Assembly: GCA_013002225.1 (NCBI GenBank)
Contig: JABDKL010000214.1
Location: 1 to 42,548 of the forward strand
Length of the DNA: 42,548 bases
Direction: 5' to 3'
Origin: Winogradskyella sp.
GTDB lineage: Bacteria; Bacteroidota; Bacteroidia; Flavobacteriales; Flavobacteriaceae
The stretch's first letter is position 1; each line of letters starts with the position of its first letter. A model generated the notes under the pieces. The model searched no databases and had not been told where the DNA came from. It was given only the letters and a program-made list of their open reading frames with translations. Below, piece after piece: positions 1-42,548 of the stretch. Both the position numbers and the translations under genes were made by a program.

Positions 1-655
1 TGACCCAGTCTACATTTTCTTTAGCGATGTCTGCTATTTTTGTATCACTTTTTGAAATGATTAAATCTTTTAGAGAAAGCCTTCCAATAAGTTTATCTTC
101 TTTGTCTACTACATATACGGAATGGACTCGCGTAACATCTTTAGCCTGTCCTCTTATGCGACGTAAGCAACCTGCAACAGTCCAGGTTTCGTAAACCTTT
201 ACAAGTTCTTTTGCCATTAGTCCACCAGCGGTGTCCTCATCGTAAGCTAGAAGTTCTTGAATTTCTTCTCTATGCTCATCATCTTCAATTTGAGAAATAA
301 CTTCTGCCTGCCGCTCCTCTGGTAATTCCGCAATCATATCGGCGGCATCATCCGTGTCTAGTTCCTCAACCTCTTCAGCGATTTCTTTGGTAGATAGATT
401 TTTTAAGACCTTTTCCCTGATATCCTCATCGAGTTCCATAAGGATATCCGAAGTGGTTTCAGAATCTAAAAGTTTTATAACATAAACGGCATCGTCTAAA
501 TCTAATTCATCAAGTATTTCTGCAATATCAGCATAATGATATTCGCTTAAAAGTAATTTTAGATCTCTGTCATTCTGATCATCAACAAGAATTTCAACAT
601 TCTCAATGAGTTCATCTGTTAGTTGAAATTGTATGTTTTCTTGAATATCTTCCAC
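1..655 (-). CDS. mgtE: Magnesium transporter MgtE, N-terminal part (gene runs off the window start)
   Basis: Only the first ~218 residues are present; the membrane domain lies beyond position 1. The translated part is the cytosolic regulatory region of MgtE: an acidic helical N domain (residues about 1-130, with YADIAEILDELDLDDAV and a DTDDAADMIAELPEE repeat), then the start of the CBS pair marked by AYDEDTAGGLM, followed by RVHSVYVVDKEDKLIGRLSL. In known MgtE proteins these domains sense intracellular Mg2+ and gate the channel. The start is a GTG at 653-655; the codon directly upstream in frame is a TAG stop, so no longer form is possible. It follows rsmA on the same strand with an 87-bp gap. 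No consensus -7 element was seen in that gap. Confidence 0.9.
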   Translation of the reverse strand, partial: MEDIQENIQFQLTDELIENVEILVDDQNDRDLKLLLSEYHYADIAEILDELDLDDAVYVIKLLDSETTSDILMELDEDIREKVLKNLSTKEIAEEVEELDTDDAADMIAELPEERQAEVISQIEDDEHREEIQELLAYDEDTAGGLMAKELVKVYETWTVAGCLRRIRGQAKDVTRVHSVYVVDKEDKLIGRLSLKDLIISKSDTKIADIAKENVDWV

Positions 656-742
656 CTAAGGTTTATCTGTTTTTTTAAGCCTAGTCCTAATGTCTAAGAA
701 TTTTAAAATGTATCGACTCTGCAATAAATGATACCATCAGTG

Positions 743-1519
743 TTAATCTGTATCATTTTCAATTAAGGAGGTCAGCTCAATAAATTGCGAGACACTTAAT
801 TGTTCTGGTCGCTGTCCAAATATAGTATTTGCTTTTAAATTATCCGACAGATTAAAGGTTTTTAAACTGTTACGTAACGTCTTTCTGCGTTGCTGAAACC
901 CGGTTTTAACGACTTTGAAAAAAAGTTTTTCATTACACGGTAAAGTATAATTCTCTTTCCGTTTCAATAATAATACGCCCGAATCTACTTTGGGTGGTGG
1001 ATTAAAAACCGTAGGAGGTACAGTAAACAGGTACGCTGCATCGTAAAATGCTTGTGTTAACACAGATAGTATACCGTAAACTTTAGAGCCTTCTTTTGAA
1101 CAGATTCTTAGTGCCACTTCTTTTTGAAACATCCCTGAAAATTCAGGAATTTGATGACGTAATTCTAAGGTTTTAAATAAAATTTGAGACGAAATATTAT
1201 AAGGGAAATTTCCTATTACAGCAAAAGGCTTGTTTTTAAAAATTAGATTTAGATCGTACTTTAAAAAGTCCTTTTCATAAATTCTATCTGCAAGATTTAG
1301 ATAGTTATTTTTGAGATAAGCCACAGATTCGGTATCAATTTCTATAACATGTGTAGTGGTATCTTTTTCTAATAGAAATTTGGTTAGAACTCCCATGCCT
1401 GGGCCAATTTCCAAAACATCCTTATAGCCATCAAGAGACAAGCTATCTGCAATAGCTTTTGCAATAGACTCATCTGTTAAGAAATGTTGTCCTAAATGTT
1501 TTTTGGCTTTTACTGACAA
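743..1519 (-). CDS. rsmA: 16S rRNA dimethyladenosine transferase RsmA (KsgA)
   Basis: 258 aa, the normal length. It dimethylates two adjacent adenosines in the 3' terminal hairpin of 16S rRNA during small-subunit maturation. The N-terminal KKHLGQHFL motif, the SAM-binding loop LEIGPGMG (residues 36-43), the acidic residue ending strand 2 (VIEID) and the catalytic motif NFPYNIS (104-110) are all intact; [10 protein letters not shown] and the [10 protein letters not shown] helix of the C-terminal domain are also present. A -7 element sits at 1563-1570, giving a leader of about 40 nt, so it can be transcribed separately from the DUF4286 gene upstream even though the two are only 48 bp apart. Confidence 0.97.
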
Positions 1520-1562
1520 TAGATTGTGGTTTTATAGCTTAAAATGCTGTTGTATGTTTAAA

Positions 1563-1570
1563 CAAACTTA
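1563..1570 (-). promoter_or_regulatory. -7 promoter element for rsmA
   Basis: Reads TAAGTTTG on the minus strand, an exact match to the Bacteroidota TAnnTTTG consensus. It overlaps the stop codon of the DUF4286 gene. No TTG was found at the ideal upstream spacing. Confidence 0.5.
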
Positions 1571-1888
1571 ATCGAAATTAACAGAATACTCGTCAATTAC
1601 CTCTAGTTCTGTTCTAAAGGCTAACATTTTATCTGCAAAACGTTTTAAGCCATCTGCTCTTAACCGCTCTGCATCCTCAGCGTAATAGGCGTCTAAAGTT
1701 GCTCTGCTATGTGCTCTGTATTGAACAGAATAGGTGTCTGTCTCGTCGTCTTTAACTAATACCTTGGTGAGTTTAGCTTCTTTAAACTTGCCTGTTGCCA
1801 ATACCTGTGGAATGTGTTCTTTGATCCAAGCAAGCCATTCTGAATTAATACTTTTATCTACATTTATTGTGACGTTATAAATGACCAT
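1568..1888 (-). CDS. DUF4286 family protein
   Basis: 106 aa, the usual length of this small cytosolic family (ferredoxin-like alpha/beta dimeric fold expected). The start MVIYNVTINVDKSI, the central WLAWIKEHIPQVLATG and the QYRAHSRATLDAYYAEDAERLRADG segment are typical. No catalytic residues are known. Its position just upstream of rsmA is often seen in Flavobacteriaceae, but that is genome context and not functional evidence. A -7 element (1911-1918) lies about 20 nt from the ATG. Confidence 0.85.
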   Translation of the reverse strand: MVIYNVTINVDKSINSEWLAWIKEHIPQVLATGKFKEAKLTKVLVKDDETDTYSVQYRAHSRATLDAYYAEDAERLRADGLKRFADKMLAFRTELEVIDEYSVNFD

Positions 1889-1910
1889 GTAATTGAAATT
1901 TAATTTATAA

Positions 1911-1918
1911 CAAAAGTA
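1911..1918 (-). promoter_or_regulatory. -7 promoter element for the DUF4286 gene
   Basis: TACTTTTG on the minus strand matches TAnnTTTG exactly and would give a leader of about 20 nt to the ATG at 1888. Confidence 0.5.
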
Positions 1919-1965
1919 TGGATTTACTACTCAAAAATTGGATAATTACAATGAAGAGTAAACGG

Positions 1966-3753
1966 TTATTGATTAATATTATCTCCCCTTAGTACTCTAA
2001 ATTTCTTACGAGCGTCTATAAAATAGATGCTGTCTTGAAACTCGAAGATAATTTTTTCATAAAGCTGTTTTGCTTCTTCCGGTCTGTCTAAATGCGTGTT
2101 ATAGAGTTCTGCTAAATAATAATGTGCATCATCGGCTAAAATGTCTTCATTGTAATCTTTAATAATTTCAAGGTAATTGAATTCTGCTTTGTTATAAAGT
2201 TGTTTTTTTTCAAACAGTTTTGCTTGTTGAAATAAGGCCTGGTCTGTAATAGTTTCGCCCTTGTGCTCTGTTAAGATTTTGTCCAATAAATTAATGGCCT
2301 GATCTGTTTTATTTTGAAACGACAACAAATCGGCTTTTGCATAATACTTCAATGCAGTTTGTGTGCTATCTTCATATTTATTATCCGAGATTAGGAGCTT
2401 TAAATCCAAGGCGTCATTAGCTATAAGTTGCGAAGTAGATGATTTTAAAATCTTTAGTTGTGATTCTGCCCAATCAAAATCACCCTTATAATAACTCGTT
2501 TTTGCTACCTTAAAACGTGCTTCTTGAGATATGGTACTGTTTTTAAGTTGCATTTGAATTTGAGAATAAAAAATCAAGGCCTCATTAAATTTTTCTTGCA
2601 GCACTAATATATCTGCTAGTAATAGTTTGACCTTTGCTTCCTGAAATTCAGAAATCTTTAATTTTAAACTCTCTCTTAAAAATGAGCTTGCCTTTTCTGT
2701 ATCGTTTAAATAAAATGCTAAGAACTGACCGTAAGCTAATTGTAGCGGAATCGTTAACTCGGATTTACCGAACGATTTAAACAGGTCGTTATAGGCCATG
2801 TCTATTTCATCTAATTCTTTTTTAGTGGCATTCTCCGTTTTTATCTCTAATAAATACTGATGTGCAGTTAAAGCAATGCTGACATCTTGTGTGATTTCAA
2901 GTATATATGTGAAAATTACTTGGGCGGTATTGCTATCCTTATCATTAAGTGCGGTAATCGCCAATTCGATAATACGATCTAAACTTTCAGGATTGCGTTT
3001 ATATAGTGCTTTTTCCTGAATAAAAGATTTATTGTAGGCACGTTCCTGAACATATAACCAACTCAACATTTCATACCAATACACTTCTGGCTGTTGTTGT
3101 ATATTTTTTAAAAGTAATTTCCTTAGAAAAATATTGTTTTTATTAATGCTGTTTTCTGAAATGAAATCGCTGATGGCGCGTTTAATATTGTTAAGGTAAT
3201 TTGGTCTGTAGGCAATGTAGTCTATATAACTTGCAAACATCTGTTCTACATTTCCCTGATCCCCATATATACGTGCTAGTTGCAGACTGTAATCTCTGTC
3301 TGGCGTTAAGGATTTACCTTTGTTGTATACTCGTATGGCCTGGTCTAAAAGTGAATGATTCTCAAAAGTCCTGGCAATTCCATAAATGAAACTAGGATTA
3401 CGGTCTATGACAGCGATGGCTTCTTCATATAATTCTGTAGCACGATCTAGACTGTCTTTTAGTTGATAATTATACCCTAATTCAATTAAAAAAGATGGAG
3501 ACCTATACTTTGATAATCGCTCTAGAAGTATATTTTGCGCTTCCTCAAATTGCTCTAATTGTTGATGCGTATCGACAATCTTGTTAATATACTTATTTGT
3601 ATTTGGGTTCTGGCTTTCTAAATTTTGATAAATAACGAGCGCCTTTTTAAATTCACCACGCTTGTAATAGCTATCTGCTAATACTTCACTGTTTTGAGAA
3701 AAACCAACAAAATAGTTTAGTGCTAAAAGTAGTATTAAAAACGTTTTTTGCAT
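1966..3753 (-). CDS. Secreted tetratricopeptide-repeat protein
   Basis: 595 aa. A signal peptide (residues 1-20, hydrophobic core LILLLALNYFVGF, cut near FSQ-NS) is followed by TPR units through almost the whole length; clear ones begin near YKRGEFKKALVIYQNLE, LDRATELYEEAIAVI, LDQAIRVYNKGKSL and, at the C-terminal end, KAEFNYLEIIKDY and AKQLYEKIIFEF. No enzymatic motif is visible. It probably acts as a periplasmic scaffold, like the many TPR proteins of Bacteroidota, but the partner is unknown. It lies downstream of serS on the same strand with a terminator between them, so it is probably its own unit; no exact -7 element was found upstream. Confidence 0.85.
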   Translation of the reverse strand: MQKTFLILLLALNYFVGFSQNSEVLADSYYKRGEFKKALVIYQNLESQNPNTNKYINKIVDTHQQLEQFEEAQNILLERLSKYRSPSFLIELGYNYQLKDSLDRATELYEEAIAVIDRNPSFIYGIARTFENHSLLDQAIRVYNKGKSLTPDRDYSLQLARIYGDQGNVEQMFASYIDYIAYRPNYLNNIKRAISDFISENSINKNNIFLRKLLLKNIQQQPEVYWYEMLSWLYVQERAYNKSFIQEKALYKRNPESLDRIIELAITALNDKDSNTAQVIFTYILEITQDVSIALTAHQYLLEIKTENATKKELDEIDMAYNDLFKSFGKSELTIPLQLAYGQFLAFYLNDTEKASSFLRESLKLKISEFQEAKVKLLLADILVLQEKFNEALIFYSQIQMQLKNSTISQEARFKVAKTSYYKGDFDWAESQLKILKSSTSQLIANDALDLKLLISDNKYEDSTQTALKYYAKADLLSFQNKTDQAINLLDKILTEHKGETITDQALFQQAKLFEKKQLYNKAEFNYLEIIKDYNEDILADDAHYYLAELYNTHLDRPEEAKQLYEKIIFEFQDSIYFIDARKKFRVLRGDNINQ

Positions 3754-4129
3754 GCGCTAGTTTTTGTAAATATAACAGATACCAAATGCAGTTATTGTAA
3801 ATATTATTATAAAAAAATGCCTAAACGTTAATTTAGGCATTTTAGACCAGCAAAATAAATGTGCTATTAATCATTATTTGTTATAAAATAAGATTCAATT
3901 ACTCTGACTTGGTATACAATTTATATTTTTTGTTAAAATAAAACTTTACTTACTATAACAATTAAAGACACGAGTATCACTATACGCTTTACATTCTTCA
4001 CTTTAGGTTAGTTCTTTGTTTGGGACTACGAACATCATAAAAATATTGAAAAAAAACGAAGAAACGCTAAAAAAATCGACGAAAAACACATTTTTTTAAC
4101 AATTCAGAATAAGGTTATAGTGGCTCTGC
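3754..4129. other. Intergenic region between the TPR gene and serS (376 bp)
   Basis: It holds one clear structure, the hairpin at 3814-3843. The stretch 3844-4129 is very AT-rich, has no ORF of note on either strand and no exact TAnnTTTG element. The serS stop is about 290 nt from the terminator, a long 3' untranslated tail if that hairpin ends the serS transcript. Confidence 0.6.
3814..3843 (-). terminator. Intrinsic terminator downstream of serS
   Basis: Perfect 12-bp stem (AAAATGCCTAAA with TTTAGGCATTTT) and 6-nt loop; seven A on the plus strand at 3811-3817 give a U tract on the minus strand. Confidence 0.8.
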
Positions 4130-5401
4130 TTAAGAAATCATATCAAATCCGGTATATGGTATTAAGACTTCGGGCACCTTAATTCCTTCTTCGGTTTGGT
4201 AATTTTCCAATATCCCAGCTAAAACTCTTGGTAAGGCAAGCGAACTACCGTTAAGGGTATGACATAATTCATTTTTACCTTCACTATTCTTAAATCGCAG
4301 TTTTAGGCGATTGGCTTGAAAAGTTTCAAAATTTGAAACGGAAGAAATTTCTAGCCAACGGTCTTGCGCTGTAGAAAACACCTCAAAATCGTAAGTTAAA
4401 GCAGAGGTAAACCCTAAATCACCACCACATAATTTTAAAATACGGTATGGTAATTTTAATTCATTCAAAATTCCTTTTACATGCTCTACCATGCCGTCTA
4501 ATGCCTTGTAAGAATTATCAGGATGCTCTACGCGTAAAATTTCGACCTTATCAAATTGGTGTAATCTATTTAGACCTCTAACATGAGCTCCATAACTACC
4601 AGCTTCACGCCTAAAACACGGTGTATAACCAGTTATACTTATTGGTAGATCACTCTCATTTAAAAGTGTATCTCTAAATATATTGGTTGCTGGTACTTCT
4701 GCTGTTGGAATGAGGTAAAGATTATCTGCGGTAACATGATACATTTGGCCTTCTTTATCCGGAAGCTGTCCTGTGCCAAAGCCAGATGCCTCATTAACTA
4801 AATGGGGCACTTGGTATTCTGTATATCCAGCCTCAGTGTTTTTATCTAAGAAATAAGTGATCAGTGCACGTTGTAACCTCGCACCCTTTCCTTTATAAAC
4901 AGGAAACCCTGCACCAGTAATCTTGTTTCCAAGCTCAAAATCAATAATATCGTATTTCTTGGCCAATTCCCAATGTGGTAGAGCACCATCATATAATTGC
5001 GGAATTTCTCCTTCTCTAAATGTTTCTTCATTGTCTTCATCTGTATTCCCAGAAGGTACAATTGTGTTTGGAACATTTGGTATTTTATAAAGCAGTTCGT
5101 TTAGTGCCTCTACTTTTAAATTTAACTCTTGTTCTAAGCTTTTGGTAGTTTCCTTTAGCTCTGTTGTTTTTGCTTTTAAAACATTTGCCTTTTGCACTTG
5201 GCCAGCTTTAAATAAGCTACCGATTTCCTTAGATAAAGTGTTAGACTCTGCCTTAGTGTTGTCTAATTTTGTTTGTATCGTTCTTCGATCTTCGTCTAAA
5301 TCAATAGCCTTATTAATATCATCTGCGGCATCTATATTGCGCTTTGCCAAACGTGAAATGACATCTTGTTTATGGTCTCTTAAAAAAGCAACTTGTAACA
5401 T
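4130..5401 (-). CDS. serS: Seryl-tRNA synthetase
   Basis: 423 aa, normal length. Charges tRNA-Ser with serine. The N-terminal long antiparallel coiled coil (about residues 25-105, rich in K, E and L) binds the tRNA variable arm. The class II catalytic core follows with motif 2 (CFRREAGSYGAHVRGLNRLHQ) and motif 3 (LALPRVLAGILEN); the serine-site TAEVP and the GDLGFTSALTYDFEV strand are intact. The start ATG is preceded by a -7 element at 5449-5456, giving a leader of about 45 nt. Confidence 0.98.
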   Translation of the reverse strand: MLQVAFLRDHKQDVISRLAKRNIDAADDINKAIDLDEDRRTIQTKLDNTKAESNTLSKEIGSLFKAGQVQKANVLKAKTTELKETTKSLEQELNLKVEALNELLYKIPNVPNTIVPSGNTDEDNEETFREGEIPQLYDGALPHWELAKKYDIIDFELGNKITGAGFPVYKGKGARLQRALITYFLDKNTEAGYTEYQVPHLVNEASGFGTGQLPDKEGQMYHVTADNLYLIPTAEVPATNIFRDTLLNESDLPISITGYTPCFRREAGSYGAHVRGLNRLHQFDKVEILRVEHPDNSYKALDGMVEHVKGILNELKLPYRILKLCGGDLGFTSALTYDFEVFSTAQDRWLEISSVSNFETFQANRLKLRFKNSEGKNELCHTLNGSSLALPRVLAGILENYQTEEGIKVPEVLIPYTGFDMIS

Positions 5402-5448
5402 AATTATGGTTTTATTTTACCCCATTAACACGAGGCAAAAACAAGCGA

Positions 5449-5456
5449 CAAAAGTA
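5449..5456 (-). promoter_or_regulatory. -7 promoter element for serS
   Basis: TACTTTTG on the minus strand, exact TAnnTTTG match, in the 78-bp gap between serS and the HTTM gene. Confidence 0.5.
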
Positions 5457-5479
5457 AAAAGAAAATAACCAGATTAAAA

Positions 5480-6787
5480 CTATTTTGAAGGCAATATCCA
5501 ATCATGATGCTTAAAATGATACCAATTTTCATTGGCTAAATTCACTTTAGGGTTAATTAGTTGTTTTGACCGTTTACCATTAATGCTCACATAGGATGTA
5601 ACGTATACTTCGATTGATTTACCTTTTTTTGCAAAATCGCGCTTTAAATGTTGTGCAAATTGCCAAATTATATCTGGTTTCGTACTGGCACCACGTTGTT
5701 GTTTTTTTGTTAAATAATCATCTAAATTTATACGTATAGGATTATTTGTGGCTTTATCTATTACCAAATAAGATGTACGACCGCTTCTGGCTCGAAGCAT
5801 CATTCTCCATGAGAGCCGATGACCTTCTTCTGTCCATAACACATTATCTCTAAATGCATATTGCCTTAAAGGCAATGCAATCTGAATAATAAAATAAATT
5901 ACAAAAAGCGTAACAATTGCATTACTGAATTTAGGCACAATGACCAGGTTAGAATTATAATAAGGCTTTCGCTTTAAAAACAGATTTCTTATAGTTTTGG
6001 GTTCAAAAAAGAATAAACTAAATGCTAAAGATAAGTAGGGGAAAATGCCGATTTGAAATACGATAGAATTAAATAAATGAAAGAAAATTGAAGCAAAAAA
6101 CGCATATTTCCGTGTTTTTTTAAAAAGTAGAAGTGGGATAATTAAACCATCAAATAGGATGCCGCCATACGCAATCCCGTAATGTACCCATTGCTCTTGT
6201 AAAACAGGTCCGATTATCGGGTAATCGGCTTTACTCTTCATCAGCAATTCTGGTACAGATGTATTTAACCAGTCTGGATACATTTTTGCGATTGAAGCAT
6301 AGGTGTATAAAATAAATAACTGTACAACAAATACCCATTTACACCAATTGGGCATAGATAATTGCTTTAAGGAAGGCTTGACTTTTACATCTAATGATGC
6401 GTATCGATGTGCAGGTAAAAACACCATGAAAAAGCTTAATATGGCAAGGAGGTAATAATGATTGTTGTAGCTAGACTTTTGCATAAAATAGGTGGCGGTC
6501 CACATAAGAGCAAACATAAGCATGCTAAACCTATATTTATAACCTAGCATAATCAGCAGTCCGAATAGGGCCATGAGCAGGTAATAAACATACATCCAAT
6601 CACCAGGTAGAGGTTGCAGCCATTCAAAACCAATAAAAGAAAAGGTAAATTTCGGCTCGATTAAAGTTCTTCTGACCCAGCCAGTTGCTATTGCACCTCC
6701 AGCTTCTAAAAAACATAATAAACCAAAAACGATCCTGAATACTATAAGCCCAGAATTGTCTATATGCTTGAATAGAAATTTATGCAT
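5480..6787 (-). CDS. HTTM-domain membrane protein, related to vitamin K-dependent gamma-carboxylase
   Basis: 435 aa with about seven to eight hydrophobic segments in the first 300 residues and a soluble C-terminal part (about 305-435). The first half resembles the transmembrane core of gamma-glutamyl carboxylase: SSYNNHYYLLAILSFF around H110 and SIAKMYPDWL around K168. By my recollection of the human enzyme these match the SWNNHSYLYG (His160) and GVKKLDADW (Lys218) segments, and the spacing of 58 residues is the same. The human enzyme carboxylates glutamates using reduced vitamin K; flavobacteria make menaquinone. Whether this protein carboxylates anything is unknown. Its ATG overlaps the end of ribF by 8 nt, so the two are translationally coupled. 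Confidence 0.75.
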   Translation of the reverse strand: MHKFLFKHIDNSGLIVFRIVFGLLCFLEAGGAIATGWVRRTLIEPKFTFSFIGFEWLQPLPGDWMYVYYLLMALFGLLIMLGYKYRFSMLMFALMWTATYFMQKSSYNNHYYLLAILSFFMVFLPAHRYASLDVKVKPSLKQLSMPNWCKWVFVVQLFILYTYASIAKMYPDWLNTSVPELLMKSKADYPIIGPVLQEQWVHYGIAYGGILFDGLIIPLLLFKKTRKYAFFASIFFHLFNSIVFQIGIFPYLSLAFSLFFFEPKTIRNLFLKRKPYYNSNLVIVPKFSNAIVTLFVIYFIIQIALPLRQYAFRDNVLWTEEGHRLSWRMMLRARSGRTSYLVIDKATNNPIRINLDDYLTKKQQRGASTKPDIIWQFAQHLKRDFAKKGKSIEVYVTSYVSINGKRSKQLINPKVNLANENWYHFKHHDWILPSK

Positions 6788-7679
6788 TTAAATAGTTTAA
6801 TGCATTAGTCTTGTCGCGCTTGAGCTGCGATTTTAAAGCATCCAGACTTTCAAATTTTTGCTCGCTTCTCAAGCGTTTTAAAAAATCTATTTTTAATTCA
6901 TCACCATAAATGTCTTGATGAAAGTCAAAAAAATGCACTTCGATCGAGCGTTTTTTTCCATCGACCGTTGGGTTTGTACCTATATTCATCATACCATAAC
7001 AAGTAGTGGCTTTAATCTTTGATTTAACGACATAGACCCCATCATTAGGTATTAATTTGTAAGTTTCGTCTATATGAATATTTGCTGTCGGGAATTCCAA
7101 AGTTTTACCCAGTCCTTTACCTTTAATCACTTGGCCTGTTATAAAGTAATTATAGCCTAAATAAGAATTCGCCATACGGACTTCACCATTGCTTAATGCA
7201 TTTCTAATTTTGGTAGAACTTACGGTTACATCTTTAATATCTTGAGCAGATATTTCTTCTATATCGAAGGCATATGTTTTAGAAAATGCCTTTAAGTCAC
7301 TAATATTAGCACTTCTGTTTTTTCCAAAATGGTGATCGTAACCAATAACAATTATTTTTGAGTTTAATTCGTTTGCTAAAATGTCCTTTACATAATTTTC
7401 AGGAGAAAGATTCGCAAAATCTGCTGTGAACTCTTTTACAATTACGTTGGATATCCCAAAGTCATGTAACAAAGCTATACGTTCGTCAATGGTGTTAAGT
7501 AACTTTATGTCATCCCCTTTTTTAAGCACCATTCTTGGATGAGGAAATAGGGTAAGAACAGCGGGCTCGTAGTTGTGCTTTTTAGCAAGGCTCAGAACTC
7601 TTTTCAATATTTTTTGATGCCCAATATGAATACCATCAAAGGTACCAATAGTTACTACTTTTGCTGATTTTTCAATCAA
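6780..7679 (-). CDS. ribF: Bifunctional riboflavin kinase / FAD synthetase
   Basis: 299 aa, slightly short. Converts riboflavin to FMN and then FAD. The N-terminal nucleotidyltransferase domain has GTFDGIHIGH (12-21) and SSTKIRNAL; the C-terminal kinase domain begins near GQVIKGKGLGKTLEFPTANI and holds GVYVVKSKI and the IEVHFFDFHQDIYGD loop. The only possible start is TTG at 7677-7679: two codons upstream is a TGA and there is no nearby ATG. Only about eight residues precede the first strand (VVTIGTFDG), where relatives usually have more. The -7 element at 7717-7724 lies inside the end of pth. The HTTM gene is downstream and overlaps. Confidence 0.95.
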   Translation of the reverse strand: MIEKSAKVVTIGTFDGIHIGHQKILKRVLSLAKKHNYEPAVLTLFPHPRMVLKKGDDIKLLNTIDERIALLHDFGISNVIVKEFTADFANLSPENYVKDILANELNSKIIVIGYDHHFGKNRSANISDLKAFSKTYAFDIEEISAQDIKDVTVSSTKIRNALSNGEVRMANSYLGYNYFITGQVIKGKGLGKTLEFPTANIHIDETYKLIPNDGVYVVKSKIKATTCYGMMNIGTNPTVDGKKRSIEVHFFDFHQDIYGDELKIDFLKRLRSEQKFESLDALKSQLKRDKTNALNYLNA

Positions 7680-7716
7680 TTTTCAGAGTGTTATAAAGTT
7701 GTGGTCTTTTGATCAG

Positions 7717-7724
7717 CAAAATTA
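7717..7724 (-). promoter_or_regulatory. -7 promoter element for ribF-HTTM
   Basis: TAATTTTG on the minus strand, exact TAnnTTTG match, just past the pth stop codon and about 38 nt from the ribF start. Confidence 0.5.
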
Positions 7725-7728
7725 CGTT

Positions 7729-8361
7729 TTATTTGCCATTAAATTTATTCATTGTGTTATTTACACCTGCTAAGGCAAATGACGTAACAAGATCCGCCGA
7801 TACCTCAAGGCGCTCTTTGATTTTAGAGTTCTCTTCCTCACTCCATTCACCAAGTACATAATCTACTTGCCTGCCTTTGTTAAAGCTATCACTAATACCA
7901 AATCTGAAGCGATTGTATTTGGTAGTTTGCAATTTATCCTGTAAATCTTTAAGTCCATTATGGCCTCCATCGCTACCCTTTGTTTTTAATCGAAGGGTGC
8001 CAAACGGCAGGTTAAGGTCATCGGTTATCACTAATAAATTTTCCAAAGGGATCTTTTCTTTATCTAACCAATACTTTACAGCTTTACCGCTTAGGTTCAT
8101 ATAGGTATTTGGTTTAAGAAGAACTAAGGTTCTACCCTTAACTTTTAAGGTGGTTATATCTCCTAATTTTAAAGTTTCAAAAGTTAGGCTTTCTTTTTCC
8201 GCTAAGAAATCTAATATTTTAAACCCAATATTGTGTCTTGTATTTTGATACTTTTCGCCAACATTCCCTAGGCCAGCAATTAAAAATTTTTTCATCTGAT
8301 CTTCTTCATGCTGTAGGGTTTTAATTGTAAAACCAAACAGCTTTTTTACAAATTGAAACAT
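7729..8361 (-). CDS. pth: Peptidyl-tRNA hydrolase
   Basis: Releases peptides from prematurely dropped peptidyl-tRNA. The core is typical: MKKFLIAGLGNVGEKYQNTRHN (catalytic His in NTRHN), KPNTYMNLSG, TDDLNLPFGTLRLK and GSDGGHNGLKD. Three starts are possible: ATG at 8376, 8361 and 8295. I chose 8361 because flavobacterial Pth proteins commonly carry a short basic and hydrophobic extension (here MFQFVKKLFGF) before MKKFLI, while the ATG at 8376 lies only a few nt after the U tract of the rplY terminator. With the 8295 start the protein is 188 aa, like the E. coli enzyme. Confidence 0.93.
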   Translation of the reverse strand: MFQFVKKLFGFTIKTLQHEEDQMKKFLIAGLGNVGEKYQNTRHNIGFKILDFLAEKESLTFETLKLGDITTLKVKGRTLVLLKPNTYMNLSGKAVKYWLDKEKIPLENLLVITDDLNLPFGTLRLKTKGSDGGHNGLKDLQDKLQTTKYNRFRFGISDSFNKGRQVDYVLGEWSEEENSKIKERLEVSADLVTSFALAGVNNTMNKFNGK

Positions 8362-8382
8362 TGCAGTATTTTGCATAAAAAT

Positions 8383-8413
8383 AAAAAAGCATTCTGTAAT
8401 AGAATGCTTTTTT
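8383..8413 (-). terminator. Intrinsic terminator of rplY, directly in front of pth
   Basis: Perfect 13-bp stem (AAAAAAGCATTCT with AGAATGCTTTTTT), 5-nt loop GTAAT. The A run at 8383-8388 is the U tract on the minus strand. Confidence 0.88.
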
Positions 8414-8434
8414 AATATTTGATAAAGAGAATCT

Positions 8435-9097
8435 TTACTCTTTTACTGCTGCAACGTCATCAGTTTCAGTTGCTGGTACATCTTGTGCATCTGTTCCTTC
8501 TCCTTCTGCTCCTTCTTCTTCGTCATCTTCAGGTTCATCAACAATGGCTAATCTACTACGTCTTACTTGGCAAACAACAGTGTTGTCTGGGTGTAAAAGT
8601 TTATAATCGTCGTTCTGTAATTCCGTGATATAGAACTTACTTCCAATTTTTAATGGCGTAATATCAATTTCTATAAAATCTGGTAATTTTGACGGGATAG
8701 CCTTTACTCTAAGTTTACGGTAAGGCATTCTTAAATTACCACCGTTTAATACACCTTTAGAAGTACCAACAGTTTTTACAGGAATTTCCATTGAAATTTC
8801 CTTGTCTTCATAGATTTCATAAAAATCTACATGTAAAATTCTGTCTGTCACAGGGTGAAATTGAATGTCTTGCATTACTGCATTAAAGCTTTCACCATTA
8901 TCTAGGTTAATCACAACTGTATGCGCATTTGGTGTGTATACAAGTTTTGAAAACGCTAGCTCTGGAGCAGTAAAATGCACTGGCTTAGCTTCTCCTCCGT
9001 ATAATACGCAAGGAACCTGACCAGCATTACGTAAGGCTTTAGTTGACTTTTTGCCTACGCTTTCTCTTTGAGATCCGTCGATTGTAATTGATTTCAT
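8435..9097 (-). CDS. rplY: 50S ribosomal protein L25 / general stress protein Ctc
   Basis: 220 aa, the long Ctc (TL5) form. The N-terminal 5S rRNA-binding domain (about 1-95) begins [20 protein letters not shown] and contains VPCVLYGG; the C-terminal beta domain (about 100-190) contains HVDFYEI and [16 protein letters not shown]. Beyond residue ~190 there is a very acidic, low-complexity tail ([16 protein letters not shown]...), as usual in Bacteroidota. It lies downstream of prs, an order widely seen in bacteria, but with its own -7 element at 9146-9153. Confidence 0.96.
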
Positions 9098-9145
9098 TTT
9101 TCTTGAAAAATTATTTTAATATTAATTACCTCATTTTGAGGGCTG

Positions 9146-9153
9146 CAAATTTA
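9146..9153 (-). promoter_or_regulatory. -7 promoter element for rplY
   Basis: TAAATTTG on the minus strand, exact TAnnTTTG match; leader of about 45 nt. Confidence 0.5.
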
Positions 9154-9273
9154 TAAAATTAATATGGAATAGCTAGTGTTTCAGATAATTATTTATAGCA
9201 AACAACTATTCTATAATCCTACATTAGTATCAGGTGGTGATAAAATGCTTATATTTTGTAAAAGCAATAGTTT

Positions 9274-10215
9274 TTACATGATAAACTTATTGCTAATAGA
9301 CTTATTATGATGCACATTGTACATGACTTCTGCAAAAAGGTCTGCGCAACTTAAAACTCTAAGTTTTTTACTTTCTTGTTTAAGTGGTATAGAATCAGTG
9401 ACGATTAATTCTTGAAGTTTAGATTTTTCGAGCTTTTCATAGGCATTACCGGATAATATTGGATGTGTACAAATGGCTCTTACACTTTTTGCACCGCGTT
9501 CCATCATTAAATCAGCTGCTTTAGTTAAAGTTCCTGCAGTATCGACCATATCATCTACTAAAACCACATTTTTACCAGTGACATCACCGATCAATTCCAT
9601 ATGAGAAATGACATTAGCTTTGGCACGCTGCTTATAACAGATGACAACATCGCTACCTAAGGCTTTAGAATAGGCATAGGCACGTTTTGAGCCTCCCATA
9701 TCTGGTGATGCTATAGTTAGGTCATCTAATTTTAAGCTTTTTAGATACGGTAAGAAAACAGTGGAGGCAAATAAATGATCTACAGGTTTTTCAAAAAATC
9801 CTTGTATTTGGTCGGCATGCAAATCCATAGTAATAATTCTGGTGGCACCAGCGGCTTCTAGCATTTTAGCGACTAACTTAGCTGCTATAGGAACTCTCGG
9901 TTTGTCCTTTCTGTCTTGTCTTGCCCAGCCAAAATAAGGCATTACAGCGGTAATATGTCTGGCCGATGCGCGTTTTGCAGCATCAATCATGAGTAGCATT
10001 TCCATTAGATTCTGTGGTCCTGGATGCGTAGATCCAATTATAAAAATACGCGTGCCTCTGATGGATTCTTCGTAAGAGGGTTGAAACTCACCATCACTAT
10101 AAGTAGATGTGATAACATTGCCTAATTTAACTCCATAAGCCGAAGCAATTTGTTCTGCTAAGTCTTGACTTTGGGTGCACGTAAAAATTTTGGCTTCGGT
10201 GGTTTTGTATGACAT
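9274..10215 (-). CDS. prs: Ribose-phosphate pyrophosphokinase (PRPP synthetase)
   Basis: 313 aa, normal length for class I. Makes PRPP from ribose 5-phosphate and ATP for nucleotide, His and Trp synthesis. Visible motifs: YSDGEFQPSYEESIRG near the N-terminus, PYFGWARQDRKDKPR (ATP-binding flexible loop region), TMDLHADQIQGFF, and the PRPP loop VVLVDDMVDTAGTL. Its promoter faces away from the tRNA-Leu gene. Confidence 0.98.
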   Translation of the reverse strand: MSYKTTEAKIFTCTQSQDLAEQIASAYGVKLGNVITSTYSDGEFQPSYEESIRGTRIFIIGSTHPGPQNLMEMLLMIDAAKRASARHITAVMPYFGWARQDRKDKPRVPIAAKLVAKMLEAAGATRIITMDLHADQIQGFFEKPVDHLFASTVFLPYLKSLKLDDLTIASPDMGGSKRAYAYSKALGSDVVICYKQRAKANVISHMELIGDVTGKNVVLVDDMVDTAGTLTKAADLMMERGAKSVRAICTHPILSGNAYEKLEKSKLQELIVTDSIPLKQESKKLRVLSCADLFAEVMYNVHHNKSISNKFIM

Positions 10216-10262
10216 TTGTTATCAGAGAATTAGTGGATTGTTAAAAGGATTATAGCAAAGGT

Positions 10263-10270
10263 CAAATTTA
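10263..10270 (-). promoter_or_regulatory. -7 promoter element for prs
   Basis: TAAATTTG on the minus strand, exact TAnnTTTG match, about 45 nt upstream of the prs ATG. Confidence 0.5.
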
Positions 10271-10314
10271 GAAAATATTTTACTTTCTAAAAGGATAAAA
10301 CCTAGTATTTTTAG

Positions 10315-10344
10315 TTGGTTGACGGAAAATAATTTCTATTTTTG
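10315..10344 (+). promoter_or_regulatory. Full consensus promoter for tRNA-Leu
   Basis: TTG at 10315-10317, 19-nt spacer, then TATTTTTG at 10337-10344. This is the textbook Bacteroidota -33/-7 arrangement, ending 13 nt before the mature tRNA 5' end. Confidence 0.8.
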
Positions 10345-10357
10345 CTATCCTAAATTT

Positions 10358-10439
10358 GCTCAAGTGGCGGAATTGGTAGACGCGCTGGATTCAAAATCCA
10401 GTTTCTTCGGAAGTGTGGGTTCGATTCCCACCTTGAGTA
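10358..10439 (+). tRNA. tRNA-Leu (anticodon CAA)
   Basis: 82 nt including discriminator A at 10439. Acceptor stem GCTCAAG pairs with CTTGAGT (first pair is a G-U wobble). D arm has GGCGGAATTGGTAGACGC; anticodon stem CTGGA/TCCAG encloses loop TTCAAAA with anticodon CAA at 10392-10394; a long variable arm with a TTCG loop marks it as class II; T arm has GTGGGTTCGATTCCCAC. The 3' CCA is not encoded. It is followed by a strong terminator, so it is a single-gene unit. Confidence 0.97.
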
Positions 10440-10441
10440 CT

Positions 10442-10472
10442 AAAGGATTATTGCTTGCAATAATCCTTTTTT
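10442..10472 (+). terminator. Intrinsic terminator of tRNA-Leu
   Basis: 12-bp stem (AAAGGATTATTG with CAATAATCCTTT), tight loop of CTTG, followed by a T run to 10472. Confidence 0.88.
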
Positions 10473-10535
10473 ATTGGCTATTAAATTTATTACCTTGTCT
10501 AATTAAATTTATTTCCATTTAATAAAAGTTTTCCA

Positions 10536-11516
10536 ATGACTTTAAAAGAATTAGCTAAGATTGCTGGTGTATCCATATCTACTGTCTCTAAAGCTTTAAA
10601 TGATAGTTCGGAAATTGGTGAAAGAACCAAGCAAAAGATCAATGATTTAGCTAAGCTCTATAATTACCAACCCAACAACATTGCTTTAAATTTAAAAACC
10701 GGTAAAACAAAAACCGTAGGTGTAATTGTCCCGAGTATTCAAAATAATTTTTTTGCAAAGGTCATTATGGGAATAGAAGAGGTGTTAAATAGTGCTGGCT
10801 ACAACATTATCATCTCCATCACAGACGAGTCTTTACATAAGGAAGCTAAAATTGTAAATACGCTTTCTAATGGCATTGTAGATGGCTTCTTAATTGCTGT
10901 GGGAGAGGAAACGCAAATAGCCCAGGACTTTAAGCATTACGTAAGTGCTACGGTAAAAAACAAGCCTATTGTATTTTTTGATAGAGTAATTAAGAGTTTG
11001 GAGTATGATAAAGTTATTGTTGATGATAAGGCTATTGTTTACAATGTAGCTAAAAATTTAATCTCTAAAGGAAAACAGAACATTGTATTTGCCTCATGCA
11101 TATATAATATTAATGTAATTAAGTCTCGTAAGGAAGGCTATTTAAATGCTATAAAAAATCATCAAGACGCGTTTTTGGTGGAGAAGGATTTAAATGAATT
11201 CGAAGAAAAGATGACAGACCTACTTAATAATCAGAAGATTGATGCCATTATAGCTGCAGATGAAGATGCAGCATTATTGGCTTTAAAAGTTGCAAAGCAA
11301 AAAGACTTAAAGATTCCTGAGGACATTGTGCTTTTGGGATTTGCTTCCACAAAAATAGCAGAGCATGTCTCACCCAGATTAACAACAATTAACCAGCACG
11401 GAATAGAAATCGGTAAAAGCGCAGCACAATTATTGGTAAATAGGTTGGATGATGGTAGTATCCCTCCACAACGAATCGTAATAGATTCTACTATTGATCA
11501 TAGAGAAACTACGTAG
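10536..11516 (+). CDS. LacI family transcriptional regulator
   Basis: 326 aa. The N-terminal DNA-binding domain (1-~55) has the LacI helix-turn-helix TLKELAKIAGVSISTVSKALN and the hinge YQPNNIALNLKTGKTKTVGVIVP; the rest is a periplasmic-binding-protein-like effector domain (IQNNFFAKVIMGIEEVL ... FFDRVI ... IIAADEDAALLALKVAKQ). In Bacteroidota such regulators usually control sugar uptake and catabolism genes beside them, but none is adjacent here: the neighbours are a tRNA and a HupE-like protein. The ligand and target are not predictable. The stop codon is embedded in a 12-bp palindrome (11514-11525). Confidence 0.92.
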   Translation: MTLKELAKIAGVSISTVSKALNDSSEIGERTKQKINDLAKLYNYQPNNIALNLKTGKTKTVGVIVPSIQNNFFAKVIMGIEEVLNSAGYNIIISITDESLHKEAKIVNTLSNGIVDGFLIAVGEETQIAQDFKHYVSATVKNKPIVFFDRVIKSLEYDKVIVDDKAIVYNVAKNLISKGKQNIVFASCIYNINVIKSRKEGYLNAIKNHQDAFLVEKDLNEFEEKMTDLLNNQKIDAIIAADEDAALLALKVAKQKDLKIPEDIVLLGFASTKIAEHVSPRLTTINQHGIEIGKSAAQLLVNRLDDGSIPPQRIVIDSTIDHRETT

Positions 11517-11544
11517 CTATAGCTAAGTTATTTAGTTTTTATTG

Positions 11545-11552
11545 TAACTTTG
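11545..11552 (+). promoter_or_regulatory. -7 promoter element for the HupE/UreJ-like gene
   Basis: TAACTTTG, exact TAnnTTTG match. It covers the in-frame TTG at 11550, which therefore cannot be the start codon of a transcript made from this promoter; the ATG at 11574 is favoured. Confidence 0.55.
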
Positions 11553-11573
11553 AACATCCCAAATACTTATAGT

Positions 11574-12155
11574 ATGTTAGATAACTTTTGGTTTAATGTT
11601 CAAATTGGCATCAACCATATTTTAGATGTAAATGGCTACGACCATATCCTCTTTTTAATTGTTTTAGCGGTTCCATACGTGTTTAACAGCTGGAAACGAA
11701 TTTTAATTCTCGTATCGCTTTTTACTATTGGTCATTCTATTTCTTTATTTTTAGGAGTATATGATGTTGTTAAAGTGAACAGCAACCTTATTGAGTTTTT
11801 AATTCCTGTAACCATTTTAATCGCTGCAGTATATAATGTATTCACGGCAGGAAAAAAGGACAAAGGCAACAATATTGGACTGTTATTTATCACTACTTTA
11901 TTTTTTGGACTTATCCATGGTTTGGGATTTGCGAGAGAGGCTAAGATGATAGATGATGGCTCTCTGGCTTTTCTACTTGAGTTTGCGCTAGGTATAGAAA
12001 TAGCACAGTTAATCGTTGTTTTTGTAGTTTTGTTTCTTGGATTTTTATGCCAAACTATATTTAGATTTTCGAGAAGGGATTGGGTTATGGTGCTTTCAGC
12101 CGTTGTAATTGGATTGGTAATACCAATGATTATTCACAACGATTTGTTAAAGTAA
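11574..12155 (+). CDS. HupE/UreJ family membrane protein
   Basis: 193 aa from the chosen ATG (a longer frame with TTG at 11550 is rejected because that codon lies inside the -7 element). About six hydrophobic segments. Family signs are the N-terminal GINHILDVNGYDHILFL (His and Asp residues in the first membrane segment), FTIGHSISL and the FFGLIHGLGFA motif; these conserved His residues suggest metal handling. Characterised HupE/UreJ relatives take up nickel or other metals, but this Bacteroidota branch is not near hydrogenase or urease genes, so the substrate is unknown. Confidence 0.85.
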   Translation: MLDNFWFNVQIGINHILDVNGYDHILFLIVLAVPYVFNSWKRILILVSLFTIGHSISLFLGVYDVVKVNSNLIEFLIPVTILIAAVYNVFTAGKKDKGNNIGLLFITTLFFGLIHGLGFAREAKMIDDGSLAFLLEFALGIEIAQLIVVFVVLFLGFLCQTIFRFSRRDWVMVLSAVVIGLVIPMIIHNDLLK

Positions 12156-12159
12156 ACGC

Positions 12160-12179
12160 TAAAGTTTGGAAAAACTTTA
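12160..12179. repeat. Hairpin after the HupE-like gene
   Basis: 8-bp perfect inverted repeat TAAAGTTT/AAACTTTA with loop GGAA. There is no following T run, so it is at best a weak terminator. Confidence 0.4.
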
Positions 12180-12234
12180 ACTAGCCAAAAATTGAATATA
12201 AAATACTATCCTTTTATCTTCGTTAATAAGATTG

Positions 12235-12242
12235 TACGTTTG
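12235..12242 (+). promoter_or_regulatory. -7 promoter element for the dCMP deaminase / S41 protease pair
   Basis: TACGTTTG, exact TAnnTTTG match, 17 nt before the ATG at 12260. Confidence 0.55.
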
Positions 12243-12259
12243 TGCAATAAGCAAATTTC

Positions 12260-12691
12260 ATGTCTAAAGAAAAACAGTTACGTTACGACAAAGCCTACTT
12301 GCGTATAGCTAAAGAGTGGGGGAAATTGTCCCATTGTAAAAGAAAACAGGTTGGAGCACTTATTGTTAAGGATAGAATGATTATTTCTGATGGATACAAT
12401 GGTACACCCACGGGATTTGAAAATTATTGCGAAGATGAAGCAGGCTATACCAAATGGTATGTATTACATGCAGAAGCAAATGCAATTTTAAAAGTAGCAG
12501 CGTCAACTCAGTCCTGTAAAGGTGCAACGCTATATATAACCTTATCACCATGTAAAGAGTGTAGTAAACTTATACATCAGGCAGGAATAATAAGGGTTGT
12601 TTATTCTGAAGGTTATAAAGACGATTCTGGACTGCAGTTCTTAAAAAAAGCAGGAATAGAATTACAATACATTAAAGATTTAAATGCATAA
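12260..12691 (+). CDS. Deoxycytidylate (dCMP) deaminase, ComEB-like
   Basis: 143 aa zinc cytidine deaminase fold. Zinc site: HAE at 70-72 (His ligand and proton-shuttling Glu) and PCKEC (Cys98, Cys101). The flanking TKWYVLHAEANAI and DGYNGTPTGFENYCED are typical of dCMP deaminases and ComEB, which make dUMP for thymidylate synthesis. Its TAA stop overlaps the ATG of the next gene by one base (TAATG), so the two are translationally coupled; nothing links the protease's function to nucleotide metabolism. Confidence 0.92.
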   Translation: MSKEKQLRYDKAYLRIAKEWGKLSHCKRKQVGALIVKDRMIISDGYNGTPTGFENYCEDEAGYTKWYVLHAEANAILKVAASTQSCKGATLYITLSPCKECSKLIHQAGIIRVVYSEGYKDDSGLQFLKKAGIELQYIKDLNA

Positions 12692-14298
12692 TGGCTAATA
12701 AAAATAAATACATACCTCTAATAATTGGAATTGCAATTGCGGCAGGTGTATTTATTGGCGGCAAGTTAAATTTTACTGATACCTCAGATAACTTATTTAC
12801 TACTAATAGCAAGAAAGATAAGCTCAATCGACTTATTGATTATATAGATTACGAGTACGTAGATGAGATTAACACAGACAGTATTGTAGATGTAACCGTA
12901 AATGGAATTTTAGATAATTTAGACCCACACTCAACCTATATACCAAAGGAAGATTTAGAGCGTATTACGGAAAACATGAAAGGTGACTTTGTAGGTGTTG
13001 GAATAAATTTTTATCCTTATAAAGACTCCATAGCTGTAGTAAAACCAACTGAAAACGGACCAAGTGAACGCGCTGGGATCATGAGTGGTGATAGAATATT
13101 ATTGGCAGACGGCGATACGCTTTTTGGCGATGGTATTACAAATGACTTAATAATTGAGCGCCTTAAGGGCAGTAAAAATTCTAGAGTTAATTTAACCGTT
13201 TATCGAAAGGGCGAAGATGAACTTTTGAATTTTACTATAAAGCGTGAAGATATCCCTATTAAAAGTGTGGATGCGGCATATATGCTTACAGATGAATTAG
13301 GCTATATTAAGATTAATCGATTTGCAGAATCTTCATACAAAGAATTTAAAGAGGCATTAGAGGAATTGCAGGATTTGGGAGCTAAAAAATTAGCCCTCGA
13401 TTTGCGTGATAATCCTGGTGGGTTTCTAGGTATTGCCGAGCAAATTGCTGATGAGTTTTTAGAAGATGATAAACTCATAGTATTTACCAGAGATAAAAAA
13501 GGAAATGAGGAACGTACCTATGCGACCCGAAGAGGAGATTTTGAGGAGGGAGAAATTTATATTTTAATTAACGAAAACTCAGCCTCAGCAAGTGAGGTTA
13601 TTGCTGGAGCATTACAAGATAATGACAAAGGTGTAATTGTAGGAAGACGGTCTTATGGCAAGGGACTTGTGCAACGGGAAATGGCACTTGGTGATGGTAG
13701 TGCAGTACGCCTTACTGTTTCTAGATACTATACACCCACAGGTCGTTCCATTCAAAAGCCTTATACAAATGGTGACAGTAGAAGCTATCATAACGACTAT
13801 TTTAAACGATTAAGGACAGGCGAACTGGCAGATGAAAATAGTATTGAGGTAGACGATTCGTTAAAGTTTACGACACCGAAGGGCAAAGTGGTTTATGGAG
13901 GTGGAGGTATTATTCCAGACGTATTTGTGCCTGTAGATAAATCATTCGATAACGAAACCATTAACTATTTAAGAAGACGCGGTTATTTTGGGTATTTTGT
14001 TTTTGAAGAATTAGATAAGGATCGAAGTATCTATGAAAACGTATCAAAATTTGATTTTATTAATAACTTTGAAGTAAGCGACGATGTCGTGGTTAGATTT
14101 CAAGATTACATTAATGAAAAAGAAAGAACTAACATTACGTTTGTAGCCTACAGTGATGTTGTTAAAAGACTCATTAAAGCAACACTTGCACGCCAATTAT
14201 TTGATGATAATGCTTTTGAAGAGATTCTTAATAAAGAGGATATTATGCTTCAGGAAATTATTCTTTTAAGTACGGAATACCCTAATTTTAAACAATAG
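12691..14298 (+). CDS. S41 family C-terminal processing peptidase (CtpA-like)
   Basis: 535 aa. An N-terminal hydrophobic segment (residues 8-24, IPLIIGIAIAAGVFIGG) is a signal anchor, placing the protein in the periplasm. Then a PDZ domain (about 95-185, with GVGINF and AGIMSGDRIL) and the S41 catalytic domain. Matching the spacing of B. subtilis CtpB gives Ser299 (in NSASASEVIAG), Lys324 (in SYGKG) and Gln328 as the Ser-Lys-Gln active site. The C-terminal ~150 residues (from about 385) are an extension common in Bacteroidota. It cleaves proteins near their C-termini; substrates are unknown. Its 3' end overlaps the convergent flavoprotein gene by 11 bp. Confidence 0.95.
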   Translation: MANKNKYIPLIIGIAIAAGVFIGGKLNFTDTSDNLFTTNSKKDKLNRLIDYIDYEYVDEINTDSIVDVTVNGILDNLDPHSTYIPKEDLERITENMKGDFVGVGINFYPYKDSIAVVKPTENGPSERAGIMSGDRILLADGDTLFGDGITNDLIIERLKGSKNSRVNLTVYRKGEDELLNFTIKREDIPIKSVDAAYMLTDELGYIKINRFAESSYKEFKEALEELQDLGAKKLALDLRDNPGGFLGIAEQIADEFLEDDKLIVFTRDKKGNEERTYATRRGDFEEGEIYILINENSASASEVIAGALQDNDKGVIVGRRSYGKGLVQREMALGDGSAVRLTVSRYYTPTGRSIQKPYTNGDSRSYHNDYFKRLRTGELADENSIEVDDSLKFTTPKGKVVYGGGGIIPDVFVPVDKSFDNETINYLRRRGYFGYFVFEELDKDRSIYENVSKFDFINNFEVSDDVVVRFQDYINEKERTNITFVAYSDVVKRLIKATLARQLFDDNAFEEILNKEDIMLQEIILLSTEYPNFKQ

Positions 14299-14899
14299 CT
14301 TTATCGTGGACTTTGGTGTGCTTTCCGTCATTCCACAGGGTTAATATGTCAGTGGCAACATGGGCTCCACTACCACTTGCAATTGCGAATTGACTTCTCC
14401 AGCCTGCTAAAGTACCCGCAACATAAAGATTGGTGTCTACGAGGTGATTTGTGTTATTAAGCCAAATCCGGTTTTTTTTTCTAACCGCTCTGGGATGTGG
14501 CTCTAGGTAGCCCTGTAGTCCATCTATGGTCATTAGGTCGGTGTAGCCAACAGCAACAACAACTAACTTAGATTCATAGGTGTTTTTATTAGTGGCTATA
14601 ACAAAAGATCCATATCGTTTTTTAATAGACATCACTTTTTCGCCATCAATTTGCAAAACATGTGGATATAAGTCATTTAACTGTTGTTTGCCACTGTCAA
14701 GTATATCCTTGCCCAATGTACCTGGCTCGAGTCCAAGGACATTATTAAATAAAGCATTTTGAAGGTGTGATGTCTTTTGATGTGTTACTATTCCTATGTG
14801 CTTATCCTTTGCATAAATTTTATCTTTGGCAGAACCTAAGACAAGAGCACAAGATAAACCTGCTGCTCCTCCGCCAATTATAAAAGCATCAAATTTCAT
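14288..14899 (-). CDS. Minimal FAD-dependent oxidoreductase (thioredoxin reductase-like FAD domain only)
   Basis: 203 aa, about two thirds of a thioredoxin reductase. The N-terminal dinucleotide-binding loop FIIGGGAAGLSCALVLGSA and the C-terminal FAD motif (TNLYVAGTLAGWRSQFAIASGSGAHVATDIL) are both intact, as is a VVVAVGYTD strand between. The NADPH-binding insert and the redox CxxC of thioredoxin reductases are absent, so it binds FAD but the electron donor and acceptor are unknown. It overlaps the preceding 67-aa gene by 4 nt and the convergent S41 protease gene by 11 bp. It is probably the last gene of the marC operon. Confidence 0.8.
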   Translation of the reverse strand: MKFDAFIIGGGAAGLSCALVLGSAKDKIYAKDKHIGIVTHQKTSHLQNALFNNVLGLEPGTLGKDILDSGKQQLNDLYPHVLQIDGEKVMSIKKRYGSFVIATNKNTYESKLVVVAVGYTDLMTIDGLQGYLEPHPRAVRKKNRIWLNNTNHLVDTNLYVAGTLAGWRSQFAIASGSGAHVATDILTLWNDGKHTKVHDKAIV

Positions 14900-15099
14900 T
14901 TTCGCTTGTTTTGCAGGTGTTCTATCTTTTTAGATATTCTCAAGATTTGTAGTAATATTATGGCACAGGATGACGCTATAATAGTAAGTACCGCAGTATA
15001 GCTTTCGCCCTTTAATAGGTCGTCAAAATTTAATTTGGTAGCATTAAATATAATTAGAGCTATAGCAATAATTGTTAAAATCCATGTAAATAGTTTCAT
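14896..15099 (-). CDS. Small two-segment membrane protein
   Basis: 67 aa; not recognised as a named family. Two hydrophobic segments (about residues 4-19 and 36-54) joined by a short polar stretch (TKLNFDDLLKGES) and a basic tail (RISKKIEHLQNKRK). It is 11 bp downstream of marC and shares an ATGA overlap with the flavoprotein gene, so it is very likely a real coupled gene. It may anchor or assist one of these neighbours; that is inference. Confidence 0.75.
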   Translation of the reverse strand: MKLFTWILTIIAIALIIFNATKLNFDDLLKGESYTAVLTIIASSCAIILLQILRISKKIEHLQNKRK

Positions 15100-15110
15100 A
15101 CCTTCAGTTT

Positions 15111-15692
15111 TTATGCCAGTAATTCTTTAATATTATGTGCAAAAAGTTTAACAGCAATTGCCAACAAAATTACACCAAAAACTTTTCTTACTATTTTAAT
15201 ACCATTAGCACCAATAATCCGTTCGATTTTTGCTGATGTTTTAAGTACAATGTATATTACAATAACATTACTTATTACAGCAACAATAATGTTTTCAATT
15301 GCAAATTCTGCACGTAGAGACAACAGTGTTGTTAAACTTCCCGGACCAGCAATCAATGGAAATGCAAGTGGAAACACTGATGCAGTTATGGCATCATGCT
15401 CATCATCTTTGTAAAGTGTTATGCCTAACACCATCTCTAGGGCTATAAAAAAGATAACGAATGCACCTGCCACTGCAAATGAATTTACGTCTACTCCAAT
15501 AAGGTTTAATAAGCTCTTACCCACAAACAAAAAGACGATCATTATTACACCTGCGATAAGCGATGCTTTTTCACTTTGAATATGTCCAACTTTTTTGCGT
15601 AAGTCAATTATAATAGGGATGTTACCTATAATGTCGATCACAGCAAATAGTACCATAAATGCTGTGAATATTTGTTTAAAATCTAGTTGCAT
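15111..15692 (-). CDS. MarC family integral membrane protein
   Basis: 193 aa, six hydrophobic segments, the normal size. Family marks: FAVIDIIGNIPIIIDL in the first segment, FFIALEMVLGITLY and VFPLAFPLIAGPGSLTTLLSL. MarC proteins are membrane proteins of unknown transport activity (not a multidrug pump despite the name). First gene of a three-gene operon. The nearest -7 candidate is CACCTTTG at 15717-15724 on the minus strand, one base from consensus. Confidence 0.92.
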   Translation of the reverse strand: MQLDFKQIFTAFMVLFAVIDIIGNIPIIIDLRKKVGHIQSEKASLIAGVIMIVFLFVGKSLLNLIGVDVNSFAVAGAFVIFFIALEMVLGITLYKDDEHDAITASVFPLAFPLIAGPGSLTTLLSLRAEFAIENIIVAVISNVIVIYIVLKTSAKIERIIGANGIKIVRKVFGVILLAIAVKLFAHNIKELLA

Positions 15693-15770
15693 ATTATGCG
15701 TTTTTCAAATTTTTTGCAAAGGTGCGATATTAATAAAGATATTCAATATTAAATTGCCGTTAAGTTTAGC

Positions 15771-15778
15771 TATTTTTG
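15771..15778 (+). promoter_or_regulatory. -7 promoter element for the DUF3109 gene
   Basis: TATTTTTG, exact TAnnTTTG match. Only four bases separate it from the ATG at 15783, so transcription would begin at or very near the start codon. Confidence 0.55.
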
Positions 15779-15782
15779 CCGC

Positions 15783-16355
15783 ATGTTTCAATTAGGAAAA
15801 ACCATAGTTTCAGAAGATATAATTGATAAGGATTTTGTCTGTAATCTGTCTGCATGTAAAGGAGCTTGTTGTATAGATGGTGATGCTGGAGCACCCCTGG
15901 ATGCTGAAGAGGTTCAAATTTTGGAAGAGATTTATCCAAAAGTAAAGCCATTTTTAAGGAAGGAAGGGGTTGAGGTTATTGAAAGTCAGGGCACTTCAGT
16001 TAAAACAGTGTTTGGCGAATTGGAAACACCGCTAATTAATGGAGCAGAGTGTGCTTATGTCATTTTTGATGAAAAGAATACGGCATTGTGCGCCATTGAA
16101 GAAGCTTATAATCAGGGAGAAATACATTGGAAAAAACCAGTGTCTTGTCATTTGTATCCCATTAGAGTTAAAGATTATTCGGAGTTTTCGGGGGTAAATT
16201 ACGACAGGTGGGAGATCTGTGATGACGCATGCTCCTTGGGCAAAGAATTACAAGTGCCCGTTTATAAGTTTGTTAAGGAGGCTCTAATTAGAAAATTTGG
16301 CGAAAATTGGTATTTAGAATTAGAAAAAGTGGCTCAAGAACGGTTTAATAAATAG
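15783..16355 (+). CDS. DUF3109 family cysteine-cluster protein
   Basis: 190 aa, cytosolic. Nine cysteines lie at 20, 25, 29, 30, 90, 103, 122, 146 and 150 in the family pattern (CNLSACKGACC near the N-terminus, ALCAIEEAY, SCHLYPIR, EICDDAC), the layout of YkgJ/DUF3109 proteins thought to bind zinc or an iron-sulfur cluster. Function is unknown. The ATG lies immediately after the -7 element, so its mRNA may be leaderless. The neighbouring nrd genes are separated by 471 bp and are probably unrelated. Confidence 0.88.
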   Translation: MFQLGKTIVSEDIIDKDFVCNLSACKGACCIDGDAGAPLDAEEVQILEEIYPKVKPFLRKEGVEVIESQGTSVKTVFGELETPLINGAECAYVIFDEKNTALCAIEEAYNQGEIHWKKPVSCHLYPIRVKDYSEFSGVNYDRWEICDDACSLGKELQVPVYKFVKEALIRKFGENWYLELEKVAQERFNK

Positions 16356-16562
16356 CTGGTTAATTAGATTGTGAGGTAATTAGCTATTTAATTCTTTCAA
16401 AAATCATACTCGTAGTTTTTTACTAAAAACCAAAAAACATTTAAACCTATTTTCTTCACTTTTATAGGTGTTTAAAAAACTATAATCATAATATTTTATT
16501 GTTTTTTCCTTTTTTTGAGAATTAATTTTTGATATCATTTTATTCCAATCAAAACACCCTAT

Positions 16563-16577
16563 AAACACACTGTGTTT
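16563..16577. promoter_or_regulatory. 15-bp palindrome upstream of nrdB
   Basis: AAACACACTGTGTTT, perfect seven-base arms around one central base. The ACAC...GTGT ends recall NrdR boxes, but the AT-rich centre of an NrdR box is missing, so that identity is only a suggestion. Confidence 0.4.
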
Positions 16578-16622
16578 GCACTTCTTTAATAAGATAAAAC
16601 TTACAAAAAATCTTCCTAGGCT

Positions 16623-16643
16623 TTATGTGTAAAAAGCACATAA
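16623..16643. promoter_or_regulatory. Inverted repeat upstream of nrdB
   Basis: TTATGTG and CACATAA, perfect 7-bp arms with 7-nt spacer. Its centre is 63 bp from that of the 16563-16577 palindrome, close to six helical turns. Confidence 0.4.
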
Positions 16644-16715
16644 TCAGGATTTTACATAGAATATTCATAAAATCCCCATTTCATTGGTGTTACAAGAGTT
16701 TGTTAAAAACTTGTT

Positions 16716-16736
16716 GACAATGTTTATAACATTGTC
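16716..16736. promoter_or_regulatory. 21-bp perfect palindrome, candidate operator of nrdBA
   Basis: GACAATGTT-TAT-AACATTGTC: nine-base perfect arms around three bases. It ends 23 bp upstream of the best -7 candidate (16760-16767), so a bound protein would sit on or beside the -33 region. Confidence 0.55.
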
Positions 16737-16826
16737 TTTCATTTTCTTATACATTTTTGAATCTTTGTTAGTCCCAAATCACCTCAAATTTCGATTGTAT
16801 AATTTTCATTAAATAGAACATAGATT

Positions 16827-17807
16827 ATGTCTCAAGCAGTAGAACCAATTTTAGCAGAAAACAAGGATAGATTTGTCATTTTTCCAATTCAACATCACGA
16901 TTTGTGGGAGTGGTATAAGAAATCTGAGGCTAGTATGTGGACTGCTGAAGAAATTGATCTGCATCAGGATATTACAGATTGGACATCGAAGCTAAGTGAT
17001 GATGAGCGCTACTTTATTAAGCACGTATTGGCATTTTTTGCTGCAAGTGATGGTATTGTAAACGAAAATTTAGCAGAAAACTTCGTGAATGAAGTTCAGT
17101 ATAGTGAAGCTAAATTTTTCTACGGCTTTCAGATCATGATGGAAAATATTCACAGTGAAACCTATTCGTTGTTAATTGACACTTATGTTAAGGACGAAAA
17201 AGAAAAGGCTAATCTTTTTAATGCCATCGAAACATTTCCTGCTATAAAGAAAAAAGCAGAATGGGCCTTGAAGTGGATTGAGTCACCGAGTTTTGCAGAG
17301 CGCTTAATTGCATTTGCTGCGGTAGAGGGTATTTTCTTTTCTGGATCATTTTGCTCTATATTCTGGCTAAAAAAACGTGGGCTAATGCCTGGTTTAACTT
17401 TTTCTAATGAGTTAATCTCCAGAGATGAGGGTATGCATTGCGATTTTGCTGTCCACCTGCATGAAAATCATTTGGTAAATAAAGTGCCAAAAGAACGTAT
17501 AAAAGAAATTATTGTAGATGCTTTAAATATTGAACGCGAATTTATTACCGAATCATTGCCAGTGAGTTTAATTGGGATGAATGCTAATTTGATGTCACAG
17601 TATTTAGAGTTTGTAACTGACGGTCTGTTAGATGATTTAGGTTGCGAAAAAGTATATAATACTGCTAATCCTTTCGATTTTATGGATATGATATCGCTTC
17701 AAGGAAAAACCAACTTTTTTGAAAAACGAGTTGGTGATTACCAAAAAGCGGGCGTGCTAAACAAAGAAGTTGATGAGGATAAATACAATATGGATTTCGA
17801 TTTTTAA
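16827..17807 (+). CDS. nrdB: Ribonucleoside-diphosphate reductase small subunit (class Ia R2)
   Basis: 326 aa. Carries the diiron-tyrosyl radical that starts ribonucleotide reduction in NrdA. By alignment with mammalian R2 the metal ligands are Asp75 ([12 protein letters not shown]), Glu106 and His109 (MENIHSE), Glu167 (AAVEGIFF), Glu201 and His204 ([10 protein letters not shown]); the radical tyrosine is Tyr113 (SETYSLL). The sequence is markedly closer to eukaryotic R2 ([30 protein letters not shown]) than to E. coli NrdB. The C-terminal tail NMDFDF is the piece that docks on NrdA. Followed by nrdA after a 199-bp structured gap. Confidence 0.97.
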
Positions 17808-17863
17808 TCGAAATTAACTCGTAAGAATCTTTTTATTGGAAAATTTCAGCCCTAACTAAGCCT

Positions 17864-17944
17864 GTTATTACCCAATTTTAATATTATCATAAATCCCATT
17901 GTGCTAAATGGTTGTAAAACAGGTCATAGCGTAAGGGTAATAAC
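17864..17944 (+). ncRNA. Structured spacer RNA between nrdB and nrdA
   Basis: A 10-bp perfect outer pairing, GTTATTACCC (17864-17873) with GGGTAATAAC (17935-17944), encloses a small hairpin CCATT/AATGG (17896-17911). A competing pairing CCTGTT (17861-17866) with AACAGG (17918-17923) would break the outer stem. This could be a switch or a processing signal; it is read from sequence only. Confidence 0.4.
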
Positions 17945-17955
17945 TAACTAAACCC

Positions 17956-17981
17956 TTTTCTGAAATGGCGATTTCAGAAAA
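17956..17981 (+). repeat. Stable hairpin just upstream of nrdA
   Basis: TTTTCTGAAAT/ATTTCAGAAAA, 11-bp perfect stem with GGCG loop, ending 25 nt before the nrdA ATG. No T run follows on the plus strand, so it is not a standard terminator; it may protect the mRNA end or affect translation. Confidence 0.5.
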
Positions 17982-18006
17982 GACTAACTATTTAAATGTG
18001 TAAAGT

Positions 18007-20481
18007 ATGTTTGTAATTAAAAGAGACGGAAGAAAAGAGCAGATAATGTTCGACAAAATTACGGCGAGAGTTCGTAAACTATGTTATGGCTTAAATGAGC
18101 TTGTAGATCCTTTAAAGGTGGCTATGCGCGTCATTGAAGGATTGTATGACGGCGTAACAACAAGTGAACTCGATAACCTAGCCGCTGAGATTGCCGCAAC
18201 AATGACTACTGCACACCCAGATTATGCTCGCCTTGCAGCACGTATTTCTGTTTCTAACTTACACAAAAACACCAAGAAAACCTTTAGCGAGGTTATGGAG
18301 GATTTATATTCTTATGTCAATCCTAGAACAGGTAAGAAAGCCCCTTTATTATCAGATGAAGTGTATAATGTAATCATGGAGAATAAGGATAGATTAGACT
18401 CTACAATTATTTATAACCGTGACTTTGGATATGATTATTTTGGATTTAAAACCCTAGAACGCTCATACCTTTTAAAACTTAACGGAAAAATTGCAGAGCG
18501 TCCGCAACACATGCTTATGCGAGTTTCAATAGGTATACATTTAAATGATTTAGATGCAGCTATTGAGACCTATGAGTTAATGTCTAAAAAATATTTTACA
18601 CACGCAACGCCAACCTTATTTAATTCGGGTACACCTAAACCACAAATGTCTTCATGTTTTCTACTCACAATGAAAGATGATAGTATTGATGGTATTTACG
18701 ATACCTTAAAACAAACCGCCAAAATTTCACAATCAGCTGGTGGAATAGGACTTTCTATTCATAATATTAGAGCAACTGGGAGTTATATTGCCGGTACAAA
18801 CGGTACCTCTAACGGTATTGTGCCTATGTTAAAGGTGTTTAACGATACAGCAAGATATGTAGATCAGGGTGGTGGAAAGCGTAAAGGGAGCTTTGCGATG
18901 TACATTGAACCTTGGCACGCCGATATAATGAGTTTCTTAGATCTTAAGAAAAATCATGGTGCAGAGGAATTAAGAGCAAGAGATTTATTCTATGCTATGT
19001 GGATGCCAGATTTATTTATGAAACGCGTTCAGGAAAATGCGGAGTGGACATTGATGTGTCCTAATGAATGTCCTGGTCTCTCGGATGTACACAGTGAAGA
19101 ATTTGAAGCGCTTTATACTAAATATGAAGCCGAAGGAAAAGGGCGAAAAGCTATTAAAGCACGTGAGCTTTGGGAAAAAATACTGGAATCTCAAATTGAA
19201 ACCGGTACACCTTATATGTTGTATAAGGATGCCGCAAACCGTAAGTCTAATCAGAAGAATTTAGGGACTATTAAGTCCTCTAATCTGTGTACAGAAATTA
19301 TGGAGTATACCTCGCCAGACGAGGTTGCTGTATGTAATCTGGCGTCGATCGCGTTACCAATGTTTATTAAAAATGGTGAGTTTGATCACAAAGAGTTATT
19401 TAGAATTACAAAGCGTGTTACAAAAAATTTAAACAGAGTAATAGATCGTAATTATTACCCGGTTAAAGAAGCAGAAAATTCTAATTTTAGACATAGACCA
19501 GTAGGCCTTGGTGTACAGGGTTTAGCAGATACTTTTATTAAACTACGATTACCATTTACAAGTGATGAGGCAAAAGCGCTAAATCAGGATATTTTTGAAA
19601 CTTTATACTTTGCGGCTGTGACGGCTTCCATGGAAGAGGCAAAAGCAGATGGACCTTACGAAACTTATGAAGGCTCACCAATGAGCAAAGGGAAATTTCA
19701 ACATAATTTATGGAATGTACAGGAAGATACTTTAAGTGGTCGTTGGGACTGGGAAAAACTGCGTAAACAAGTTAAAAAACACGGTGTGCGTAACTCCCTG
19801 TTAGTTGCGCCAATGCCAACAGCATCGACCTCTCAGATATTAGGAAATAATGAATGCTTTGAGCCATACACCTCAAATATTTATACGCGTAGAGTATTGT
19901 CGGGCGAATTTATTGTAGTAAACAAACATTTATTAGAAGACCTGGTAGATCTTGGATTATGGGATGATAGTTTAAAGAATGAAATCATGAGAGCCAATGG
20001 TTCTATACAAGGTGTAGACAACATTCCTGATGATATTAAAGAATTGTACAAGACGGTTTGGGAGATGAGTATGAAAGATATTATAGATATGTCTCGTCAA
20101 AGAGGTTATTTTATTGATCAATCTCAGTCGTTAAATCTTTTCCTAGAGGGCGCTACTATGGCGAAATTAACGTCAATGCACTTTTATGCCTGGAAAAGTG
20201 GTTTAAAAACCGGGATGTACTATTTACGTACAAAATCTGCTGTAGACGCTAAAAAATTCACAGTTACAAAAGAGGTTAAGAAAGAACCAGTTGCAGAGGT
20301 TGTAGAGGTACAACAAGAACCAGTTGTAGATAAGCTAAAACAAAAAGCAGCCAAAACAGCAGCAAAGTTTGTACAAGAAACTGCACCAGAAGCTGAGCCG
20401 ATGAGCCCAGAAGAAATGAAGGCTTTAATTGCACAGGCTAAAGAGGCAGAAGGTGACGACTGTTTAATGTGTGGTTCTTAA
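18007..20481 (+). CDS. nrdA: Ribonucleoside-diphosphate reductase large subunit (class Ia R1)
   Basis: 824 aa. Reduces ribonucleoside diphosphates. An ATP-cone (residues 1-~90, starting [17 protein letters not shown]) gives dATP/ATP activity control. Active-site cysteines are Cys217 (MSSCFLL), Cys428 (SSNLCTEI, the thiyl radical position) and Cys443 (AVCNLAS), with Asn426 and Glu430. The adjacent tyrosines in GMYYLRTKS carry the radical from NrdB. A flexible linker from about residue 755 (Lys/Glu/Ala/Val-rich) leads to the C-terminal swinging pair CLMC that is re-reduced by thioredoxin or glutaredoxin. As with nrdB, it is of the eukaryote-like type. It ends at a strong terminator. Confidence 0.97.
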
Positions 20482-20519
20482 TCTGACACCACTTCTATTA
20501 CCAGTTTTATAATCTAAAG

Positions 20520-20547
20520 AAGCATCTCAAATTTTGAGATGCTTTTT
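20520..20547 (+). terminator. Intrinsic terminator of nrdA
   Basis: Stem AAGCATCTCAA / TTGAGATGCTT closing on an A/T loop, followed by a T run. The convergent gene stops at 20548, directly beside it, so the hairpin may serve both strands. Confidence 0.85.
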
Positions 20548-21264
20548 CTATTCTATTAATGTATCGGTGCCTAAATACTTATCATCTTTGTTATAATACC
20601 AGGCCCTTACTTTAGGTACTTTAATGCCATTAATTTGGGTTTCACCCGACAAGAGAATATATTCGCCAGTATCTGGTTTTTCCTTGCCATTTTCATCGGT
20701 TTTAAAAAACTGATAGACATCCATAGCATAAGTGTTTGGATTAAAGTAAAAATACCAAACATCACTACCAACTCCTTCATCGTAAGTAACCCTTAATGTC
20801 AAATAGTCTTTACCCATAAATGTTTTGTTAACCACTTTTTCATCGAGATTAGTCCCTGGATCTTTTAGTTTCATAGGCAGCCCATAGAGATAGGTATAGT
20901 AGTTTTTATAAAGTGTAGCTCTGTCACAAGACATGTTTTTTTCTTTCGCTTTTATGCTGTCTAACAACTTGCCATTATAATACATTGAGCATTTTTCCTT
21001 GTCTATTGTATAGGTTGTTGTGGTTGAGTCTCTCGTAGCGGCAACACTAAAATAGCCGCTGTTTAAGTCTATATTAACAATACTAGTTCGCTTTGGTGAA
21101 TTTGGTGTGGTCATAACTACGGTAAATTCATCATTAAAGGCAGACCATAAATTATTGGGATCATGATAGTTTATTGCATTATCCAGTAACTGTGCTGCAG
21201 TTAGGTTCTGCCCAAAGCAGGTTAAAGTTAATCCCATGACTAAAGCTGTTAAAAAGTATCTCAT
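20548..21264 (-). CDS. Secreted LolA-like protein, probably DUF6503 family
   Basis: 238 aa from the ATG at 21264; an ATG seven codons upstream (21285) is possible, but MRYFLTALVMGLTLTCFGQ is a clean signal peptide (cut near FGQ-NL). The rest is predominantly beta strand, with WSAFNDEFTVVMTTPNSPKR, SIVNIDLNSGYF and VWYFYFNPNTYAMDVYQF, like the half-barrel of LolA/LolB-type lipoprotein carriers. Function is unknown; the family name is a recollection. Confidence 0.65.
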   Translation of the reverse strand: MRYFLTALVMGLTLTCFGQNLTAAQLLDNAINYHDPNNLWSAFNDEFTVVMTTPNSPKRTSIVNIDLNSGYFSVAATRDSTTTTYTIDKEKCSMYYNGKLLDSIKAKEKNMSCDRATLYKNYYTYLYGLPMKLKDPGTNLDEKVVNKTFMGKDYLTLRVTYDEGVGSDVWYFYFNPNTYAMDVYQFFKTDENGKEKPDTGEYILLSGETQINGIKVPKVRAWYYNKDDKYLGTDTLIE

Positions 21265-21302
21265 AGTTGTTGTATTACGCTGCAAATTACAATTTATGAC
21301 AT

Positions 21303-21344
21303 AAAAAAAGCACCCAATGCCGAACTTTACGGGAGGGTGCTTTT
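21303..21344 (-). terminator. Intrinsic terminator of the OmpA-family lipoprotein gene
   Basis: AAAAGCACCC (21306-21315) pairs with GGGTGCTTTT (21335-21344) around a 19-nt loop; seven A at 21303-21309 form the minus-strand U tract. Confidence 0.8.
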
Positions 21345-21368
21345 AATAAGTTTAAAAAAACTTATGCT

Positions 21369-22220
21369 TTATTTTGCTTCCATTAAAGCAAAAAACTTAT
21401 CAATATTTGGCATTAAAATAATGCGTGTTCTTCTGTTTTTAGAACGATTTTCTCTTGTGTCATTATCAACCAATGGTTGGTAGCTACTACGCCCAGAAGC
21501 TATTAACTGCTCAGGATTTACATTGTACTTGTTCTGTAATTGTCTTACAACAGATGTTGCTCTTAAAACACTTAAGTCCCAGTTGTCTGCTATTTTTTCT
21601 GTGCTAATGGTACGTGAGTCTGTATGTCCCTCTACCATAACGTCAATGCTTTCTTCAGAGTTAATTACATCTGCCAATTTTTGTAAAATAGTGTTGGCCT
21701 TGCTGCTAATTCTATAGCTACCTGAATTAAATAACATTTTATCAGAAATGGAAATCATGACTACAGTTTCATTGATGTTTACCGCAATGTCTTCGTCCTC
21801 GTTTAAGTTGTTAGTGTCCATAGATTTAGCTAGATTGTACTGTACTGCTAAGTTCATAGAATCTTTTAAAGTCTTTGCTTCAGCTAATTTTGCCGGATCT
21901 ACATTTTCTAAAGTAGCTAACATTTTACGCTTACTTTCATTAGAAATTACAGTACCATCTGCATTAACATCTAACTTTATATCATTATCTATTTTAAGAC
22001 CCTCTACATCTTCGTTTAAGGCGTTAATTTTAGAATTGTAGTCATCTACTCTTGCTTGTATCTGTGCAAACTTATTTTCTAAGTCTTCTTTTTCTACTCT
22101 TGTTTTGGTTAGCTGACTTTTAATTTCTCCATTTTCTTGTTCTAAGGCCACGTATTTTTTCTTAGATACACATGCGCTTAATAAAATAGTAGTTACTAAA
22201 AGGATTGAAATTTTCTTCAT
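21369..22220 (-). CDS. OmpA-family peptidoglycan-associated lipoprotein
   Basis: 283 aa. Lipoprotein signal ILLSAC with lipid cysteine at residue 17, followed directly by lysines (SKKKY), so retention on the periplasmic face is likely. A coiled coil (about 24-75) leads to a C-terminal OmpA domain (about 155-275) with LFNSGSYRISSKANTILQKLADVI, VEGHTDSRTI, NWDLSVLRATSVVRQL and the peptidoglycan-binding NRSKNRRTRI. It should tether the outer membrane to peptidoglycan. No adjacent partner. Confidence 0.93.
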   Translation of the reverse strand: MKKISILLVTTILLSACVSKKKYVALEQENGEIKSQLTKTRVEKEDLENKFAQIQARVDDYNSKINALNEDVEGLKIDNDIKLDVNADGTVISNESKRKMLATLENVDPAKLAEAKTLKDSMNLAVQYNLAKSMDTNNLNEDEDIAVNINETVVMISISDKMLFNSGSYRISSKANTILQKLADVINSEESIDVMVEGHTDSRTISTEKIADNWDLSVLRATSVVRQLQNKYNVNPEQLIASGRSSYQPLVDNDTRENRSKNRRTRIILMPNIDKFFALMEAK

Positions 22221-22302
22221 TGTTTTAATTTTGGATTAAAGTAGTTTTACAGTTTTATATACGCTGAAGTGTAAGTTTTGGACGTTGAAAGTTTAAACAT
22301 TT

Positions 22303-23430
22303 ATGATGAATTTAAGATTAAAGGAAGTTGCAAAGGTTTTTTTTAAGTTAGGATGTTTTGCATTTGGCGGTCCTGCTGCACATATTGCTATGATGGAGGA
22401 TGAAATTATTGAAAAAAGAAAATGGATGACAAGAGACTATTTTCTGGATTTAATAGGAACAACCAATCTCATTCCTGGCCCTAATTCTACAGAAATGACC
22501 ATGCACTGTGGTTATGAGCGTGCTGGTAAAGCGGGTTTATTTGTGGCTGGTATTGCTTTTATTTTTCCTGCAACACTCGTTACAGCAATACTTGCCTATT
22601 TATACGTGGAATACGGGGAATTACCGCAAGTAGAGCCCTTTATCTATGGAATTAAACCAGCAGTTTTAGCGATTATTGCATCAGCCATTTTAAAGCTTGG
22701 AAAAAAAGCAGCAAAAAGTACTGAGCTTATAATAATAGGTGTTTTAGTATTAATTGTAAGCTTATTAGGTATTAATGAAATTGCAGCCTTATTAGGAGCG
22801 GGTGTTTTAGGAATGTTGTATTTCTACTTAAAATCTAGAACAATGAATGGTATAAATTCTATTTCACCATTGTTTTTATTTCTTGGCATTAACACCACCA
22901 TTGCCAAACTATCTACCTTTAAACTGTTTTTAATTTTTTTAAAAGTAGGTGCAATACTATATGGTAGTGGTTATGTCTTGTTTGCTTATTTAGATGCAGA
23001 ATTAGTTACACGAGGCTTATTGACAAGAGCAGAACTTATAGACGCAATAGCTATAGGTCAATTTACACCAGGGCCTGTATTATCAACCTCGACTTTTATC
23101 GGCTATCAACTTTCAGGATTTACGGGTGCATTAGTCGCTACTGCGGGTATATTTTTGCCCTCTTTCTTATTTGTGTTAATATTGAACCCATTTATTCCAA
23201 AAATGCGTAACTCCCTACTGTTGCGTTATTTTTTAGACTCCGTAAATATTGCAGCTGTTGCTGTTATGCTTGCAGTTTTGCTTGTTATGGCCTCGGATAC
23301 CTTAATGCAATGGCAAAGTATAGCCATTGCCCTTGTGGCTGGATCATTAACCTTTAAAACAAAAGTTAGTACTATCTGGACAATTGTAATTGGCGCAATA
23401 TTAGGATTTATATTATTGACCTTCTTCTAG
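22303..23430 (+). CDS. chrA: Chromate transporter family protein (ChrA, two-domain form)
   Basis: 375 aa with two homologous halves of about six membrane segments each. First half: GCFAFGGPAAHIAMMEDEII, then NLIPGPNSTEMTMHCGY and GIAFIFPATLVT; second half repeats the pattern with LKVGAILYGSGYVLFAYLDAELV, IGQFTPGPVLSTSTFIGY and GIFLPSFLF. The family includes chromate efflux pumps, though many chromosomal members have no tested substrate. There are two adjacent ATGs (22303, 22306); the first is used. A near-consensus -7 element (TAAGTTTTG, one base too long) lies upstream. Confidence 0.92.
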   Translation: MMNLRLKEVAKVFFKLGCFAFGGPAAHIAMMEDEIIEKRKWMTRDYFLDLIGTTNLIPGPNSTEMTMHCGYERAGKAGLFVAGIAFIFPATLVTAILAYLYVEYGELPQVEPFIYGIKPAVLAIIASAILKLGKKAAKSTELIIIGVLVLIVSLLGINEIAALLGAGVLGMLYFYLKSRTMNGINSISPLFLFLGINTTIAKLSTFKLFLIFLKVGAILYGSGYVLFAYLDAELVTRGLLTRAELIDAIAIGQFTPGPVLSTSTFIGYQLSGFTGALVATAGIFLPSFLFVLILNPFIPKMRNSLLLRYFLDSVNIAAVAVMLAVLLVMASDTLMQWQSIAIALVAGSLTFKTKVSTIWTIVIGAILGFILLTFF

Positions 23431-23443
23431 ATTTAGAACGTAT

Positions 23444-23482
23444 AAAAAAAGCTTCGATTTTAGAATTAAAAATCGAAGCTTT
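23444..23482. terminator. Bidirectional terminator between chrA and the phosphate transporter gene
   Basis: 14-bp stem (AAAGCTTCGATTTT/AAAATCGAAGCTTT) with a 7-nt loop; A run to the left gives a U tract on the minus strand, TTT on the right for the plus strand. Confidence 0.88.
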
Positions 23483-23507
23483 AAATAATTAGTAGATTTG
23501 AAATGTG

Positions 23508-25781
23508 TTACTCATCTTCTTTTTTTATAGTGGCAGGCTCAACTGAGCTGTCGTGCGAACTATAATATTCCTCTAATAAATTCATCGTTGCGGTTAGCAG
23601 ATCCTTAGTTTCTAAAAGCAAACTAAAGTACAACGTTGTGTTTTTAGGACTAGACTCTTCGGTTCTTGTTCTAGCAACTTGTTTTACAATTTTTTCCGTA
23701 ACAATATCAAACAATTCTTTTTTACGGGTAATGATCGAGCCAATCTGTTCGAACGAATGCGAATCGAAAGCTTGCTTGGTGTTGTTAAACAATATTTCGA
23801 GGGTGTCATCAACTTCCTTAAGCTCTTTTATCTGGCTGAATTTAAGTTTTTTATGATTGTTGTTTATATGTTTATGGCTCACTTTAGAGATATATTCTAG
23901 AGACTGAGTCATATCCGTCAAATACCCTAAAATATTTATATAAAAACTACTGGCACGTACACTGGTATCATCTAGATTTTTAATGAAGTAAAATATGTTA
24001 TCACGTAAGCTATCTACTTCTTTAGATAACTTTTCTATTTGTTTTTTATTTTTCTTAAGTAAGTCTAAATCTTGTTTAGCCAAGCCGTTGACGGCATTAG
24101 TGTATATTTTATTACCACGTTTTACAACGTTAGAAATGTTTGCAGCACTTTCTAAAATCACACCCTGAACAGAGCTACTACCTGTTTCTTTTAGGCTATC
24201 TTCCTCAGCCACTTTATTAGAAGATGTTTTATGAGACTTGTAGTTTCTGTATAGTAAAAATGCCGTTATTAATAGTAATATAGGAATCATTACGGAAGGA
24301 TTCCAGTTTATTAAAAATACCACAGTACCCGCCGCAATAAATGCGCCCAAAGCCGTGCCAAACCAACCGCCTATAACATTAAGTACACCAGCAACTCTAT
24401 ACACCGCACTTTCTCTTCCCCAAGCCCTGTCTGCTAACGATGTACCCATTGCTACCATAAATGTAACATATGTGGTAGATAAAGGTAGTTTCATCGAAGT
24501 TGCAATTGCAATTAATACTCCTGCTACCATTAAGTTTACCGATGCCCTAATCATATCAAAAGCAGGAGCATCTATACTTTGATCTTTAGTTATTAGCACG
24601 TCTGGTTTTTGGAAACTATTATTAATTTTGCTCTGAATTGAATTAGGTATAATAACACCAAAATAATTAGATAATTGAGTGGTTCCTTTAACAACGGATC
24701 TAGACAGTGCATTTGGTTCAAATTTTTCATGCGTGTCTCCTTGTCTAGATAAACTAATTTCTGTTTCGGCAACTGTTTTTGCCTTTTTAGATAACCATAA
24801 TGTTAATACCATAATGGCACCAGCGATAAATAGCAGCAATGGTTCTGCAGGAACTTTCTTGTCTAATACAGCCATGGACATGGTTGCATCCATACCTCCT
24901 GCAACCCAGGCTTCATAAGAGTGGTAGGCTGCCATTGGCACACCAATAAAATTCACTAAATCATTTCCAGAAAAGGCTAAGGCTAATCCAAAGGTTCCTA
25001 CACCAATAACAACTAATAGCACAGTTTTCTTCGTTAGTTTTTCAAAAATAAATGAAAACAAGGTCCAAAAAATAAAACTACCAAGTATGATATAAACTTC
25101 GTTGCCCTCTACCATATCTTTTAATTCACTATAATATGGCGTGCCTTTTAACCCTTTTAAGAAAATAAAATAGGTGATAGCTGTAAGAGCCACACCACCA
25201 AATAGGACACCAAAATTCTTAATTTTATTCTCATAATTAAATGTAAACACCAGTCTTGACACCCATTGTACCAGGGCACCTACTGTAAATGCTATTAAAA
25301 CAGATAATAAAATTCCGCTAATTATGGTGAGTGCAGTATCAGTAGCGATATAATTTCCTAAATCGGCCAATGTCTCAGTCTCTGATTGATTTATTTTTAA
25401 TATAGACATAACTACGGCCGCACCTAATAGATTGAAAACAATAGATACCGTTGTAGAAGTAGGTAAGCCAAGCGTATTAAAGAAATCTAATAATAAAATG
25501 TCCGTTATCATAACGGCCATAAAAATTAACATAATCTCACCAAACTCAAATTGAGCAGGCACAAAAATTCCTTTTCTGGCAACCTCCATCATTCCGCTAG
25601 AGAACACGGCTCCAATAAAAATACCTAAACTCGCTACAATCATTATTGTACGTAACGAAATTGCTTTAGAACCAATGGCAGAGTTTAAGAAATTAATAGC
25701 GTCATTACTAACACCAACTATAATGTCGAATACAGCTAATACTGTAATTGCAATTAACATTAATAAGTATATATTATCCAT
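23508..25781 (-). CDS. PiT family inorganic phosphate transporter with C-terminal PhoU-like helical domain
   Basis: 757 aa. The first ~525 residues are a PiT cation-phosphate symporter: the first signature VGVSNDAINFLNSAIGSKA (23-40), a central cytosolic loop, and the second copy FSGNDLVNFIGVPMAA (270-285); SLADRAWGRESAVYR follows near residue 470. After the last membrane segment comes a Lys/Glu-rich helical domain (about 545-757, e.g. QIEKLSKEVDSLRDNIFYFIKNLDD) resembling PhoU/DUF47 regulators that in other bacteria are separate pit-partner proteins. It follows the porin gene by 78 bp but has its own candidate promoter with the direct-repeat box. Confidence 0.93.
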   Translation of the reverse strand: MDNIYLLMLIAITVLAVFDIIVGVSNDAINFLNSAIGSKAISLRTIMIVASLGIFIGAVFSSGMMEVARKGIFVPAQFEFGEIMLIFMAVMITDILLLDFFNTLGLPTSTTVSIVFNLLGAAVVMSILKINQSETETLADLGNYIATDTALTIISGILLSVLIAFTVGALVQWVSRLVFTFNYENKIKNFGVLFGGVALTAITYFIFLKGLKGTPYYSELKDMVEGNEVYIILGSFIFWTLFSFIFEKLTKKTVLLVVIGVGTFGLALAFSGNDLVNFIGVPMAAYHSYEAWVAGGMDATMSMAVLDKKVPAEPLLLFIAGAIMVLTLWLSKKAKTVAETEISLSRQGDTHEKFEPNALSRSVVKGTTQLSNYFGVIIPNSIQSKINNSFQKPDVLITKDQSIDAPAFDMIRASVNLMVAGVLIAIATSMKLPLSTTYVTFMVAMGTSLADRAWGRESAVYRVAGVLNVIGGWFGTALGAFIAAGTVVFLINWNPSVMIPILLLITAFLLYRNYKSHKTSSNKVAEEDSLKETGSSSVQGVILESAANISNVVKRGNKIYTNAVNGLAKQDLDLLKKNKKQIEKLSKEVDSLRDNIFYFIKNLDDTSVRASSFYINILGYLTDMTQSLEYISKVSHKHINNNHKKLKFSQIKELKEVDDTLEILFNNTKQAFDSHSFEQIGSIITRKKELFDIVTEKIVKQVARTRTEESSPKNTTLYFSLLLETKDLLTATMNLLEEYYSSHDSSVEPATIKKEDE

Positions 25782-25804
25782 AATTTTTATTTAAAATAAG
25801 TTTG

Positions 25805-25848
25805 CAAATATCAAAAGACAAATTAATTATAACGTTATCTAATTGTTA
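25805..25848 (-). promoter_or_regulatory. Candidate phosphate-responsive promoter of the PiT gene
   Basis: On the minus strand: TAAC-N7-TAAC (25834-25848), 21 nt, then -7 element GATATTTG (25805-25812). Same spacing as the porin, small-RNA and TonB-receptor promoters. Confidence 0.55.
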
Positions 25849-25859
25849 TTTTATAGTGA

Positions 25860-27065
25860 TTAAAAATGAATATCAAATCCTAATCTAAACATAATGTTTT
25901 CGTCATTTCCATCTAATGCCGAATAACTAATATCGGACTGAACTTTTAATTTATGTCCAACAATATATTTTGACGCTCCCAAGGTAAATTGCTTTCTTGG
26001 TAAAGTATTAGTAACCGCTTCATAATCTACCGTGGTATAACGAGCTGCAATTTCGTAATTATTTTTAAATAAATAACCGACTTGTAAATTTAAGGCATTT
26101 CCTGTTAACACAATATCTCCAGTTGGTGTAACACCATCGGCCTCGGTTGCTACTTCGTCATCTGCCGTACGATTAGCATATTCTCCCATAAAAGAGAAGC
26201 CATTATATTTAAACATGGCATCCGCAAAAATTGTAGTTTGGTCTGTCTCATAGATTGTGCCGTCGGTTCTAATCATATAATCACCAGCAAATCCTCTTTC
26301 TCTCACCGCGTCTTGATTGTAGTTGTAAGTAAAACCTACCATTAATTTTGGCTTCTCTTCTCTTTTTAAATCAGATTGACTGTAATCGCCTTTAGATTTA
26401 AACGTGCCGAATGGTAAAAATTCTAAACGAGCTGTATATTGTAAACCTCCCTCATTACCTTCGGTAACATTTCGACCTTCTCCTTGAGATACTGCAAATT
26501 TTTCTCGCATTAAAAAATTACCACCAAGGTTGGTTTTATGACGTAATTGAATACCCAAATCTCGGTCGATATTAAATCGACTGTTTAGCAACGAACGGTT
26601 TATAAATTGAAGATTACCAGAAGACACTACCCGCTCTACGTTACCAGGAAGTTTTGTTTGTCCTGCCCATAACTCCCAGTTTCCTGAGAAATTCCACATA
26701 ATTACGGCATCAAGGATGTAGCGAGGTGTATTTCTATTAAATTGATTGGCACCCGAAATATCTCTATTAGACAGACCGAGCTCTATTTTATACTTTAACT
26801 TTGGACTATAGGCAAAACCATCGAACTTTAATCGTGCTCTTCTAACTATAAAGTTATGTTCTGGGCTACCATATTGATTACCGTCGTGATCCCAGGATGA
26901 AATTGAACGAACTTGAAAACGAGGTGCAAATTTCACACTAAAAGAGCTGTCTTTTGCTGTAAAATTAATTAAGCCCTTACCAAATGAGGTGTCACTGATT
27001 TCTTGAGAGTTAACTGATGCTAATACAAATGCAGCAACAGTTAATAACTTAAATTTAAGTTTCAT
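25860..27065 (-). CDS. Outer-membrane porin of the OprO/OprP phosphate-selective family
   Basis: 401 aa. Signal peptide 1-20 (KLLTVAAFVLASVNS), then alternating beta strands to the end with the C-terminal outer-membrane signature IMFRLGFDIHF ending in Phe. Family marks include FIVRRARLKFDGFAYSPKLKYKIELGLS, WELWAGQTKLPGNVERVVSSGNL and FNIDRDLGIQL. OprO/P porins pass phosphate or polyphosphate through the outer membrane; here the PiT transporter gene lies directly downstream, so outer- and inner-membrane phosphate entry are paired. Candidate -7 element GTTCTTTG at 27088-27095 with the repeat box upstream. Confidence 0.93.
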   Translation of the reverse strand: MKLKFKLLTVAAFVLASVNSQEISDTSFGKGLINFTAKDSSFSVKFAPRFQVRSISSWDHDGNQYGSPEHNFIVRRARLKFDGFAYSPKLKYKIELGLSNRDISGANQFNRNTPRYILDAVIMWNFSGNWELWAGQTKLPGNVERVVSSGNLQFINRSLLNSRFNIDRDLGIQLRHKTNLGGNFLMREKFAVSQGEGRNVTEGNEGGLQYTARLEFLPFGTFKSKGDYSQSDLKREEKPKLMVGFTYNYNQDAVRERGFAGDYMIRTDGTIYETDQTTIFADAMFKYNGFSFMGEYANRTADDEVATEADGVTPTGDIVLTGNALNLQVGYLFKNNYEIAARYTTVDYEAVTNTLPRKQFTLGASKYIVGHKLKVQSDISYSALDGNDENIMFRLGFDIHF

Positions 27066-27087
27066 TTATTATTAGTTTTTGTCGCTG

Positions 27088-27131
27088 CAAAGAACTTCCA
27101 TATTTAAAACATAAATGTTTCCTTAGTGTTA
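27088..27131 (-). promoter_or_regulatory. Candidate phosphate-responsive promoter of the porin gene
   Basis: Minus strand: TAAC-N7-AAAC (27117-27131), 21 nt, then -7 GTTCTTTG (27088-27095). On the plus strand the same sites read as two adjacent 11-bp units (27113-27134), AAATGTTTCCT and TAGTGTTAAGT. Confidence 0.6.
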
Positions 27132-27140
27132 AGTTTTTAC

Positions 27141-27169
27141 AAAAAAAAACCGCCTTGGCCAAAGGCGGT
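27141..27169 (-). terminator. Intrinsic terminator with no gene upstream of it
   Basis: GC-rich 8-bp stem (ACCGCCTT/AAGGCGGT), 5-nt loop, followed on the minus strand by nine U (A run 27141-27149). It stands 76 nt upstream of the porin ATG on the same strand. Confidence 0.8.
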
Positions 27170-27239
27170 CATTAGAATTCATGATAATTAGTCGACAAAA
27201 ACTAATAGATTATACGAAACTAATAGGTCTTATAAGACA
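27141..27239 (-). ncRNA. Candidate small RNA (or attenuated leader) upstream of the porin gene
   Basis: A complete minus-strand transcription unit with no ORF: -7 element TACATTTG at 27243-27250, predicted start near 27238, and a terminator at 27141-27169. The transcript would be about 98 nt. It begins with the palindrome GTCTTATAAGAC (27227-27238), holds two copies of CTATTAGTTT 18 nt apart, a hairpin ATTAGT/ACTAAT, and ends in the terminator hairpin. If polymerase reads through, it becomes a long leader for the porin mRNA. Not recognised as a known RNA family. Confidence 0.5.
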
Positions 27240-27242
27240 AGA

Positions 27243-27286
27243 CAAATGTATGCGAGTCATTTAATTACTGTGTAATCTTAGTATTA
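27243..27286 (-). promoter_or_regulatory. Promoter and direct-repeat box of the candidate small RNA
   Basis: Minus strand: TAAT-N7-TTAC (27272-27286), 21 nt, then exact -7 TACATTTG (27243-27250). The box sequence ACTTAATACTAAGATTACA matches that of the porin promoter, ACTTAACACTAAGGAAACA, at 15 of 19 positions. Confidence 0.55.
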
Positions 27287-27354
27287 AGTAATTATTAAAC
27301 ATTCTGTATTTAAATTAAAACATAAACACACTGAAAAACAATATTTTAGATGTC

Positions 27355-27398
27355 TAATGTAAATTTAATGTTAAGTAAATGTTGTTTAAATATTAACA
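27355..27398. repeat. Four tandem 11-bp units upstream of the YwqK-like gene
   Basis: TAATGTAAATT, TAATGTTAAGT, AAATGTTGTTT, AAATATTAACA, directly adjoining. They end 6 bp before the -7 element and cover the -33 site. The second and third units closely match those upstream of the TonB receptor gene (32080-32112, minus strand). Confidence 0.55.
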
Positions 27399-27412
27399 AA
27401 CCTCTATATTTG
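27382..27412 (+). promoter_or_regulatory. Full consensus promoter for the YwqK-like gene
   Basis: TTG at 27382-27384, 20-nt spacer, TATATTTG at 27405-27412; leader of about 28 nt. Confidence 0.75.
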
Positions 27413-27443
27413 AGTAGTAAGTAACTATTAATACCCATTAATT

Positions 27444-27809
27444 ATGAACAAGAATGTTTTAATGTTGTTCGCTTTTTTTATCGGTATAATTTCATTTGCT
27501 CAGCAAGAGAGAGCATTAAAAATTAACAAAGACACCAATTTAATTGATGTTGTTTATTATCACGACAATGGAGTAATTAGCCAATTAGGCTCTTATACTT
27601 TAGATGGCAAACTACATGGTGAATGGTTTAGTTTTGATACTGACGGGAACAAAAGTGTTGCAGCGAATTATGATAATGGGAAAAAAGTCGGCAAGTGGTT
27701 TTATTGGACAGATAAAACTTTAAAAGAAGTAGATTATACAAATAATGCTATTGTAAGCATTAGTGACTGGCAAAAAGATTCGAAGAAATCAGTCGCAATA
27801 AGAAATTAA
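27444..27809 (+). CDS. Small secreted YwqK/MORN-like repeat protein
   Basis: 121 aa. Signal peptide 1-19 (MLFAFFIGIISFAQ), then short repeats of the YwqK/MORN kind: VVYYHDNGVISQLGSY, LDGKLHGEWFSFDTDGNKSVAAN, YDNGKKVGKWFYWTDKTLKEVD. Such proteins are very common in Flavobacteriaceae and have no established function; some relatives in the databases carry misleading enzyme names. The context, between phosphate-uptake genes and beside 11-bp repeats, suggests co-regulation with them. It ends at a shared terminator. Confidence 0.8.
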   Translation: MNKNVLMLFAFFIGIISFAQQERALKINKDTNLIDVVYYHDNGVISQLGSYTLDGKLHGEWFSFDTDGNKSVAANYDNGKKVGKWFYWTDKTLKEVDYTNNAIVSISDWQKDSKKSVAIRN

Positions 27810-27826
27810 GAAAACATTAATCGAAT

Positions 27827-27857
27827 AAAAAAGCACCTATTAAAGGTGCTTTTTTTA
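27827..27857. terminator. Bidirectional terminator between the YwqK-like and beta-helix lipoprotein genes
   Basis: 12-bp stem AAAAAAGCACCT/AGGTGCTTTTTT, 5-nt loop, with A run on the left and T run on the right. Confidence 0.9.
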
Positions 27858-27874
27858 TTTTAACAATTAATAAT

Positions 27875-29074
27875 TTAATTACCCACTGTCCATCCTGCTC
27901 CCCAAGACGTAAAGTCTGTACCTGTACCATTCCCAACACCAGATAGGAAGTCAGAGTCTGCAAAGGTATCGCCAGTATCATTTTTCACCTGTAGCGTTAC
28001 ATCTGTAAAAGTAACATTAGTTACCGATAGGTCTCCGTTAATTACACCTGTTCCTGTCGGATTAGTGCTGCTAGCACCTGCATCGCCATCTAGATCAAAT
28101 CCTTCTGCAAATCCTTCTAACAACACATTGGTAAAAAGACCTTGTGTACCTGCTCTTAATCTTATAGCTTCATTTCCTGTGCCAGATCCATTACCTACAA
28201 TAGTTAAGTTGGTTACTATAGGCTTAGACCAAAATATAGGGTTAGAGTTGTTACCGATATCGGTGTTGTAACCATCGGCTTCAATACCTTTGTCGTGTTC
28301 TGCACCATGTTGAACATGTGCATTGGTAATACTACCAGAATATCCTTCTGTCCAATCTATAGAATCATCTTGAGCATTGACTACAGATACAAAATCTACA
28401 TTTACAGTTCCTCCAAAAAATTCGACACCATCATCTTTACCTTCAAAAACTTGTATATACTCAACAGTAGTACCGTTACCTACACCGTAAAAAGATATAC
28501 CATTATTTTCAGATTGGCCATCTGCAGATCCTCCAGAATACTGTACTCTAACATATCTTAATACACCAGAATTGTCAGACACATCCGTTCCGCCATATGG
28601 TAGACTTGCAATTTCTGAAGTTGCAGTTGCCGTACCAGTAACAGAATTTATTGGTGCATTTCCCAATAGAATTAATCCTCCCCAATCACCAGCCTGTGGT
28701 GCTGCAGAATCTGACGTTAATATTATTGGGTTGTTTGCATTACCATTTGCGATAATTTGCGCACCACTAGAAATAGCAATATAAACATCAGAGCCAGAAG
28801 ATACAGCTTCTATCACCATACCAGCGGGTATGGTTAAAGTTGTTCCGGCAGTCATGATTAGCGCTCCATCTACTTTATATGTAGTATTAGCATCTAAGGT
28901 CAAATCTTCTGTATATGTACCAGATAAAAATACGGTACTTGGGTTTGTAGTACCACCACCATTATTGTTGGTTACACTATTGTCATTAATGATAATATCA
29001 GCAGTATCATCTGTTGTGCAAGAGTTAAGAAGCATCCCGAAAACAGCTAAGCCTAAAATTAATTTATTTTTCAT
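27875..29074 (-). CDS. Surface beta-helix lipoprotein paired with a TonB receptor
   Basis: 399 aa. Lipoprotein signal MLLNSC with lipid cysteine at residue 19, followed by TTDDTAD: acidic residues just after the cysteine resemble the Bacteroidota surface-export signal, so it probably faces outward. After a Asn/Gly linker comes a right-handed parallel beta-helix-like region with repeated short strands: DGALIMTAGTTLTIPAGMVIEA, GAQIIANGNANNPIILTSD, the GDWGGLILLGNAPIN motif, LRYVRVQYSG, VEYIQVFEGKDDGVEFFGG, DSIDWTEGYSGS. There is no SusD-like helical fold. It is 35 bp downstream of the TonB receptor gene, and is probably its substrate-binding or processing partner. The substrate is unknown. Confidence 0.82.
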   Translation of the reverse strand: MKNKLILGLAVFGMLLNSCTTDDTADIIINDNSVTNNNGGGTTNPSTVFLSGTYTEDLTLDANTTYKVDGALIMTAGTTLTIPAGMVIEAVSSGSDVYIAISSGAQIIANGNANNPIILTSDSAAPQAGDWGGLILLGNAPINSVTGTATATSEIASLPYGGTDVSDNSGVLRYVRVQYSGGSADGQSENNGISFYGVGNGTTVEYIQVFEGKDDGVEFFGGTVNVDFVSVVNAQDDSIDWTEGYSGSITNAHVQHGAEHDKGIEADGYNTDIGNNSNPIFWSKPIVTNLTIVGNGSGTGNEAIRLRAGTQGLFTNVLLEGFAEGFDLDGDAGASSTNPTGTGVINGDLSVTNVTFTDVTLQVKNDTGDTFADSDFLSGVGNGTGTDFTSWGAGWTVGN

Positions 29075-29109
29075 TTTGATCTTTAATTTAAGTTCTAATT
29101 AATGTTCGT

Positions 29110-31965
29110 TTAAAATTTATATTTGAGTTGAAGACCTATACTCAGCCCTCGCTTATAGTCTGTTACATCTTTACCATTTGGTGAGGTTACCAAAACATCG
29201 CCAACAGAAGTGCCCTCTCTAAAATATTGAATGGTTGGATTTAGTAAATTTCTAATTCCGAGATTTAATTCCATCTTATTATTTAATTGGTTCTTAAGAA
29301 CAAAATCTAAGGTGGGAATGCCTTTTTCAATTACATTACCTAATTGCCCAGAGCCTAAAGCATCAATTCTATCTGAGAAATAAGAACATATAATATTGGC
29401 TGTAGGCTTATAATTACCAATTTGAGGCGAATAGTTAAGATCTGCGTTTAAGATGATTGGTGAAGCTCCCTGCAACTCTTCTTTATTCTTATTAAAGCTC
29501 ACACTATACGTTCCGATTATTGTTTCATACAAATCTTGTTTGGTATGCATGTACGTAAAGTTTAATCCTGCGGAAAGCTTGGCCTCTTCTTTGTCATCAT
29601 ACATAAGGAAGTTTTTTCTAATTTCGGCTTCAAAACCTAAAATTTCGGCTTGCTCACCTGTTCTAAAAAAGCGTTGTGTACCTGTAGCATCAAATGCAAC
29701 CACCTGATTAACCGGATCTTTTATTTGCTTATAAAAGGCACCTACAGAAAACAATTCTGTCTTACTTATAAACCATTCGTATTTTAAGTCTAGGTTTAAA
29801 ATTTTTGAGTAGGATACATCATTAACGTTTGTATATGCAATGTCATTTGTTGTTCCTAATAAATCGGGATTACCACCAATTCGTTGCGAAATACTCTCAT
29901 AAACAAATGGTGCCACTTCTTTAAATTCTGGAAGCGAAATTGACTGGCTTGCAGAAAATCGTAAATTTTGGTCTTCTTTTATGCCGTACTTTATGCTTAA
30001 GCTAGGTAAGAATATGGTTTCGTTAGAACTAATAGAGCTGTTACCTGCTGCTCCCAGATTAATGACATCGTAAGCGATTTCTTGATTTATGTTTTCAATT
30101 CTCACACCTGGTACAAATAACCAGGTATCACCTACATTTAATTCTGCATTTGAATAACCAGCATATATATCTATGTTTCCGTTATACGTATTTTCAGAAA
30201 GCCCAGGTCTATTGGTGTTGCTTAGACCAGGAAAATTATTGATTACTTTAATTTCATAGGCGCCATTGCCACTATTGCCAATATTTAAATTATCTAAAGT
30301 AAAAAAGCTATTTAGGTCATTTACATTGGTAATTGGGGTATTAGCTTCTATCAAGTCGTAGCCGTATCTAATATTATCAAATTGTCTTTCTTTAGTTCTA
30401 CCAGCAAAACCAACATTAATCTTTAAGTTTTCTTTTGGGTTGTAGGATAAATTTAATCTGCCATTAAATTCGTCATCATAGATATTTTGAAAATAACGTT
30501 GGTTATCAAAAACTACGTTGCTATAAAATGAAGGAAGAGTAGAAGCGTCATTATCTAATGCAAACTGATAATTTTCTACACTAATACGTTTTCTGTCGGG
30601 CTCATGAGCATTAACTACATTGTAGCCAATTCCCCAATCTAACTCGTAAAGATTGTCCTTAAATTTATGACGACCAGTAAACTGATTAACAAATATTAAA
30701 TTTTGATTAAACTGCACATTCATCTGGTAAAACCCCTCGTCTGTATTAAGTATGGCATCTCTGTTTCTACCCGAACCATCTATACCAAAATAACCAACCT
30801 TATCTGAAGCATTATTGATGAATAAGGAATTAAATTTTATAGAATGTGCGCTGTTAATTTTATAATTAACAGAAGCCATTGCTGTAGTTTTGGTACTATA
30901 CTCAAACTCTTCGGCGTCTTCAAAAGCTTTCTTTTCTACGTTGGTATAATCTACGTTAGATCCTCTGCGATACGCAAAACCATTTTCGAAGGATCCTGTG
31001 CCGTAAAAGCTTATTCGAGATCCGTTTTCAAAATCAAAAGATTTTCCAAAAGCACCTCCAAAAGAGACATCAATCGGCGTTTCTGCTTGTTGAGGATCAA
31101 AACCATGAGATAATACTACGGCAAAAGGATTATTGTCGTACCTATTATAATAACCAAAATAACTGGTGCCTTCACTTCTAAAGAATGTTTTATCAGCAGC
31201 GTTTGTGTTTACAGAAGAACCAACATTAAAATCAAAAAAGCCATTCCCTTTATAATCCTTTGAAGAAATATCTACATTACCAGCGGAGAAATCTCCAAAA
31301 AATCGAGAAGAATAGGCTTTGCTTATAGAAACATTCTCAATAATGTCTGAAGAGAATAAGTTTAAGTCAATATTCTTCTTATTTACATCATTAGAGGGTA
31401 ATGACAAGCCATTCATGGTTGTATTAAGATAACGATCTCCCAACCCTCTTACATAAACATTACTAGAACCTTCTTGCTTTGATACTCCCGAAATTTTGGC
31501 TACTGCACCTGCGGCATCACTAACACCTTTTCTAGAGAGTTCGTCTGCGCCAATACTCTGCTTTATTTCGACAGCCTTTTTCTGGTCTAACAATAAGGCG
31601 GCTTCACTTTCCTTACGGGTTGTGGTTGTAATTACAATCTCATCCAGGCTGGCAGCACTAGCACCCATCATTACATTTAGTGTAGTTACTTTATCTGACT
31701 CAACATTCACTGTTATTTCTTGAGTTTCATAACCTACAAAACTAAAAATCAAAGTGTAGGCTCCCGGAGCTAATGCTTCAAATTGATATAAACCGTCTAT
31801 ATCTGAGGTCGTCCCTGTTGTTGTTCCTTTAATTAAAATATTAGCAAAGGGAAGCGGTTCGTCATTATATTCCTTATCAATTAATTTACCAGAAATAGAT
31901 CCTGTATTCTGGGCAAATAAGAATGATGTAATTAATAATAAAATTACTATAGGTATACGTTTCAT
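29110..31965 (-). CDS. TonB-dependent outer-membrane receptor with N-terminal CarboxypepD_reg-like domain
   Basis: 951 aa from the ATG at 31965, which begins a clean signal peptide (RIPIVILLLITSFLFAQ); an upstream in-frame ATG at 32025 would bury it and lies upstream of the promoter. Domains: carboxypeptidase-regulatory-like beta sandwich (about 25-105, GSISGKLIDKE ... YTLIFSFVGYETQEI), plug (about 120-260, with SNVYVRGLGDRYLNTTMNG), then a 22-strand barrel ending in LSIGLQLKYKF. It takes up an unknown nutrient across the outer membrane using TonB energy, together with the adjoining beta-helix lipoprotein. It carries the same promoter box as the phosphate porin and PiT genes. Confidence 0.93.
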   Translation of the reverse strand: MKRIPIVILLLITSFLFAQNTGSISGKLIDKEYNDEPLPFANILIKGTTTGTTSDIDGLYQFEALAPGAYTLIFSFVGYETQEITVNVESDKVTTLNVMMGASAASLDEIVITTTTRKESEAALLLDQKKAVEIKQSIGADELSRKGVSDAAGAVAKISGVSKQEGSSNVYVRGLGDRYLNTTMNGLSLPSNDVNKKNIDLNLFSSDIIENVSISKAYSSRFFGDFSAGNVDISSKDYKGNGFFDFNVGSSVNTNAADKTFFRSEGTSYFGYYNRYDNNPFAVVLSHGFDPQQAETPIDVSFGGAFGKSFDFENGSRISFYGTGSFENGFAYRRGSNVDYTNVEKKAFEDAEEFEYSTKTTAMASVNYKINSAHSIKFNSLFINNASDKVGYFGIDGSGRNRDAILNTDEGFYQMNVQFNQNLIFVNQFTGRHKFKDNLYELDWGIGYNVVNAHEPDRKRISVENYQFALDNDASTLPSFYSNVVFDNQRYFQNIYDDEFNGRLNLSYNPKENLKINVGFAGRTKERQFDNIRYGYDLIEANTPITNVNDLNSFFTLDNLNIGNSGNGAYEIKVINNFPGLSNTNRPGLSENTYNGNIDIYAGYSNAELNVGDTWLFVPGVRIENINQEIAYDVINLGAAGNSSISSNETIFLPSLSIKYGIKEDQNLRFSASQSISLPEFKEVAPFVYESISQRIGGNPDLLGTTNDIAYTNVNDVSYSKILNLDLKYEWFISKTELFSVGAFYKQIKDPVNQVVAFDATGTQRFFRTGEQAEILGFEAEIRKNFLMYDDKEEAKLSAGLNFTYMHTKQDLYETIIGTYSVSFNKNKEELQGASPIILNADLNYSPQIGNYKPTANIICSYFSDRIDALGSGQLGNVIEKGIPTLDFVLKNQLNNKMELNLGIRNLLNPTIQYFREGTSVGDVLVTSPNGKDVTDYKRGLSIGLQLKYKF

Positions 31966-31987
31966 TAGTTCAATTTCAATTGTGGTG

Positions 31988-32031
31988 CAAAGAAACTGTG
32001 ATAATGTAATTTTTAGGTTAATCAAAAATTA
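31988..32031 (-). promoter_or_regulatory. Candidate phosphate-responsive promoter of the TonB receptor operon
   Basis: Minus strand: TAAT-N7-TAAC (32017-32031), 21 nt, then -7 TTTCTTTG (31988-31995). The arms also form a perfect inverted repeat GTTAAT/ATTAAC at 32017-32033. Confidence 0.5.
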
Positions 32032-32050
32032 ACTCTACGTGATAAAATAG

Positions 32051-32112
32051 TTAGTTTAACGTTACCTCTGTATTAACCAACTTTAAATTAAAGAAACGTT
32101 TACTTAACATTA
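32051..32112. repeat. Further 11-bp repeat blocks between the TonB receptor and dgt
   Basis: Plus-strand block TTAGTTTAACG, TTACCTCTGTA, TTAACC (32051-32078), then on the minus strand three units at 32080-32112: TAATGTTAAGT, AAACGTTTCTT, TAATTTAAAGT. The first two of the latter match the YwqK-like upstream units. Confidence 0.45.
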
Positions 32113-32190
32113 CACGTATTAAAATAGGAGTCTTACTTTTTGAGTAATTCTATGTCAATTTATATATCTTGCATGAGTTAAATTTTTACT

Positions 32191-33531
32191 ATGAATTGGG
32201 AGCAACTATTATCCTTAAAGCGTTACGGTGACAGCAATAAAAGATTAAGAAAAGAACAAGATGAAACCCGTTTGGGTTTTGAGGTTGATTACGACCGTAT
32301 TATATTTTCTACTGAATTTAGAAGCCTACAAGACAAAACGCAAGTTGTTCCTTTGTCTAAAACAGATTTTGTGCATACCAGATTAACACATAGCTTAGAA
32401 GTTAGTGTAGTAGGTAGATCTTTAGGTAGAAAGGTGGGTAAGTTGCTCTTAGAAAAGCATCCGCACTTAAAAAATATTCATGGTTATAATATGAATGATT
32501 TTGGAGCCATAGTTGCGGCGGCATCCCTAGCTCACGATATTGGAAATCCGCCTTTTGGTCATTCTGGTGAGAAAGCTATAGGATCCTATTTTAAGAATGG
32601 AGAAGGAAGTGAGTTTAAAAGCCATTTAACAGATAAGGAATACCAAGATTTATGTGATTTTGAAGGTAACGCCAACGGATTTAAAATACTTACCGAAAGT
32701 AGAGAAGGAAGATTAGGAGGGTTGCGGTTAAGCTACGCGACACTAGGCACATTTATCAAATACCCAAAGGAGTCGCTACCTAAAAAACCAACAAGTCATA
32801 TTGTAGATAAAAAGTATGGTTTTTTTCAGAGTGAAACTCAAATGTTTAAAGATATTGCTTCAGAATTAGGGTTGTTAAGCCGAAGCGCATCACATTTAAG
32901 TTATCATAGACATCCATTAGCTTTTTTAGTAGAAGCAGCAGATGATATTTGCTACACTATTATAGATTTTGAAGATGGTATTAATTTAGGTTTAATAGAA
33001 GAAGAATATGCTTTAGAATACCTTATTAATTTAGTTAGAGATAAAATTAAAACAGAGAGCTATAATTCGCTAAAAACAACTCAAGACCGTGTGAGCTATC
33101 TCAGAGCTTTAGCCATAGGAACGTTAATTGATGAGGCTGTGGCACTTTTTATGAAAAATGAGGAAAGTATTTTGTCTGGTAATTTTGAAACTGCATTGCT
33201 GGATGTTAGCCAGTACAAAGCACAAATTAAAGACATTATAGATATAAGTGTTAAGAATGTTTATCGGTCTAAAGAAGTAATTAATAAAGAAATTGCTGGT
33301 TATGAAATATTAAACCAGTTATTAAATGCCTTTTGTAAAATGGCATTTAACGCTTACGAAGATCGTATGTCTAATTACGATAAATTACTACTGCGAACCT
33401 TACCTCAAACGGTTAACTTGTCTAAGGAATCTTTATATGACAGTTTAATTGCCGTGTGTCTTTATATCTCAAAACTATCAGATACTAATGCGATGTTATT
33501 GCATAAGCAATTGAAGGGTAATATTTTATAA
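32191..33531 (+). CDS. dgt: Deoxyguanosinetriphosphate triphosphohydrolase (dGTPase)
   Basis: 446 aa HD-domain protein. Hydrolyses dGTP or other dNTPs to nucleoside and triphosphate, balancing dNTP pools. Metal site: His67 in RLTHSLEVSVVGRSLG, His115-Asp116 in SLAHDIGNPPFGHSGE, and an Asp at 251/252 in EAADDICYTIIDFEDG. The N-terminal DYDRIIFSTEFRSLQDKTQVVP is typical. Ends in HKQLKGNIL. No exact -7 element was found; TACTTTTTG about 50 nt upstream is one base too long. Confidence 0.95.
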   Translation: MNWEQLLSLKRYGDSNKRLRKEQDETRLGFEVDYDRIIFSTEFRSLQDKTQVVPLSKTDFVHTRLTHSLEVSVVGRSLGRKVGKLLLEKHPHLKNIHGYNMNDFGAIVAAASLAHDIGNPPFGHSGEKAIGSYFKNGEGSEFKSHLTDKEYQDLCDFEGNANGFKILTESREGRLGGLRLSYATLGTFIKYPKESLPKKPTSHIVDKKYGFFQSETQMFKDIASELGLLSRSASHLSYHRHPLAFLVEAADDICYTIIDFEDGINLGLIEEEYALEYLINLVRDKIKTESYNSLKTTQDRVSYLRALAIGTLIDEAVALFMKNEESILSGNFETALLDVSQYKAQIKDIIDISVKNVYRSKEVINKEIAGYEILNQLLNAFCKMAFNAYEDRMSNYDKLLLRTLPQTVNLSKESLYDSLIAVCLYISKLSDTNAMLLHKQLKGNIL

Positions 33532-33548
33532 AAATGCATTTCATCGAA

Positions 33549-33556
33549 TAAATTTG
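33549..33556 (+). promoter_or_regulatory. -7 promoter element in front of a small ORF
   Basis: TAAATTTG, exact TAnnTTTG match, 57 nt before the ATG at 33614. Confidence 0.45.
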
Positions 33557-33613
33557 CGATTTAACGATATATTTACTTTATTTATCTCATAATCAGCCTT
33601 AAATAACCTACTT

Positions 33614-33784
33614 ATGAGAAATAATATACTTGGAGGCTTAGTCATCTTCATGGTTGTGTTGACTTGCCTGTTAATGATAGACGACCTTACGAACAATCAG
33701 GAGCAGCCTTCTGAAAAGGACACTGTGGAAATTGAACAATTAGAAAATAATTCTGATCTAGCCCATATTGAGCTCGAGAAGTAA
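33614..33784 (+). CDS. Small single-span membrane protein (56 aa), previously easy to miss
   Basis: Complete ORF from ATG to TAA. Residues 5-22 (ILGGLVIFMVVLTCLLMI) form one membrane segment; the remainder is acidic and polar (DDLTNNQEQPSEKDTVEIEQ...). There is a matching -7 element upstream and no competing ORF until its last 27 bp, which overlap the end of dxs on the other strand. The hydrophobic-then-acidic layout and its own promoter support a real gene; no family was recognised. Confidence 0.6.
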   Translation: MRNNILGGLVIFMVVLTCLLMIDDLTNNQEQPSEKDTVEIEQLENNSDLAHIELEK

Positions 33785-35530
33785 ATCTTTAATTTTTGAT
33801 TTTAAAGATTCGGCATCTAGTTTTTGAAGTCGCATTAACTGATCAATGGATCCATGTTCTATAAATTGATCATCGATTCCCAATGTCATAACTTTTTGGG
33901 TATAATTATGTGTGTTAGCGAAAGCTAAGATAGAACTGCCAAAACCTCCAATAACAACACCTTCCTCAATGGTTATTATGGCCTTATAATCAGCAAATAT
34001 CTGATGTAACAACATAGAATCTAAAGGTTTTAAAAATGGAATATCGTAATGAGATATGTCTAATTTTTCTATTGCTTTTTCAACGACAAAAGCCATTGTG
34101 CCTATAGATAAAACCGCTATAGTATTGCCTTTTTTAAGACAACTTCCTTTCCCTATTTTTATTGCTTCAAATGGTTTTTTCCATTCTAATACATGCCCGC
34201 TTCCTCTGGGATAGCGAATTGCTAATGGTAGATCTAATCGTAATTGGGCCGTAAACATTATATTTCGAAGTGCAATCGCATCTTTTGGTGCAAATATGAT
34301 TAAATTAGGAATACAGTTTAAAAATGCCAGGTCATAAACGCCATGATGAGTTGCGCCATCTTCTCCTACTAACCCTGCTCGGTCTAAACAAAAAATTACA
34401 GGAAGTTTTTGTAAGGCTACATCATGAATGACCTGGTCATAAGCACGTTGTAAGAAGGTTGAATAAATATTGCAAAAAGGAATTAATCCTTGAGTGGCCA
34501 TCCCAGCAGCCAATGTAACAGCATGTTGCTCCGCAATACCTACATCAAAAGCTCTTTCCGGGATTTCTTCCATCATGTATTTTAAAGAGCTGCCCGTGGG
34601 CATAGCTGGTGTAATACCGATGATCTGTTTATTCGCTTTTGCAAGTTCAACTATAGTTTCTCCAAAAACATCTTGATATTTTGGGGGTCGTAATTCCGTT
34701 GAACCGGAATTAAGCTCTCCTGTATTTGCATCAAATTTGCCAGGGGCATGATATTTTACCTGGTCGCGCTCTGCTTGTTTTAATCCCTTTCCTTTTGTGG
34801 TAATCACATGAAGTAATTTTGGGCCATTCAGGGTTTTTAGTCGATTTAATTCGGAAATTAAAAGCGGTAAATCGTGACCGTCTATAGGTCCGGAATAGTT
34901 AAAGTTTAAGGCTTCGAAGATATTATCTTGCTTTTCAGTGCCTTTTTTTACGTTGGTTAAATATTGCTTTAAGGCACCAACACTAGGGTCGATTCCTATG
35001 GCATTATCATTGAGAATAATCAGTAAATTTGCGTTTGTAACTCCAGCATGGTTAAGCCCTTCAAAAGCCATACCACTAGCTATGGATGCATCGCCAATCA
35101 CAGCAATATGATGCTTCTTTTCACCTTTTAGCTGTGAGGCAATTGCCATACCTAAGGCAGCAGATATAGACGTAGAGGAATGGCCAACTCCAAATGCATC
35201 ATATTCACTTTCGCTTCGCTTGGGAAATCCGCTTATCCCGTTAAGTTGTCGATTCGTATCAAAAATTGCTTTTCGACCCGTTAAAATTTTATGACCATAG
35301 GCTTGATGGCCAACATCCCAGATTAATAAATCGTAAGGTGTATTGTAAACGTAATGTAAGGCAATGGTAAGCTCTACCACACCTAGACTTGCACCTAAAT
35401 GCCCTTCTTTTGTTGCAACTATTTTAATAATTAACTGGCGTAACTCATGTGCAAGTTGTGGCAAATCAGCTTTCTTAAGTTGACGTAGATCTTCAGGTGT
35501 ATTTATATGTTCTAAAAGTGGCTTTTGCAC
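33758..35530 (-). CDS. dxs: 1-deoxy-D-xylulose-5-phosphate synthase
   Basis: 590 aa, shorter than E. coli DXS (620) because the loop after the cofactor site is reduced. First enzyme of the MEP isoprenoid pathway, from pyruvate and glyceraldehyde 3-phosphate. Thiamine-diphosphate motif GDASIASGMAFEGLNHAG...NDN (147-176), DVGHQAYGHKILTGR, and the catalytic Glu334 in DVGIAEQHAVTLAAG. The start is GTG at 35528-35530: no ATG occurs before residue 128, and upstream the frame reaches a stop without a standard start. The -7 element at 35535-35542 is only four bases away. Confidence 0.97.
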   Translation of the reverse strand: MQKPLLEHINTPEDLRQLKKADLPQLAHELRQLIIKIVATKEGHLGASLGVVELTIALHYVYNTPYDLLIWDVGHQAYGHKILTGRKAIFDTNRQLNGISGFPKRSESEYDAFGVGHSSTSISAALGMAIASQLKGEKKHHIAVIGDASIASGMAFEGLNHAGVTNANLLIILNDNAIGIDPSVGALKQYLTNVKKGTEKQDNIFEALNFNYSGPIDGHDLPLLISELNRLKTLNGPKLLHVITTKGKGLKQAERDQVKYHAPGKFDANTGELNSGSTELRPPKYQDVFGETIVELAKANKQIIGITPAMPTGSSLKYMMEEIPERAFDVGIAEQHAVTLAAGMATQGLIPFCNIYSTFLQRAYDQVIHDVALQKLPVIFCLDRAGLVGEDGATHHGVYDLAFLNCIPNLIIFAPKDAIALRNIMFTAQLRLDLPLAIRYPRGSGHVLEWKKPFEAIKIGKGSCLKKGNTIAVLSIGTMAFVVEKAIEKLDISHYDIPFLKPLDSMLLHQIFADYKAIITIEEGVVIGGFGSSILAFANTHNYTQKVMTLGIDDQFIEHGSIDQLMRLQKLDAESLKSKIKDLLLELNMG

Positions 35531-35534
35531 CTCA

Positions 35535-35542
35535 CAAAAATA
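35535..35542 (-). promoter_or_regulatory. -7 promoter element for dxs
   Basis: TATTTTTG on the minus strand, exact TAnnTTTG match, ending 4 nt before the GTG start. Confidence 0.55.
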
Positions 35543-35669
35543 CGAGATTTTATTAGTTCAGTTTTATTTAACAGATGTTTGCTGTAAAAATTAAATAGTG
35601 CGTTCCTTGCATTATATCTTAATTCTTGACCTATAACTCATTTTATTTTCAAAATCTTTAATGTTTACC

Positions 35670-35677
35670 TATTTTTG
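35670..35677 (+). promoter_or_regulatory. -7 promoter element for the M36 protease gene
   Basis: TATTTTTG, exact TAnnTTTG match; leader of about 72 nt. Confidence 0.5.
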
Positions 35678-35753
35678 AAAGAAAAATTATAAAATTATAT
35701 TCTAGCTATTGATAAGTTTTCAATGATTTAGAATATAACCTATCAAAATTGCT

Positions 35754-38384
35754 ATGGTTAAAAAATTACAATTATTGGTGTTATTATTCATTATGATAAT
35801 ACCAGCACAAGTAAGTGTTGCTCAAAACAATCTTGAATCTTCAGAGTATGGGACACTAATTTTAAATTATCTAAAAGACAAGAAGGACGATTATGGCTTT
35901 TCAGACCATGATTTACAATCCTTAATTGTAAAGAGCACTCATTATTCAGACAACACAGATATTACACATATCTATCTAAACCAGGCTTTTGACGATATTT
36001 CTATTTTTAACGCAGTTTCCAGTGTTGCTATAAAAGACAACGCCGTTTTCTATTTTGCAAATAGATTTGTTTCGGAAATAACTACTAAAATAAATTCTAC
36101 TTCGCCATCAATATCGCCTATTGTGGCCATAGGTTATACAGCTAGCCAATTTGATCTAGGAACTACAGAAAATATAGTTCAGTTAGAACGTAAGGGCAAT
36201 GACTATATATATTCAAAAGGAGATATCTCGACGCGAAATATTACCGCTAAATTAGTTTATGCAAACACTAACAGCACACTCAGACTAGCATGGGATATTG
36301 TTATTTATGCAAAGGACGATTTACATTGGTATGATGCTAGAGTAGACGCTAATACAGGAGAAATTATTGAAGTTAATAATCTCATACTGAGTTGTGATTT
36401 TGAAAGCACACATGATCACAATCAGATTAAAAATTCTAATAACAACTTTGATTTACTAAACAGCTCATCACCATTAATGGTAGATGGTTCTGTTTATAAT
36501 GTATTTGCCTTACCTGCAGAAAGTCCAAATCACGGTCCTAGACAATTAGTTTCAAATCCAGCGAGTCCAGTGGCTTCCCCTTTTGGTTGGCATGATGATG
36601 ATGGTGCTGTCGGCCCAGAATATACACACACAAGAGGTAATAATGTATTGGCCCAAGAAGACAGAGACGGGCAGGATTTTACAAATGGTTTTAGACCAGA
36701 GGGAACATCAGCGTTAAATTTTGATTTTACCTTGGATATCAATCAACCACCTAGCGAATATGAAGAGGCAGCAATAACAAACCTATTTTACTTAAATAAT
36801 ATGATGCACGATATTTGGTATCACCATGGTTTTGATGAACGTGCAGGAAATTTTCAGGCCAATAATTATGGAAATCTTGGTCTTGAAAATGACTTAGTTA
36901 TTGCAGACGCTCAGGATGGATCTGGAACAAATAATGCCACATTTGGCACTCCAGCAGATGGTCAAGCACCAAAAATGACTATGTATTTATGGACACCACC
37001 AGGTCCATTATCGGATCCATTAACTATTAATAATGGTAGCGTGGCTGGAGATTATGGAGCAGCTGCTGCAACTTTTGGTGATCCTCTTCCGGTAGATCCT
37101 ATTACAGCTAACTTAGTCTTAACTATTGATAGTACATCAGATTTTAATGATGCCTGCGATAACCTTACCAATGCGTCAATTATTAACGGAAATATTGCTG
37201 TAATTAGAAGAGGTACATGTGAGTTTGGGGCTAAAGTTCTAGCAGCACAAAATGCAGGAGCAGTTGCTGCAATTGTTGTAAACAATGATCCGGATGGAAC
37301 TATTACCATGGGAGGTGGTGCTGTTGGTGCTCAAGTAAATATTCCTTCTATTATGGTGACTCAGTCTGACGGAGAGGCCATAATTTTTGCATTATCTAAT
37401 GGCGAAACTTTATCTGCGACATTAGTTAATAATGGTCCTTATATGATTGACGGCGATTTTGATAATGGTATAATTGCACATGAGTATGGCCATGGTATTT
37501 CTAACAGATTAACTGGAGGTGCAAGTACAGCCAGTTGTTTATTTAACGATGAGCAAATGGGCGAAGGATGGTCAGATTGGTTTGGTCTTATGGTTACCAT
37601 GAGTGCTAGTGATGTAGAAGCAGATGCCCGCGGAATTGGGACATTTGCAACCAGCCAGCCTATTACAGGCCCAGGGATAAGACCTAGAAGATATAGCCCG
37701 GATTTTAATGTAAATGAACTCACCTATGCTGTGACAAATGACCCTAATTTAAGTCTGCCACATGGTATAGGATTTATGTGGGCGACAATGCTTTGGGACT
37801 TAACGTGGGCATACATTGACAAATATGGATTCGATCCCGACATGTACAATGGAGATGGTGGTAATACTAAAATTATGAAATTGGTAATTGATGGCTTAAA
37901 GTTACAACCCTGCAATCCTGGATTTATCGATGGGCGCGATGCGTTATTAGCTGCTGATATGGCCACTACAGGTGGAGAGAATCAATGTATAATTTGGGAC
38001 GTTTTTGCAGCACGAGGCTTAGGTGTAAATGCTTCGCAAGGAGATTCTGCATCACGTAATGATCAGGTCGAAGATTTTTCAGTGCCACCTAGCACTGATG
38101 CTTCTCTAGCCAATTGTTCAAGTCTAAGTGTGAATGAGTTTAAAAAAGATATAATTTCTATCTATCCTAATCCTGCTCAAAACGATTTAACAATTGCCAC
38201 ACAACAAAATTTAGGAGAGGTAATAATTACATTGGTAGATATAAATGGCAGAAAAATAATAGAACAAAAAGAATCTCTGTTTAATACTATTACAATTGAC
38301 ACTCGGACCTTACAAAACGGAATTTACATTCTTAATATAAATGGCGATAACATTAACCAAAAATCGAAAATAATTAAAAATTAA
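35754..38384 (+). CDS. Secreted M36 (fungalysin-type) metalloprotease with PA domain and T9SS signal
   Basis: 876 aa. Signal peptide 1-23 (MIIPAQVSVAQ), propeptide (about 25-230), catalytic M36 domain interrupted by a protease-associated (PA) insert (about 440-560, with NIAVIRRGTCEFGAKVLAAQNAGAVAAIVVNN). Zinc site HEYGH at 576-580 and Glu604 in GEGWSDWFGLM as third ligand. The C-terminal ~80 residues (ISIYPNPAQNDLTI ... NGIYILNI) are a type A sorting domain, so it leaves the cell by the type IX system. Probably degrades external protein for nutrition. tadA follows after 14 bp. Confidence 0.95.
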   Translation: MVKKLQLLVLLFIMIIPAQVSVAQNNLESSEYGTLILNYLKDKKDDYGFSDHDLQSLIVKSTHYSDNTDITHIYLNQAFDDISIFNAVSSVAIKDNAVFYFANRFVSEITTKINSTSPSISPIVAIGYTASQFDLGTTENIVQLERKGNDYIYSKGDISTRNITAKLVYANTNSTLRLAWDIVIYAKDDLHWYDARVDANTGEIIEVNNLILSCDFESTHDHNQIKNSNNNFDLLNSSSPLMVDGSVYNVFALPAESPNHGPRQLVSNPASPVASPFGWHDDDGAVGPEYTHTRGNNVLAQEDRDGQDFTNGFRPEGTSALNFDFTLDINQPPSEYEEAAITNLFYLNNMMHDIWYHHGFDERAGNFQANNYGNLGLENDLVIADAQDGSGTNNATFGTPADGQAPKMTMYLWTPPGPLSDPLTINNGSVAGDYGAAAATFGDPLPVDPITANLVLTIDSTSDFNDACDNLTNASIINGNIAVIRRGTCEFGAKVLAAQNAGAVAAIVVNNDPDGTITMGGGAVGAQVNIPSIMVTQSDGEAIIFALSNGETLSATLVNNGPYMIDGDFDNGIIAHEYGHGISNRLTGGASTASCLFNDEQMGEGWSDWFGLMVTMSASDVEADARGIGTFATSQPITGPGIRPRRYSPDFNVNELTYAVTNDPNLSLPHGIGFMWATMLWDLTWAYIDKYGFDPDMYNGDGGNTKIMKLVIDGLKLQPCNPGFIDGRDALLAADMATTGGENQCIIWDVFAARGLGVNASQGDSASRNDQVEDFSVPPSTDASLANCSSLSVNEFKKDIISIYPNPAQNDLTIATQQNLGEVIITLVDINGRKIIEQKESLFNTITIDTRTLQNGIYILNINGDNINQKSKIIKN

Positions 38385-38398
38385 TTAGCGATAACAAA

Positions 38399-38848
38399 AT
38401 GATTAACCCCTTTGATGATACCTATTTCATGAAGAAGGCAATTCAGGAAGCTGAAGTTGCCTATAAAAAAGGGGAAATACCAGTTGGTGCAATTGTTGTT
38501 ATCGAAGATAGAATAATTGCCAGAACCCATAATTTAACGGAATTATTAAATGATGTCACTGCACACGCCGAAATGCAGGCAATTACTTCTGCTGCAAACT
38601 TTTTAGGTGGTAAATATCTCACTAATTGTACACTCTATGTAACGCTAGAACCTTGCCAGATGTGCGCTGGCGCTTTGTATTGGAGCCAGATCTCTAAAAT
38701 TGTATATGCGGCTTCAGACGAGCAACGTGGTTTTAAATCCATGGGAGGGAAACTACACCCTAAAACCAGCGTTGTTAGCGGTGTAATGGCCAAAGAGGCT
38801 TCTGAACTTATAAAGCGTTTTTTTATTGAAAAGAGAAATCTAAATTAA
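38399..38848 (+). CDS. tadA: tRNA-specific adenosine deaminase
   Basis: 149 aa. Deaminates the wobble adenosine of tRNA-Arg(ACG) to inosine. Zinc site HAE at 56-58 and PCQMC (Cys86, Cys89); also GEIPVGAIVV, NDVTAHAEMQAI, AGALYWSQISKIVYAASDEQRG typical for TadA. Only 14 bp separate it from the protease gene, so they may be co-transcribed despite unrelated roles. Confidence 0.96.
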   Translation: MINPFDDTYFMKKAIQEAEVAYKKGEIPVGAIVVIEDRIIARTHNLTELLNDVTAHAEMQAITSAANFLGGKYLTNCTLYVTLEPCQMCAGALYWSQISKIVYAASDEQRGFKSMGGKLHPKTSVVSGVMAKEASELIKRFFIEKRNLN

Positions 38849-38918
38849 TACGGCTAATTGGTGGTCATAAGATGAGGTACTACTAGTAGATTAAAAATTA
38901 ATTCCTTGAATTTAGGAC

Positions 38919-38949
38919 AAAAAAAACGCCCAACCATGGGCTGAGCGTT
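38919..38949 (-). terminator. Intrinsic terminator of the cold-shock gene
   Basis: Inner stem GCCCA/TGGGC with flanking AAC/GTT pairing; eight A on the plus strand at 38919-38926 give the minus-strand U tract. Confidence 0.75.
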
Positions 38950-38969
38950 GAAACTTTTAAGATATATAC

Positions 38970-39161
38970 TTACAATACCTGCACATTTGCAGCTACCATT
39001 CCTTTTCTTCCTTCTTCTTCTGTGTATTCTACGTTGTCACCTTCGCGTAATTCTACGCCATTAAGGTTTGATACGTGTACAAAGATGTCTTTACCTGTTT
39101 CTTCGTTTGTAATGAATCCAAATCCTTTTGAATCATTGAAAAATTTAACTGTTCCAGTCAT
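38970..39161 (-). CDS. Cold-shock domain protein (CspA family)
   Basis: 63 aa, one OB-fold. RNP1 motif KGFGFI and RNP2 motif DIFVHVS are intact, with the usual start [12 protein letters not shown]. Binds single-stranded RNA or DNA as an RNA chaperone. The leader is only about 20 nt, given the -7 element at 39187-39194, so it lacks the long thermosensing leader of E. coli cspA. Confidence 0.96.
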
Positions 39162-39186
39162 TATAATATAAATAAAAATTAAAGTG

Positions 39187-39194
39187 CAAAGATA
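39187..39194 (-). promoter_or_regulatory. -7 promoter element for the cold-shock gene
   Basis: TATCTTTG on the minus strand, exact TAnnTTTG match, followed by CA as at several other promoters here. Confidence 0.55.
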
Positions 39195-39338
39195 TAATAT
39201 ATATCAATGCTAATGTTAATAAATCATTTTATTTTAAAATATTGAAAATTAATGAGTTAATGATCATTCTTGTGATGGCCCTTGAGGCATTGACATTAAA
39301 GGAGTTAGCCGATTTTTTGTATTAGTAAACATTTAAAA

Positions 39339-39584
39339 TTAAATCTTATTTTTCTTCTGATTTTCTTTCATTTTGTCTAGATTTTCCTTGGTCAGCATAT
39401 AATCCTTGACATTTTTGCCTTTCCATCTGTAGTAAGAAAACAGCGGAAACACAATTAAAAATAACCCTAGGACTCCGAAACCAGTTAGTTTTTGAGCAAA
39501 ATCAATGTCTAAAATAAGACCGCAGATTATGCAAGTTAGGGAAGCAATAAAAGCAATAAGAGTTATTATATGAATTATTTTCAT
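39339..39584 (-). CDS. Small two-segment membrane protein downstream of the CLC gene
   Basis: 81 aa; no family recognised. Two hydrophobic segments (about 4-27, IIHIITLIAFIASLTCIICGLIL, and 36-52, GFGVLGLFLIVFPLFSY) then a strongly basic C-terminal tail (KGKNVKDYMLTKENLDKMKENQKKNK). It starts 31 bp after the CLC gene stop on the same strand, which suggests one operon and perhaps a shared role. Confidence 0.65.
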   Translation of the reverse strand: MKIIHIITLIAFIASLTCIICGLILDIDFAQKLTGFGVLGLFLIVFPLFSYYRWKGKNVKDYMLTKENLDKMKENQKKNKI

Positions 39585-39615
39585 AAGGTGGTAAATTAAA
39601 TAGTATAAAGAAAAA

Positions 39616-41397
39616 TTAGGAGGTAAAATTAATTAATTCGCGTCTATAAGCTGTTAGTAATTTTGATTTTGAAATAAATCCGTAATATTTATTGTCTCTT
39701 ATGACAGGTAAATTCCAAGCTTTTGAACTTTGGAATTTTTGCATAACCTCCTGCATCGAATCCTTCTCGTAAATTATATACTCTGGCGCCTGATGCATAA
39801 ATGTTTCAACAGTAGTGGAGTTATATAAAGACTGATCAAACATCACAGTTCTAATGTCATCCAATAAAATAATACCAACAAATAAATTGTCAGAATCTGT
39901 AACTGGAAATAGGTTTCTACTCGATTTTGAAACGCCCTCTTTAAGCATTGTGCCTAGAGTCATTTCTGGATGTAATTGAATAAAATCTTGTTCAATGACG
40001 GCATCCAATTTCATTAAGGTGAGCACACTTTTATCTTTATCTTGGGTTAACAGTTCGCCTTTTTCGAGTAACTCCTTTGTATAAATGGTGTGGTCTAATC
40101 CGTTTTTGTTAATAATAAACGACATGGATGCAGTAATCATCAATGGGACAAACAATTCATATCCTCCTGTAATTTCAGCAATTAAAAATATGGCAGTTAA
40201 TGGTGCATGTAATACACCCGCAATAAGTCCGGCCATGCCAATTAATGTAAAGTTTGCCTCTGATACAGAAAAGCCCAAGCCACAATTGTTAATCACTTTT
40301 GCCACGACATTGCCTAATGCACTACCCATGACCAAGGTTGGGATAATAATACCACCAGTTCCTCCTGCAGCAAATGTCGTGGTCATTGCAATCGCCTTAA
40401 ATATGGTAATACCAAATAATAATCCTATGACAATCCAGATGTTATCTAAATGTTCATCAAAAGGCGTATTTCCTAACGCCTTAATGTCATTGCCTAGCAT
40501 AAGATCATTGATAAAGCTAAAGCCTTCACCATAAAGTGGAGGGATAAAAAATAGCATAGTGCCAATGGCCAAACCTCCAATGATCAGTTTTTGCCTCGAA
40601 GATTTAAAGCGATTAAAAAATGATGTAATGCCAAAATAAATCTTAGAAAAATAAATGGATGCCACTCCTGTGCCTATACCCAAAAGAACATAAAAAAGAG
40701 TGTCTTTAATTACGAATTTTTCTGAAACTGAAAAATTAAATAATACAGTATCTCCAAGAAAAAAATAGGATGTTATAACTGAAGAAACTGAAGCGATTAG
40801 TAATGGAAGTAAAGAGGCAAAAGTTAGATCCAGACTAAAAACTTCTAAAGCAAAAATTATTGCTGCAATTGGCGATTTAAATATCGAAGCAATAGCACCT
40901 GCTGCTGCACAAGCAATAAGTAGGCTTCGCGTCTTGCGGTTAATATGTAATACTCTGCCCAAGTTAGAACTTGCTGCAGAGGCAGAAAGTATTGCTGGAC
41001 CAAGTAAACCGACTGAACCTCCAAATCCAACGGTTAGAGGTGCGGTTATTAATGGTAAATAAATATGCTTTTTGTGAATAATACCATCGCGCTTAGATAA
41101 GGAGTATAGTATTGTAGGAATGGCATGACCAGTTGGTTTTTTTGATATGTATCTTACAAAGAGGTAAACCAACAAGAGTCCAATAATCGGCAAGATAAAA
41201 TAAATGCTGTTTTTTGTGAGCTCTATCCCTTTTTCCAAGATGGCCTGTATCGTAAAAGTTATATTTTTAATTGTGACAGATATAACTCCTGCCAGTAAAC
41301 CTATGATCAGACTAAGTAAAAAAACAAAATTCTTTTCGGAGACATTTTTATACCTCCAGATAAGTAGCTTTTTAAAAAATTTAGAATTGATTGGCAT
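39616..41397 (-). CDS. CLC chloride channel/transporter with C-terminal CBS pair
   Basis: 593 aa. CLC membrane domain (about 22-440) with anion-path motifs TGHAIP (89-94, the GSGIP position), GGSVGLLGP (126-134, the GREGP position) and GGTGGIIIP (345-353, the GxFxP position); AAAGAIASIFKSPIAAIIFALEV is the helix following. Two CBS motifs follow (about 460-590). In coupled H+/Cl- antiporters GREGP carries the gating glutamate; here it is Leu132, so the protein may act as an uncoupled channel. The start lies 15 nt after the aspS terminator; TAGATTTA just upstream is a poor -7 match. Confidence 0.92.
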   Translation of the reverse strand: MPINSKFFKKLLIWRYKNVSEKNFVFLLSLIIGLLAGVISVTIKNITFTIQAILEKGIELTKNSIYFILPIIGLLLVYLFVRYISKKPTGHAIPTILYSLSKRDGIIHKKHIYLPLITAPLTVGFGGSVGLLGPAILSASAASSNLGRVLHINRKTRSLLIACAAAGAIASIFKSPIAAIIFALEVFSLDLTFASLLPLLIASVSSVITSYFFLGDTVLFNFSVSEKFVIKDTLFYVLLGIGTGVASIYFSKIYFGITSFFNRFKSSRQKLIIGGLAIGTMLFFIPPLYGEGFSFINDLMLGNDIKALGNTPFDEHLDNIWIVIGLLFGITIFKAIAMTTTFAAGGTGGIIIPTLVMGSALGNVVAKVINNCGLGFSVSEANFTLIGMAGLIAGVLHAPLTAIFLIAEITGGYELFVPLMITASMSFIINKNGLDHTIYTKELLEKGELLTQDKDKSVLTLMKLDAVIEQDFIQLHPEMTLGTMLKEGVSKSSRNLFPVTDSDNLFVGIILLDDIRTVMFDQSLYNSTTVETFMHQAPEYIIYEKDSMQEVMQKFQSSKAWNLPVIRDNKYYGFISKSKLLTAYRRELINFTS

Positions 41398-41411
41398 AGT
41401 TTAAATCTAAT

Positions 41412-41437
41412 AAAAAATCCTGCATGAAGCAGGATTT
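41412..41437 (-). terminator. Intrinsic terminator of aspS
   Basis: Perfect 9-bp stem AAATCCTGC/GCAGGATTT, loop ATGAA, six A to the left giving the minus-strand U tract. Confidence 0.85.
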
Positions 41438-41442
41438 AATAT

Positions 41443-42548
41443 TTATGATTTTAAATTAAGCTTTAACCCTAATTCATCAAGTTGCTCATTGTCGATTGGT
41501 GCTGGTGCATCTATCATTACGTCTCTGCCCGAGTTGTTTTTTGGGAAGGCTATAAAGTCTCTTATGGTTTCTTGACCTCCTAAAATGGCTACCAGTCTGT
41601 CTAATCCAAAAGCTAAACCGCCATGTGGTGGAGCACCATACTCAAAGGCATCCATTAAAAAGCCAAATTGAGCTCTGGCTTCTTCTTCAGAAAAACCTAA
41701 ATGCTTTAGCATAATGGCTTGTGTGGCTTTATCATGTATTCTAATTGAGCCTCCGCCAATTTCATTGCCATTTAATACCAAATCATATGCATTGGCTTTT
41801 ACTTCCCCGGGTTTGGAATCTAATAATTCTATTTGACCAGGTTTAGGAGAAGTAAATGGATGGTGCATTGCGTGATAATGACCCGTTTCTTCGTCTAATT
41901 CTAACAGCGGAAAATCTATAACCCATAGAGGCGCAAACACTTTAGGGTCTCTCAAGCCTAGTCGTTCTGCTAATTCCATTCGCAATGCACTTAGCTGAGA
42001 TCTTACTTTGTTGGTGTCTCCAGATAAAATACAGATTAAATCACCCGGTTTAGCACCAGTTTTTGCTGCCCATTTTGCTAAATCGTCTTGATCATAAAAT
42101 TTATCGACAGAAGATTTATAAGTACCACCTTCATTAACGCGGCAATAAACCATTCCCAAAGCACCAATTTGTGGACGCTTTACCCAATCAATTAACTTGT
42201 CGATTTCTTTTCGTGTGTAAGAATTACCACCAGGTACAGCGATCCCAACAACTAATTCAGCTTTATTAAATACATTAAAATCTTTATGCTGAGTAACTTC
42301 ATTGAGTTCGCCAAACTCCATACCAAATCTTATATCTGGTTTATCATTGCCATACAGACGCATAGCATCGTCGTATTGTATCCTAGGGAACTTATCGACA
42401 TCTACACCATTAACTTCCTTAAGTAAATGACGTGTTAAGCTTTCGAACACATTTAAAATATCTTCTTGTTCTACAAATGCCATTTCGCAATCTATTTGCG
42501 TAAACTCTGGTTGTCGGTCTGCACGTAAATCTTCATCCCTGAAACACT
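41443..42548 (-). CDS. aspS: Aspartyl-tRNA synthetase, C-terminal part (5' end beyond the window)
   Basis: About 368 residues are visible; the N-terminal anticodon-binding domain is off the right edge. The frame is open from position 42548: it begins [22 protein letters not shown], which is class II motif 2. Then the bacterial GAD insertion domain (about [21 protein letters not shown] to [15 protein letters not shown]), [21 protein letters not shown], and motif 3 [15 protein letters not shown]. The ATG at 42481-42483 is internal and not the start. Confidence 0.97.

Follow-up and report, generated by a model that had tools for sequence, protein, structure and literature searches.

A candidate Pho box shared by phosphate uptake genes and a putative porin-repressing small RNA in Winogradskyella sp.

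Detailed inspection of a 42,548-bp stretch of Winogradskyella sp. DNA (contig JABDKL010000214.1; the whole stretch is referred to below as the window) revealed four minus-strand transcription units of a phosphate locus that are preceded by a common promoter element. Judging from related genomes, this element is very probably the Pho box of the Flavobacteriales, since its register is shared by the four promoters and the box also precedes pstS elsewhere in the order. One of the four units is predicted to encode a small RNA (sRNA) complementary to the 5′ end of the mRNA of the adjacent porin gene. We consider it likely that the box activates both the phosphate uptake genes and this dedicated, porin-repressing sRNA, which would constitute an incoherent feed-forward loop. 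The sequence comparison shows (i) the shared register of the box, (ii) its presence upstream of pstS in other genomes, (iii) the structure of the sRNA, (iv) its conserved complementarity to the porin leader and (v) the co-occurrence of the sRNA and the porin.

Gene content of the phosphate locus

The minus strand of the locus encodes (i) a TonB-dependent receptor with a CarboxypepD_reg-like domain (positions 29110-31965; 951 aa; PF13715, PF07715, PF00593), (ii) downstream of the receptor, a lipoprotein-like, beta-helix-like protein (27875-29074; 399 aa), which matches no Pfam or NCBIfam family and whose character is our own reading, (iii) an OprO/P-type porin (25860-27065; 401 aa; PF07396, E 3.9e-13) and (iv) a phosphate transporter of the PiT family (23508-25781; 757 aa; PF01384, E 2.4e-28). 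A small gene for a MORN-repeat-like protein (27444-27809, plus strand; weak Pfam matches below the cut-off) is placed between the sRNA and the lipoprotein gene. The lipoprotein and MORN-like genes are separated by a strong hairpin with T-runs (27827-27855), which could be a two-way terminator.

Common architecture of the four promoters

The initial annotation proposed a single layout for the four promoters, namely two half-sites 11 bp apart, 21 nt and a -7 element ending in TTTG, and this proved right to the base. All of the following sequences are read on the minus strand. The Pho-box-like element of the PiT gene (25834-25848) is TAAC-N7-TAAC, starting at 25848 and followed after 21 nt by the -7 element GATATTTG (25812-25805). 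That of the porin gene (27117-27131) is TAAC-N7-AAAC, from 27131, with the -7 element GTTCTTTG (27095-27088). In the sRNA promoter, the element (27272-27298) consists of three half-sites 11 bp apart, TAAT-N7-TAAT-N7-TTAC, the last two of which (from TAAT at 27286) form the common pair; the -7 element is TACATTTG (27250-27243). The TonB receptor gene is preceded by TAAT-N7-TAAC (32017-32031, from 32031) and the -7 element TTTCTTTG (31995-31988). The distance from the box to the -7 element is thus fixed, with a spacer of 21 nt in all four promoters.

The literal pattern NAAY-N7-N[AT]AC-N21-NNNNTTTG has five matches in the window, compared with a mean of 1.28 and a maximum of 5 in 100 dinucleotide shuffles. 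Four of them are the promoters, and the fifth falls within the TonB gene on the opposite strand. With five matches against 1.28 expected, the literal pattern alone is weak evidence; since the letters alone are only modestly above chance, relatives were examined. These were obtained by a porin search over 60 genomes together with a named search (108 relatives, of which the best 80 were kept), and represent Winogradskyella, Psychroserpens, Olleya, Lacinutrix, Bizionia, Gaetbulibacter, Ulvibacter, Patiriisocius and other genera; several genomes of the genus of the window duplicate contigs of named Winogradskyella records. The extraction rules required a -7 element of the TTTG type, and the promoters were aligned on the end of TTTG. 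The loci not counted among the 81 are those in which these rules yielded no such promoter, and the TonB class comprises only loci whose receptor has its own promoter.

Within the window and the 80 related loci, the half-sites (NWAY, WWAY) occupy the exact register, as tandem 11-bp direct repeats, in 231 of 252 extracted promoters: 68/80 for the porin, 60/67 for the sRNA, 68/70 for PiT and 35/35 for TonB, window included. When the pattern is shifted by 1-5 bases, at most two promoters per class retain it, except for PiT at -5 (12/70). Extra half-sites occur at the same 11-bp phase at -55 in the sRNA promoters (62/67) and at +11 in those of the porin (58/80) and TonB (24/35). The +11 half-site is absent from the porin promoter of the window itself.

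Occurrence of the box upstream of pstS and other genes

A weight matrix comprising the two half-sites and the -7 element was trained on the four promoter classes only. It was applied to pst operons of other Flavobacteriales because no PstS was found in the genus of the window: among the 10 above-cut-off PF12849 matches that were read, from 60 genomes, none was recognised as PstS. In total, PF12849 gave 21 matches in 20 of the 60 genomes; those 10 look, in our reading, like LysR-type regulators, and the other 11 are weaker. A search for pstC in 119 genomes of the order gave 15 matches above the curated cut-off. One locus (L184), in which pstS is cut off, was omitted, the same gene being read from L213. 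An earlier selection rule, which yielded seven pstS genes and left other pstS genes among the controls (p = 0.0008), was replaced.

The proposal that the shared element is a Pho box was borne out beyond the training set. Ten of 14 readable pstS promoters score at least 9, whereas the 41 remaining ORFs of these loci do not exceed 6.2 and have a mean of -5.8 (Mann-Whitney p = 5e-8). As some of the loci are closely related, the effective number is smaller. The fit averaged over pstS peaks at a period of 11 bp and a spacer of 21 nt, with a mean of 10.1 compared with 3.2 for the next-best combination. A fifteenth pstS, from a member of the family of the window (G115), scores 15.6. Against this, pstC of the same operon, in a locus outside the 41 controls, also scores 10.8, and four of the 14 pstS promoters fall below 9, one of them at -0.4.

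In the background set, none of 215 ORFs (some mutually related) and one of 750 shuffles reach 9. Three of the 27 ORFs of at least 150 aa in the window stand out (21.0, 28.5 and 31.3), all belonging to the units discussed here, and the next scores 4.1. The porin loci are not a clean control set, as 41 of their 386 untrained ORFs score at least 9. In our reading, 39 of these 41 are part of the phosphate locus, comprising 26 cases of the beta-helix lipoprotein gene preceding TonB, eight PiT genes missed in training and five genes for other lipoproteins of the locus; two are unrelated. In five loci (L047, L049, L066, L070 and L088), other secreted lipoprotein genes, with box scores of 12-18, are located between the TonB and porin genes, and hence the content of the locus varies while the switch stays.

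The initial annotation proposed looking for the box upstream of pst and phosphatase genes, among others. It precedes pstS in other genera, whereas neither of the two full-length PhoX genes of the genus (L160 and L161) has a box within 260 bp. Full-length PhoX is present in two of 60 genomes, and partial matches above the cut-off occur elsewhere (19 in all). With no PstS recognised and two full-length PhoX proteins in the 60 genomes, PiT may be the main phosphate importer of the genus.

Candidate regulator of the box

Two OmpR-type regulators were found in the genome (95% complete). One is PhoB-like and adjoins a PhoR-like kinase; the pair is encoded on another contig, outside the phosphate locus of the window (G000:C168:33851-35662, locus L182). 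The regulator gene, whose start codon is probably GTG, overlaps the histidine kinase gene. In NCBIfam, the two proteins match PhoB and PnpS/PhoR best, in each case under the curated cut-offs (for the response regulator, 216.7 against the PhoB cut-off of 296.2, and 210.8 against 270). No convincing box was found upstream of the PhoB-like response regulator gene.

The sRNA gene, its predicted structure and distribution

The initial annotation described an orphan short transcript between the TonB operon and the porin gene; the common promoter layout which it assigned to this transcript is present, while the complementarity to the porin mRNA had been missed. This transcript is predicted to be a conserved sRNA of about 98 nt (27141-27238, minus strand) with its own promoter and an intrinsic terminator. 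It comprises (i) a 5′ hairpin, (ii) a central stem-loop exposing the seed and (iii) the terminator (27141-27168, minus strand). The start of the sRNA predicted from the -7 element falls on the base at which the 5′ hairpin begins. The segment complementary to the porin leader, ATTAGTTTTTGTCG (27193-27206, minus strand), includes the central loop UUUGUC, whose probability of being unpaired is about 0.82 over 68 sRNAs. The sRNA is not a cis-antisense RNA of the porin gene: it is encoded on the same strand, upstream.

In an alignment of 36 sequences, 15 pairs of the structure show double changes, with 62 such cells against 22.9 +- 5.8 after shuffling, although the structure was derived from the same 36 sequences, which favours it. 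Two stem pairs of the terminator have 16 double changes each. Every measure falls when the structure is slid along the alignment. The apical helix holding the seed shows no double change in the 36 sequences; as the apical seed and the 12-mer were used to choose the loci, their invariance is partly a matter of choice. A covariance model matches the sRNA of the window (27141-27242) with 94.9 bits, by construction, since this sequence is in the model. None of the 4227 families of Rfam 15 matched this interval, even at E values up to 1 (positions 25000-33000 searched).

Of the 81 loci, 76 carry the seed upstream of the porin gene. One of the remaining five (L068) is on a contig that begins inside the gene; the other four have readable upstream DNA without the sRNA, and their porin leader is decayed in two cases (L054 and L097) and near-intact in two (L058 and L105). 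Among 37 genomes of the genus, the sRNA was found in all 16 with an orthologous porin (at least 70% identity) and in none of the 21 without it. The positive genomes give at least 53.9 bits and the best of the other 21 gives 40.3. The covariance model holds sequences of the genus, so that the positives arise by construction and the absence from the 21 genomes, scored under the stricter filters of Infernal, is the informative part.

Complementarity of the sRNA to the porin leader

The predicted 5′ end of the porin mRNA leader, CGACAAAAACTAAT (27071-27084, minus strand), terminates 5 nt before the AUG and is a perfect complement of the sRNA segment: from its predicted first base (27083), the leader (C)GACAAAAACTAAT is exactly complementary to ATTAGTTTTTGTCG over 14 bp. 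The mean duplex energy of the native pairs is -20.2 (n = 76 loci), compared with -18.8 when partners are swapped between species, and none of 5000 permutations was as low. Shuffled porin leaders gave -7.1 +- 2.3 (best single shuffle -20.3). The leaders of 504 other ORFs of the same loci, a control that still includes the porin of L077, gave -8.4 +- 2.8; three of them reach the mean of the native pairs, all located before a Na/Pi cotransporter gene. In four loci (L059, L076, L102 and L108) the start codons were misplaced, and the leaders were anchored on the motif for the final duplex mean. Such anchoring selects the core, and only the extension of the pairing and the swap test therefore count.

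At position 5 of the extension, the pair is T-A in 53 loci and A-T in 10, i.e. 63 paired against 47.7 expected. Positions 3, 4, 7, 8 and 9 pair slightly above expectation and position 6 slightly below (55 against 57.0). Two loci (L101 and L103) carry compensated variants of their own, as single cases. These data indicate that the complementarity is conserved, with signs of coevolution, although the compensatory changes represent few independent events, partly shared by one clade. In seven loci (L039, L044, L075, L078, L081, L083 and L085) the run of A in the porin leader is six long rather than five, but the sRNA still has five U; a bulge in the duplex is then unavoidable.

Other predicted targets of the sRNA

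Three of nine Na/Pi cotransporter genes in the porin loci (L047, L049 and L075; genes assigned by our own reading) have a leader nearly identical to the target site of the porin, with a core mismatch in L049. These sites, found in Gaetbulibacter and two further Flavobacteriaceae, lie on the opposite strand, kilobases away from the porin target site. In the genus of the window, none of nine Na/Pi leaders (L115-L123; seven of them of the same type) contains the site. The cotransporter was therefore rejected as a general second target, and its site is regarded as lineage-specific.

The exact 12-mer has four matches in the genome itself, corresponding to the porin leader, the sRNA and two sites inside genes. 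In relatives, it stands before the ATG of some open frame at 7 of all 32 further sites of sRNA-positive genomes and at 7 of the 29 sites (28 stretches) read in sRNA-negative ones. No gene recurs among the 12-mer sites of the sRNA-positive genomes, and several sites preceding an ATG are inside longer frames. The leaders of the TonB genes were discarded as targets, their pairing being weak and uneven. In distant porins (30-52% identity), no complementary stretch of at least 10 was found in the seven loci scanned.

Proposed regulatory module and alternative explanations

We propose that, under phosphate limitation, a PhoB-type response regulator would bind over the -33 region to 11-bp-phased half-sites near TTAACA, with 21 nt between the second, key one and the -7 element, and would recruit the main polymerase to the genes of (i) the PiT transporter, (ii) the porin, (iii) the TonB receptor with its lipoprotein and (iv) the sRNA of about 98 nt just upstream of the porin gene. 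The UUUGUC loop would initiate pairing at the 5′-terminal bases of the porin mRNA (GACAAAAACUAAU), and the duplex, ending 5 nt before the AUG, would block ribosome entry. The porin and its repressor would rise together, and with deepening starvation the porin would be capped or switched off, whereas PiT and the TonB receptor would remain active. The binding of PhoB, the expression of the units, their transcription starts, the response to phosphate and repression as the sign of the interaction are what we infer from the genomes. Co-activation is the natural reading because the sRNA and the porin both have the box at the same register, and repression is likelier than stabilisation because the pairing site fills nearly all of the predicted 18-nt leader. 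Activating a repressor together with its target is, however, not the simplest logic.

Several alternatives have to be weighed against this module. GACAAAAACTAAT might be a DNA site for some regulator, present in one orientation within the sRNA gene and in the other where the porin transcript starts, with no RNA pairing involved. The partly palindromic sRNA segment (TTAGT..ACTAA) and a core that hardly varies would suit such a site, but we consider this explanation highly improbable: native pairs outperform swapped ones and some changes are compensatory, the site is part of the mRNA leader, immediately ahead of the AUG (in three loci it also precedes the Na/Pi transporter gene), and in the sRNA it falls within the loop exposed by a conserved stem-loop, the outer helices of which covary. 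It is also unlikely that the sRNA arises by attenuation as the 5′ leader of a long porin transcript, in which read-through would let the seed fold back in cis on the porin start. The two pairing segments do lie on one strand, about 110 nt apart and with a terminator between them. However, a separate box and -7 element are situated between this terminator and the leader in the 80 extracted porin promoters, so that porin mRNA would be expected to start mostly at the leader, and the Na/Pi transporter sites are kilobases away on the other strand.

If the pairing is real, its effect could still be positive, the duplex covering the 5′ end of the porin mRNA and protecting it against decay. The first nucleotide predicted for the mRNA is also the first of the paired segment, and co-activation of the sRNA and its target would then be coherent; of the alternatives considered here this seems to us the least implausible, though still doubtful, because the duplex extends to within 5 nt of the AUG and the predicted 18-nt leader leaves little room for initiation. 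A position 5 nt from the AUG is inside the ribosome footprint. As to the regulator, the box could be read by an OmpR-family protein other than PhoB, in which case the regulon would not be controlled by phosphate. The PhoX genes of two members of the genus, which have no box, would agree with this, as would the PhoP motif of Riemerella, noted as ArcA-like (PMC9603813). We give this little credence, as two OmpR-type regulators were found in the 95%-complete genome, one of them PhoB-like beside a PhoR-like kinase, and the box precedes pstS in other genera and families.

Significance and comparison with known systems

With this element, a concrete and exactly spaced Pho box becomes available for a large marine order, which lets phosphate regulons be predicted in genomes lacking Pst. 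The repressing module, if true, would add a phosphate-regulated sRNA with a conserved target; to our knowledge, few sRNA targets are known in Bacteroidota. We suggest, with less than even confidence, that this incoherent feed-forward module is driven by PhoB and new for Bacteroidota, with a dedicated sRNA that captures the first nucleotides of the porin mRNA, and that in the few relatives with the Na/Pi site the sRNA would switch the cell from passive and low-affinity to active uptake during phosphate stress. No description of this box architecture or of the sRNA was found in the open-licence literature searched; related papers report on the targets of PhoB, on predicted boxes or on a half-site, and such a full architecture was not found among them.

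The DAP-seq motif of PhoP of Riemerella anatipestifer, a member of the same order, has TTTAACA as its most conserved bases, matching the half-site described here, and PhoP binds before a TonB receptor gene in gel shift (PMC9603813). No repeat period, promoter spacing or sRNA is given in the part of that report cited here. PhoB of B. fragilis binds the pstC promoter in gel shift, with no motif given in the cited part of the study (PMC3547664). Low phosphate strongly induces a TonB receptor and a lipoprotein encoded beside phoBR in F. johnsoniae (log2 8.0 and 9.9), while OprP is not induced (-1.3, value 0.245) (PMC8115612). If, as we assume, the genes of the window are orthologues of these, a flat OprP beside a rising receptor and lipoprotein would fit a porin that is held down in starvation. 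The terms promoter and small RNA are absent from the main text of that description of the PHO regulon (PMC8115612). Pho boxes have also been predicted from sequence, like that of the window, before plcP genes of marine bacteria, in a study with a flavobacterium among its strains and with no consensus given in the cited part (PMC4796936). The Bacteroidota -7 element is TAnnTTTG, located at -12 to -5 in flavobacteria, and the same source describes Rfp18 of Flavobacterium psychrophilum, a conserved sRNA with predicted targets among metalloproteases and an adhesin (PMC9723704). Like Rfp18, the sRNA of the window is a conserved flavobacterial RNA predicted to pair with mRNA through a stem-loop, but the targets differ (PMC9723704).

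The element appears to be a new Pho box variant, and the sRNA a new family that would act like porin-repressing sRNAs. The classical Pho box, bound by PhoB of E. coli and PhoP of B. subtilis, consists of 11-bp direct repeats over the upstream promoter element, before pst and uptake genes. The box described here likewise comprises at least two direct repeats of 11 bp in this position, before pst and other phosphate uptake genes. The core of the E. coli box is TGTCA, whereas that of the window is near TTAACA and is locked 21 nt upstream of the Bacteroidota -7 element. MicF and MicC are porin-repressing sRNAs that pair at the translation start of outer membrane porin mRNAs. In contrast to these, the sRNA of the window is apparently dedicated to its predicted target, and is encoded directly upstream of it, on the same strand and behind the same box.
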